A stretch of DNA of 64,000 bases from Eurosta solidaginis. Its lineage: Eukaryota; Arthropoda; Insecta; Diptera; Tephritidae. The notes beneath the pieces were generated by a model, which did no database searches, had not been told where the DNA came from, and saw only the letters and a list, made by a program, of their open reading frames with translations. The translations under genes were made by a program, and so were the position numbers. The stretch is taken from the NCBI RefSeq assembly GCF_040869045.1, contig NC_090323.1, forward strand, positions 168,972,083 through 169,036,082, in the 5' to 3' direction. Shown in pieces: positions 1 to 64,000 of the stretch; positions within the stretch are counted from its first letter, which is position 1, and each line of letters opens with the position of its first letter.

Positions 1-232
1 AAAAAAAACAATGTGCGCTATGGACAAACTATTTTCTGACTTTGAATTATCTCAGCTTGCTTCTTTTCAGTTTTACAGTGACACAATGGTAACCATGCCT
101 GATTTTCCAACAAGCTAATAGTTGACTGTCTATGTTAGCTAGAAACGAGTACCACAATCCGTACTTCCTGCATCTGCTATCACTGACGATGCCTAATTTA
201 AATTTTTAGTGAAAAGAGTGACTTTATTAATC
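1..232. other. No feature recognised
   Basis: AT-rich sequence. I see no coding frame, repeat or RNA gene that I can support. Confidence 0.4.
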
Positions 233-330
233 TAAAGTCGTAAGATATGCATATGCGCATACCCGCGGTTGGTTCCTTGCCTTTCCTGCTTGACCGATCA
301 TGTGCAACTCTCGCCTTCTCATAATCTTAC
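233..330 (-). pseudogene. LINE ORF2 remnant, region after RNase H
   Basis: Read on the minus strand this short stretch contains the string LGKIMRRRELHMIGQAGKA, which matches position for position the LINE fragment at 37280-37350 (LGEI-RR-HMIDQAGKA). In that better preserved copy the string lies between an RNase H-like motif and a C-terminal cysteine motif. It is a scrap of a non-LTR retrotransposon, too short to place in a clade. Confidence 0.45.
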
Positions 331-556
331 CCAATCGGCCGTACCTTATTAAAAAGTCCACACATTCCAGGTAAATGTCCTTGAATAAGCTAGTTTTTTC
401 ATTGGTAGCAGTATCTGCGAACAACCGGGGTACGCCCTTAATGCGGGTACATTCTTAGCCTCCCTAATCACTTCTTCAAAGTAATAAAACGCGACGTATT
501 CATTTGAAATTTTTTTTGAAGCTAATAAATATCGCCTTCTTACACCCTGTTTATAT

Positions 557-1763
557 AATAGCGAGCAAAAATTAGCAGTGGCAATTTTTATCAAATCTCG
601 TCAATTAAGTGCGTCCTTTATTATTTTCGGTATTTAAGAAGAAAACCTTTATGAACTTATTATCTAAAACTATGCAAAGTAATCCGAAAAACGTTTTCGA
701 AAAAATTCGAGAAAATTTTACAAAAATTTCGAACTTTTTATTTGGAGCTCTCTGATTTTTTTTAAGTATGAAGTTCTGTAGCTCAATCAATTTAAGTCGA
801 ATACAAGTTATAGGTCTCTCAAAATTCGCATGAGTTTTTGAAAATTTTTTATGCAAATTGTGTTTTCTTCTATATTTTCACACTTCTTAATGTGACCCTT
901 AAAAAGTGTGACATTTTTTTATATGGAAGAGAACACCCCTACCTAAAAACAGTTTTCAAATTTAGAGAGACCTATAAATTGTACTTTACTTGAATTGATT
1001 TGGCTACATACAATGCATACTCAAACAAATTCCAAATAAAAAAAAACATTCTAAACTCCCGTCAGAAAAAAATTGAATTTTGATTTGATAGAGTAATATT
1101 TAGAGGGCTACAAAATTGAAATAAACAAATTCAGAGAACTTCAAATAAAAATATTCTCCAATTTCCGAATTTTTTCGAAAACGTTCCAAACTCTTGTCAG
1201 AAAAAAATTTAATTCTGCTTTTTTCAGAGTAATATTTAGTGGGCTACAAAATTGCATACTCAAACAAATTCAGAGAACTCCAAATAAAAATTTCGAAATT
1301 TATGTAAAATTTTCTCGAATTTTCTGAATTTTTTAGAAAACCTTCAAAGCTCTCAATTGAATTGATCTTTGTTAGAGTTTTATTTAGTTAGCTTTAAAAT
1401 GCATACACAAAAACATTCAGAGAACTACAAATAAAAAGTTCGAAATTTTTGTGAATTTTTCTCGAATTCTTTGAAAAACTTTCAAAACTCTTGTCGGAGA
1501 AAAAAATTGAATTATGCTTTGTAAGTCTAATATTTAGTGGGCTACGAAACTTCATACTCAGAAATTCTGAGAGAATTGCAAATAAAAAGTTGGAAATTTT
1601 GAAAGCATATTCGAATTTTTTCGAAAACGTTTTTGGAATTGGTTTCCATAGTTAGTTACGGAATTCATGGAAATGTTTTCCTTAAATATCGAAAATTAGT
1701 TAAGAGAGTTTAACTAACGAAATTTGATAAAAATTGCCACAGCTGTTTTCTCGTTCGCACCTG
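557..1763. mobile_element. Long-TIR DNA element, copy 1 (non-autonomous)
   Basis: The two ends are long imperfect inverted repeats. The left end reads GCGAGCAAAAATTAGCAG and then GGCAATTTTTATCAAA, and the reverse complement of 1700-1763 gives the same order. Similarity continues inward for about 200 bases through the shared string CGTTTTCGAAAAAATTCGA and a copy of TTTTTATTTGGAGCTCTC. No transposase is present. A related element with the same ends lies at 12398-13703, where the outer flank is TA on both sides, as for Tc1/mariner-type insertion; in this copy the flanks are too eroded to call a target duplication. What is seen is the inverted repeat; the superfamily is inference. Confidence 0.7.
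700..1620. repeat. Degenerate 140-155 bp tandem repeat inside the TIR element
   Basis: The motif CAGAGAACT-CAAATAAAAA followed by a TTCGAA block recurs near 1130, 1270, 1415 and 1570 in one orientation, and near 730-760 in the opposite orientation. So the repeats belong to the inverted arms of the element, a foldback-like arrangement. Confidence 0.6.
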
Positions 1764-2284
1764 CACATAAATGAGTAAGAATACCTCTTGGAGGTACGAA
1801 AGTGAGTGGCAAAGCAGTTAAAGGAATCCTCATACAATTATTATTCTTTGTAAATAACCAGACAAGCGATTGATTTCATTAGTTTCAAATATAAATTGCG
1901 TATAAGTAAAAGTAAATGTAAGAGTGTGTGTGTATATACAAAACACACACATGTATGCAAAACTACTTTTGTGTTTACAATTGAAAGCAGCAAATTCATA
2001 TCGAAACTCATTTTTGCTACTCACCAATAAAGCTGACCGATTGTAGCGGGCCTTCAGCGGGTCACTTATAAGCAACGCAGGTGAGTTTGGTGTTGTTGTA
2101 GCTAAATCAAAACGAAATCGCCTATATTGCTTCATAATTATTTTCCACATTACATAAGCCATCGAATTGAACGCAAGTTGTTACGCGACGTTATGACTAA
2201 TGCGGCAGTTATGCGGCAGTTACTCACGAACGTACGTACCAAAAACGTGTCAGCTGACACGACCTATCTTATGAGTGTGCAATG
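1764..2284. other. Intergenic, short GT/AC-rich tract, no gene seen
   Basis: Contains a short imperfect palindrome of GTGTGTGT and ACACACAC around 1925-1955. The short open frames here show no recognisable domain. Confidence 0.4.
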
Positions 2285-2715
2285 TAAACGAAAACAACGC
2301 CCTTGGTTTTACAGGTATAAAGGAATCGATATGGATATAGACTAGATATATCAAAATCATCAGTATCGAAAAGAAATTTGTTTGAGCCATGCTCGTCCGT
2401 CCGTCTTTCCGTCTGTCCGTTAACGCGATAACTTGAGTAAATATTGAGATATCTTCACCAAATTTGGTACACGAGCTTATCTGGACCCAGAATAGATTGG
2501 TATTGAAACTGAGCGAGATTGGATCATAACCACGCCCACTTTTTATATATACAACATTTTAGAAAACACAAAAAACCTGTTAATTTAGTAAATAATACAC
2601 CTAGAATGTTGAAATTTGACGTGTGGACTGATATTAAGACTCTTTATAAAAATTTTAAAACAATTTTTAAAATGGGCATGGCACCGTCCACTTGTGATAA
2701 AATCAATTTTACAAC
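2285..2715 (+). mobile_element. DINE-like family A element, truncated copy A1
   Basis: Carries the diagnostic order of family A: an ACAGGTATAAAGGA block, ATATCAAAATCATCAGTATCG, a GTCC/GTCT/GTCY microsatellite at about 2393-2420, GATAACTTGAGTAAAT, AAATTTGGTA, and the ACCACGCCCAC block. It lacks both the 5' palindromic end and the 3' hairpin end, and is cut at 2715 where errantiviral sequence starts. It is more diverged than copies at 7.5, 24.9 and 29.5 kb. Confidence 0.75.
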
Positions 2716-3658
2716 TTAGGAAACGTAGGAATAAATTTTTACTAAATGAATTACAGAATATTATTGATACAATAACTTTAGGAAAATTAGGAATTTTGGA
2801 TCCAGCAATTTTACATTTAGATGAAATTAGAGACATTTTTGCAAACGAACATGGACGATTGAGTGTGGCAGATTTAATAGATATTTCTAATTTTAAAATA
2901 TTACAGAATAAAGATTTAATAGGTATTTATATTAGGTATCCAAAATTTTTTTAGATTGTAAATTTTACGAAGTAAGAGCAATAGCTAAGCAAGATGGTAA
3001 GTTATTTATCGAAAAAGAGATTGCAAAATGTGAGAATCAATATGTTAATGTTAAAAATTTTAAGAAAGAAATAGTGAATGTATATTGTGAAATAAAATCT
3101 TCAAATTCTTGTTCGGTGAATATTTTGTTAGGAAAAACGACTAGATGTATAAAAATTAAAGAAAGGAATAAAGAAATTGATGTAATAAAAGATGGTGTTA
3201 TTTTAGTTTCAGGATATCATACTGTTGACAATCATAATGTAAATGGAGTTTATCTCATAACTTTTAAAAATCAATCAAAGATTGACAATGTAACTTATGA
3301 GAACACATATGCAAATATATGGAAATATGTAAAAAATAATAAATACAGTAGCTTTGAAATTGTTAAATATATAGAATCTGAAGACTTAAATTTAAAATTT
3401 GAAAATATAAACTTTATTGATGTCATAAAAGGTGAAATAATATCAAAACCCATATTTTGGATAGGTTTAATAATAGTAACAGTTATATTTATGATAATAG
3501 TATTACTCAAAGCTGCTAATCAATACAAAATATTTAAGCAAAGAAAACAAACTGAAATTAATGAAAAGATATTTAAAAATTTAAGTTCTCAAATTGAAAT
3601 ATTAACTAATTCGCTGAATGAAACAAGGATGTTTCATCTGAAGAAAGGGGGAAGTTAA
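2716..3658 (+). pseudogene. env: Errantivirus env, C-terminal part, frameshifted
   Basis: The reading frame is open through 2954, is broken by a shift at a T-run near 2945-2952, and stays open from there to the stop at 3656-3658. The last 195 codons contain many Asn and Cys positions of an ectodomain, then one strong hydrophobic segment (start FWIGLIIVTVIF, about residues 129-150 of the last frame) and a short basic cytoplasmic tail with KQRKQ. This is the layout of the transmembrane half of errantiviral envelope proteins, which in infectious relatives mediate membrane fusion. Here the N-terminal part and furin region are absent, so no function is expected. The assignment is from layout plus the adjacent polypurine tract and LTR; a genuine host membrane protein is unlikely. 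Confidence 0.65.
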
Positions 3659-3719
3659 GGAACATGACTCCACTCAAATCAGGTGGCAAATATAAACAAA
3701 TTCTTTAAGCGTTGCTATT
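3638..3719 (+). repeat. Polypurine tract and truncated 3' LTR of the errantivirus
   Basis: The tract GAAGAAAGGGGGA overlaps the env stop, and the LTR begins right after it with AGTTAAGGAACATGACTCC. Only about 65 bases of LTR remain before the Penelope-like element. The overlap of env end with the polypurine tract is normal for errantiviruses. Confidence 0.55.
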
Positions 3720-3879
3720 TGATTTATTTACGAAATCCGTTGTAACATTCCATTCCCACATACTGACATTGTGTTAGCCAGCTGATGCAATCAATGCCAG
3801 GTGTAAAATTACTAAGGTATCGTATTAATGATCTATATTGGAACGATTTTCCGTCATCCCTTGTCAAATTTGGTTTTGA

Positions 3880-3916
3880 GACAAACCGGTTTCGGCGTTG
3901 TGCCATCATCAGTGTC
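3880..3916 (-). ncRNA. Hammerhead ribozyme in the PLE 3' region
   Basis: The minus strand shows the conserved core in the right order: stem I GACA, CTGATGA, a short stem II (GGC-ACAAC-GCC, preceded by one extra T), GAAA, a loop-less stem III (ACC/GGT), then TGTC closing stem I. Known PLE hammerheads are type I with minimal stem III, and are thought to work as dimers. Seen directly: all core bases. Inferred: activity. Stem II is only 3 bp, so activity as a monomer may be weak. Confidence 0.72.
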
Positions 3917-4130
3917 GATTTTCGTTCTGATCTGTTGTTGTCGTTTGTCCTGTATTTATAGTTCGTAGGTATATGAGCAGGTATTGTCAAATTGATGCTC
4001 ATTTCATTCAGAACCGAGGGTGGTTTACTAATCGATTTGTGTGGCTGACTGGGGTCGGTAGAACTCTGTGATTTTAGTCGTTTGACCTTCTTTGTCGGTT
4101 TTTTGTTTTGGTGTGTTAATTGTTTTGTGT

Positions 4131-5462
4131 TTATTTGTTGTCTGTTGTACCTGTGTGATTAAGTTGTTTCCTGTAAACAAGTTTTAAAGGCTCGAATATT
4201 GTGTCAGAAATTGTGTTTATCTGTTCGTTTATTATTCTACCCTCGAATGTTTTTTGTTTGTAGATTTCCATGTTTTCGAGTACGTTGAGACGTCGGCCCT
4301 TTTCCTGTATGTGAAGAACCGTAACTGTTTTATTGATGTTTGCTGGGGAACATTCATTCTCGACCATGTGATTCGCGAAGTTAGACTCGAGTATAATGTT
4401 TGGATTCCGTATTTTTTTGTTGTAATCTCTAATATGTTCTCTGAACCTCGTTCTTATTTGCCGTCCTGTTTGTCCTATGTAACTATGCTGGCATCCGCAG
4501 GTAAGCTTGTATACGCCGTGGCTGCTAAACGGATCCTCTGAGTTAATGTTAGTTCTTAGTTTTCGCCCTAGATTGTTCGATGTTTTGAATGCTGTGTTAA
4601 TGTTGTATTTTTTAAAGAAGTTTGCCAATTTATATGTTGCTTTTCCAGTATATGTCATAGTCGTTCAGCTATTATTTTCCTTTTCATTATTTCTTTTTGG
4701 TTCTCCATTTGTCCTTCTGAGCTTATCTACTAGTGCTTTTTTATATCCGTTGTTTGCAGCGATATTATATATGACCTCAAGTTCTATCTTATATGCCTCT
4801 TGTGTAAGAGGTGTTCTTTCAAGTCTATGTACCAAGTGCCTTAATGCTGCATTTTTATGCTGTTGAGGGTGATTTGAGGTATTGTGTATTATTGTGTCGG
4901 TGGCCGTTGATTTTCTATATATGTCATAGTTAAATCTTTTGGCTTCTTTATCAATATTTATCGTGAGGTCTAGATAGTTTATTCCTTCGTCTTTTTCGGT
5001 TTCCATTGTAAATTTTATATTTCCGTGCTGCTTGTTGAGGTACTCCAGTACAAGCTCTTCGTTATTAGTAGTTAAAACGCATATTATGTCATCCACGTAT
5101 CTAGCATAAAATGACACGCCTAATTTGGACTTCAGCTCCTGTATGTACTTTTCTTCCAGATTTTGCATGAACACTTCCATAAGAATTGCTGATGTGGGGC
5201 TTCCCATTCCAAGACCGTTTGTTTGTCTATATATTTTATTGTTGAATTGAAAATAGTTTTGACGTAAAGTGGTTCTTAGCGTATTTGTGATTTGCATACT
5301 TTTCACTTTGTTTTTTGTGTTATGAACTATTGTTGAGCTAACTATGTCCAAAGTCTCCGATAGTGGTATAGATGGCTATAAATCTTTTATGTCAAAAGAT
5401 ACCAATTTGCTGTTTCTTGTTAGCTCAATATTATTGTTAGCTCGTATTAAGATAGGCATCCT
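4131..5462 (-). pseudogene. PLE polyprotein: reverse transcriptase plus GIY-YIG endonuclease
   Basis: One reading frame runs from about 5462 down to 4131, interrupted only by TAG at 5376-5378 and TGA at 4665-4667. RT motif A reads SFDIKDL-stop-PSIP (Tyr lost to the first stop), motif B is GLGMGSPTSAI and motif C is YARYVDDI. After the second stop comes the endonuclease: GVY at residues 48-50 and YIG at 60-62 of that segment, Arg71, FANH at 94-97 and a Glu in LENME (residue 128), matching the GIY-YIG fold of PLEs. In active elements the protein nicks target DNA and primes cDNA synthesis. The frame is otherwise intact, so the copy is a fairly young dead element. Alternative start codons inside are not meaningful. 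Confidence 0.88.
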
Positions 5463-5465
5463 ATT

Positions 5466-5974
5466 CAATATGCCTATTGGAAACTATTTGTAAGTTATAA
5501 ATAAGAGTACAATGTAAAGCTTAGTCAGTTTTTGAGCGGCATTGAAATAAAGTGCAAGAGTTTTTTAAAAACTCAATTTACCCAACTTAAAACTTTAATT
5601 TGCATGTGTTTGTGTATTGCTTCTGTACTGCATGTACGTACATATGTGTTGTCATAATGGTTGAATTATTGATATGAATTTAATCACTGCTTAGCATCCG
5701 CTTAGAAATGATAGAATCCCTTAGTGCTGCTAATATTCGTTACAATATGTATATGTGTAAATCGATTGTGTGAACAGGATTAGCCTGGTTTCAATGGGCC
5801 ACTTGAGGGCAGCGCGCTGCCAGAACGTCCATTAAAAAAAAAAAGATATAAGTTTGTAATTTTTAATCGAAAAAAGAAGGACGGAAAAAAGGGCCCCAAA
5901 TTGATGGTTGCCTAGGGCCGCGTTGAGGGTTAATTCGGCCCTGAAGATATAATATGAAAGCTTCATAATCAATA
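5466..5974. other. Intergenic, no gene recognised
   Basis: AT-rich with a small GC-rich patch around 5780-5830. I see no frame with protein-like content and no inverted-repeat element. Confidence 0.35.
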
Positions 5975-6290
5975 CGATGGAATTTAACCGAAACCAGAAG
6001 CAAAAGCGTGACTAAAATGGATTCGGAACCGAAGCAGAAGAAGGAGCACGCACCGAAACCGGAACTGAAACTAAAGTCAAAACTGGAACGGAAACAATCA
6101 CTGATGCTGCAGCTGAAACCGAACCAGAAATCATGTCAAAAATTGAAATCTTGAACCAAGCTGAAATCAAACCGAAACAGGATCCTAACTCATAACCGTA
6201 CTGATAGCCCAATCTGAACTAAAATCAAATTAAAATCGGGAACCCAAGCAAAAACCGGAGCCAGAACTTGAAACTGTGTTGAAGCCAGCA
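5975..6290. repeat. Degenerate short repeat, GAAACC/GAACC type
   Basis: The motif (R)AACCGAA/GAACTGAAA recurs every 6-12 bases without an exact period. It is cryptically simple sequence rather than a clean microsatellite. Confidence 0.6.
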
Positions 6291-6439
6291 TCGACAATTC
6301 TAGCCTTTCTGCATGGTTTGCCAGGTTTGCTTAGATGTGCCACACCTCGAGGGCTGTATCCGTTGGCTTGACGATATATTTACTCATTTTGCGTTGACCT
6401 ACACGTGCCAAAGGGTATATCTATCCGTTATTTGTTATG

Positions 6440-6600
6440 AAGAATCTACTTGGTCATACCCTGCCTTGCTATTTCGTCTGCAATACAGTTTCCCATAATT
6501 TCCCTTCGGCCAGGGAGCCATATAAAGTGAACACGGTTCTGTTGGACTACATCTTGACAAGATGCCGAAATTACTCGCTTACAATAATGAAATGATTCTG
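6440..6600 (-). pseudogene. LINE RNase H remnant
   Basis: The minus strand encodes VHFIWLPGRREIMGNCIADEIARQG, read here in two halves: VHFIWLPG-R then GNCIADEIARQG. This corresponds to the C-terminal half of the retrotransposon RNase H domain, where the usual string is WVPGH-GI-GNE-ADELAR-G. Surrounding sequence is not recognisable. It marks an old non-LTR insertion of the RNase H-bearing kind. Confidence 0.6.
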
Positions 6601-7496
6601 AAAACACTCCCGAAATAATGTTGAAAATGGTACCGCTTTGGTTCCTAATAAGACCCAATATTATCCCGAAACACTTCCTAATGGATTAGCAAATTATCCC
6701 CAAATTATTTCAAAATGATCCCAAAGTTATCCGGAAATAGCACCGAAAATATTCGGCAATATCCTCGAATCGATCCCCATAATAATTCCGAAATGCTCTG
6801 AACTTTTTTTTTATTAAAATCATTTCAAACTCAATCAAGAAATTGTTTTAAATTGGTCCTTAAATCAATAATAGTCGCAAATTGATTCATAAATGGCACG
6901 CAAAATATCTAAACATGAACCCGAAATTTACCACAAGTACTCCCAAAATTATCCCGAAAGCAGTCCCCCTAATAAAGACGAAATTATTTTGGATAGATCC
7001 TGTAAACAATCTCAAAATGCTTTCCAAATGATCCCAAATATAATAAATTGATCCGATGACTACATGCCACGGGTTATTCCTATAAATAATTCCTAAATAA
7101 TCTGGATATAGCCCCGAAATTATTGCAACACAGTCTTGAATTGGTCGATTGACAAATGATCTCTAATAATCCCGAAGTTATCCTGACATAGCACCAAAAC
7201 TAGCACTAAACTAACTCGGTCCTTAAATGAACCCGAAATGATCGATTCCGAAAACATATCCGAAAAGATTTCCAAAATTTTCTTTTATATATCCCGAATA
7301 TAAACTCAAGTTATTCTGAATTGATATCGAAATAAATGACACTAAATGATACAGTTATGGGCCTAAAATTATCCCGCAATAGTCCCGAATTTGTTCAGTA
7401 ATTGTCCACAAATTTCACAAACTTGATCCCGAAGCTTTACACAAATAGTCCCAATATTATCCAGAATCAAACCCCCAAATGAATCTGATTTGTTTT
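6601..7496. repeat. Degenerate periodic DNA, ATCCCGAAAT type, left part
   Basis: Variants of ATCCCGAAATTAT and ATCCCAAA recur every 12-25 bases over about 900 bases with no fixed period. The same kind of sequence resumes at 9408-9610 on the far side of a family A element, so one tract was split by that insertion. Confidence 0.65.
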
Positions 7497-9404
7497 TACA
7501 CTAAGTTGAGCAGAGCTCACAGAGTATATTAACTTTGATTGGATAACGGTTGGTTTTACAGGTATAAAGGAGTCGAGATAGATATATACTTCCATATATC
7601 AAAATCATCAGTATCGAAAAAAAATTTTATTAAGCCATGTCCGTCCGTCCGTCTGTCCGTCCGTCTGTCCGTTAACACGTTAACTTGAGTAAATTTTGAG
7701 GTATCTTGATGAAATTTGGTATGTAGATTCCTGGGCACATATCTCAGATCTCTATTTAAAATGAACGAAATCGGACTACAACCAAGCCCACTTTTTCGAT
7801 ATCGAAAATTTCGAAAAACCGAAAAAGTGTGATAATCATTACCAAAGACGGATAAAGCGATGAAACTTGGTAGGTGGGTTCACCTGATGACGCAAAATCG
7901 AAACTTAGTAAAATTTTGGACAAGGGCGTGGCACCGCCCACTTTTAAAAGAAGGTAATTTAAAAGTTTTGCAAGCTGTAATTTGGCAGTCGTTGAAGATA
8001 TCATCATGAAATTTAGCAGGAACGTTACTCCTATTACTATATGTGAGCTAAATAAAAATTAGCAAAATCGGAATGGCGAACACGCCCATTTAAAAAAAAA
8101 AAATTGTTTTAAAGTCAAATTTTAACAAAAAATTTAATATCTTTACAGTATATAAGTAAACTATGTCAACATTCAACTCCAGTAATGATATGGTGAAACA
8201 AAATGCAAAAATAAAAGAAAATTTCAAAATGGGCGTGGCTCCGCCCTTTTTCATTTAATTTGTCTAGGATACTTTTAATGCCATAAGTCGAACAAAAATT
8301 TACCAATCTTCGTGAAATTTGGTAGGGGCATAGATTCTATGAGGATAACTGTTTTTATACACAGTCGACCGCCTGTCCTTCCGTTCGGCCGTTAACACGA
8401 TAACCTTAGCCAAAATCGATATATCTTTACTAAACTTAGTTCACATACTTATCTGAACCCACTTTATCTTGCTATAAAAAATGGCCGAAATCCGACTATG
8501 ACCACGCCCACTTTTGCGATATCGAAAATTATGAAAAATGAAAAAAATGCCATTATTCTATACCAAATATGAAAAAAGGGATGAAACATGGTAATTGGAT
8601 TGGTTTAATGACGCAAAATTTAACTTTAGAAAAAACTTTGTAAAATGGGTGTGACACCTACCATATTAAGTAGAAGAAGATGAAAAATTCTGCAGGGCGA
8701 AATCAAAAGCCCTTGGAATCTTGGCAGGAATACCGTTCGTGGTATTACATATATAAATATAGCGGTACCCGACAGATGATGTTCTGGGTCACCCTGGTCC
8801 ACATTTTGGTCGATATCTCGAAAACGCCTTCACATAAACAACTAAGAGCCACTCCCTTTTAAACCCCTCATTAATACCTTTAATTTGATACCCATATCGT
8901 ACAAACGCATTCTAGAGTCACCCCGGTCCACCTTTATGGCGTTAACCTTTATGACGAACTAAGTCCCACTCGCTTTTAAAATACTCATTAACACCTTTCA
9001 TTTGATACCCACATCGTACAAATGCATTCTAGAGTCACCCCTGGTCCAACTTTATGGCGATATCCCGAAATGGCGTCCGCCTATAAAACTAGGGCCCACT
9101 CCCTTTTAAAATACTCATTAACACCTTTTATTTGATACCCGTATCGTACAAACGCATTCTAGAGTCACTCCTGGTCCATCTATATGGCGATATCCCGAAA
9201 TGGCGTCCACCTATAGAACTATGGCCCACTTCCTTTTAAAATACTCTTTAATACCTTCCATTTGGTACCCATGTCATACAAACACATTCCAGGGTTACCC
9301 TATGTTAATTTTCCTACATGGTTATTTTCCCTTATTTTGTCTCCAAAGCTCTCAGCTGAGTATGTAATGTTCGGTTACACCCGAACTTAGCCTTCCTTAC
9401 TTGT
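7497..9404 (+). mobile_element. DINE-like family A element, complete copy A2
   Basis: Starts with a palindromic 5' end (GTTGAGCAGAGCTCAC followed by GAGTATATTAAC), then a GTCC/GTCT microsatellite at about 7638-7672, the ACCGCCCAC and GGGCGTGGCTCCGCCC palindromic blocks, a short run of about 129-bp central repeats (8776-9300), and ends with the hairpin GTTCGG-TTACAC-CCGAAC and the terminus CCTTCCTTACTTG. No protein is encoded. This is the architecture of Drosophila DINE-1/HINE elements, which are non-autonomous Helitron/Helentron derivatives; the family name is inference. Both junctions sit in T-rich sequence of the degenerate tract it interrupts. Confidence 0.82.
8776..9300 (+). repeat. Central tandem repeats of A2, about four 129-bp units
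   Basis: Units share GTCACCCTGGTCCA, a TATGGCGATAT block, CACTCCCTTTTAAA, CATTAA-ACCTTT and ATTTGATACCCATATCGTAC. They are the same monomers that form the 6-kb array at 30808-36770 but here are few and more diverged. Confidence 0.8.
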
Positions 9405-9407
9405 TTT

Positions 9408-9610
9408 TAATTGATACCAAAACGATCACAAGATACTCCCCAAATGATCCCAAATTCCGCAAATTATTTCGGAAGCAATCCCGAAATAATCAGAACTTTT
9501 TCCGAAATTATTCCAAAATAGTGCCGAATCGATCGAAACTATCAAGAAGTGCTCCGAATTTGTGCAGAAATTTATCTGAAAAATAATACAAAAGCGATCC
9601 CGAAATATGT
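9408..9610. repeat. Degenerate periodic DNA, right part
   Basis: Continuation of the ATCCCGAAAT-type tract of 6601-7496 (units such as GATCCCAAATT, AATCCCGAAATAAT), separated from it by element A2. Confidence 0.6.
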
Positions 9611-11814
9611 TTGAAAAATATAAAAAATATGTATATATCCTAATGCTTTTATTTAACACAGCACTATGCATAAATTTGTGTTCATAATTTTAGTTCAACT
9701 ATAAAAACAAAAAAAGACCGAACAGTGGAAAAACTCAAAATTAACATGAAAATTGCCAAAAAATGGCCAATTTGAAGTTTATTACTACCACAAAATTGCG
9801 CAATTTGTCTAACCAAACTAAACACCCAACAACAACAACAAGCTTCGCAAGTCAACATAAACAACTCGATAGGCAGCCAAGCATGCATGAAGTTCTTAAA
9901 TATATCATACTAGAGATATACGCCGCCGATAAACGCCGCCGATTTTGGTCGTTTTTCGCACGCCGCCGCCCAAGGTAAAACAAAAAATCAGCACGGCGGC
10001 GGCGGCGTCCGGCGCGTTACTATATTTTCTACTCGTTTAAGACTGTTTAGGCCGTTTCTTGTTCATGTCGGAAATTGGTCGGATATGGTCGAAAGTGATA
10101 TCAACGGATGCGCATCACTGTCAGTTATAAGAAACTAATTGAGAAATTTAACTCTTTCTAACTGTTCCAAAGTTATTTAAAAGAAACAAGCGGACTTTGC
10201 ATCACCCAATTCACCAAGTTATTAAAGCAATACACTAAAAGAAAAGTTATATAATAAATTTATATTGCGATTGGCTGAAAGAATAAGCGAAATCAGTGAT
10301 GGCAAATCCTTTAGTAGCTTCTAGGGGCATAAACACTCCTTTGAAATGATTCTTACCTCATACTAAGTTGTGGATATATGTACGTATGACAAGGATTTGA
10401 AAAATCACTTGGCCTTATGTTCAAACATCTGTCGATTATTTGCGAATTTATACAATAACGCCTGAAATGTTAATTATGATTTTCGCACTTCATCCTTCAA
10501 CACCTAAGTCACCCGGTATGACATTTCCTAAAGTTGGCGGCCCTATCCTAAACTAGTCCCTTGGAGTGAATCACATTGATTATAGCCTATCAACCAAGTT
10601 TAAATATCACCTACACATTACAAATGTGAATACATAGGCCCATATATTTACTAGGCGAGGCTTTGTCCTTCGCAAGAACACTCAAAGTGGTGAAGCAAAA
10701 GTTTTCCCAACAGTCGAACTAATGACCGTGTGTGCTACTACCCTAATGTAGTGAACAGTCGATCTAGTCTGAAAAATGAAGCTACGCGGTCATCCATAAT
10801 GAGCTCTTATATCATAAGGCCGGAAAACAGCATTTAACATCTTTCAACTTAAAATCGGTCGACTTTCATTCTAAAATATCGTTTTGATTTAACGAAGACT
10901 ATTGGTTTCAATGTTTTGAGCACAAACGTCTGCAAACTTTGGTATACATTTTAAAAATTTTATCCAGAGTCCTTGTAAAATTTTAATTATGTAGATGCGC
11001 CGAGGATTATACGATTTTCACCCATGAGTTACGCAATGATATTCACTTAGACTGCTTATGATTTCCTTGGCCGAATAGTCATCCTCTAACGTTTCAAGGT
11101 GTTTCTTTGGTGTAGCTCGGCAGCATAGCGCGACAAAAACTTCCGTTAGAAAGTCTTCGGAGCTACAACTAGAGCTTCAGGGAAAATGACCTCGACGAAG
11201 GTACATATGAGTTCGAAGTCTCAGTCTTATAGATTCTGTGCTGGCATATGGTGTAGGGGTAAGGAGGCGTGGTAGCGACTGGTGGTCGAGATTGCTACTG
11301 TTCTCACATCGGGAATTGTAGCTCTTAATCATCGGGAATTGTAGCTCGAAAAAACTTGATGCGCCCTGTGCCACGAGAGTCATGAGTATTAATATATCAT
11401 TAAAGGCAACCATAAGTCGCCTTTGTGCGTGACCGCCAAGGAGCCACAAATGTTTTAAAGAAATTGTGTTCGCGACGATTATTAAGAGTTAACCCCAGGT
11501 GAAACTACGCTTCGCACGAAATCTACAGACAAAAGTGTGACCATTTTATGTATCTCTATTTCTTTTCAGCAGACGCAGCAGTACCAATTCCAAAGACCGG
11601 GGTTAGGTTCGAAGCCTCTCTGGAATAAGTGAATGAGGGACAATCCCTTCGCAAGTAGCTACTCCTGAAAATTTTTGAACTATCTGCGAGATTTTAAGGT
11701 AAAACCCCGGATCTTTCCGAAATAGCAAAAACGTTGATTTCCTGAAATACATACAAACAAAACTTTCCTAAATATTATTTTTTTAAATAGAAAATTCAAG
11801 CTTTTTAAAGTAAG
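9611..11814. other. Largely unique DNA, no gene recognised
   Basis: Contains a CGCCGCC-rich patch (listed separately) and otherwise AT-rich DNA. Open frames such as the one at 11177-11449 (minus) have no recognisable motif and no splice or codon pattern I would trust. Confidence 0.35.
9912..10018. repeat. CGCCGCC/GGCGGCG-rich patch, left
   Basis: Repeated ACGCCGCCGAT and CACGCCGCCGCC on one strand, then CACGGCGGCGGCGGCG in the other sense, in an otherwise AT-rich region. A comparable patch lies at 11815-11890. Confidence 0.7.
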
Positions 11815-11890
11815 AACACCGGCATACGCCGGCGCGCCGCCCACGCTGCGCACGCCGCCGCCGATAAAGTGATCGGCGTAAACGTCTACT
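11815..11890. repeat. CGCCGCC-rich patch, right
   Basis: Reads CATACGCCGGCGCGCCGCCC then CACGCCGCCGCCGAT. Its reverse complement begins TTTACGCCGATCA, resembling the start TATACGCCGCCGAT of the left patch, so the two could be ends of one element of about 2 kb. Confidence 0.6.
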
Positions 11891-12397
11891 ACATACACAC
11901 AAACTTATACGTAGTATAAATGTACAATTTCCTATACAACACGTGTGTAGTTTTGTTGTTGCTGATTTTCATTTATCAAATGTATATAGAAATTAAAAGT
12001 CAAACAAATTGTAAAAGTTTTTCAAATTCACGATCAAACGCCACTTGGCCAACAAACGATTCTAAACGCCAGTGACCGTTGAAGGTTGTGCGACGGTAAT
12101 TTCATGTCATACACCTTTTAGATATATGTTGCTGCTGCACACTAACATGCTCCTATTGCTAACACATATACACACATGTTAATCTTGATATGTTGCTCAT
12201 GCGCAACTTTGTCTCTGTCACAGTTTCAGCACCTTTGCAACTTTTGACTGTTTGAAGTACGTGTGCGTGCATGTGTGTATGATGTTTATGTATTTGTGTG
12301 CGTGCAATCTGTGGTTGGTTCCTTTTCCGTATCTAAGTACGCTACAGACCAAAGTTCCATTGACTGAATTTAGTGATTAATAATTTTTTTATATGTA
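11891..12397. other. Intergenic, TGTG-rich, no gene seen
   Basis: Imperfect GTGTGCGTGCATGTGTGTATG tract at about 12255-12310 in two parts; otherwise AT-rich DNA without features. Confidence 0.4.
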
Positions 12398-12714
12398 CAG
12401 CAGCGAACATAATTGTAGCAGTAAAAATTTTTATGAAAATTCGTCAGCTAAATTCTTTCTCTTTTATTTTCGTTATTTTAAGAAAAACCTTTATGAATTT
12501 CGTAATTAAAATTGTTCAAACCAATCGCAAAAGCATTTTTGAAAAAAGGCGAGAAAATTTTGAAGTTTTTAGTTTTAGGTCTTTTAACATTCGCATTGAT
12601 TTTTGTCAAATTTTTTACGAAGGGAATTTCAGATATTCATCCATATAAAAAAATGTTCACAACTCCCACTAGAAACCTTCCAGGGTTGGTCATAGGCTAA
12701 AAATAATTTCGATG

Positions 12715-12995
12715 CATAAAAGGGGCGTCGCACCTCCCATAGAAATGGAATCTTTGATATTCCATAACTCTGGAAGTATTCATGCTAGAACATTAAAATT
12801 CCGTAAAGAGTTATATGAGGTCAATCACTAACACCACCAGGAAAATGTAGGGTAAGGAAGAAGGGGCGTGGCACCTCCCATACAAACGGAGTATTTCATA
12901 CTGCGTATCTCTGGATGTAGCAATGGTAGAATAATGAAAATATGGAATTGGGAAAAAGTAATCTCCCGGGTAATCTTTAGGGTGAGCTTTTTTGG
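12715..12995 (+). mobile_element. Family C repeat, two diverged units of about 150 bp
   Basis: Two units start with AAGGGGCGTSGCACCTCCCAT, then an A-rich block, TCTCTGGA-GTA, a GCTAGAACATTAAAAT/GGTAGAATAATGAAAAT block and an AAAGAGTTATATGAGG-like block. The reverse complement of the same unit occurs at 48150-48310. The GGGCGTGGCACC core is reminiscent of the blocks in family A, but the flanks differ, so I treat it as a separate family. Confidence 0.6.
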
Positions 12996-13189
12996 ATGCC
13001 CCTGGAGGAACCGGAAAAACATGTTTATTAATGATTTGATGTAAGCTTATGTAAGAGAAAAAATAAAATCAGTATGGGTTAAATTATTAATCATTTTCAT
13101 AGAAAAATGCACAGTTCACTCCTCTTTTAAACAACCACTGTATCCGCAAACATCTGATATACAGATGTACAATATAAGCAAAATGCCAG

Positions 13190-13660
13190 GCCAAAGTGAG
13201 GTTCCAAAGACATGTAAGCTTATCGTGCGGGATGAGTGCACAATGGCTCCATAAACAGTTGATGGAAGCTGTAGACCAAACTCTTAAGGAATTGAGGGAT
13301 AATGATCATCCCATGGGTGGTACTTCCCCGTTTCTTGCTGAAGATTTCCGACGAATTCAATCTATTGACACAGTCGTGGAAGAGTCCCAAACTGTGGAAT
13401 ATCCCGTTGAGTTTCTTAACTCTCGATCAAATGATCCTTAAAAAATGGTCCATAATAGTTATACTTCGTGATTTGGACCCTCCGCGCTTATGTTTTGGGA
13501 CAAGGCTTATCATCACAAAACTTTAACCGAATGTCATTTAAGCAATTAATTTTATCGGAAAATTTCGAAAACAACAAAAGTATAGTACCAAGGATTCCAC
13601 TGATATCGACAGATATGCGTTCTTTCTCAAATACCAAATCAAAAAAAATTTAAGTGGCGG
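13190..13660 (+). pseudogene. Helitron helicase (PIF1-like) C-terminal remnant
   Basis: Read across shifted frames, the plus strand gives NDHPMGGTSPFLAEDFRRI (helicase motif with the usual GGD-RQ-like context), then VEYPVEFLNS, then LRDLDPPRLCFGTRLIITKL and IVPRIPLISTDM. These strings occur in this order in the C-terminal half of Helitron Rep/Hel proteins, where NLDPP-LCNGTRL and IPRIPL-P are hallmark. At least one frameshift (about 13440-13470) and loss of the final NKSQGQ block make it a pseudogene. The helicase would unwind DNA in rolling-circle transposition. It sits inside the TIR element 12398-13703. A domesticated PIF1 gene is unlikely given the decay. Confidence 0.75.
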
Positions 13661-13703
13661 AGTTTGATAAAAATTAACACTGCTATTTTTTTGTTCGCTG
13701 CTG

Positions 13704-15129
13704 TACATATGTAAATATTTTTGCGTTTTGTTTTTTGTTTTTATTATTAAGGTGCGATAAATTGTCTGTTAGATAAATGCATGGCAGTTACTAAATTGAA
13801 AATTTGGTAAAAATGACACCAATTGCGAAATCTCAGTATTGACTTCAAGTGAATTTGCTAGAATTTGATGCATTAGCATAACAAGGCTCTGCATTTGTCT
13901 GTGCATGTCGTTGCTGCATGTAGGAGGAAAAATTACCTTACAGTTTTAAGTAACAAGTTGAAAAAATTAAATATCAAGGGGGCGTCTGAAAAACTTAGAA
14001 GGTTCGACGTGATCATATGAAATCGGCTAAGTACCATCATCACCGACTATACTCCCCCAAACCTTTGGTTCCTATAGCTACAAGGAGAAGTCTACTAATA
14101 CATGCAAACTCGATAAGCATATACAATTTTTCATTAGCCCGTTTTGCCTGAATAAGCGTGAACTTGCTAAGGCGTTAGTACATCAGAGAGACCGTAAGTG
14201 CCCGTGCCGATAGCATTACAAAGATTGTTGCACGACCAAACTGAAAACGCCATTTCACCATCCAAACTTTATACTATTGATATATATTATTATATACGGT
14301 TCAAGGAATTCGTCCTCATTTTCCATCTCATCCAATATTCTAATACTAGGTAAAGTTAGTTTGTAGTGGCTGTCCCCCACCAAGGGCGTGGCGCACACTT
14401 ATGACAGCTGACTCATTGTTATAGCACTAAACGAGCTAATGCTCTTCCTCGTCTATATACCTAAAAACTTAAACCAATTTGTGCCTCTAATGTAGCGCAG
14501 GAAGCCTTCAATTTCAGCAGACAGGAGGAAGCGTTGGCATATATGTAGCAAGAGGAGAAGCTATGTGCCTTTATTGAGTTAACTCGATCAATTCATTCGC
14601 TTCCTTGCTAGTTCATCAGTAAATCAGTTCCCAGGTACTTTCTATTCCCAGTGACGCAGTATGTATATAATTCGCTACCTATCCGAATTCTTTTTTAAAA
14701 GTTGGTTAGATGCTGGGCAATGCGAGATTATCACCTTAATGGTTGATTATGATCTGCTTGCTACCGAATCAGTACAGTAAACCGCTGACGTTACGCGTTT
14801 CATGTACCGTTCCTTCCATTATTTCGGTCTCCTTGCTTCGTTCTTCCACCTATATTTTAGTCGTACAGAATGAAAAGTATGTTCATAGTTTTCGTCATTT
14901 GCACCATTTCTAACTAATTAAATGAGGCTCTCTATAGTATGCAGAGTAGTTGGCGGCTAACTAAGCCGAGAGATCGATATTTAGCTTTTGCAGTAGCTGG
15001 CTTCCAGTGTTGTCGTCGGTGGAAAATGATTCATTCGGTGGGGTGGTCATCATAAAAATACTGCAAGGACTTACATATGTTAGTACTGGCTGTCTTATTG
15101 CCTCCTGTAAAGAAAGTGCTGATGAGAGA
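13704..15129. other. No gene recognised; possible old LINE debris
   Basis: On the minus strand around 14600-14640 a weak GN-FTDELARKR string resembles the end of retrotransposon RNase H, but the flanking frame is too broken to support a feature. The rest is unique-looking DNA. Confidence 0.3.
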
Positions 15130-15460
15130 TGGGAATACTGATATCATTGACTTGAACATATTGGCTGTTAGTTCAGCTTACTCAAAACAGAACAAATAAA
15201 CGGAGAAGTAGGGTTGATGGTCAGTGAAGACAAAACGAAGTACCTGCTGTAATTATGCAAAGAGTCAGCATGCTTGCGGTTTGGCAACCGCACCACTGTT
15301 GGCAGCCATAATTTCGAAATAGAAACGTACTTCGTTTATTTGGATACCAGCATTAACACCAACAACACCGTCAGCATAGAATTCCAGCGAATAATCACTC
15401 TTTCCAAGAAACGCTACTTCGGTCTGAGTAGGCAATAAGCTCTCTGTCGGCAAACGAAAT
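15130..15460 (+). pseudogene. LINE reverse transcriptase, distal part, plus-strand fragment
   Basis: The frame gives DIIDLNIL, GLMVSEDKTKYLL, FEIETYFVYLDTSINTNN and KKRYFGLSRQ with stops between. This is the region after the RT catalytic motif in a large class of dipteran LINEs (MG-V-EDKTKYM, NFE-V-SF-YLGS-IN). The fragment ends near the LSRQTK position, and a second fragment of the same kind of LINE begins just beyond it in the opposite orientation. Confidence 0.65.
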
Positions 15461-15539
15461 TCAGCGAGTACCGAAGTAGAAGCGTGGTCCAGCGGCTACG
15501 CTGACTAGGCTAGAATGGGTACGTACTCCAATGCACGAA

Positions 15540-16085
15540 ATATTTTACTTACTTATTTGGCGCTTAAACGTTTAAACTGATATGGCCATCCAATAAGGCG
15601 CGCCCGTCGCTTCTTCTCTATACCAACTACCGCCAATTGGTCCGTATAGGTGATTTAAATCGTTTCCACGTGGTCCTTCCAGCGGAGTGGGGTCGCCCTC
15701 ATCCTCGCTTCCATAGGCGGATTCCGATAGAAACACTTTTTTAGCCGGAGCGTAACATGACCTAGCCAGCGCAGCCGCTGCATTTTAAATCCTTGGACTG
15801 TGTTGATATCTGCGTAAAGCTCGTACAGCTCATCGTTAAATCTTCTTCGGTACTCGCCATCGCCATCGCGTAGAGGTTCATAAATCTTTCGAAGAACTTT
15901 TCTCCCGCACACTCCCAGAACCGCTTCATCTGATGTTGTCATGGTCCATGCTTCTGCACCATATAGCAGGACGGGTACGATAAGTAACTTGTAGAGTATG
16001 ATTTTCGTTTGCCGAGAGAGGACTTTACTTTTCAATTGCCTATCTAGTCCAAAGTAGCATTTATTGGCAAGAGTGATTAGAATTC
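15540..16085 (-). pseudogene. LINE ORF2 C-terminus with 3' end, minus strand
   Basis: From 16085 down, the frame reads CYFGLDRQLKSKVLSRQTK, then LYKLLIVPVLLYGAEAWT, a GEYRRRFNDELYELY block and MQRLRWLGHV. These are the conserved C-terminal blocks of LINEs whose ORF2 continues after the RT without RNase H. The frame reaches a stop after KDHVETI near 15655, and downstream the string WPYQFKRLSAK is still readable in the tail. The element ends in a TAAGTAAGTAA-type short repeat at about 15541-15555, as expected for a LINE 3' end. The clade (RTE-like or another) cannot be fixed from this part alone. Confidence 0.75.
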
Positions 16086-16090
16086 ACCAT

Positions 16091-16301
16091 CTTCTCAATC
16101 AATATGCCACAAGAACTTGAACGAATAGTCTTACGTCGAAACTTTATATAGGTTTATGTGCATCATTAATTTTATATCAGAGTTCCCAAACTCGAAACCT
16201 AATTAAAAATAAAATTTAAAAGAAAATTTTTAAAAACTGGAGTGTTGCTCATCAAATTAAGCATCATTGAAGTCTACAAGTAAAATCTGCCTCTGAAATT
16301 A
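16091..16301. other. Flank between LINE fragment and LTR element
   Basis: AT-rich, no feature seen. It is the left target flank of the LTR retrotransposon. Confidence 0.4.
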
Positions 16302-16305
16302 ATAT

Positions 16306-16845
16306 TGTAACGATTTTACTTGCAAATCCTCTTATTTGCAACCCTCTGCTAAGTTCGAATCACTAAACTTTTGAATATAATGCAAAATGGCCTTTATTAA
16401 AGTACTTCACAATAACACTCAAACTTTGCAACTAGCTTGCTTAATAACCAAACTGATTGATAGCTCAAATGAAACTCTCCCTTCGCCTCTACTGTCGCGC
16501 CTTTTCTACTTTTTGATTTCTCATTGCATACTTCCAGGCTTTTCCATTCCAGAACTTACTAGTTAGTTTCAGCTACAAAACTGCCAGCCACAACTACGTT
16601 TATAACTTCTCATTTGAGTAATAGTTGCACAAATTATTGCCCTCTCTTGTGACAACTCAGATAAGATATATGCATGTCTTTGTGCATTGGTTCTCCGCTG
16701 CTAGTATACGTACATATGTGTAGACGCAATTATTGATTCGCTTATGTAGATACATAATGATTGAAATATTGATGTGAATTCACGTCACTGCTTAGCATCG
16801 GCCTGGAGATGGCAGTACCCCTTAGTGTTGCTAATATTCGTAACA
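16306..16845 (-). repeat. 3' LTR
   Basis: 540 bp, bounded by TGTTACGAATATT (minus-strand start) and GTAAAATCGTTACA. Compared with the other LTR it lacks about 18 bp near 16375 (the AAATAACTCCAATATTTAAT segment). Confidence 0.92.
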
Positions 16846-16856
16846 CTGCCCTCCAC

Positions 16857-17240
16857 CTAAGTCTGATCGTCCCGATCAGACAAATATCTCGAACTAAACG
16901 CTGCTAGCATCGCCAAATGTACCACTCTTCTACTCCGTGGTTTCTCAATGCTTTGTATGCGGTAGATGGTATCACTGATCTTCTTCACAACTTTGTACGG
17001 GCCTTCCCAACTGCACCGAATCTTGGATGGAACACCTTCCCGCCGGTGAGGGTTGTATAACAGTACCAAATCTTCCTCCAAGAAACCTTCAGAATTTTTG
17101 TTCTCATTGTACCTGCGTTTCATCTTACTACTCATTATTCTTAATCGTTCCCTCGCACTCTGTTGTTTGGCCAATGAACTTCTTCGCAGAGCTTGCACTT
17201 GACAGATTGACTTTGCATCATTATCGTCTGGACGTTTCAC
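16857..17240 (-). pseudogene. Integrase C-terminal region of the LTR element
   Basis: 127 residues resembling the end of Ty3/gypsy integrases: a basic helix region (SARERLRIMSSKMKRRYNE), then the GPY/F-type module with DLVLLYNPHRREGVPSK, WEGPYKVVKK and DTIYRIQ. The DDE catalytic core is absent, removed with RT and RNase H. The frame ends just before the polypurine tract and 3' LTR. Confidence 0.85.
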
Positions 17241-17276
17241 AACAGTAGTGCGCGCTGGCTTGAAACCACCCTTGCA

Positions 17277-18112
17277 TTATTTCTGAAAAATTCTTTCAGT
17301 CGTTTTAGTGCGTCCATTGGGGTTTGTCGATGCCGTTCTTTTTCTCGCAGATACTTTTAATTTCGCTTTATTTGGCCCATTCGATCCATCAACCTTTTCT
17401 TTTGACTTTCGTGGCCTTTGTCGAGTCTTCTCCACCATTACTCGATTACTACTGAACCCTTTCTCCAACTTGAAGTTAAGCGGTATATCCTGGTTCTCAT
17501 AACGCATCACTCTTCTCTGCATATCGATCTCGATGTCGTGGTCAACCAAGAAGTCCACTCCCAATATGAATTCCTCAACGATCTTCGCCACAACGAATTT
17601 GTGTAGAATCGTGACCTTTCCAATCAAGACTTCACATATCACTTCTCCCTGGACTTGGTTATACTCGCCAGTGACCGTACGCAACCTTGCTCCAGGTAAC
17701 GGTTTTACTCTCCTGTTGACCAAGTCAGATCGGATCAAGGAATGAGATGCGCCCGTATCTACAGTCAGTACACACTCCTTGCCATACACATTTCCTCTGA
17801 CGGTAATACTGCTTGATTTCGTTCCAATTTGCTACACAGATATCACAGGACATTCAATAGCCGGGGCAAGTTTTCGTTCTTTACATCCAACATGCTCTTG
17901 CTCATTTCCTCCAGCTTTGCGTTTACGGCCACCCACATTGTTGGAACTATTAGGACCAAGATCGCAATGACGTGCAATGTGACCGGGCATTTGAAGCATT
18001 TGATAACTCTTTCACTCCGCTTTTGCGATCCTTTCAGCGCCTCCAATATTGCGTCTACCCACTCTGGCCTTTCTATTTCCACACGGCGTGCTTTGAAAAC
18101 TGGCTTACTCAA
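17277..18112 (-). pseudogene. Nucleocapsid and aspartic protease part of gag-pol, frameshifted
   Basis: From 18112 the frame gives SKPVFKARRVEIERPEW and CFKC, the first half of a CCHC zinc knuckle, and then leaves frame right after CFKC. From 17789 a clean 170-codon frame carries the protease: VLTVDTGASHSLIRSDLV (catalytic DTGA), a beta-strand-rich middle and ILGVDFLVDHDIEID, the usual second half of retropepsin. The tail is basic and ends at the deletion point that removed RT. The protease would cleave Gag and Pol in particles. Frame breaks at about 17990 and 18110 mean no fused product can be made. Confidence 0.82.
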
Positions 18113-18996
18113 AGTGACGCTGTTTCTTGAGTCAGTGCATGGGATACCGTTTCTGCGAATGTGGGTTTTGGGTTTGCATATGTCGCTCGCTTCGTTTCTA
18201 CGTCCCGTATTCCATTTATAAAACTCTGGATTTTTACCCTCTCGGTGTACTCCACGGGTGCGTCCGCATTTGCCAAATGTGCCAACCTTTCAACATCCGA
18301 GGCAAACTCCTGCAAAGTCTCATTCGCTCTTTGGTGACGGTTTTGCAACTCAATTTGGAATATCTGTTTTCTATGCTCGCTTCCATAACGTCTCTCGACA
18401 GCGGCCATCAATGCTTCATAGCTGTTCCGTTCGTACTCTTGAATCGTCTGTAAGATTTTTGCGGCAGGCCCTTTCAATGCCACGAACAGAGCTGCAACTT
18501 TATCTTCAGCATTCCAGTTGTTCACTGCGGCGGTCTTCTCAAACTGTAGCTTAAAGACCTGGAAAGGAACAGAGCCGTCAAAAGATGGAGTTTTTACCTT
18601 CGGATTGCTTGCTGAAACTGCTGGGCAATTTAGTTGCAACTGCTCGATACGTCCTCTCAAGGCATCCACTTCGGCCTCGAATTTCTCCTCAAATATGTCT
18701 TTTGCTCTTCCAGTTGGGATGCCATATATGTCTTCTGCTCTTCCAGTTGTGATGACATATTTGTGGATATTTGTGATGACATTTCTGTTATACGTGTCTC
18801 TTGCGCTTAGCTGGGATGCCAATTGCGACGACATTGATGCTACTGTCGATGTCTGTGCAGATATTGCAGCCAATATCATGTTCAAGGCTGTGCTGGTAAC
18901 TGTCTGAGATGTTTCGTTTTTCTCTTCAATTTTTGTTGTCTCCTCGCCATCAAGATGAAAGACATACTCTTCCACGTTAATTCCCTCTAATTCCAT
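18109..18996 (-). CDS. gag: Gag protein, capsid part
   Basis: 295 codons from an ATG 160 bases inside the 5' LTR. The first 100 residues are low-complexity with Ser/Thr/Gln and a coiled-coil-like stretch (VDALRGRIEQLQL). The rest is the Ty3-type capsid: FDGSVPFQVFKLQFEKTAA, then VAALFVALKGPAAKILQTI, a RRYGSEHRKQIFQIEL block, TLQEFASDVERLAHLA and FINGIRD. Gag forms the virus-like particle that packages the RNA. The frame ends early at TGA 18109-18111; the zinc-knuckle part continues in a shifted frame from 18112, so a single small deletion has separated capsid from nucleocapsid. Confidence 0.88.
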   Translation of the reverse strand: MELEGINVEEYVFHLDGEETTKIEEKNETSQTVTSTALNMILAAISAQTSTVASMSSQLASQLSARDTYNRNVITNIHKYVITTGRAEDIYGIPTGRAKDIFEEKFEAEVDALRGRIEQLQLNCPAVSASNPKVKTPSFDGSVPFQVFKLQFEKTAAVNNWNAEDKVAALFVALKGPAAKILQTIQEYERNSYEALMAAVERRYGSEHRKQIFQIELQNRHQRANETLQEFASDVERLAHLANADAPVEYTERVKIQSFINGIRDVETKRATYANPKPTFAETVSHALTQETASL

Positions 18997-19157
18997 TGCC
19001 TCTGGTAGTCGTGCTGGAGTTCGAGTTTATTGCCGGTTGTATTCAATCCACGGCTGTCCAACTCCTTGTTCAGTTGCTGAATCTTTAATTCACTGAACTT
19101 TGCCATGTCCTTGTTGTCCTCTGGAATTTATTCAACAATTCCTCTTCTGACACCAAT

Positions 19158-19715
19158 TGTAACGATTTTACTTGCAAATCCTCTTATTTGCAACCCTCTG
19201 CTAAGTTCGAATCACTAAAATGTTGAATAAATAACTCCAATATTTAATAATGCAAAATGGCCTTTATTAAAGTACTTCACAATAACACTCAAACTTTGCA
19301 ACTAGCTTGCTTAATAACCAAACTGATTGATAGCTCAAATGAAACTCTCCCTTCGCCTCTACTGTCGCGCCTTTTATACTTTTTGATTTCTCATTGCATA
19401 CTTCCAGGCTTTTCCATTCCAGAACTTACTAGTTAGTTTCAGCTACAAAATCGCCAGCCACAACTACGTTTATAACTTCTAATTTGAGTAATAGTTGCAC
19501 AAATTATTGCCCTCTCTTGTGACAACTCAGATAAGATATATGTATGGGTTTGTGCATTGGTTCTCCGCTGCTCGTATACGTACATATGTGTAGACGCAAT
19601 TAATGATTCGCTTATGTAGACACATAATGATTGAATTATTGATTTGAATTCACGTCACTGCTTAGCATCGGTCTGGAGATGACAGTACCCCTTAGTGTTG
19701 ATAATATTCGTAACA
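19158..19715 (-). repeat. 5' LTR and adjacent primer binding site
   Basis: 558 bp LTR. Immediately inside it (minus strand, 19157-19140) the sequence reads ATTGGTGTCAGAAGAGG; TGGTGTCAGAAG is the likely primer binding site, compatible with the 3' end of a tRNA-Leu-like primer. The tRNA identity is inference. Confidence 0.85.
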
Positions 19716-19719
19716 ATAT

Positions 19720-20195
19720 TAAATTAAGAATACCAGTTCATTTATTTTCAACTTTTAGATGAAAATTATAAGTGCATACAGAACACCTAAAAACTGGTTG
19801 AGAAACTTGGCCTTAAAGCTCAGAAAAATCAAAACACCTAGCAGTACATTCCATGTAGTATATTCACTTTTTTGCATTAATGAAACAAAGTATATTTACC
19901 CGCAAACAAATTATGTTAGCAGTTATAAGCAAAAGGGAATACAACAGCATCTCTTACAGTTTTGAAAACTCGTTTATAAATGACTTTTTAAAAGTCAGTT
20001 AAGTAAAACCGCATTGGTTCCGTAAAAGTGGAATATTCTTGCTCTGTTTATCCTAACTGGTCAATAGACTGCTCAGGCTAAAGCTTTTAACTGTGGAAGG
20101 GGCAGAAGAAAAGCGATGATTTTCCATTTTTTGAGCCTGTTGGAAATTGTTTAATGTCTAGGGAAATGTTAATTTAATTCTATTGAAAGCGGCTT
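19720..20195. other. Right flank of the LTR element, no gene recognised
   Basis: One short open frame (19759-19965, plus) has no recognisable motif. Nothing else is seen. Confidence 0.35.
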
Positions 20196-20525
20196 CCTAA
20201 AAGTATACGATTGTGAAAAAGTACCCTGTTTTAAATAAGTATCCGGATCCTTGAATGTACCCGGTTTTTAAAAAGTACGCAGATCAGAAAAATCGCCTAA
20301 TTCTTAAAATAGTACCCGAGAACTTAGTAGTACTCGGTTTTAAAAAAAGTACCCAGATCCGAAAAATAGCCCGGTTTTTAAAATAGTATCCGTATCCGCA
20401 AAAATACCTGGATTCGCAAAAGTATCCGATTTCGAAAAAGTTCCCAATTCTTAAAAGTATCCGGTGCTTCAAATTTACTCGGATTCAAAAACGTACCCAG
20501 CTCTGAAAAAGTGCACGGTTTCAGA
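20196..20525. repeat. Degenerate periodic DNA, GTACCCGGTTTT type
   Basis: Variants of AAAGTACCCGGATCCGAAAA and GTACTCGGTTTTAAAAA recur every 25-35 bases. Open frames through it (for example 20284-20472 minus) only mirror the repeat. Confidence 0.65.
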
Positions 20526-20929
20526 TTATTTTGTGTAATTTTTTTTTGTGGTTACTAAAAAAATCAAGTCTGCTGAAATGCTCATGTTGGTGTTTTAGTA
20601 TTTAGCCATCAAAACCTTGCGCCTCATTATGGTGAACAACTTTTAATCGCTCATTCAGTCATTAGTGGAATGGGTCGTTAAATGCCAGCATACGCCCTTG
20701 ATTCCTTTTGAATATATGTACCTAAATGCTGAGAAATATGTTTTATTTCTTGCAAAATACGAGATAATCTTTCCTTAACCCATCCATGTAAAATACTTAT
20801 TGACATGATGTAAAATGGGAAATAAATACTTTGATTGATTTCATACATCATTTTGAGTTTTTATCTTAAAAGTCGTGTGTTGTCTCCTGTGTAATAAACT
20901 GGTATTACATAAAGCAATTACGAGGGGAA
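20526..20929. other. No gene recognised
   Basis: AT-rich DNA between two degenerate repeat tracts. Confidence 0.35.
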
Positions 20930-21380
20930 ATATGGCATTTGGGGTAATTTCTGGACTTTCATTCAATAATTTCGGCAAGGTTTTCGGGATTATTTGGGAA
21001 CTGTTGCGCACCTTTTCGAGATAAAGTTGAAATTGTTTTCCTAAAAATTTCCACACTATTTCGGCACTGTTTTCGTTGTCGGGACTACTTTAAAAAAGGT
21101 TTTGGATTTTTTTCGTTCGAGACATTTCCGGAATTACTTTTTGGTAGTTTTCTTTGTTCAATTCGAGAGCATTGCAGGTTTTTTAAAGATAATTTTAGAA
21201 CTATTTATTTTTCACCTCCGGAAACAGTTTTTTTTTTTAATCGTTATAGCTCTAAGAATTTTTCATCCAATAAAATTTGGTGACATTATACATAGTCTTA
21301 AAATACAAATACAAAATCCCTTAAAGGCCAGATCCAGAAACAAAATCCTAAAAAAAATTGCCGGAAAAATATGAACACTA
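20930..21380. repeat. Degenerate periodic DNA, TTTCGGGATTATTTT type
   Basis: Variants of TTTCGGRATTATTT and TTTTCGAGA recur, like the complement of the ATCCCGAAAT tract at 6.6 kb. It decays toward 21380. Confidence 0.5.
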
Positions 21381-21539
21381 TTTTAAAAAACTGCATTATT
21401 TTCATCCTTCAGTATATCGACTTTTGTGGCCCTATCTTGGCTGCCGTTTTGAAAACAGCATATTTCAGAAAACTTTTACTTTAACAAGGGGGGCTCTGAC
21501 GATACCAAGTCTTCCATAGAACCAGATCATGGTAGTCGG

Positions 21540-21717
21540 TATGGGCTTGAAGATTCATTTGGATCATATTAAATCCTTCCCGAAATATACGGGTTTGTAC
21601 CTTAATGGTACTTGTTATCGGAACGTGCGGCAATTGTATTCGGCAAAGGACCATCAGCATTGATATCACTAACCAAAATCTTAAGCGAGTAACTTTATCG
21701 CTACAGCAACAACCAAA
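21540..21717 (+). mobile_element. Repeat R, 3' portion (copy 1)
   Basis: Matches 57690-57833 in the same orientation: ACCTTAATGGTACTTGTTAT, GGAACGT, CGGCAAAGGACCATCA, and ends at an ACAGCAACAACC tail. This is the 3' end of a very common dipteran retroposon type with a CAA-rich tail. Only the distal third is present. Confidence 0.65.
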
Positions 21718-23160
21718 CTTATGCTCAGTGGCAAGCCAGAGGATGCTTGGCCGCAAGCCACTGGAAGTAGTGAGCTGCTTGCACCGCATACAAAAAAATT
21801 AACCTGGTCATTCCCTGGTAAATGGCGACCACAAGCTTCTCCCGCTTACGTTTACTTCTACACACGGCTCCATCTTCCAAGCCTTAAGGCTGGTTAAGTA
21901 TGCATATAAGCCTCAAAAAAGCCGCCAAATTTTCTGTTGGCTATTTACACACAAATATAATTGATTGTACGTAATATCAGAATCAGAAAGCCACGACCTA
22001 CAAACGGTAAGGTAAATGTGCACCTAAATGCAGCAAATCGTTACCACTGCCACTGTCAGATACAAAAAGCCAGTCAAAATAAAACAAGCAAACTTGTAAG
22101 ACAAGAGTAAAGCAATCAGCTGTAATATTCGTGACCAATATTAAACGTGTCTTATTTATTACACTTACTTGCTTGCTGTATTTGTTTTATGTTTTTTTTT
22201 TTGTATGTTTTTTCTTTTTAAAATCAACGATGCAATTCAATTTAGCTTTCAATTACATTATAAACTTTTTCGAGTAAACAACACTGAACGGTTTATCACG
22301 AAAAAAACCGCTAACGTTATAAGAAAATCCAAAAATTCTGTAGACTTACAAAATACAACAATAAGACATATTATCAAAAAAAAACTTACCAAAAATTCTT
22401 ACTACACAACAACAACGTAATGGTTTTGTTGCGCGTTATAAAATATCTTGTAGGTTAGTGTTTTTGAAGTTTGGAATTTTAAATTGAAATTCGTTTGAGT
22501 TTTGCTTCAATTAATTCACTTTTGTTTAAATTACTTTATTTGTAATTAGCTTAGGCCTTTGTAAGAATTTGTGTTTCAAAACAAGAATAATAAACGAGTT
22601 GTAATTAATAATTTTCATGCTCATTAGCTTTTTCTAAATATAGAATATACAATGATGGATTTTGTGATGCTTTGATTTGGATAAACTAAAACTGCACTTT
22701 TGCTCAAAAAAAATAATTTCAATTCGCAATTAAAAATAATTTTTTTTCTCTCTTTTGTTTACTTACAGGCTGCGTTGTGCGTATTTGCGAGGAATTTAAA
22801 GAGTGCGTTGTGTCGTGGAAAATGCTTAAATACGAGGTGCTTAATCAAAGCTGACTACGGTGCGCGTTGGAGTGGAGTAAACAGATTTTAAATTTTTATA
22901 TTCCATTTCTTGCTGAGAATCATTTGTTGAATATGTTTGAAGCTTTGTAATTACGTTGGCGGTGTGTTTTTGTTGGCTGAAGTTCGTTACCTAAGTCTTT
23001 TGTTTGAAATCGTGTTGCTTGTAGAGAAATTAATAAAATAAATGTCTTTGAAAAAAAGAAATGTGTTTTTGATATACGTTGCTGCGAGCATAATGATTAA
23101 AAATTTTTAAATGTGTTAAATGAGTTTTCCTCAGCCAATCGTTTCATGATTAAGTGCCAG
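21718..23160. other. No gene recognised
   Basis: Includes homopolymer runs and a possible short exon around 22770-22890 preceded by a pyrimidine-rich TTGTTTACTTACAG. The encoded peptide has no recognisable motif, so I do not call it. Confidence 0.3.
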
Positions 23161-23460
23161 TAGGTATGCTCTTTTAATGATTATTAATTAATTATTTTCA
23201 TTAAAAAATTGTAATTAATTAATTAATAATTTTTAATTGCATAATTAACACAAAAAATTTTGATTTTTTTTTTATTATTTTTTCGTTTGTCTTATGGAAT
23301 GGTAAACAATTATTTGATTGTTTTAATTAATTTTGATTATTTTTAATTACATAATTAATATAATTATTTGATTAATGTCAATTAATTTTAATTAATTAAA
23401 TTACATAATTAATACAATTAAATGATTATTTTTGATTAATTTTAATTATTTCTGTGTTTT
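23161..23460. repeat. AT-rich block, TTGATTAATTTTAATT type, left
   Basis: Nearly pure AT with repeated TTTTGATTAATTTTAATTA and TAATTACATAATTAATA. The same motif, same orientation, is found at 27815-28115. Confidence 0.75.
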
Positions 23461-23720
23461 TCCAGCATCATAATATATTCAACAAGGTAAAGGAAATATT
23501 ACACGGATATTTATCTCTGAACGGGCAGTATAGAAACGTAATAGAAATACAGAGATACATAAGAATAAGAAACAAGGGAAAAAGTACATTGTTTTATTAA
23601 ATACCAAATAATTGCACGATATTACACGATATACTGGTACTATTTTTTTATTATTAGATACAAGGAAGGGGATTACATATAAAGAAACAAGTAAAGCTTA
23701 TATAGGCGTGTTAAAAAATA

Positions 23721-23960
23721 TTAAGTGCTGTTTGCATTTGCTTTAAATAAAACGAGTTTTTGAAATGAAAAATCCATCAAAGATTGACGCCTTGGAGAAT
23801 TTATAATGCCTGCGAAATGGAAAAGCCTCTCAACTGGGGCAGACGACGTCAGTGGAGTGTTAAATAATATTGGCACTTCTTTCAGTATTTGGTGGTTTTT
23901 TCAGATTTCCGCATCTATGGAACAATCGCGTAGGTAGCTATAAAGTCGACTTTGAACAAG
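23721..23960 (-). pseudogene. hAT transposase C-terminal dimerisation domain
   Basis: The frame reads YLRDCSIDAEI, one TGA, KNHQILKEVPILFN, then TPLTSSAPVERLFHFAGII, NSPRRQSL and a short tail ending at TAA 23721-23723. SSAPVER-F--AG-I---RR--L is the hallmark of hAT family transposases, needed for dimerisation and activity. The frame cannot be followed upstream beyond about 24000, because a DINE-like element begins at 24040. The upstream exons are probably those at 26927-27612. Confidence 0.82.
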
Positions 23961-24443
23961 GATTCTTAAAGTTTTTTAGAAGGTGAAACTTGCGCAGCAC
24001 TTGGGTCATTTTCATTATCTACAATTAACTTTCATTATTATACCTTTCATGAAAATGAATTGGTATATTAATTTCGTCACGAATCCCAAAATTGTAAGTC
24101 CTTAAAGGAAAATGAATAGACCCACAATTAAGTATACCGAAATAATCAGGATGAAGAGCTGAGTTGATTTAGCCATGCCCGTCTGTCCGTCTGTCTGTTT
24201 GTATGCAAACTAGTCCCTCAATTTTTGAGATATCTTGATAAAATTTTGTGAATGGGTGTATTTAGGTGTCCGATTAGACATTTGTCGGAACCGGCCGTAT
24301 CGGACCACTATAGCATATATCCTCCATACAACCGGTTTTTCAGAAAAAGAGGATTTTTGTCATATCTTCCTCAATTTATCAGATTGAAGGTTCAAACTTC
24401 ACCATATACTTTCGTATATTGCACATATTGTTGTCTGAAAAAA

Positions 24444-24916
24444 TTGTAGCAAAGAAACATATATGTATCCGTGCGAAGAATGAAATGCATGCAGTCACAA
24501 AAGAAGAGTTGTTGACAAGAAGCTTACGAAACACGTAATGATGATTACCACTCAGCTGCTTGCTAAGAACAACACTCGATCTGACAATGTTACCCAGCAA
24601 TGGGACCACATTTTTAATCCCACTCAGCCATCCTGGAAAAACAATTTATGCAATGATGAATGTCACGCTGTGTACAGAGCCGCACTGAGTATGGACGCAG
24701 CAGCCCGCTTTACCATAATGCAAAGAAGAAAAGAAACGCATACGTGGAAGGAAGAAACGTGATAGCCAACGGCGTGCGGGCGAGCAGCTTAAGATGTCAG
24801 TAACTTGGTGCGATATATGTACCTCTAAGGAGGTTTAGGCTAAGCTACTCCGGCAATTTGTATCATGCTACCTTTTAGTCGTTCCTATAAATTGAGGGAA
24901 TCACGCTTATGTATAT
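24444..24916 (+). repeat. Segment X, copy 1
   Basis: About 470 bases starting TTGTAGCAAAGAAACATATA and ending at the 5' end of the A3 element. It is repeated, with few differences and a 20-odd-base indel near 24556, at 29030-29484, again directly upstream of a family A element. It has one 75-codon open frame (24538-24762) without recognised motif; the frame is not kept in copy 2. Confidence 0.8.
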
Positions 24917-26196
24917 TTTTATACTCAGTTGAGCAGAGCTCATAGAGTATATTAACTTTGTTTGGATAAGGGTTGGTTGTACAGGTATAAAGGAGTCGAG
25001 ATAGATATAAACTTCCATATATCAAAATCATCAGGATCGAAAAAAAAATGTGATTGAGCCATGTCCGTCCGTCCGTCCGTCCGCCCGTCCGTCCGTTAAC
25101 ACGATAACTTGAGTCAATTTTGAGATATCTTGATGAAATTTGGTATGTAGGTTCCTGAGCACTCATCTCAGATCGCTGTTTAAAATGAACAATATCGGAC
25201 TATAACCACGCCCACTTTTTCGATATCGAAAATTTCGAAAAACCTAAAAAGTGCGATAATTCATTACCAAAGACGAATAAAGCGATGAAACTTGGTAGGT
25301 GAGTTGAACTTATGACACAGAATAGAAAATAAGTAAAATTTTGGACAATGGGCGTGGCACCGCCCACTTTTAAAAGAAGGTAATTTAAAAGTTTTGCAAG
25401 CTGTAATTTGGCAGTCGTTGAAGATATCATGATGAAATTGGCAGGAACGTTACTCCTATTATTATATGGATGCTTTATAAAAATTAGCAAAATCGGAGAA
25501 CGACCACGCCCACTTTTAAAAAAAAATTTTTTAAGTGAAATTTTAACAAAAAATTTTATATCTTTACAATATATAAGTAAATTATGTCAACATTCAACTC
25601 CAGTAATGATATGGTGCAACAAAATGCAAAAATAAAAGAAAATTTCAAAATGGGCGTGGCTCCGCCCTTTTTCATTTAATTTGTCTGGGATACTTTTAAT
25701 GCCATAAGTCGAACAAAAATTTACCAATCCTTGTGAAATTTGGTAGGGGCTTGGATTCTGGGACGATAACTTATTTCTGTGAAAAATGGCGAAATCGGTT
25801 GAAGAAACACCAAATTTTTGAGCAAAAATCGATATATCTTTATTAAACTCAGTTCACGTACTTATCTTAACTCACTTTGTATTGGTACAAAAAATGGCCG
25901 AAATCGGACTATGACCACGCCCACTTTTTCGATATCGAAAATTACGAAAAACGAAAAAAATGACATAATTCTATACCAAATACGAAAAAAGGGATGAAAC
26001 ATGGTATTTGGATTAGTTTATTGACGCAAAATATAACTTTAGAAAAAAACTTTGTAAAATGGGTGTGACACCTACCATATTAAGTAGAATGAAATGAAAA
26101 AGTTCTGCCGGGCGAAATAAAAAACCCTTGAAATCTAGGAAGGAATACTGTTCGTGGTATTATATATATAAATAAATTAGCGGTATCCAACAGATG
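24917..26196 (+). mobile_element. DINE-like family A element A3, 3'-truncated
   Basis: Palindromic 5' end CAGTTGAGCAGAGCTCATAG, (GTCC)n microsatellite at 25062-25096, GGGCGTGGCACCGCCCAC and GGGCGTGGCTCCGCCC blocks. It stops at TATCCAACAGATG, the point where A2 and A4 continue into 129-bp repeats; here family B sequence takes over. Confidence 0.82.
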
Positions 26197-26926
26197 GTGA
26201 TATCGGTCGTATATATAGTACATATCCACACAACAGATTGTTCAGATAAGAAACTTTTCGTATTTACTGCCCTATTTTAAGAGCTATAGGCTTCAAATTT
26301 TAACGAATGCTTACGTACATATATAGCATATATTTTTGTCTGAGAAAATCATGAAGATCGGTGGTATATATAGTATATATGTGGTGATATATATAGTATA
26401 TATAGTATATATAGTATATATATTTTTTCGAAATTTCTGCCCCATTTTAATAGCTAGAAGCTTCAAATTTCACCAAATGCTTACGTATATAAAATCATAG
26501 AGATCTGTGGTATATATGTTATATACCCCATATAAACTCTAATTTTTGCCCCTTTTTTCGGCTAGAAGCTTCAAAATTCATCAATTATCATCAAATAGTT
26601 ACGTTTACGTCATATATTGTTGAAATACGTGATTCGTAGTCATAGTTTTTACATGCAGACCACAAAAAACGTGAAGCTTTGCATCCTCACATAAAGTACC
26701 TACCTATTTTTTTATTTTATATTTATCTTAAAAATCTCTTAGGTATGTACATCTGTTCACTATATATTTCTCATCTTATACATCCGATTATTTGGAGATT
26801 ACGAACGGGATAAGATTATTGTTCAGCCCCATTCATGAAAGGTATGAAGTCTTCGGCACAGCCGAAGACAGTCCCGTCCTTACTTGTTTTTTGAATAATT
26901 TATGAATGTAAAAAAATTTATTTACC

Positions 26927-27612
26927 ATCATCCTCGAAATGGAAGTATTTCGATTGCGATGACGTTTGGTTAGTGTTCGTACCGTCGATTTCAAATGAAA
27001 GTTTGCCTTGTTTGTGATACAAACATATGGTTGACACAACTCTTTCGTAAATAACATCTTCCAGCAAATAACTGTTTTTCTTCTTCAACACCTTGAGCCA
27101 GTTGAATTTAACATCTGGTGTTAAAATAGAAGCAGGTATTGCAATATTTCCTTCGGGAGTTAAAGAAAAGGAAATACAGAAACGTTGCCTTAACTGCGCT
27201 TCTAATTTTTCCGAAATAAAGCTTAAAAATTTGTCGTTTCTTCTTCTAAGTTACTTTAGTTTGTTGCTTAGTGGCATGCGCACTGGAAGCAAATATCCGT
27301 ACACAACGTTTCCTTCCCTTTGCAAAAATTAAGAGCTTCTGCTATGGACTGCATTATACAGATATATAACTGTGAATACCCGAATATAAAATTACAGGAA
27401 GATTTGTTTGAAGTTGATACGGAGCTTTCGAGCTTGCTTTTTCTTTTGATCTGTTTTGGTAAATAAGTCGGATTACGAACAACGTCGTCCGCAGAGAAAT
27501 CCGCTATAGTTTCTTCTCCAACCATGTTTTCGACATACATTTTTTCTGCAAATAATTCATAATGTGTAGGCTTATTGAATTGTCAACAAATTTATACAGA
27601 TATATACTTACG
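26927..27612 (-). pseudogene. Upstream exons of the hAT-like transposase (candidate)
   Basis: Three blocks look spliced. A donor ACAGAC|GTAAGTATAT at 27611 is followed, 60 bases on, by TTATTTGCAG|AAAAAATG; the next exon codes MYVENMVGEETIADF and DVVRNPTYLPKQIKRKS, an N-terminal region style seen in transposon proteins. After a second short intron (acceptor CTTAG near 27235) comes a clean frame with KFLSFISEKLEAQLRQRF, NIAIPASILTPDVKFNWLK and YERVVSTICLYHKQGKL, ending at a possible donor ATG|GTAAAT near 26927. Downstream exons would lie beyond the nested insertion. The link to the hAT C-terminus is inference from strand, order and distance; the exons themselves have no named domain. Confidence 0.5.
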
Positions 27613-27814
27613 TCTGTGGTGTAATAAGCCAAAATTTGCGCTCTCCAATTTGATTTTTAAAATTTTTCACAAAAAGCAGCAACACTTGACAATATCAGTA
27701 AGAATAAATGTGTATGTTATATTTCTTGAGTTGCCCAAGTATGTACATACAATAGTACATTTGGTTTCAGCCACTTATTTCTTACTTCAAACATTTTCTC
27801 TTTCATGTTAATAA

Positions 27815-28115
27815 TTCAAAATAATCATATAATTGGAAATATATAGATAATTAAAAATAATTAAGTAATTGAAATTAATCAGATAATTAAATTTAATTAT
27901 TAATTGTTTGATTAATTTAAATTTTTTGATTAATTTTAATTGTTTGATTATTTTTAATTACTTAATTGTTCTTAATCATATGATTGTTTTTAACTTAAAA
28001 CAGTGAGTACATTTTTTAATTATTTTTGATTATTTTTTAATGGCCAATAATCATGATTATTTTTAATTATTTTTTTAATTAATTACTTATTAATTGCTAG
28101 GTGCTGTGCAAAAAA
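27815..28115. repeat. AT-rich block, TTGATTAATTTTAATT type, right
   Basis: Same motif and same orientation as 23161-23460, so the two blocks are direct, not inverted, repeats flanking the hAT-like element. Confidence 0.75.
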
Positions 28116-28149
28116 TTAATTAATCGTCGAGCCTCTCTAGTGTCTACAA

Positions 28150-28640
28150 GGCATTTCAAAACGTCCGGAATAGGGCTATATTAAAGTTAGTGAATTTGCA
28201 GATAAGATAGCTAGGAAAGGTTCCAAAATGGATAAAAACGAAACGTACAGCTCCATACGACTACCGCTCCTCCTGAAGGAAATCGAGAAATATGAGATTA
28301 GGGCAACGGACTTGCTGTAGACCAACCGGGTTGATTTCAAGAACTCAAAATCCTTATATACATATTTGAATAGGAAAGGAATTACCTTTTTTCTGAAGCT
28401 AAAGAAATCTACACAGAGAGTACTTACGATAGCGACGTAGCGCATGACAACAAGATCCCCTGCAGAAACTGTCAGAATGAGGAGGAAGAGGAGTCGATTC
28501 ATAACTTCGAACGATTTTTCGTATGGCAGATGTTCGGAAGATGGATCTGTCACTCATACTTAGGTTCATCAGAGAAAGCAAGTGGTTTCTTGAGAACTAC
28601 TGGGAAGGGGCTCTCGCAGTGGACAAACATTTCTCCCAGA
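28150..28640 (+). pseudogene. LINE ORF2 C-terminus remnant
   Basis: The plus strand gives VSEFADKIARKGSK, the end of an RNase H-like domain, then after about 90 degraded codons NKIPCRNCQNEEEEESIHN, matching the cysteine motif CR-C---EE----H that ends many RNase H-bearing LINE ORFs. Several stops and shifts are present. A second copy of the same domain order is at 37170-37812. Confidence 0.6.
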
Positions 28641-29029
28641 CGAACCCAACCTAGCACGCGAAGCAGCCAATGGAAATTATTGTAATGGGATTGTCTTAAG
28701 TCCAAAGGCCCAGTTCTACAATATCAACTTGTTGAATTTATAAGTTTTAGAAGTTTCCCATTCGAAAGTTTTTCTATCACAAACTGGAAAAGATATACGA
28801 TGACTGGAGCCGTCATAGCATCTGCCAACAAGTGGAGGATGGCTGACTTTGCCACGGTTCGAAAAACGATTCCCTGAAGTAATACGTTCCAAAATAAAAA
28901 GGTGTATCAAATTATGTGGGTGTCTCCTAATCGAACTAGATGAAACCAAATTTATCACGTTGTATTCGGCGCCAGGTATAGGTCCAGTTTCCTGGATGTG
29001 AGCAAATAGCGATTCGGATCGTTATCTTG
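28641..29029. other. No gene recognised
   Basis: Unique-looking DNA between a LINE remnant and segment X2. Probably LINE-derived in part, but no frame can be followed. Confidence 0.35.
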
Positions 29030-29484
29030 TAGCAAAGAAACATATATGTATCCGTGCGAAGAATGAAATGCATGCAGTCACAAAAGAAGAGTTGTTGACA
29101 AGAAGCTTACGAAACACGTAATGATGATTACAACACTCGATCTGACGATGTTACCCAGCAATGGGACCACATTTTTAATCCCACTCAGCCACCCCGGGAA
29201 AACAATTTATGCAATGATGAATGTCACATCGTCTACAGAGCCGCACTGAGTATGGACGCAGCAGCCCGCTTTACCATAATGCAAAGAAGAAAAGAAACGC
29301 ATACGTGGAAGGAAGAAACGTGATAGCCAACGGCGTGCGGGCGAGCAGCTTAAGATGTCAGTAACTTGGTGCGATATATTTACCTCTAAGGAGCTTCAGG
29401 CTTAGCTACTCCGGCAATTTGTATCATGCTACCTTTTAGTCGTTCCTATAAATTGAGGGAATCACGCTTATGTATATTTTTATA
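29030..29484 (+). repeat. Segment X, copy 2
   Basis: Near-identical to 24444-24916, in the same orientation and in the same position relative to the family A 5' end. See copy 1. Confidence 0.8.
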
Positions 29485-30807
29485 CTCATTTGAGCAGAGC
29501 TCATAGAGTATATTAACTTTGTTTGGATAAGGGTTGGTTGTACAGGTATAAAGGAGTCGAGATAGATATAGACTTCCATATATCAAAATCATCAGGATCG
29601 AAAAAAATTTGATTGAGCCATGTCCGTCCGTCCGTCCGTCCGCCCGTCCGTCCGTTAACACGATAACTTGAGTAAATTTTGAGGTATCTTGATGAAATTT
29701 GGTATGTATGTTCCTGAGCACTCATCTCAGATCGCTGTTTAAAATGAACAATATCGGACTATAACCACGCCCACTTTTTCGATATCGAAAATTTCGAAAA
29801 ACCGAAAAAGTGCGATAATTCATTACCAAAGACGAATAAAGCGATGCAACTTGGTAGGTAAGTTGAACTTATGACACAGAATAGAAAATAAGTAAAATTT
29901 TGGACAATGGGCGTGGCACCGCCCACTTTTAAAAGAAGGTAATTTAAAACTTTTGCAAGCTGTAATTTGGCAGTCGTTGAAAATATCATGATGAAATTTG
30001 GCAGGAACGTTACTCCTATTATTATATGTATTATTATTAATAAAAATTAGCAAAATCGGAGAACGACCACGCCCACTTTAAAAAAAAAAATTTTTTTAAG
30101 TCAAATTTTAACACAAAATTTTATATCTTTACAATATATAAGTAAATTATATCAACATTCAACTCCAGTAATTACATGGTGCAACAAAATGCAAAAAAAA
30201 AAGAAAATTTCAAAATGGGCGTGGCTCCGCCCTTTTTCATTTAATTTGTCTAGGATACTTTTAATGCCATAAGTCGAACAAAAATTTACCAATCCTTGTG
30301 AAATTTGGTAGGGGCTTGGATTCTGGGACGATAACTTATTTCTGTGAAAAATGGCGAAATCGTTTGAAGTCACGCCCAATTTTTATACACAGTCGACTGT
30401 CTGTCCTTCCGCTCGGCCGCTAACACGATAACTTGAGCAAAAATCGATATATCTTTATTAAACTCAGTTCACGTACTTATCTCAACTCACTTTGGATTGG
30501 TACAAAAAATGGCCGAAATCGGACTATGACCACGCCCACTTTTTCGATATCGAAAATTACGAAAAACGAAAAAAATGACATAATTCTATACCAAATACGA
30601 AAAAAGGGATGAAACATGGTATTTGGATTAGTTTATTGACGCAAAATATAACTTTAGAAAAAAACTTTGTAAAATGGGTGTGACACCTACCATATTAAGT
30701 AGAATGAAATGAAAAAGTTCTGCCGGGCGAAATAAAAAACCCTTGAAATCTTGGCAGGAATACTGTTCGTGGTATTATATATATAAATAAATTAGCGGTA
30801 TCCAACA

Positions 30808-33800
30808 GATGAAGTTCTGGGTCACCCTGGTCCACATTTTGGTCGATATCTGGAAAACGCCTTCACATATACAACTACCCCCACTCCCTTTTAAAAGCCT
30901 CATTAATACCTTTAATTTGATACCCATATCGTACAAACACATTCTAGAGTCACCCCTGGTCCACCTTTATGGCTATATCTCGAGAAGGCGTCCACCTATA
31001 GAACTAAGGCCCACTCCCTTTTAAAATACTCATTAATACCTTTTGTTTGATAACCATATTGTACACACGCCTTTATGCCGATATCTCGAAAAGGCGACCA
31101 CCTATACAACTACCACCACTCCCTTTTAAAACCCTCATTAATACCTTTAATTTGATACCCATATCGTACAAACGCATTCTAGAGTCACCCCTGGTCCACC
31201 TTTATGGCGATATCTCGAAAAGGCGTCCACCTATAGAACTAAGGCCCACTTCCTTTTAAAATGCTCATTAACCCCTTTCATTTGAAACCCATATCGTACA
31301 AACGCATTCTAGAGTCACCCCTGGTCCACCTTTATGCCGATATCTCGAAAAGGCGACCACCTATGCAATTACCACCACTCCCTTTTAAAACCCTCATTAA
31401 TACCTTTAATTTGATACCCATATCGTACAAACGCATTCTAGAGTCACCCCTGGTCCACCTTTATGGCGATATCTCGAAAAGGCGTCCACCTATAGAAATA
31501 AGGCCCACTCCCTTTTAAAATACTCATTTATACCTTTCGTTTGATACCCATATTGTACAAACGCATTCTAGAGTCAACCCTGGTCCATCTTTATGCCGAT
31601 ATCTCGAAAAGGCGACCACCTATACAACTACCACCACTCCCTTTTAAAACCCTCATTAATACCTTTAATTTGATACCGATATCGTACATACACATTCTAG
31701 GGTCACCCCTGGTCCACCTTTATGGCGATAAATCGAAACGGCGTCCACCTATGGAACTAAGGATCACTCCCTTTTAAAATACTCATTAACACCTTTCATT
31801 TGATATACATATCGCACAAACAAATTCTAGAGTCACCCCTGGTCCACCTTTATGCCGATATCTCGAAAAGGCGACCACCTATACAACTACCACCACTCCC
31901 TTTTAAAACCCTCATTAATACCTTTAATTTGATACCGATATCGTACAAACACATTCTAGGGTCACCCCTGGTCCACCTTTATGGCGATAACTCGAAACGG
32001 CGTCCACCTATGGAACTAAGGATCACTCCCTTTTAAAATACTCATTAACACTTTTCATTTGATATCCATATCGTACAAGCAAATTCTAGAGTCACCCCTG
32101 GTCCACCTTTATGGCGATATCTCGAAAAGGCGTCCACCTATAGAACTAAGGCCCATTCCCTTTTAAAATACTCATTTATACCTTTCGTTTGATACCCATA
32201 TTGTACAAACGCATTCTAGAGACACCCTTGGTCCATCTTTATGCCGATATCTCGAAAAGGCGACCACCTATACAACTACCACCACTCCCTTTTAAAACCC
32301 TCATTAATACCTTTAATTTGATACCGATATCGTACAAACACATTCTAGGGTCACCCCTGGTCCACCTTTATGGCGATAACTCGAAACGGCGTCCACCTAT
32401 GGAACTAAGGATCACTCCCTTTTAAAATACTCATTAACACCTTTCCTTTGATATCCATATCGTACAAACTAATTCTAGAGTCACCCCTGGTCCACCTTTA
32501 TGCCGATATCTCGAAAAGGCCACCACCTATGCAACTACCACCACTCCCTTTTAAAACCCTCATTAATACCTTTAATTTGATACCGATATCGTACAAACAC
32601 ATTCTAGAGTCACCCCTGGTCCACCTTTATGCCGATATCTCGAAAAGGCGGCCACCTATACAACTACCACCACTCCTTTTAAAACCCTCATTAATACCTT
32701 TAATTTGATACCGATATCGTACAAACACATTCTAGAGTCACCCCTGGTCCACCTTTATGGCGATATCTCGAAAAGGCGTCCACCTATAGAACTAAGCCCC
32801 ACGCCCTTTTAGAATACTCATTAACACCTTTCGTTTGCTACCCGTATTGTACAAACGCATTCTAGAGTCCCCCCTGGTCCACCTTTATGCCGATATCTCG
32901 AAAAGGCGGCCACCTATACAACTACCACCACTCCCTTTTAAAACCCTCATTAATACCTTTAATTTGATACCGATATCGTACAAACACATTCTAGAGTCAC
33001 CCCTGGTCCACCTTTATGGCGATATCTCGAAAAGGCCTCCACCTATAGAACTAAGCCCCACGCCCTTTTAGAATACTCATTAACACCTTTCGTTTGCTAC
33101 CCGTATTGTACAAACGCATTCTAGAGTCCCCCCTGGTCCACCTTTATGCGATATCTCGAAAAGGCGGCCACCTATACAACTACCACCACTCCCTTTTAAA
33201 ACCCTCATTAATACCTTTAATTTGATACCGATATCGTACAAACACATTCTAGAGTCACCCCTGGTCCACCTTTATGCCGATATCTCGAAAAGGCGGCCAC
33301 CTATACAACTACCACCACTCCTTTTAAAACCCTCATTAATACCTTTAATTTGATATCCGTATCGTACAAACACATTCTAGGGTCACCCCTGGTCCACCTT
33401 TATGGCGATATCTCGAAAAGGCGTCCACCTATAGAACTAGGCCCATGCCCTTTTAAAATACTCATTATCACCTTTCGTTTGATAGCCATATTGTACAAAC
33501 ACATTCTAGAGTCACCCCTGGTCCACCTTTATGCCCATATCTCGAAAAGGCGACCACCTGTGCAACTACCACCACTCCCTTTTAAAACCCTCATTAGTAC
33601 CTTTAATTTGATACCCATATCGTACAAACACATTCTAGAGTCACCCCTGGTCCACCTTTATGGCGATATCTCGAAAAGGCGTCCACCTATAGAACTAAGC
33701 CCCACGCCCTTTTAAAATACTCATTAACACCTTTCGTTTGATAGCCATATTGTACAAACACACTCTAGAGTCACCCCTGCTCCACCTTTATGCCGATATC

Positions 33801-36770
33801 TCGAAAAGACGACCACCTATGCAACTACCACCACTCCCTTTTAAAACCCTCATTAATACCTTTCGTTTGATACCCATATTGTACAAACGCATTCTGGAGT
33901 CCCCCTCGTCCACCTTTATGCCAATATCTCGAAAAGGCGACCACCTATACAACTACCACCACTCCCTTTTAAAAACCTCATTAATACCTTTAATTTGATA
34001 CCCATATCGTACAAACACATTCTAGGGTCACCCCTGGTCCACCTTTTTGGCGATATCTCGAAAAGGCGTCCACCTATAGAACTAAGCCCCACGCTCTTTT
34101 AAAATACTTATTAACACCTATCGTTTGATAGCCATATTGTACAAACACATTCTAGAGTCACCCCTGTCCACCTTTATGCCGATATCTCGAAAAGGCGACC
34201 ACCTATGCAACTACCACCACTCCCTTTTAAAACCCTCACTAATACCTTTAATTTGATACCCATATCGTACAAACACATTCTAGAGTCACCCCTGCTCCAC
34301 CTTTATGGCGATATCTCGAAAAGGCGGCCACCTATAGAACTAAGCCCCACGCCCTTTTAAAATACTCATTAACACCTTTCGTTTGATAGCCATATTGTAC
34401 AAACACATTCTAGAGTCACCCCTGGTCCACCTTTATGCCGATATCTCGAAAAGGCGACCACCTATGCAACTACCACCACTCCCTTTTAAAACCCTCATTA
34501 ATACCTTTAATTTGATACCCATATCGTACAAACACATTCTAGAGTCACCCCTGGTCCACCTTTATGGCGATATCTCGAAAAGGCGTCCACCAATAGAAGT
34601 AAGCCCCACGCCCTTTTAAAATACTCATTAACACCTTTCATTTGATACCCATATTGTACAAACGCATTCTAGAGTCACTCCTGGTCCACCTTTATGCCGA
34701 TATCTCGAAAAGGAGACCACCTATACAACTACCACCACTCCCTTTTAAAACCCTCATTAATACCTTTAATTTGATACCCATATCGTACAAACACATTCTA
34801 GGGTCACCCCTGGTCCACCTTTATGGCGATATCTCGAAAAGGCGTCCACCTATAGAACTAAGCCCCACGCCCTTTTAAAATACTCATTAACACCTTTCGT
34901 TTGATAGCCATATTGTACAAACAAATTCTAGGGTCACCCCTGTCCACCTTTATGCCGATATCTCGAAAAGGCGACCACCTATGCAACTACCACCACTCCC
35001 TTTTAAAACCCTCACTAATACCTTTAATTTGATACCCATATCGTACAAACACATTCTAGAGTCACCCCTGGTCCACCTTTATGGCGATATCTCGAAAAGG
35101 CGTCCACCTATAGAACTAAGCCCCACGCCCTTTTAAAATACTCATTAACACCTTTCGTTTGATAGCCGTATTGTACAAACACATTCTAGAGTCACCCCTG
35201 GTCCACCTTTATGCCGATATCTCGAAAAGGCGACCACCTATGCAACTACCACCACTCCCTTTTAAAACCCTCATTAATACCTTTAATTTGATACCCATAT
35301 CGTACAAACACATTCTAGAGTCACCCCTGGTCCACCTTTATGGCGATATGTCGAAAAGGCGTCCACCTGTAGAACTAAACCCCACGCCTTTTTGAAATAC
35401 TCATTAACACCTTTCGTTTCATACCCATATTGTATAAACGCATTCTAGAGTCACTCCTGGTCCACCTTTATGCCGATATCTCGAAAAGGCGACCACCTAT
35501 ACAACTACCACCACTCCCTTTTAAAACCCTCATTAACACCTTTTATTTGATACACATATTGTACAAACACATTCTGGAGTCACCTCCGGTCCACCTTTTT
35601 GGCGATATGTCGAAAAGGCGTCCACCTGTAGAACTAAACCCCACGCCTTTTTGAAATACTCATTAACACCTTTCGTTTCATACCCATATTGTACAAACGC
35701 ATTCTAGAGTCACTCCTGGTCCACCTTTATGCCGATATCTCGAAAAGGCGACCACCTATACAACTACCACCACTCCCTTTTAAAACCCTCATTAACACCT
35801 TTTATTTGATAGCCATATTGTACAAACACATTCTAGAGTCACTCCTGTTCCATCTATATGGCGATATCCCGAAATGGCGACCACCTATACAACTACCACC
35901 ACTCCTTTTTAAAACCCTTATTAATACCTTTAATTTGATACCCATATTGTACAAACGCATTCTAGAGTCCCCCCCCCCCCCCGGTCCACCTTTTTGGCGA
36001 TATTTCGAAAAGGCGTCCACCTATAGAACTAAGGCCCACTCCCTTTTAAAATGTTCATTAACCCCTTTCATTTCATACCCATATCGTACAAACAAATTCT
36101 AGGGTCACCCCTGGTCCACCTTTATGGCGATATCTCGAAACGGCGTACACCTATGGAACTAAGGATCACTCCCTTTTAAAATACTCATTAACACCTTTCA
36201 TTTGATTTCCATATGGCACAAACAAATTCTAGAGTCAACCCTGATTCACCTTTATGGCGATATCCCTAAATGCTGTCCACCTATAGAACTATGGCCCACT
36301 CCCTCTTGAAATACTCTTTAATACCTTTCATTTGATACCCATATTGTACAAACGCATTCTAGAGTCCCCCCCCCTCCGGTCCACCTTTTTGGCGATATTT
36401 CGAAAAGGCGTCCACCTATAGAACTAAGGCCCACTCCCTTTTAAAATGTTCATTAACCCCTTTCATTTCATACCCATATCGTACAAACAAATTCTAGGGT
36501 CACCCCTGGTCCACCTTTATGGCGATATCTCGAAACGGCGTACACCTATGGAACTAAGGATCACTCCCTTTTAAAATACTCATTAACACCTTTCATTTGA
36601 TTTCCATATGGCACAAACAAATTCTAGAGTCAACCCTGATTCACCTTTATGGCGATATCCCTAAATGCTGTCCACCTATAGAACTATGGCCCACTCCCTC
36701 TTGAAATACTCTTTAATACCTTTCATTTGATACACATGTCTTACAAACACATTCCAGGGTTACCCTCGGC
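30808..36770 (+). repeat. 129-bp satellite-like array with 259-bp higher-order unit
   Basis: About 46 monomers by length divided by period. Each has CACCCCTGGTCCACCTTTAT, GCGATATCTCGAAAAGGCG, CACCTAT, ACTCCCTTTTAAAA, TCATTAA-ACCTTT and ATTTGATACCCATATCGTAC. Two monomer types alternate: one with ACAACTACCACCACTCCC and AACCCTCATTAATACC, the other with GAACTAAGSCCCAC and AATACTCATTAACACC, so the repeat is a 259-bp dimer through most of the array. The many 70-86-codon open frames that recur at 259-base steps are produced by the repeat and are not genes. Outer monomers are most diverged, as expected for unequal exchange. Confidence 0.93.
35930..36735 (+). repeat. Recent three-monomer duplication with poly-C tracts
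   Basis: The segment from about 35943 recurs with an offset of 395 bases (GGTCCACCTTTTTGGCGATA at 35983 and 36378), nearly identical over three monomers. Each copy is preceded by a C-run, about 16 C at 35969-35982 and CCCCCCCCCTCC at 36365-36376, which is not seen elsewhere in the array. Confidence 0.8.
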
Positions 36771-36889
36771 TCATTTTCCTACATGGTTATTTTCCCTTAT
36801 GTTGCCACCATAGCTCTCAACTGAGTACGTAATGTTCGGTTACACCTGAACTTAACCTTCCTTAATTGTTTTATACTAACTCTGAACGG

Positions 36890-37070
36890 CAAATGCCGGG
36901 CCGGGTGAAGAAAGGTTTCAATACCGGGAAAAACGCATGCGGGTATGATAGTGACAACCTGGTACACGACACACAAAACGTGCTTAAGTTATGAAGGGAA
37001 TACTTCTCCTCATGGCTAGATGGGGAAGGAAATTACGTACCGGAATCCCAATCCCTGACGTTGGACACTC
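36890..37070 (+). pseudogene. LINE ORF2 fragment, pre-RT linker region
   Basis: The frame reads VKKGFNTGKNACGYDSDN, LVHDTQNVLKL, one TGA, then REYFSSWLDGEG. The string pattern R-KKGF, --G-LV-D-Q-VL--W-EYF--LL is the linker between endonuclease and RT in several dipteran LINEs. Only about 60 codons survive. Confidence 0.6.
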
Positions 37071-37169
37071 CCTATTATAAAGTTGCTCTAAGCTGATGCT
37101 GGACAGAGTGAGGGGGCGAAATAATGGACGGTACCTATAGAAGGTGAGATGGTCCTTGGAATATTTTAG

Positions 37170-37812
37170 GGAAAAGTTCGCGGAACATGTCCCAGTGTAT
37201 AAGGGGCTAGATGGGAATGAAAAAGCGGAAGAACTAACTAAAAAGGGCGCATCCCTTGAACCTTGCTCCGTAGACATACCAATTAGACTGGGCGAGATTA
37301 AGCGAAGGCGATAGGTGCACATGATCGACCAAGCGGGAAAGGCGTGAGATCAAGCGCGGGGCTGTAAAGTGTCGAAAATTATGTGTAGGTCTTACAACCT
37401 TAGACTAACCCAGTTGCTTCTATCATTAAAATGAGAGGACTGTAGACTCATGGAGGGTTTTCTGACTGGACACTGCCTTCTGGCGTCACATGCCTTTAAA
37501 TTAGGCAGATGTAGGAAGTGCGGGTTGGAGGAGGAAACGATGGAGCACGTTCTGTGCTCCTGTCATGCGCTTGCCAGGCTAAGACTCCAGCTATTAGGAG
37601 TGATACAGCTGTCAGATCTAGAAGCAGCAAGTAACTTAAGTCCTAGGAAGCCTCTGGTATTTGCCAATAGGACGTAGTTATTTTATAACATAGGTGCTGG
37701 TTTTTGATGGGGTTTCAGTTTGGTCGTTAAATCAAACTTCTGGTAACACTACGGACTCGTTCAGTCTATGTGAGGTCCTCATGGACCGGCCAGTTCAAAC
37801 TAACCTAACCTC
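37170..37812 (+). pseudogene. RNase H-bearing LINE, 3' end
   Basis: Blocks in order: VPVYKGLDGNEKAEELTKKGA (end of RNase H), LGEI-RR, HMIDQAGKA, LTGHCLLASHAFKLG, CRKCGLEEETMEHVLCSCHA and LSDLEAASNLSPRK. The frame breaks a few times. The 3' untranslated part runs through CACTACGGACTCGTTCAG and CATGGACCGGCCAGTTCAAA and ends in a TAACCTAACCT tail. The same tail occurs alone at 62545-62616. The order RNase H then CR-C---EE---H is typical of I/LOA-like LINEs; clade assignment is tentative. Confidence 0.75.
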
Positions 37813-37844
37813 GCGGAACATGAATGGACATGTCCATGATACTT

Positions 37845-38175
37845 ATGGCGTGTTCCGAAGAAAGTTTAATGATGAGCTCTAACAGCTTTAAGCAGATATG
37901 AGCGCAGTGCAAAGAACATAAGCTCAAACTCTTCGCTGGCTATATCATCCTATGCGAATTGAAGTAGACAATTCGGTACAAAAAAAATTCCTATCGACAA
38001 AAGTATCTGGAATCATAGAAAAGGGACACACTGTGTTAGAAGAGGCAAGAGGAGGAATAGATGTTTTCAAATGGTGCTCCCAATTGGGGTCAGTTATCTC
38101 GAATCAGGGATAACTCAGGCGACTTCTTACGCAATATCCAAAATCATCCAGGCGATTAAGCGCGAGGTAATGACA
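37845..38175 (+). pseudogene. LINE ORF2 C-terminal fragment, third in a row
   Basis: Reads YGVFRRKFNDEL, AQTLRWLYH and, at the end, ISKIIQAIKREV in degraded frames. It is the same region as GEYRRRFNDELYELY...RLRWLGH in the LINE at 15540-16085. It follows two other LINE fragments directly. Confidence 0.5.
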
Positions 38176-38998
38176 GTTACGATATATACAGAACTGAGCT
38201 CACTGGTTTCCTTCTAAATATCAGCCAGTACCTGAAGCTCCTTTAGCCAAATTTATTGTAAAATATTAGTCTAATGCATTAAATATTATATCTTCCGACA
38301 AGTAAGTTCTCGTTGGCGTTCTTAAATAGGGCTGCTCACCCACGCATGAGAAATGCATATGAAAATGTTCTCACAATCCCGCGAATATAAATATTTCTTT
38401 ATGTATGTATGTATGTACATATATAGTTACACAATTACTTTACATTTAATTAGTCCGCCTTCATTTAATTAGAGCTAAAGACAGTTTATTTTTAGCTCAA
38501 GAAGACAAGCTTAAATTTATAAATAAACCGCTCACAGTCATATTACAGAAGCCGTCATATATAAATAGCAATGATACGAATCTTCCACATGTCCAAGCAA
38601 TATGTTATGTAAAACCAATTTATATGTATGCATGTTTAAAATACATCCCCATTAACGACAGACAAAGATTCTCAAGCGTTTAATGAAATGTGAAGTCTCA
38701 AGATGATTTGATGAGTTGCTTATCATGTTAGACGAAAACGTTTTCAAAAACTCTGCTTCAATTGGGGTTGCCAGATTGCACATTTTGCCTCGGTATTCAG
38801 GTGTTTGCAACCGTATTTTGGTGCTCAGGGTTCTCTAATAAAATCTTGTAGTTTGTGAAAAAATGTTCACTTCAAAAAGACAGATATGCATTTGGTATTG
38901 GAAAGTTTGCAATAGAAAATAAAGCGACTGATCGTGAAAAACATTTTGAATTTTCTAATTTTTCTTTGCACAATTCTTTGTTGAGAAAACAAAAAAAG
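38176..38998. other. No gene recognised
   Basis: AT-rich; a short (ATGT)n tract at 38402-38420. No frame of note. Confidence 0.35.
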
Positions 38999-39450
38999 GT
39001 TGTTCAGGATTTTGTGCAAATGGTATAGCATCATTGCATTGAAAACTTTTGTAGCATATTTTTTACAGTTTACTAACAAAATACACGGTTATGCATTTGC
39101 TACGTCATTGCAAAAACGCTACACTAAAAAATTAAAAACCGTAGTTTATTTTTTCAATATTGAATCGCAACTCTTCAACTGTCAAAACAAAACAAAAAGT
39201 GCGAAGAAAAAATTTAAAATGAAAAAGATGCTCACGATCCGTAGCTCATGTTTGCTATCGCAAGGTTTCCAACGTCAAATACACCAAATTCTGAACTCCC
39301 TTACTACAATTTTTGATGTTGCGTACTTGCAATTGACGTAGCAAATGCATAGTCGAATATTTCGTTCATCTATTGTGTAAATATACCACACCAATTTGCA
39401 AATGCAATGATGCTAGACCATTTGCACAAAATCTTGAACTCCCCTATATA
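38999..39450. mobile_element. MITE with about 125-bp TIRs
   Basis: Left end TTCAGGATTTTGTGCAAATG and then GTATAGCATCATTGCATT; the complement of the right end gives TTCAAGATTTTGTGCAAATG, GTCTAGCATCATTGCATT. Further in, TATGCATTTGCTACGTCA occurs on both arms (39090 and 39340, inverted). There is no coding capacity; the open frame 39000-39341 only follows the arm. The superfamily is unknown because target duplications are not evident. Confidence 0.82.
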
Positions 39451-40082
39451 TTTTTGACTTTTCCTACAAAAAAATTTATGAAACTTACGTTACTTTCTTG
39501 GTGCAACTTAAAATACGATATTGAAATTCAATTCCATTGTTGAAGATTAAATTGCCTTGGAAATAAGGTTACCGTTTCTTTTCAACATGAGAAATATTTG
39601 AAAATTGTTTTCGATTTCATTCTCCGAACTTATTAAAAATTTGTCTTTGAATTTAAGAATGCTGTTCACGATTATTTGAGATGCATTTAAGAAACAGTGT
39701 TTCAGATTTGCAAAATCAGGGTGTCTTTTAAAATGCATCTGAAATTGAGTACCAATATAAATGTTTAATGGGTTACATATGTGGGTAATTCCTTCCCGAA
39801 TTCTTTCGAAGCGACTTAAACGATTTATGCTCCAAACTTTCGTTTCAACACAGCTCTACAGTTAATTTACATTTTATTTTCTTACAAAAATTATGCAGTA
39901 TTCCAACTTGCACTATATTTTCATTTATCATATTTTGTTTTTTTTTTTTTTTTTTTAATTATATGAACTTTTTACAGATATATATGCAAATTGTCTTCAA
40001 TGTGAACATATATTATACCTACCAATACTGTCATGCTTTAAGATGGAATGACCCATACGTGTGTGAGTTTACGACGTTTATG
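39451..40082. other. No gene recognised
   Basis: AT-rich, with a T homopolymer of about 18 near 39940. Nothing supported. Confidence 0.35.
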
Positions 40083-40203
40083 CCTGGTTTTTCAGTGCGA
40101 GTTTAAACTCTGCTCATCTCAGCTTAAGCGGCCTAAGTGGCAGGGTTAAACTCTAGTCATCTTTACCTGGACTTTAAACTCGCCCTGAAAAACCCGGCCT
40201 AAG
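40083..40203. mobile_element. Short MITE, 121 bp
   Basis: Left GCCTGGTTTTTCAGTGCGAG then TTTAAACTC; complement of the right end GCCGGGTTTTTCAGGGCGAG then TTTAAAGT. The inverted ends cover about 28 bases each. A larger relative with the same end type is at 55002-55656. Confidence 0.8.
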
Positions 40204-40441
40204 TGTAAAAGATCTGTGTTACTCAAGCCATCTGCAAACGCCCTTTATTCGAGTAAATTAAATGTAGATATGCACGTATTAGGGTGCGTTCTATTTATAC
40301 CGTTAAAAAGTAAGAGTCGAAAAATTTAAAATTTTCTTAACTTACTATTACTCAAAATAGAGTCCCCTATTATACTGCTTTCTTAATTTCGTTTTAGTTC
40401 CGGTCGATAAAAATATTGTTGTCAGAGTTGAATAAAAACAA
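40204..40441. other. Spacer
   Basis: No feature seen. Confidence 0.35.
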
Positions 40442-41691
40442 TTAAGGATGGGACTGTCTTCGGCTATACCGAAGACCTCATACCTTTCATGAATGGGGCT
40501 GAACAATAATCTTATCCCATTCGTAATTTCCAAATAATGCGCTGTATAAGATAAGAAATATATAGTGAACAGATGTACATACCTAAACGATTTTAAGATA
40601 AATATAAAAAAATGGCAAAAAACCCCCTTATCTGAACGATCGGTTGTATGGGATATATACTATATATAGCTCCGATCGAAATGATTTTTTCATGAAATCT
40701 TCCATGATATATTGGAATAAATATCCCCAATTTTAACGTTTTTATATTGGAAATTAAGGGAGAAATTGCCAAAAATCTTTCTATCTGAACGATCGGTTGT
40801 ATGGGATATATGCTATATATAGCTCCGATCAAAGTAATTTTTTCAGAAACTCTTCTATGATATATTAAAATATATATCACCGAATTTCACGTTTATACTT
40901 TCTAAATTAAGGGAGAAATGGCCAAAAATCCTTCTATCTGAACGATCGGTTGTATGTGATATAATATATATAGCTCCGATCAAAGTGCTTTTTCAGGATA
41001 CCTTCTATGATATATTAGAATATATATCACCGAATGTCACGTTTATACTTTCTAAATTAAGGGAGAAATTGCCAAAAATCTTTCTATCTGAACGATCGGT
41101 TGTATAAGATATATGCTATATATAGCTCCGATCAAAGTAATTTTTTCAGAAACTCTTCTATGATATATTAAAATATATATCACCGAATTTCACGTTTATA
41201 CTTTCTAAATTAAGGGAGAAATGTCCAAAAATCTTTCTATCTGAACGATCGGTTGTATGGGATATAATATATATAGCTCCGATCAAAGTGATTTTTTCAG
41301 GATAACTTCTATGATATATTAGAATATATATCACCTAGTTTCAGGTTTATACTTTCTAAATTGCGGCAGGAATGACCAAAATCGTCTTATCTGAACGATC
41401 GGTTGTATGGGAGATATGTTTTAGTGGTCCGATCCTACCGGATCCGACAAATGTTTAATATAGTACAAAAATACATCCTTGTGCCAAATTTCATTGAGAT
41501 ATCTCTAAATTTGAGGGACTAGTTTGCGCTCAAACAGACAGACGGACCGACAGACGGGCAAGGCTATATCAACTCAGTTCGTCGCCCTGATCAATTCGGT
41601 ATACTTAATGGTGAGTCTATCTTCTATATTTCTCAACGTTACAAACATCGGACCAAAGTTAATATACCATTTTATGTTCATGAAAGGTATA
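40442..41691 (-). mobile_element. DINE-like family B element B2, complete, reverse
   Basis: Minus strand 5' to 3': starts at 41691 with ATACCTTTCATGAACATAAAA, a GTCTGTCGGTCCGTCTGTC microsatellite (41535-41560 in complement), central tandem repeats (41420-40610), then CCATTCATGAAAGGTATGAG, the hairpin GTCTTCGG-TATAG-CCGAAGAC and the terminus near 40442. This is the DINE architecture, and the central units of about 150 bp with a conserved start closely resemble those described for the DINE-TR1 group. It abuts the 3' tail of a SINE at 41692. Confidence 0.8.
40610..41420 (-). repeat. About 150-bp central repeats of B2, five to six units
   Basis: The string TCTGAACGATCGGTTGTATG recurs at about 40634, 40787, 40937, 41088, 41240 and 41391, followed by a less conserved stretch with ATGATATATT and TTTATACTTTCTAAATTAAG. 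The first 40-50 bases including GATATAT-TATATATAGCTCCGATC are strongly conserved; the rest diverges more. Confidence 0.85.
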
Positions 41692-41955
41692 AAAATGCAA
41701 GGCCGAATATACCTCCGAAGAGACTAAGACGAGCTTCTGCAAACGACATCTGCAAGGCAGATAAGTTTTCGCTAAGAAGCTTTTCGTAGCAGAAATACAT
41801 TCGGAGTGTTTGCCAAATCCCTGCCGAGGAGCGATCACGCTTAGAAAAACTTTTATTTCTAGATTCTTTATGTTTTTTCCTGAGACTCAAACCCAGGATC
41901 TTCGATGTGGTAGGCTGAGTACGCAACATACACCCCACGGCGACCGCCAGTCCAA
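41692..41955 (-). mobile_element. tRNA-derived SINE, copy 1
   Basis: On the minus strand: a tRNA-like head with an A-box-like GGTGTATGTTGCGTACTC and a B-box-like GGGTTTGAGTCTC, then a body with AAGTTTTTCTAAGCG, CTCGGCAGGGATTTGGCAA, TTATCTGCCTTGCAGATG and CTCTTCGGAGGTATATTCGG, ending GGCCTTGCATTTTT. The same head and body are better preserved at 54076-54432. SINEs are mobilised by LINE proteins. The family B element begins exactly at this tail. Confidence 0.8.
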
Positions 41956-42636
41956 AATATAAACATATTTTTGAAGAGTTCATATTGGTCCCAATTACTT
42001 TTGGTTTGCCATAAATTATTCTACACGTTCAATGACTAACTCCGAACTGATGCCAATCGGATGCTCAGCGGAACAGTTGGTACTCACACTTGCACCAACA
42101 GTACTGAAGTCAAAGCTAAAGCTGGGACTATTTCAGCAAGGTTCCATCTTATACGGCAGACAATTGACAGATGCCGAAATTGTTGAACACAATGCAACAG
42201 ATGTGAAGCTATAAAGCCTTTTATTACGCTTAACAACCCCTTGAATCCCCAGTTAAAACCTTATTGTAAACTAATGCGCACATGGTGATCCGCTAGAGCT
42301 TTTTTGTAACAAACAGTGTACGTTTTCTTCTTCTTGTAGCAGTACTTAGCGTCATCAATTAAGTGCGATCACTCAGAAATTGGCATCGATATGGAGTCCT
42401 GGGAAACTTTCAATTTTAATAAGGTTCGACCGCAGAAATATTGGTGTTAAAGGCGTAGATGCAACATTTCAGTTGGAAAAATTGTATATGCAGAACATAT
42501 ATTGCATATGTCTAGATGGATTTAGTACAAGTAGCAGTTTAAACTATTGCAGTGCCCATGCAGAAGTTGAGGCAGGCTGGAGCACGTCTTGCTGGGAAGG
42601 CTTCTGTTTTCTACAGCGAATTTCGGGTATTGCAGA
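41956..42636. other. No gene recognised
   Basis: A few open frames (for example 42380-42640) without motif. Possibly the undecayed edge of the duplicated segment that follows. Confidence 0.35.
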
Positions 42637-43556
42637 CTGAGGATCGGTATCGCCGGGCATTGATTGTCTTGAGACTTTGCCGCCTCTTTATGGATGAGAA
42701 TGCGGGATGGTCATCATGCATTTGTGGTCAATATACATTCTCATGTTGAGTCCTCTCTTTTTGGTGATCACTTATTTAAAACCAGTCGCTACCATTCTAT
42801 AAATCGTGGTAAAAATTGAGCCGACGGTGTGCATTTTATGACCTGTACAAAACGTCCATCCCCTAGCCTAATATATATAAAGATGATGTCATTTGCTGAA
42901 AAACTTTGTATATGTCGATTATATTTAGTCTATTGAACTCTTATCAAACTAAAAGTCACTGACGTAAATATTTCTATGAAACCTAATCTGTTTAAATATG
43001 AATATACTAGCCGAATCCACAATTGATTCATACAACCTGTACCACTGGTACGAAACATGTATTTAATATCACTAATTTTTCAATAGTTTTCTGATTGAAA
43101 TCTTTGTATTGGACACTGAAGACCGGAATCGCCGAGCATTGATTGGCATGAGACTTTGCCGCCTCTTTATGGTTGAGACTGCAGGCTGGTCTTGTATATG
43201 TGGACAATATATATACATGTTCTCATATTGAGTCCCCTCTGTTTGGTGATCACTAATCTAAAACCATCTGAAAATCGAGCCCACCATGTACACTTGATGA
43301 TCTGTACAAAACATCCCCTAGCGTATTATATTTAAAGATGATGTCATATGCTGAGCAAGTGTGTATATGTCTGTTGTATTTAGTCTATTGAACTCTTATC
43401 AAATTCAAAATCTTCAGACGTAAATATTTCTATGAAACTTAATCTGTTTAAATATGAATATACTAGCTCAATCCACAATTGATTCATACAACCTGTACTA
43501 CTCGTACGAAACATTTATTTAATATCACTACTTTTTCTGATTGAAATCTTTGTGAC
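42637..43556. repeat. Two-unit tandem duplication, about 480 and 440 bp
   Basis: CTGAGGATCGGTATCGCCGG (42637) and CTGAAGACCGGAATCGCCGA (43117) start two units that stay colinear through TTTGCCGCCTCTTTATGG, AAAGATGATGTCAT, AATCTGTTTAAATATGAATA and GATTGAAATCTTTGTGTT-like ends near 43108 and 43556. The second unit has small deletions. No motif identifies the source. Confidence 0.88.
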
Positions 43557-45074
43557 TATCATCTAAAAGTTCAAAAACGTTTCGGATGCCCTAATTCAAG
43601 ATTTGGAGATATGGAAAAAATATTGAAGATATGGCAAAAATATTGAAACTGAAGCGAAAATAAATTGTTCCGTACCATGTGCAGGACGTAGAACCAGTGA
43701 ACGTGCAACGAAAGCATAGTGTAATAAAAGGTAGAGAAACAAAAAAAAACTTTTTATAGTTCCAATTCACGTTATTTGTGATTCCAGCTCGCACTAACAC
43801 TCTTACTCCCATTTTCACTTGAAATTCGAACACTCTCATTTCTACAATCTTCTTTGTTTGTTTACCTTTAAATTTTTTCGAAAAAAAAAAAACTTTAAGT
43901 TGCGTGCACGTTACACGGCGCAGCATTTAACGCATTGTCGCTCGCTGCCCAGTAAAAATATCATGGGTTAGTTGATTAGTTTCAAAACTGACAAACTTGA
44001 CTATAACTTTGGCAGACTCGGTTAGTTTTGTGAGAAGGTCGGGAAAATATAATCACCTCCGTAAACAGAGCCCGCTTGCTCAATATTTGTGATGTTTTCT
44101 TTCATTTCCACTTAAAAGATTTTGGATAAAAGTTTATGTATGTATGTGTTTTTTTACACCTCTCGAAAGGTTAAAATTGACTTGAAAAGAACCTCTTTGG
44201 TTTTGCCCGCTTCACTTTCAGTCAAGATTTGCTAACAGGGTTAGTGCCGCTACACCTTTTCCAACTGTATTTTAGTAAGGGCCAAATAAATTTCAGAAAA
44301 ATAAAATGTATTTGAGAAACGGTCACATAAATTTGAGAAAAGGTAAAGGTATTTAAGAAATGGGCAAATCATAATTTCAGCTCATCAGTATTATATTTAT
44401 TATTATATTTGACTTTCTCACTTTATGAGCCCTCGACAAAAGGATAATTCATCTACATAAGTCAAATACATTAATAAAGCTTAAATTACAAATATATCAG
44501 GCATACCTCGTACATATGGATGTATGTTATGCACTTCCTCAAAAAAATATATGGATTATCAGGGAAGCACTCAGAATTTTTGCTTTGACGTTAATATGTA
44601 CAAACATACCATCTAAATATGCTTATATATATGTACACAAATATGTAATTATTCATATAGAGCTCGCCCGAGTAAAACGTATGAGACGTATTTAATGATA
44701 ATCTTTACTTATTGGCGCCAAATACAGTCAAACATTGAATTGTTGAACCAAACAAAACATAGAATATACTAGATTTTGTAATTCAAGTAAATAATTCCTG
44801 ATAGGAGAGATAGAATAATAAAAACATATTTATTTAATAATAATAGTCGAAATAAGATAAGTCTTCATTTGTAAGATGACCAGCTGATGTGGCAATTGAG
44901 ATAGGGCCTTCAGATATTGAGAACTAGCTTTAAGCCGCGTACGTTGTAACGCCCGAGATCGAATGAATGTTGCGTTATTTTTTCTGTTTTGTTTGTTGAT
45001 AATTTAGTTTATTGTTCTGTAAATTGAATTGAATTTTGTACGCATATTTGGCGAAATTTTCGTTTAAAACATTT
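43557..45074. other. No gene recognised
   Basis: AT-rich. The minus frame 43591-43926 (111 codons) has a signal-like hydrophobic patch but no family resemblance and sits over A/T runs, so I do not call it. Confidence 0.35.
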
Positions 45075-45670
45075 TATTATTGTATCTTATTGTAATGCAT
45101 GTGGGTACACAAAATTTTTGGTTTTTTCGTTCGGTGCAAAGATAAACACATTTTTTGGCGTTCCAACTCTAGAGCAAGCAACATATACATACATAGCTGG
45201 CCATTGGAAAAGAACGGACTCTCAAAATTTAATCCTGTAATAGTAATCGATTGTCCTTGTGCTTTGTTCATTGTAATTGCAAAAGCAAGGCGTAAAGGAA
45301 ACTGTAAGTGCTTAAATTGAATGAATCTGTAGGAATCATTGGGATCCCTGGTATGAGCATATCCTCACCTTTGCTTTTACCACTGATGATTGTTGCTTCG
45401 ATTATATTCGACATTAATTTCTTAACGCAAAGTCTGGTTCCATTGCACAAGTTTGGTGGTCTAAATTCCGAAGAAGCATGATTGGTGAGCCAATTTTTAA
45501 AGTTAATATATGCACAGGCATTCCAGGTGATTCAATTGGATAACTCACAATTTGATCCTCATCTGTAACTGTGTATATCGATTTGTGTTTCGTCACTTCA
45601 CCAGGAATTTGGTTTTGAATGCGATAATTGATTTAGTTAACATGATCATTTTTGGGAGCTAAGAACCCCG
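45075..45670 (-). pseudogene. Helitron helicase (PIF1-like) C-terminal part
   Basis: Minus-strand blocks in order: LAPKNDHVN, YRIQNQIPGEVTKHKSIYTV, DEDQIVSYPIESPGMPVHIL, LKIGSPIMLLRNLDHQTC, CNGTRLCVKKLMSNIIEATI, GEDMLIPGIPMIPTDS and finally NKAQGQSITITGLNFESPFF with SNGQLCMYM. NK-QGQ and the HGQLY-A-like end are superfamily I helicase motifs, and the NLD--CNGTRL block is typical of Helitron Rep/Hel proteins. There are three frames and one in-frame stop, so the gene is dead. The upstream part is interrupted at about 45670-45733 by the 3' end of element A5; part of it reappears in the duplicated junction at 46102-46165. Confidence 0.85.
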
Positions 45671-46570
45671 ACCTCCCGAGTGACTAAGCATAGCCAAAAA
45701 AAAATTTTAATTTAAAATTCTTAATTCTGAAATATGAACAAGTAAGGAAGGTTAAGTTCGGGTGTAACCGAACATTACATACTCAGTTGAGAGCTATGGT
45801 GACAACATAAGGAAAAATAACCATGTAGGAAAATGAACCGAGGATAACCCTAGAATGTGTTTGTATGACATGTGTATCAAATGAAAGGTATTAAAGATTA
45901 TTTTATGAGGGAGTGGGCCATAGTTCTATAGGTGGACGCCATTTAGGGATATCGCTATAAAGGTGGACCAGGGGTGACCCTATAATTTGTTTGTACGATA
46001 TGGGTGTCAAATGAAAGGTGTTAATGAGTCTTCTAAAAGGGAGTGGGCCTTAATTCTATAGGCGGACGCCTTTTCGAGATATCGCCATAAGGCCCACCTT
46101 TATAATTGATTTAGTTAACATGATCATTTTTGGGAGCTAAGAACCCCGACCTCCCGAGTGAATAAGTATAGCCAAAAACAAAATTTTAATTTAAAATTCT
46201 TAATTCTGAAATATGAACAAGTAAGGAAGGTTAAGTTCGGGTTTAACCGAGCATTACATACTCAGTTGAGAGCTATGGTGACAAAATAAGGGAAAATAAC
46301 CATGTAGGAAAATGAACCGAGGGAAACCCTGGAATGTGTTTGTATGACACGTGTATCAAATGAAAGGGATTAAAGATTATTTTATGAGGGAGTGGGCCAT
46401 AGTTCTATAGGTGGACGCCATTTAAGAATATCGCCATAAAGGTGGACCAGGGGTGACTCTAGAATGTGTTTGTACGATATGGGTATCAAATTAAAGGTAT
46501 TAATGAAGGTTATAAAAGGGAGTGGTGGTAGTTGTATATGTGAAGGCGTTTTCCAGATATCGACCAAAAT
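45624..46570. repeat. Direct duplication of the Helitron/A5 junction
   Basis: A 478-base segment starting ATAATTGATTTAGTTAACAT (45624) recurs at 46102. Each copy holds about 100 bases of helicase-derived flank (with GAACCCCGACCTCCCGAGTG) followed by the A5 3' terminus (ACAAGTAAGGAAGGTTAAGT) and its first repeats. The first copy breaks at AAGGCCCACCTTT where the second begins. Confidence 0.88.
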
Positions 46571-47912
46571 GTGGACCAGGGTGACCCAGAACATCATCTG
46601 TTGGATACCGCTAATTTATTTATATATGTAATACCACGAACAGCATTCCTGCTAAGATTTCAAGGGTTTTTATTTCGCCCTGCAGAACTTTTTCATTTTC
46701 TTCTACTTAATATGGTAGGGGTCACACACATTTTACAAAGTTTATTCTAAAGTTATATTTTGCGTCAATAAATCCAATTACCATGTTTCATCCCTTTTTT
46801 CGTATTTGGTATAGAATTATGGCATTTTTTCATTTTTCGTAATTTTCGATATCGAAAAAGTGGGCGTGGTCATGGTCGGATTTCGGCCATTTTTTATACC
46901 AATACAAAGTGAGTTCAGATAAGTTCGTGAACTGAGTTTAGTAAAGATATATCGATTTTTGCTGAAGTTATCGTGTTAACGGCCGAGCGGAAGGACAGAC
47001 GGTCGACTGTGTATAAAAACTGGGCGTGGATTCAACCGATTTCGCCCTTTTTCACAGAAATAAATGATCGTCCTAGCATCTACGCCTCTACCAAATTTCA
47101 CAAGGATTGGTAAATTTTTGTTCGACTTATGGCATTAAAAGTATCTTAGACAAATTAAATGAAAAAGGGCGGAGCCACGCCCATTCAAAATTTTCTTTTA
47201 TTTTTTTATTTTGCTGCACCATATCATTACTGGAGTTGAATTTTGACATAATTTACTTATATACTGTAAAGATAATAAATTTTTTGTTAAAATTTTACTT
47301 TAAAAAAATTTTTTTTAAAAAGTGGGCGTGGTCGTTCTCCGATTTTGCAAATTTTTATTTAGCATACATATAGTAATAGGAGTAACGTTCCTGCCAAATT
47401 TCATCAGGATATCTTCAACGACTGCCAAATTACAGCTTGCAAAAGTTTTAATTACCTTCTTTTAAAAGTGGGCGGTGCCAGGCCCATTGTCCAAAATTTT
47501 ACTAATTTTCTATTCTGCGTCATAAGTTCAACTCACCTACCAAGCTTCATCGCTTTATCCGTCTTTGGTAATGAATTATCGCACTTTTTCGGTTTTTCGA
47601 AATTTTCGATATCGAAGAAGTGGGCGTGGTTATAGTCCGATATCGTTCATTTTAAACAGCGATCTGAGATGAGTGCTCAGGAACCTACGTACCAAATTTC
47701 ATCAAGATACCTCAAAATTTACTCAAGTTATCGTGTTAACGGACGGACGGACGGACGGACGGACAAGGCTCAATCAAATATTTTTAGATCCTGATGATTT
47801 TGATACATGGAATATATCTATCTCGATTCATTTATACCTGTACAACCAACCGTTATCCAATCAAAGTTAATATACTCTGTTAATATGCGCTGTGCTCAAC
47901 TGAGTATAAAAA
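45733..47912 (-). mobile_element. DINE-like family A element A5, reverse
   Basis: Complement runs from the palindromic 5' end near 47912 (CTCAGTTGAGCACAGCGCAT, slightly changed) through the (GTCC)n tract at 47741-47764, the GGGCGTGG and GGGCGGAGCCACGCCC blocks, to short 129-bp repeats and the hairpin/terminus, which is present twice because of the junction duplication (45733 and 46213). Confidence 0.85.
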
Positions 47913-48149
47913 CCTTCATCTTTATCGAAAGAACCTATAGCCAAAATTTTGTGATGATTGAAGTGTGAGAAATACGTTTCCATAGGGAACACACACAGAA
48001 TTTGATTTTTATAGAAGATGTAGATAGACTGAAGCTAACAAATTTTTTTAACGGCGGTAGATTACTAAACGTCCAAAAGGAATAACAGCCAAACTCAACA
48101 ATGCAGTCAAACTCTAGGTGTTAAAATAACCTAAGCTTGTACGGCAGCC
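47913..48149. other. Flank of A5, no gene recognised
   Basis: AT-rich sequence; no frame of note. Confidence 0.35.
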
Positions 48150-48310
48150 ATAGTTCTGAAAAATCCCATTTGTATGGGATGTGCCACGCTCCCTTTTTTC
48201 CAATTCCACTTTTTCCTTGGTGGTGTTAGAGATTGACCTCATATAACTCCTTAATGAATTTCAATGTTCTGACAAGTATACCTTCAGAGTTATACAGTAC
48301 GTTAGCATTA
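48150..48310 (-). mobile_element. Family C repeat, one unit, reverse
   Basis: The complement reads CATTAAGGAGTTATATGAGG, CTAACACCACCAAGG, GGGAGCGTGGCACATCCCAT, matching the units at 12715-12995. Confidence 0.6.
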
Positions 48311-48918
48311 TGGACTAATCAGTTGCTCAGCGCAATTCAAAGCTTTATAGCTTCACAGGTTGTCCAACCCAATTGACACCCCCATCGACACGAGGCAAAG
48401 CTTCTTACAAATATGAATGTATCGTAGAGGCTCTGGCGACCTAAAGCTATACCCGGCTGTGAATCATTATTTTGGGAGCGTTTTCGTGCGAACACACCTA
48501 GTGACTGGGGATAGGGCGAAAGTTGCGATACAAAAGTATCGAAACAAAGAAAAGAAAAATTCGGCGATCACTAGCGAAAAAAAGCCATGAGTTTCCGGCC
48601 GCAAGTAAAACGAAGACGTGGAAAAATTTAGAAAAAAAGCAGCAAAAACGATAGCAAAAGCAAGAGTTTTGCCCAGTTAATCGGAAAAGTTTTATAAAAC
48701 AAAAAGATTTATTGTAAAATTATTCATTTAAGGCCGTTATACAAACGAGAAGATCTGTGATTTGCTTCAGCCTAAATTTTGGCGGCCCTGCGATTATACA
48801 AAAGGATCGTGTAACATCTATTGGCACAACATCTACAGCAAAGGCGTCAAGCACAAGATACTGCTTCAGTAACTTTATGGCTCACATCAACTGCGCATGC
48901 CCAACTATACTCAACTAA
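48311..48918. other. Possible 5' region of the downstream exon, no frame called
   Basis: Less AT-rich than the surroundings, with purine-rich stretches at 48540-48680. Frames 48782-48916 are open but I cannot tell whether they are coding. Confidence 0.35.
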
Positions 48919-49505
48919 TCGCAAAACACCCTCGCCGGCTGTGCACGTATTCAAGTAAATGCCCATTCCGACAAACCTCTTTTCTACTCGTCTATTTTGG
49001 GTAGTAATAAACATTACAACGGTTGTGTCGTGTTGGCACAAACTCAACGTATAGAATATCCAGTTGAAGTAGGTCGGCGTTTCACAGTCACACCTAGTGA
49101 GGAAAGTACTAGTGATTCCGATTCGGATTCGGACGGCACTAAACAAATTTTTGATGAGAAACCCTTGGTATCCGAAGATAAATTCCTTTCTCTACGTTTA
49201 CGACGTACACCACCACCTTTGGATAAGCGTCCAACACCACCTCCGCCTCCAGGGCCAGCAGTACACTGCAGCGTAATACAGCGAACGCCAAAGTTAGCAC
49301 CAAGTCATCCAGATCGTAAAGGTCAACACGAAGTTTTATTGCCACCAGGTTCACTTGATCACCTCGGACCAGAGCGCAACAACCACCAACAGTACCAACA
49401 CAGCGCACCCAAGACCGGGCACCACAACCAACAACAGCGTCAATTTCACCAGCAAAATCAACATCACCAGTAACCACGCCGGCAGAGGCCCACGGTACGT
49501 ACTCT
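48919..49505 (+). CDS. Possible host exon, Ser/Asp and Pro-rich protein
   Basis: From 48919 a frame is open to 49473. It encodes QRIEYPVEVGRRFTVTPSEE, an acidic SDSDSDSDG run, FDEKPLVSEDKFLSLRLRR and TPPPLDKRPTPPPPPGP, which looks like an intrinsically disordered regulatory region rather than transposon coding. After about 49340 another frame is more convincing (TTASISPAKSTSPVTTPAEA) and ends at a strong donor GGCCAT|GTAAGT at 49505/49506, in phase 0. That would need a shift, through an unseen small intron, an indel or decay. The phase matches an exon at 51250. No homologue is recognised; a low-complexity chance frame cannot be excluded. Confidence 0.4.
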
Positions 49506-51249
49506 AGCGGCCATGTAAGTACCAGCCATGTATGAACTTCAAAATAATTACCCTACAAAAAAATTTTGGTCATAAAACTTACCCACACCCATGCAAATGT
49601 GACTAGGAATATAACCTATGACTGTATAATAGCTAGTCAAATGACGTGGAATGGCGAGAGCGTTTTTGCAGGGTAGTTAAAGGAACTTCTATGTGGTACT
49701 TAGAGGGTTTTATACAGTCCGGTTGAACCATTTAACAAGGGTAGATTTTTCCCGTCAAATTTTATTATTGAATACTTGAAATTGTTAGCTTTACAACATT
49801 GATATTTTGTGACACTCGAAAGTAAGTTCTACCACAACCACATAATAATTTTGTAAGAGAGCCCCCAAATATCGAAATTTGTATCCAAACTTTATAGTCC
49901 TAAAATATGTTTTGTGAATGTGAATGAAAAAGAAAAAAATTCAACCAAATTCTTACGTTGGATGTAGTATATTTACTATACATAAGTACATTTAATTACA
50001 TATTTTTCTCACACATAGGGTTTATAACGACTATAAAAAAAAATTGGGAGACGTAAATAATTGTATAATTTAAAATATTACGAGCAAAAGTAAGAGAAAA
50101 GAAAAGAACCCCCAACAGAACAAGCTTAGTCAGACTTAAGTATTCATATTAGATTTCGTTTCGATTTCGGCCCAATAAAGTGTGATCTGTTGGATCATTT
50201 TTTTTCTCTCTCACTTATGCACTACACACACTTACCTACATTTTCATAGTGTAATTAGCTATTGGTAGTTCAACAATGTTGTAGCCCTGGTTAAGATACC
50301 TGCATTATCTTATTTTTTTTTTGTTGCTTACATACGTTAATAGAAATGAATTATAAATAAATTAAAAATAAATTGGGAATGCTGGCGTCGCCATTTATTT
50401 AGAAGGCACGTAGGGTTACTAGGTAAGGGGCCACCGAAAAATAGGTGCATCGGTGGCCATGGATTTGAGGGTGGGTATATGCACCGGGCGTCGCAACAAC
50501 ACCCGCGGCGCCCCTCTGTATATTCGGCCCTTCTATTTGTATCTTTATTTTTCAGCCGTTTTTTTTTTTGATTTTTGATTTTAGAGTAGTAACCGGTCAT
50601 GTCCGGTTCGGTAATTTTTTTTCGCGGCTATTTCTTTTTGAATTGTAAATGTTTGAATGTCTAACGGTCTGTCCGTGGCATCCGGGTCGACCGGATGTCG
50701 TTTTATTTTGAATTGGTAAGCGTTTTGAGTCGGTCTCTGCGCTTCTGTCAGGTTTTTTTGATTTTGACAGCTGAGTTTTTTTTAAGGCATGATAGGAACT
50801 TTTCTCTGATTATGGCGCAGGAACAGTAAGGTTGGCAAGGACCCGCCCCAGCCGACAATGACTAGCCACTGTGCACCACCACATCATGCCGACCGCCTTC
50901 CTTACTGCTTCCACTGTAAATGCGATTCCATAACAAATCTTAAACTTTTTGGTCTACATATATGACCAATAGTTTGGTTTAAATTTAAGTCCAAAAAATT
51001 TCCTTTTTTCATATATTAAAAATTGGATTTATTCCCTCATAGTTTAAAATATTGACCAAAAAAGTTTAAAAGCGCTGCTTTATATTGATTTCAAAGTAAA
51101 TAAGCTATTTTTTGGAAATTTATTTTTTGCGACCAACTTCACAAATTGTTATAGACAAAAATCGGTAGACGGAGGAGAATTTGAGTCGGGAGTCTCAACT
51201 TATTCTTACATAAGCCAGCTTATAGCGGTATGTGCGTCTTTGTTTGCAG
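49506..51249. other. Possible intron; includes a GC-richer stretch with no identified gene
   Basis: If the flanking exons are real this is the intron (about 1.74 kb). It contains AT-rich DNA to 50340 and a less AT-rich part at 50390-50960 with runs such as GGTCGACCGGATGTCG; the minus frame 50337-50600 has no motif. Confidence 0.35.
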
Positions 51250-51426
51250 CACGAAGTTTGGTTTTTTCTGCTACCAGCTGGAGTAGCCGCTATTCTAGCC
51301 TTTTTCGCGAGTATCATGACCTGCTTGAGCTTTTGCGTATTTCCAATCTATTTCGAGCTGTATTGGCTGGAGCAATGTAATCTGCATAACCTACTAAGAA
51401 TGTTTCATCATTCACTTCAAAATTAA
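51250..51426 (+). CDS. Possible last exon with one transmembrane segment
   Basis: After the acceptor TCTTTGTTTGCAG|CACGAAG the frame gives HEVWFFLLPAGVAAILAFF, then a hydrophobic ASIMTCLSFCVFPIYF and a short tail ending at TAA 51424-51426. It is 58 codons, phase 0, and would join the phase-0 donor at 49505. Length, hydrophobicity and a good polypyrimidine tract support a real exon encoding a membrane anchor near the C-terminus. The protein family is not recognised. No clear AATAAA follows within 150 bases. Confidence 0.4.
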   Translation, partial: HEVWFFLLPAGVAAILAFFASIMTCLSFCVFPIYFELYWLEQCNLHNLLRMFHHSLQN

Positions 51427-51654
51427 AATTTCACTTTAGCTGACGTTTCATAGGTCAAAACCAAAAACTTATTCCTGTGCTGATCTGCATGTACATAACT
51501 CTCTAATATAGCTTCAGATACCGCATGGAATTTAAAGCGACCAGCACATGCGCCTATCTTTCGCTGTCGAAAGCGTTTATTACATCTTAGACTGCAAGGA
51601 CGACCACTCGCCTGGATTACCCTGCAATGCTACCTATTTCCGTGGTAGTAAAGC

Positions 51655-51835
51655 TTATTTTTGGCGGCCGCCGTCGCATGGTGGTAGCGTGCAGCATCGA
51701 AGATCATGGATTCAAGTCCCGGGCAAAATGATATCAAAAATTTTGAAAAATTAGAAACCGCCAATTAAAAAGTAGCACCGCGTAACTAAGAAGAGAATTT
51801 TGGCCTAAATCTCCTTAAAGATAAATTAAGTATTT
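51655..51835 (+). mobile_element. tRNA-derived SINE, copy 2, diverged
   Basis: Head GGTGGTAGCGTGCAGCATCG and GATTCAAGTCCCGGGCAAAA (A- and B-box-like), then ATCAAAAATTTTGAAAAATT and a GGCCTAAATCTCCTTAAAG remnant of the 3' part. The middle of the SINE body is deleted relative to 54076-54432. Confidence 0.65.
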
Positions 51836-52137
51836 ACTCAATTATTTAGTTTTGATTATTTCCTAGCATAATTCTTTTTATCTGATTTCTACTGTAAGTC
51901 CCAATCCATACTTATACCATATCTACGTAGGTATAATGTACGTATGTACAAACAAATGCATATATACAAAATCCATCTTTATAGCGGAAATTGGAATAGA
52001 AACTCACAACGATGCTGAGAACACTGAGACCGACATAGCAAAAACAGTTCAACAAGAGATCCCATCAAAGGCAGATTGCAACGCCAATTAAATTTACATT
52101 CATCTAAGGAAATATATACTTTGACAATTGAAAAACG
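51836..52137. other. Possible 5' untranslated and promoter region of the 52138 exon
   Basis: AT-rich. I see no TATA box at a position I would commit to. It leads directly to the ATG at 52138. Confidence 0.3.
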
Positions 52138-52177
52138 ATGAAACCCCATTTATTACTCGGATTCTATGTACTTTTCG
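52138..52177 (+). CDS. Possible first coding exon with signal peptide start
   Basis: ATG followed by 12 codons reading KPHLLLGFYVLF and then a perfect donor TCG|GTAAGT at 52177/52178, phase 1. A positive residue followed by a hydrophobic core is what a signal peptide begins with. No downstream exon can be identified in the next 12 kb, which is filled with transposons. A chance ATG is possible. Confidence 0.35.
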
Positions 52178-52372
52178 GTAAGTTTGAATTAAAAAATTTG
52201 CATATTCATCGTATATTTGTTTTTATAATGTAAAAAAACGGAAAACGATTTGTAAAAAAAAAGAGTTAATAAAAAATTAGTAATTGAAAATTGTGTAATG
52301 TAAGAAAACGAAAACTATTTAAAAAGTGACAAAATAAATTAAAATACTTATCTATATCGCCTAATGGCCAAG

Positions 52373-52896
52373 CCTCAATTAAGTTGTTCATATAGATGCG
52401 TTCAAGGCAAGCTTATGCATGTCAGTAACATCGGCACAATCACGCAAGATGTTGCGTTTGTAAATATGAAGGAATGTCAGACTTAGCAATTGAAATTTAT
52501 TTCGCCTTGCACATTCGCATACAAAAATTCACAAAGCGCTGTTATAAACATTCTCACTATACAAAAAAAAAATACTTGCTAACATATTTTGTGCCCGATT
52601 TATTTGTTAAATTGCGGTTTTAACTGTGAAAACTGCTAGAACAAAACCAACGAGTGGGAAAAATAATATCACTTGAAAAGTACGAAAGCACCCGTAGCCA
52701 AAGCAAATGTCGAATTCTTCTTCTTTTGCTTTGATTGCAATAAAAATTGGAAGTTGACTATGTCTTCCTGTCAGATGCGTCAGTGTCGGTCGATCTGCCG
52801 TTCTCCATAAAAATACGTGCAATCTACTCATCATGCATAAGAATGCGTTAAACACATCTATATGAAAAATCTGCTTATGTGACGCGGTTTTAAGTC
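52373..52896. mobile_element. MITE family D, copy 1
   Basis: Ends are inverted: left TTCATATAGATGCGTTCAAG, complement of the right TTCATATAGATGTGTTTAAC, followed on both arms by GCA-KCTTATGCATG. About 520 bp, no coding capacity. A full second copy in the same orientation is at 63317-63836. Confidence 0.85.
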
Positions 52897-52971
52897 ATCG
52901 TATTGATGCATAAACGCAAAAAAGGTGTAAGTGACAGTAAGATATTTTACAATAGACGAATTTTGGTAATA

Positions 52972-53478
52972 GTCTAGTTGGGAGGTCGACTGCTAATACG
53001 CGTCCAAAAATATCGAAGGAGGTATCACACGACGCGTCTTCACATCAGTATTAATAATCCGATGGCGGAAAAAACAAATTTTAACTCTTTCAAAAGATAT
53101 TAACGAAAAACCGAAAAATGACCCGCGGGTACCTGCGTAACCGGGGGTGGAATCCATAGTATTTTTGCGCAGGACGCCGTTCTGCGTAGGCGGCCTTCGG
53201 CCGCGCTTATAAAACATTACCCTGGGTGGGTCCAATACCGGGTTGGAGACCAAAACTATATTCGCGCAAAACCCTTATGTTCACAATTTTTTTTTGTGGG
53301 TACAACAACATTACAACAACCACATGAAAATCGCCAACTTCAAGTGCAAAGATCTCCAGACAGAGATAAAATTTTTCTTTTCCGCCTTCGGAATATTGTT
53401 GTCGAGGTCAATACGCGTCTTTTGACACCTCTCTCGATATTTTTTGACGCGTACTAGCAGTCGACCCCTCAACTAGAC
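52972..53478. mobile_element. MITE family E, 507 bp with 65-bp TIRs
   Basis: Left GTCTAGTTGGGAGGTCGACT then GCTAATACGCGTC; complement of the right end GTCTAGTTGAGGGGTCGACT then GCTAGTACGCGTC, continuing through AAAAATATCGA-RGAGGT and GACGCGT. The interior has a GCGGCCTTCGGCCGCGC palindrome (53190-53206). No transposase. Confidence 0.88.
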
Positions 53479-54075
53479 TTTTACCCGAATTTTGAACAAG
53501 TAGCTATTAAGTTCAAGTTACTTTTGCCATAATATATCAGTTGTTAATCATATTACATCAAATTTCAGATAACCAATGAAGCTGATTATGAGCTATAAAT
53601 TCCTATCGGAAATCAAAAAATTTAAATATTGTCGCTTAAGTCTTTTTGCGATTATGGTCATTGGGCTTAAAAAAAGTTCAATATTCTCTGAGCAAAGGAA
53701 AGTTTTTGAGTTCTTTGGAAATAAACATAACCTGCGATAAGATGAATTGTCTAAAGTCTTAGATACTTATTCATTAATGAGTTTATAGCTCCCTCTGAAA
53801 TGAAATTTTTATTTTTCCTCCATACATATGTTCCCCACATGTAGCTGTTATGACGCGATTCCTTTTTTTGTGGCCTGGCGTATGTGAAAAAACCCAATTG
53901 ATTAAATTCTTATCATTTTCGCTGTAATTAAATGTGATGTGCAAATTTTAGTGATTATTTGGTATAATTTGCAAAATTATAATCAATGCTAAAAAAAAAC
54001 CCAAAGACAATATTGTTTTTGACTGAAAGAGAAAGCGTGATCGTGGTAATAAATTATATAGAAAGTATACCTAAT
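53479..54075. other. No gene recognised
   Basis: AT-rich sequence, nothing supported. Confidence 0.35.
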
Positions 54076-54432
54076 AGTATGGCGGCCACCGTGGTGTGAT
54101 GATAGCGTGCTCCGCCTACCACACCGTATGCCATGTGTTCACACCCCGGGCAAAGCAACATCAAAATTTTAGAAATAAGATTTTTCAATTAGAAGAAATA
54201 TTTTCTAAGCGGGGTCGCCCTCGGCAGTGTATGGCAAGCGCTCCGGGTGTATTTCTGCCATGAAAAGCTCTCAGTGAAAACTCATCTGCCTTGCAGATGC
54301 CGTTCGGAGTCGGCATAAAACATGTAGGTCCCGTCCGGCCGATTTGTAGGGAAAATCAAGAGGAGCACGACGCAAATTGGAAGAGAAGCTCGGCCTTAGA
54401 TCTCTTCGGAGGTTATCGCGCCTTACATTTAT
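54076..54432 (+). mobile_element. tRNA-derived SINE, copy 3, full length
   Basis: Head GTGGTGTGATGATAGCGTGC (A-box region) and GTGTTCACACCCCGGGCAAA (B-box region), body with TTTCTAAGCGGGGTCGCC, CTCGGCAGTGTATGGCAAGC, CTCATCTGCCTTGCAGATGC and CCCGTCCGGCCGATTTG, and tail CTCTTCGGAGGTTATCGCGC then CTTACATTTATTTTTTTT. This is the best preserved of three copies in the window. The tRNA parent cannot be fixed by eye. Confidence 0.88.
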
Positions 54433-55001
54433 TTTTTTTATATACCTAATAGTATAAGATTGGCCTACGGAACAAGCTTCACTCAGCAATTTAGCATGAC
54501 AAGTTATTATCTTATATATTAAATTTAAAATATATGATAGTGAATTACACATACATAGCTTAAAAACCAGAAAATGTCAATCATTTAGACAGAACCTGCA
54601 CTATTTTGCGTCAAAAAAAACACAAAAACAAAGAGTATACATGGGTTCAGAAAAATTGCAGTGTTATCTGTCAAATAAAAATTTAGGGGGCATTCGGTCA
54701 TTCTCCCTCCACGTAGGAACGGCTAAGCCGATTAATCTACTAAATTTTCTATACTCTGAGGTATGTTGTTATAAAACAAGCAAATGAGGCTTCGAAGATA
54801 TCTACCAAAATGTGGACTTAGCTTAAGTTTTTATACGATATGGATATAGGTGCGACGGTTTTAGCATGTGGCACTCTGCTGTTTTCTGATCATTAATGTA
54901 CATATAAGAGACAAAGGAAATAAACCCTGAGAACAGAACAAATTGCCAGAACTTCGTCATTTCATAAAAATTAAAATTATCTTAGCAAATGTTTTTAAGG
55001 C
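54433..55001. other. No gene recognised
   Basis: AT-rich sequence, nothing supported. Confidence 0.35.
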
Positions 55002-55656
55002 CCGGTTTTTCAGTAGTTGGTTAAGCTAATTTTAAACTAAGTTTGCTTAAACTCTAGTCAAATTTAAACTCCAGTTAAACTACTGAGCAATTTTTCAGTC
55101 ACAGCTGTGACTAGTTTAAGGCCGTGTTTGGGGGTAGGCTTGTTGTACGGCAACACTGTTTTTTTTTTTTGTTATCTAGATAATTTGTAGATACGGCAAC
55201 AGTTGGATTTTGTTTACCCAACAAACACGAAAAAAAAATTCTCCAGCCTTAGAGAAATATATATCTAGTTCCAGAGCTGATATCCAACATCATGCTGTAA
55301 TTATTCTTAAACCAGATAGTTGTCAAGTTGTTTTCCAACTTCATTCTCCAATCACTATCCAACCTTTAAGAAATTTTGTAAAATGTATAGTTCTCGAGTT
55401 GACCTCCAACGACATTCTCAAATTATTTTCCGAGAGATTTTGTGAAATGTACAGCTTTCAAATGCATATCCAATACATTTCCCCAGTTTATATCCTACTT
55501 TGGATATCGAGTTGAGGTGGGTTGAAAAAAAATAGAGTTTAACCCTGTCAGATCGGCCGCTTAAGCTCAGCTTAAACTTCAGTTAAAATAGACTGAAAAA
55601 CTGCAGAATACATTTAAGCGTAGTTTAACTGATAAACTGAAACTAAAACCTGGCCT
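55002..55656. mobile_element. MITE, about 655 bp, related to the 121-bp MITE at 40083
   Basis: Left AGGCCCGGTTTTTCAGTAGT; complement of the right AGGCCAGGTTTTAGTTTCAG. Both arms contain TTAAACT/AGTTTAA motifs repeated several times (TCAGTTTAA, CTTAAACTTCAG). The interior 55200-55500 is a degenerate repeat with TTTGTGAAATGTA and CCAACATTC-like pieces, and no gene. Confidence 0.7.
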
Positions 55657-56240
55657 AAGTGAGTAGAAATGGCATGAAAAGCTTGAGTCGTCGTAGCCTT
55701 AGAAGATAGAATGCAAAGATGTTCAAAAATTAACACCCTATGTTCGCTACTTCTTGGAAATTTCTTCTTTAGTATTGAAAAGTTTCACTTAATCGAGTAA
55801 ATTAAAAATGATTAAACAAAATTTTGATGCTAACTTTGTACATAGAGTCATTCCGCTTCTCATATTGTGTGTTAGGAAAATTCGAAAAAAGGCAATAAGA
55901 GGTAAAAAGCTTAGAACCCTGGCAGAGTCAGGAACAGGTGACCGCCGAAAATTAGCTGACTGGTACTTTTTTAATATGATTTGAGGCTTCAACTCCCGGC
56001 GCAGTACGATTTCGAGTTTAGTCCATCAATTTACAAAAACAGACTTCAGGGAATTTTCGCTTAAAAGAGAAAATGAAATCATTCTTGAAAAGTTAGTGGA
56101 AGTATTTAAAAACTCAATATTAAGCCGGATGTAGTAACGTGAAACTGGAAATGAAAATAATGGACGTGGCCATCAGTTGCCAGATGCTGGCACATTTTAA
56201 CGGACGGACTGACTGCCTGTTAAACCCCAGGTTAGAGGGC
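55657..56240. other. No gene recognised
   Basis: Nothing supported; ends at the 3' tail of the next LINE. Confidence 0.35.
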
Positions 56241-56244
56241 TTAG

Positions 56245-57430
56245 AATATACCCATGGTTGTTGTTGTTGTTGTAGAAGTGCTTTGCCTCACCCAATAGGT
56301 GCGACCGATCACAAATTGTCATCAATATCCTCTAACGGGAGTCCAAAGAAACTGCCAGTTTCAACAGGGGTGGACCATAACGAGAGGGGTGTTAGAGGCG
56401 TTGGTTCCACATTACACTTAAAGAGATGGTTGGTGTCATGTGGGGACACATTGCAAGCGGAGCATACATTTTGTATGTCGCGATTGACTCTGGATAGGTA
56501 AGAGTTTAACCTGTTACAGTATCCAGATCGAAGTTGAACTAGAGTGACTCGTGTTTCCCTAGGGAGTATGCGTTCCTCTTCCACTAGTTTTGGGTATTGT
56601 TCTTTGAGTACTGCATTCACCAGGCAATTCCGGCATAAAGGTCCGACACCTGTATGTGGAGTTCGCTGAGGACCTGCTTGTATTTTTTGGCTTCATACGG
56701 CTGAGTTCTCAGGTGCCGTATTTCCTCATAATGCTTACGGAGATCACTAGTTAAGTCCCTGGACGGTGTTGGCTCATCAATGAGATGTCTGTTGGGATGC
56801 AAAGGTTTCTGGGTATTCAACAGGAACTGTTTGGTTAGCATCTCATTTCTCTCCCTGATGGGGAGTATTCGCGCCTCATTATGTAGGTGGTGTTCTGGGG
56901 ACATAAGAAGATAGCCCGTGGCGGTTCTGAGAGCAGTATTTTGGCAGGCCTGTAGCTTCTTTTAGTTTTTAGGCTTGGCGACCATATAGGGGACGCGTAG
57001 CATGCAATCGGCTGGCCAATTGCTTTGTATGTGGTAATCAGCGTTTCTTTGTCTTTTCCCCAAGTACTGCCAGCAAGAGATTTTAGCATTTTATTACGGC
57101 TCTGGATTTCCGGTACAATTGCGGCTGCATGCTCACCAAAATGTAGATCCCGATCAAACGTCACACTCAACATTTTGGGGTGTAGGACAGTCGGTAGCGT
57201 AGTGCCATCGAAGTGGATGTTCAAAATGGTCGACATTTGGGACGTCCATGTTGTAAATAAGGTCGCGCAGATTTAGTCGGTGATAATGCCAGGTTTCGCG
57301 AGGCGAAAAAACTGGAGGGATCAGGGAGGTAGCCGTTTATTCTGTTGCAAAGCTCATCGATCTGTGGGATAGACCTGTGGCCATTATTGTACAGGCGTAG
57401 GAAACAATAGTAACTCCTTCTGGTGGCGAA
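56245..57430 (-). pseudogene. LINE ORF2: end of RT to C-terminus, with 3' tail
   Basis: From 57430: HSPPEGVTIVSYA, CTIMATG, then IDELCNRINGYLP, FFASRNLALSPTKS, HPKMLSVTFDRDLHFGEHAA, STWGKDKETLITTYKAIGQP, YASPIWSPSL, MSPEHHLHNEARILPIRERN, TRVTLVQLRSGYCNRLNSY, CSACNVSPHDTNHLFKC and the end EDIDDNL at 56309. These are the ordered C-terminal blocks of a common dipteran non-LTR retrotransposon. At least four frame breaks. The YADD motif is missing its Asp-Asp pair. The 3' end is a (CAA)n tail at 56253-56275. It is 5'-truncated where repeat R2 begins. Confidence 0.85.
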
Positions 57431-57835
57431 TGTACCCATGGTAGGTATGCCTGTCGTAAGAGGCGTCTAAACTACCAAATTGATTCAAGAGGTTGTGTAG
57501 CGCAACGCTTTCAAAGGGTTGCCAGCGCAATATATAGCTTCTCCAACGCAATTGTCATATCACCTACCCGTGGCGAATCCTATATCATTAACAGCCGATG
57601 CTCTGGCGACCACAAGTTTCTTATGGATATAGGGGGATGAAAGGGCGGGATGACCTAGAAGGTTTCATGTGGACATACCAAATCGGTCCCGAGATGGTCG
57701 AGCTAGTACTTTAATGGTGCTTGTTATAGGAACGTACCGAATCTGCATCCGGCAAAGGACCATCAACATTGACAACACTACCCAAAGCCTTCGGAGAGTG
57801 TCCTTATCACCACAAAAACAACAACTGTCTGTGAA
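57431..57835 (+). mobile_element. Repeat R, copy 2, with CAA-rich tail
   Basis: Starts CATGGTAGGTATGCCTGTCG, then GGTTGTGTAGCGCAACGCTT, GCCAGCGCAATATATAGCTT, GATGCTCTGGCGACCACAAG, ACTTTAATGGTGCTTGTTAT and CGGCAAAGGACCATCAACAT, ending at ACCACAAAAACAACAAC. This is a widespread dipteran retroposon 3' sequence, and copy 1 at 21540 matches its last third. It lies head to head with the LINE of 56245-57430. Confidence 0.75.
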
Positions 57836-58349
57836 ATTTTTCGACAGAATATATATAGCCGGCATTGCAGAAAATGAAATTGTGTTAAAAGGAGAGATAC
57901 ATTCCATGCTACTGATAGGCATTTATGACAGGCTTCGAAACAGGCATTTTAAAAGAATTTATGTAGGTTTTGATCTCTAACTATTTCGGTCTTTGAGTGA
58001 TATATGGCCCGGTTTTGTCTGTGAGTGAGATAGAGCGTTCTTCACGCTACTTCTGATGTATCATGTTTTTGAAAGCATGGTGCGATAAAGCGTTTTCAAA
58101 AGGGCAGTTGAGATGGAGCGATACTAAACTCAATGGACGATTTATGTCTATTTTACGTATTAGCTTTTCATTTCTTTGTTATTTATCTGTGTGGAATTTT
58201 TACATTTTATAAAAAAATGTTTTGATCTCTACTATTTTGTGTATATTTTTTGCTGAATATACTCATATTTTGAAAAATTATACATTCGCGATGTTTTTTG
58301 TGATTTATTTCGTGGCTAGAGGAGTTGCTATCAGTTCTTACAACTCTTT
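57836..58349. other. No gene recognised
   Basis: AT-rich; nothing supported. Confidence 0.35.
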
Positions 58350-58584
58350 ATACCCAGGGTGTAATTGTGCACAAGGGTATTATAACTTTGATTGGATAAC
58401 GGTTGTATTAATGGCATAAAGTAAGCCGAGATATATATAGACTTCCTTATATCAAAAATTTAGTCCATCTATCCGTTCCATAGCTTGATTAAATCTTAGA
58501 TATCTATACGAAATTTGCTATATTATTGCCTTATCTAAACCCAGAATAGATGGGACAAAGAGTACGTTATATGTATGTATGTAT
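58350..58584 (+). mobile_element. Old family A relative (A6), left part
   Basis: Palindromic start TATACCCAGGGTGTAATTGT ... AAGGGTATTATAACTTTGAT, then GGATAACGGTTGTATTAATG, ATATATAGACTTCCTTATAT and AGATATCTATACGAAATTTG, all diverged from family A. It is cut by the TIR transposon at 58585 and continues at 62119. Confidence 0.65.
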
Positions 58585-59035
58585 TAGGGCGGGTTGATTT
58601 AAAAATCGCTCATTGCTCTGTGAAAATCGTATTCTAGGGATCAAAATAAGAAAATTTGCCGAAGGAACCATACCTCTAAAACCAATTTGGGTCGAACTTT
58701 TGGGTAGGGGCAAATTTTGAAAAATCCCACTTTGACCCATTTAGAGTGCTCCAATCGAGTCCAAATGTATGACCGACCCCCACTAACTTTGGAGGCCCGA
58801 CCCACTGATGCCAGTGCCACACCCCCTGGAACTTCCCTGGGGGTTCACCATACAAACATTTCAAAAAATCGCCGGTTTTGCACTTTACATGAAAAAATCA
58901 GCGAAATGCCTATGTTTTTTCTTTATTTTTATTTATTTATTTATAATAATATTTATTATTTATTTATAATAATATCTATTTTTTCTCTTCAGAAATTTAT
59001 TTAGTCTGAACATATGTAAATGAAAAAAATAATTT
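58585..59035 (+). repeat. Left TIR of the 3.5-kb transposon
   Basis: Matches the complement of 61682-62118 through GTGAAAATCGTATTCTAGGG, CACTTTGACCCATTTAGAGT, GTATGACCGACCCCCACTAA and CGCCGGTTTTGCACTTTACA. Relative to the right arm it lacks about 20 bases (GAATTCTGGTGTCCCCC) near 58680. Its inner end contains repeated AATAAA (minus strand, 58925-58985), usable as polyadenylation signals for the gene. Confidence 0.92.
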
Positions 59036-59066
59036 AAGTGAGTTATAGAAAAGAAACTAAAAAAAA

Positions 59067-61281
59067 TTAATGTTCGAAGTCTTTTTTACTTTCAAGTCTG
59101 GGCAATTTCGTACGGCTCTCTAATGTCGTCGCCATAACAGCCTCTACATTTTCCGGTATAACCCGTTTGGAACCGCTAGCTAGCAATTGAACATGTCGCT
59201 CCGTTCCTTGTATGTGTGATGGAATTTTTGGATCATTAAACGGTGGATCATCTTGATTTAAATATTCTTTCAATGTATCGTACGGAATGCTTCGCGTGAA
59301 TGGTGGTTCAAATACGATATTTATATCATTCAAATTGATAGTTTCCGTATAACTTGTGCAATTAAAGTTTATATCTGGTTTTTTATAAACTCTAAGTTCC
59401 ATTGGCTCGTCAACATCGGTTCGATAGCGTAGAATTTTCTTGATGGCACAGTCGCGCTTTTCTTTGCTATCATCAAACAACATTGATAACAAGATATTTT
59501 CCGAATGCGCATAATATGAATTATCTTTAATTACTTGATTAACAATTTTGCGTAAATGAGGTTCTAGAAATCGTGACCAACCAATGAACTTGAAAAATAA
59601 TGCACTGCCGTACACGACAGAGCTGTAATACTTGATATCGAAGTACATTGGCACATAACATTTAATTATAAATTCAACCAGAATTCTTAAATTTGCATAT
59701 GGACTTTCCGTTGTCCGTAGAGAATGTACAATTTTCCCTGGTTTGATGTTAGCCAGATCCACCGGAACCACGCCGCTAGAAATTGCATGGGCCATGTCGT
59801 ATAAGTACTTCGAATCGGTGGAAAATTCAATTTTTTCTGGAGCAGGGGGCATATTTTGCAACTCAATTTTCTGGAAGCTGTCCACCACCTGAAAATATAT
59901 AATAATAAAATAATTAAAAATGGTTGACAATTATAATAAATGAGTGATAGCAATAACTTACCGGAAGAGTTTAACAAGTTTCGATTTGACGGCTCAGTTT
60001 TCCGGTTGCCGATCTTGGTCGAGCGCTGGTTGATTTATCCAAAGCTTCAAACAAATGCCGAAACGGAAGTTCGTTGAAGTATAGAAGGCAAACGAACCAA
60101 TGCAATGGTCTTTTTAACGGCAATTCGAATCGTCGTATAATTCCACCGTGTGGGCCAGTGTTTGTTGGCTCACCGTCAGTGCATATTTCAATTAATGCAT
60201 TCAGTGATATATTTTTATCGTTGAAAAAACCATTTAATTTGGTTGTTTTTTATTCAGCGGTTTCATGTTCTAGTCTTACGTAACCAATCAATTCCGAATT
60301 GGGTTCTCTCAAAATAACAAGATGAGGTTCTTTTACCATCCTAGTATGATACTTCTCATCAATTTTATCTATCGTTAAAGTATCATCTTTTCTGCCATCG
60401 AATGAAAACGCTAACAAATTGGTATCATCTAACCGTTTGCGAAGCAGTTCTTGTCTGAATTTCTCTTTTTCTCTGCGAACTTTCGATTTATCCATGATGA
60501 GGGGTTTCCCATGCTTATCTTTAATTTTAAAATCTTGCAAAAGAGCGGTTCCCAATGCTGATGCTACTCTGTCAGGCACACCAAATCTGTCACATACCAA
60601 GGCAAAGTTAAAACAATCGTATCTCTCTGTGTATTGTGAACTTGTGCTTCTATCCATATCTTCTTGAACCGGTGACGGTGCGTATGTTGAATCATCGGAA
60701 TCTTGGTATGTTGGCATTGATGACATAGACGTTACTCCTTGCTCTTCAGTTTCCATCATAAATACATCCATTGTTAGTCTTCTCTGATAATGTTGATCGT
60801 GCATGAACTCTTTGAGGCGTTCGGGAACCCAGCCGCACGCACATGGAGCTGCCTTCAAATCGCATTTACATGCTCCAATGTAAGATATAGTTTCCAGAGA
60901 TTTTACATACTCTGTAAATTGTTGGGTGTTGTTTCTTCTCTTGATTTGCTCTTGATACTTGTCAAGCAATTTATTCAATTTATTAAATACACTTTTTTTC
61001 AGCATTATTTCCCTACCAAGTTTTTCCCAAATTCCAATCAACGTATCTTGTACTTGAATAGTGAATGATTTATGGGAAAACTTTTTTTGTTCTGTTTTAG
61101 CACGTTCGCTTAAGTAAAAATAATATCTCAAGATATCCAGATGGGTTGGTAAATTAAGATCAGTTAAATCAGTAGACACACCAAAAACAGTAACATCATG
61201 CTTGGGTATATGACTCATTGGGTTTTCGATATTTGTTGATGGAGTTGCTTCATCTTGCGGTGTAGAGGATGGTGGATTCAT
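59067..61281 (-). pseudogene. Transposase-like protein, two exons, two nonsense codons, superfamily unassigned
   Basis: Exon 1 runs from ATG 61281 to 59962 (440 codons). A 73-bp intron follows (59961-59889; donor CCG|GTAAGT, acceptor TTTTCAG|GTGG, phase 0). Exon 2 is 59888-59067, with 273 residues. Exon 1 is interrupted by TAA at 60250-60252 (codon 344) and TAA at 59971-59973 (codon 437), otherwise open. Residues 138-149 form ACKCDLKAAPCACG, a CxC-x6-CxC zinc-binding-like cluster; LLAFSFDGRKDDTL (Asp295) and ICTDGEPTNTG (Asp369) look like two acidic positions of an RNase H-fold nuclease; RPLHWFVCLLYFNELPFRHL (392-410, with Glu404) follows and could hold the third. The pattern FDGRKD ... TDG--NTG ... 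HWF-C--H-NELP-RHL recalls a protein family dispersed in insects and cnidarians. Its function as a transposase is inferred from position between TIRs. Confidence 0.82.
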
Positions 61282-61403
61282 TGTAAACTTTTTGATTTGG
61301 AATGGTCACTTCACTTATTTTTTTTGAAATATTTTTTTATCTGAAATTAGCTCTTCACACTTTGAGTTCTTCACAACGACTTAATGCATTCACAAAAACT
61401 GTT

Positions 61404-61416
61404 GCGTTATATATGG
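61404..61416 (-). promoter_or_regulatory. Candidate TATA box of the transposase-like gene
   Basis: The minus strand reads CCATATATAACGC, about 125-135 bases upstream of the ATG at 61281 and inside the element but outside the TIR. It is the only good TATA-like string in the leader. The start site is unknown. Confidence 0.35.
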
Positions 61417-61681
61417 TCTACGAGACGAGGTAATAAGAATGAAATGGTAATTTCAATTCTACCTGCTGTGTCTTGTGGTGGCTTAAAAAAAACACAAGCA
61501 ATTTTACGATCTGCAATTGTGTCACAGTGATACCTTCATTTTTTAAAACGGTTGAATAAAAAATCCACACAACTACATATGTTTACGACAAGCAAATGCA
61601 TCACAGTGATGCCTTGGTTTTAAAAGGGTTATAAAAACGCTAATTTCTAATAATTTTTTTTTAATTTCTTTTCTATTACTA

Positions 61682-62118
61682 AGTTAAATTCATTTTTTCA
61701 TTTACATATGTTCTGACTAAATAAATTTCTAAAGAGAAAATAAACTCCAAAAAGAAAAAACATAGGCATTTCGCTGATTTTTTCATGTAAAGTGCAAAAC
61801 CGGCGATTTTTTTGAAATGTTTGTATGGTGAACCCCCAGGGGGTTCCAGGGGGTGTGCCACTGGCATCGGTGGGTCGGGCCTCCAAAGTTAGTGGGGGTC
61901 GGTCATACATTTGGACTCGATTAGAGCACTCTAAATGGGTCAAAGTGGGATTTTTCAAAATTTGTCCCTACCCAAAAGTTCGACCCAAATTGGGGGACAC
62001 CAGAATTCGTTTTAGAGGTATATTTCCTTCGGCAAAGTTTCTTATTTTGATCCCTAGAATATGATTTTCACAGAGCAATGGGCGATTTTTTTGCCTCCCC
62101 ACAAATCAACCCGGCCTA
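61682..62118 (-). repeat. Right TIR of the 3.5-kb transposon
   Basis: Complement of the left arm with scattered differences; includes CCCCCAGGGGGTTCCAGGGG and CAAATTGGGGGACACCAGAA, the latter partly missing on the left. Confidence 0.92.
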
Positions 62119-63216
62119 GTATGTATATATGTGTATATATGTATCGAGAAGTGAAAAAAGGTTCGAAATATGCTTCGAGTCAGCTAACTGTGTAAAATGG
62201 ATCCCTAGATTAAAAAGAAAACTAAACGAAATTAAATGAAAAAGATTGGATCAATAAATAGTATATTCTATTCCGATCGACACTCGCAATAGGGCGGATA
62301 GATAGATAGATTTTAATTTTTGCAAGCCGTGAATATAAATCCGTCGAAGGTATCATGTTGAAGTCTTAGATTGATATGGTCCTTGCTACTTTATACATTT
62401 TGTAAAAAATTACAACGACGACCACGCCCTCTTTAAAAAGAAAATCTATATCGAATATGCGGGTTGAAAATTGATCAAGTTTGGAAAACAGGTGTGGCAT
62501 CACTTGTATTTAAAAGAAGAAAAATTAGGTATAATTTTTTTTGTAATACTACGGACTCATTCAGTCTATGTAAGGTCCTCATGGACCGGCCAGTTTAACC
62601 TAACCTAAGGCTTATTTTACAAAAAAAAACAATATTTATACGGTATTTAACCTCAGAAGTGATATTGTGGAAGTAGTACGAAAATTCAAAATTACTAGGA
62701 AATGGGCGTTGCCCCGCCTAATTTTATATAATTTCTCAATAATACTATTGATGCCATAAACCGAAAAAAATCGACAAATCCTAACGAAATTTGATAATGT
62801 CATTGCTTTTTCGACTGTACTTGTCTTGTTGTTAACTCTTAAATAAATGAAATCAAATCAAATGGGTGAAATTGGTTGGACAGCACGCCCACTTTCTACA
62901 CCTATCCTTGCGTCCGTTAGATAACACGATAACTTAAGCAAAAATGTATACATATTCTTCAAATTTAGTATTGAAAATGGTTGAAAACAGATTATAACCA
63001 CGCCCACTTTTTAGATATTGAAAATTTTTTAAAATAGAAGAACTGGCACAATACATAAACAAATACTTATAAAGTGGTGAAACTTTAGTGAATTAAACTC
63101 ATATCATTAATTGTTCATGACATTTCTCTTTAAATGTGTCCTTTATAAATATGAGAGCACATAGCAGGGTATATAATTTTCGATTTCGTGCGAACTTACA
63201 CTTCTCTACTTGTTTA
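62119..63216 (+). mobile_element. Old family A relative (A6), right part
   Basis: Diverged blocks in family A order: TTTTTGCAAGCCGTGAATAT, GACCACGCCCTCTTTAAAAA, GGGCGTTGCCCCGCC, ATAACACGATAACTTAAGC, AACCACGCCCACTTTTTAGA, and a poor 3' terminus CTTCTCTACTTGTTTA. It is interrupted by a short LINE tail at 62545-62616. Confidence 0.6.
62545..62616 (+). mobile_element. Isolated LINE 3' tail (same LINE as 37170-37812)
   Basis: AATACTACGGACTCATTCAG, CATGGACCGGCCAGTTTAAC and CTAACCTAAG reproduce the last 70 bases of the LINE at 37735-37812. It is an extremely 5'-truncated insertion. Confidence 0.8.
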
Positions 63217-63316
63217 TTAATACTTTCTTTTTAAAAGTGCGCAGTAAAACTTTTCCTAAGGAGAGGTTAGTTTGGCTGCTCCTTTTCACAAGGAAAATTA
63301 GTTAAGAATTTTTCAA

Positions 63317-63836
63317 GCCGAGCCATAATGAAGTTTTTCATATAGATGCGTTCAACGCAATCTTATTCATGCAAGTAACATCGCCACAATCACGCAAACT
63401 GTTGCGTTTGTAAATATGAAGGAACTTCAGACTTTGCAATTGAAGTTCATTTCGTCTTTCCCATTCACAAAATTTTGCGAATCACTGTTGGAAACATCCT
63501 CACTGTACAAGAAATATACTTGCCAACATATTCTGTGTCCTATTCCTTTGTTATATTGTACTTTTTGAAAAATGTTAGAAAAGTTACCAACGAGCGCGAA
63601 AAATAACTTCACTTGCAAAGCGTGAAAGCACCCTTAGTCAAAGCAACTTTGAAATTCTTCTTCTTATGCCTTGCTTGCAGCAAATGTTGGAAGTTGGCTA
63701 CTTTTGCATGTGAGATGGCGCCAGTGCCCCCCAATCTACCGTTCTCCATAAAACTACGTGCAATCTACTCATAACGCATAAGATTGAGTAAAACACTTCT
63801 ATATGAAAAACTGCTTAATGGACGGTGCTTTAAGAG
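63317..63836. mobile_element. MITE family D, copy 2
   Basis: Inverted ends GAAGTTTTTCATATAGATGC and (complement) GCAGTTTTTCATATAGAAGT, and the same interior blocks as copy 1, for example GTTGCGTTTGTAAATATGAA and CCGTTCTCCATAAA. The frame 63427-63618 is not a gene. Confidence 0.85.
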
Positions 63837-64000
63837 GAATTCAGTAGTGAAATTCACTAACCTTTTTAACCACATTTGCCATCGCTTTATTTGCGAATCG
63901 ATAACTATAACGATTTCGTTATTCAGTAACTATTTTTTATTGATATTTGTTTATCGACGATCAGCTGTGTTGTTAAATAAACGGCAAGTAAATTGGCTGC
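63837..64000. other. No feature recognised
   Basis: Contains AACTATAACGATTTCGTTAT-type short inverted sequence and ends in the window edge. Confidence 0.35.

Follow-up and report, generated by a model that had tools for sequence, protein, structure and literature searches.

The window (the whole 64,000-nt stretch of DNA analysed here) holds at 58585-62118 a 3,534-bp element that we read, with a probability of roughly 0.85, as a dead copy of an autonomous DNA transposon of the cut-and-paste type. The most suitable name for it is a divergent, hAT-like lineage of the C/DxxH class. The name was chosen because its transposase appears hAT-like in its working but stands apart in sequence from Hermes-type hAT. 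A widespread insect transposase family that is nameless in the profile libraries searched would leave its copies unclassified in fly genomes, and likewise its small non-autonomous derivatives, if there are any.

Terminal inverted repeats (TIRs) of 482 bp on the left (58585..59066, plus strand, first bases TAGGGCGGGTTGATTT) and 464 bp on the right (61655..62118, minus strand, reading inward as TAGGCCGGGTTGATTT) bound the element. They align with 412 matches and 19 mismatches (95.6% ungapped) and seven gap runs over 84 columns; the left repeat contains some 50 bp of AT-rich sequence with no counterpart in the right one. A preliminary description had read the element as a DNA transposon and put its very long TIRs at about 440 bp; the element type and the very long repeats are borne out, and the repeats prove somewhat longer than stated. 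The termini of the element are TAGGGCGGG and TAGGCCGGG. A search of the window for TAGGGCGGGTTGATTT, allowing three mismatches at most, returned the two element ends plus a hit at 60021 with three mismatches; shuffled controls averaged 0.49 matches, and not one of 100 shuffles had three. Self-comparison of the window revealed no second copy. A direct repeat (61503-61562 and 61582-61637, 76.7% over 60 columns) adjoins the inner side of the right TIR, and may represent subterminal binding sites or have arisen by chance.

The flanks carry a candidate 8-bp target duplication, GTATGTAT, at 58577..58584 and 62119..62126 (both plus strand). The element sits in a TATG-rich stretch and the candidate falls inside the TATG repeat, such that for this one copy in a microsatellite, termini set as TAGG...CCTA give either GTATGTAT (8 bp) or GTAT (4 bp), while termini shifted to GG...CC give TA (2 bp).

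The transposase gene lies on the minus strand. Exon 1 (61281-59962, residues 1-440, two in-frame stops) encodes an N-terminal helical domain with a CxC-x6-CxC cluster, then an RNase H core in which both Asp and the CxxH site lie. A 73-bp phase 0 intron (59961-59889, minus, GTAAGT...CAG) separates it from exon 2 (59888-59067, minus), which encodes a helical insertion domain and a last helix with the catalytic-type Glu. The exons together make 713 codons, two of them stops, and their translation contains all the motifs listed in the preliminary description (CxC-x6-CxC, DGRKD, TDGE and HWF-C...NELP-RHL). Its intron also holds up: the junction is supported by the points where matches to relatives end and by the gene model of P0001 from Rhagoletis zephyria, which spans it as predicted. 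This copy is dead, because besides the two in-frame stops it has Tyr where CxxH has His, and 12 residues of exon 2 are gone, including the Arg-Trp present in relatives. P0001 is 95.5% identical to the window protein over 638 aligned residues, and has neither the stops, the His to Tyr change nor the 12-residue gap; its gene model is C-terminally shorter.

One search yielded 41 relatives and a profile search 136 (120 listed); pooled, these are 128 distinct proteins. Named sources are dipteran (flies, midges and mosquitoes: Rhagoletis, Bactrocera, Musca, Contarinia, Wyeomyia) or else the moth Diatraea, the beetle Brassicogethes, the psyllid Diaphorina and the thrips Frankliniella, a range that rests on the named rows, the majority carrying no organism. 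Relatives go under uncharacterised, unnamed or hypothetical, the exception being a thrips protein called "MAU2-like" (P0038). Uncharacterised insect relatives had been expected, and cnidarian ones as well; no cnidarian is among the named matches (120 of 136 listed in the profile search). The only precomputed Pfam domain on the listed relatives is one OTU domain, in P0028 (863 residues), where this cysteine-protease-like domain lies N-terminal to the transposase. A Wyeomyia protein groups nearer the Rhagoletis element than a Bactrocera one does (P0016 and P0004 versus P0001); horizontal transfer or old paralogous lineages are possible explanations.

Pfam comparison (E up to 5) of an alignment of 66 of the 128 relatives gave no transposase family among the best 25 of 50 families, NCBIfam gave no relevant match, and no family name was found in these libraries or in literature searches. 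The protein is unnamed in the profile libraries searched, as had been suspected; Repbase and Dfam may well already hold the family.

Key columns were counted after placing the 128 relatives on protein P0003, whose numbering we use, among only those rows that cover each column. The catalytic-type Asp residues are invariant (D296, 111/111; D372, 121/121), as is C401 of CxxH (122/122), with H404 in 121 of 122. The RW pair follows (R498, 76/78; W499, 77/78), then H678 (65/65) and E683 (62/64, the exceptions being one D and one K). This D-D-CxxH-RW-E set is nearly invariant in a large insect protein family. The two Asp are 76 residues apart in P0003, and the second lies 311 residues from the Glu. 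Tc1/mariner transposases, which have a short distance from the second Asp to the last D/E, were rejected on this spacing.

The predicted model of P0003 has an RNase H DDE core into which, after the second Asp and before the Glu, an all-helical domain is inserted. Residues 280-420, singled out beforehand for comparison with RNase H-fold transposases, form the start of the model's RNase H domain. The N-terminal cluster is likewise conserved, each Cys being kept in 90 to 93 rows of the placement on P0003. When the first 170 residues of the window protein were modelled (alignment of 57 rows; pLDDT 85.9, pTM 0.77), they formed helices and a CxC-x6-CxC turn, with no significant match to the model among solved structures. 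Because of its pattern and position, this domain would be expected to bind zinc and DNA.

In the VIA comparison of the P0003 model, Hermes is the top match, with the insertion domain within the aligned range. The preliminary description had set hAT aside, too soon in our judgement, since a predicted fold with CxxH, RW, a distant final E and a helical insertion is hAT-like. The strongest alternative, which we hold possible at somewhat less than even odds, is that the family branches off deep within the hAT superfamily and would be classed as hAT when further intermediates come to light. Both share the RNase H core with its helical insertion, CxxH, RW and a C-terminal ER, and for the window copy an 8-bp duplication is possible. 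The short terminal consensus of hAT elements is YARNG (a literature search gave no confirmation); TAGGG at the left end fits and TAGGC at the right is off at the fifth base.

Sequence comparison is where this branch loses ground. A profile of 43 Hermes-type proteins (out of 65 found, and representing the Hermes branch only) has D180, D248, C265, H268, R318, W319 and E572 conserved in at least 90% of rows, but the family profile is not significantly similar to it (probability 0.5-0.9%, P 0.06-0.11). Against the single Hermes sequence P was 0.27, where reversed and three shuffled controls gave 0.17-0.7. A forced end-to-end alignment put four of the seven key residues on their Hermes counterparts (D296, C401, H404, E683), with D372 off by one and RW unaligned. 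Masking the key columns did not lower the score (P 0.054-0.056), and with both profiles masked E683, on E572, alone of the seven stays exactly in register. The hAT dimerisation domain PF05699 was absent from the best 25 of 50 families (66 members, E up to 5), so that any match ranking lower would have, for a single member, an E-value greater than about 0.08. A search of five members with E up to 1 did not find it either, while the Hermes control scored 4.1e-25. Pfam found no N-terminal BED finger in the family, though Hermes's own BED, at 0.0013, falls under its cut-off. Spacing differs too: from the C of CxxH to W there are 98 residues in the family versus 54 in Hermes, and from W to E 184 versus 253. 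Further differences are the very long TIRs of the window copy and the intron common to one subclade. On its modelled working, then, the family may be likened to hAT; hAT membership is not established by sequence. Knowing where it falls relative to hAT and the remaining CxxH families would help to clarify how eukaryotic transposases are related at depth.

Less probable, and in our view unlikely, is that the family falls within a different C/DxxH superfamily (P, Kolobok, MuDR, Dada) or within Novosib, and already stands in Repbase under such a name. Foldseek matched the P0003 model to ISCth4 (1.2e-5) and to the P element transposase (1.4e-3). ISCth4 is a bacterial element of IS256 type, linked to MuDR (cf. 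PMC10045372). Hermes nevertheless stands about 4 Z units above it in VIA, where fewer residues of ISCth4 are aligned, and PMC7780238 describes ISCth4 as copy-out/paste-in, unlike the cut-and-paste mode proposed here. The P element shares the C/DxxH class, a long insertion and possibly the 8-bp duplication; no P element structure is among the best 50 VIA rows, and neither a THAP domain nor another P-type Pfam match is among the families listed for the 66 members. Matches to MuDR, Dada, Novosib, Sola and Zator are likewise absent from the best 25 of 50 families. The C/DxxH signature is common to the class including Kolobok, whose target is TTAA (PMC9587614); TTAA is absent from the flanks of the window copy, which counts against the Kolobok-like option raised earlier. 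A domesticated host gene lying between repeats by chance is very improbable: several relatives are annotated in NCBI as host genes (LOC names) and one has the OTU domain, but the 464-482-bp TIRs frame the gene, P0001 represents a cluster of 80 sequences (number per genome not given), and the window copy is decaying.

For the divergent hAT-like transposon, a Hermes-like course can be proposed. The N-terminal CxC-x6-CxC domain would bind the TIRs; the two Asp and the distant Glu would coordinate metal ions and cleave at either end; CxxH and the following Trp would aid hairpin folding of the flanking strand at excision, as in Hermes; and the freed ends would attack a staggered target, probably leaving an 8-bp duplication. 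Nicking, the CxxH/Trp-aided hairpin and staggered strand transfer are modelled on Hermes and Kat1 as described in PMC4763223, where the Kat1 counterpart of the hairpin Trp is non-essential.

The intron recurs in the family. In 51 of the 128 relatives the match to P0003 is lost within residues 437-452, the position of the window's donor site (one of these, P0120, is a partial gene model scored as intron-bearing), and in the 25 tails listed the last shared residues are followed by Val, as from a GT codon. Of the others 71 cross the junction, one begins there and five fall outside these classes. On a FastTree tree of 111 relatives, intron state takes four changes, whereas 200 label shuffles needed 34.9 on average and never fewer than 26; eight gene models were scored unknown, P0038, P0054 and P0067 intron-free with uncertainty, and P0034 intron-free, yet with the intron seemingly read in frame. 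The intron was therefore gained once or on a few occasions, within a subclade in which every named member is dipteran.

If it were retained, the product would keep the N-terminal domain and the two Asp, and would lack RW and Glu. In the P element, retention of the third intron truncates the enzyme and the product is a repressor; the family's intron, if kept, would truncate its enzyme similarly, and we hypothesise by analogy that the product acts as a repressor. A shared intron that halves the enzyme would provide another, independent case in which to test whether splicing serves as a transposon switch. More speculative, and rather doubtful as a whole, is that these features define an undescribed eukaryotic DDE superfamily that ranges over five or more insect orders and combines a hAT-like catalytic fold with a novel DNA-binding domain of zinc type at the N-terminus and with TIRs of about 460-480 bp (one copy). 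In this reading one subclade (named members all Diptera) shares a single intron between CxxH and RW, and retaining it would yield a repressor of about 450 residues that has the DNA-binding part and both Asp, lacks the Glu, and evolved independently of the P element's third intron.

Other repeats lie elsewhere in the window. A tandem satellite of about 130-bp units occupies 30821-36765, where a 259-bp period also gives 22 copies over 31070-36765, and related units occur at about 8782-9300 and 45.7-46.6 kb. Retrotransposon matches comprise a reading frame at 2936-3655 (plus) with a Pfam Gypsy protein match (E 9.5e-12), a reverse transcriptase fragment at 4668-5375 (minus; RVT_1, E 1.2e-8), and fragments of gag and aspartyl protease at 17280-19026 (minus).
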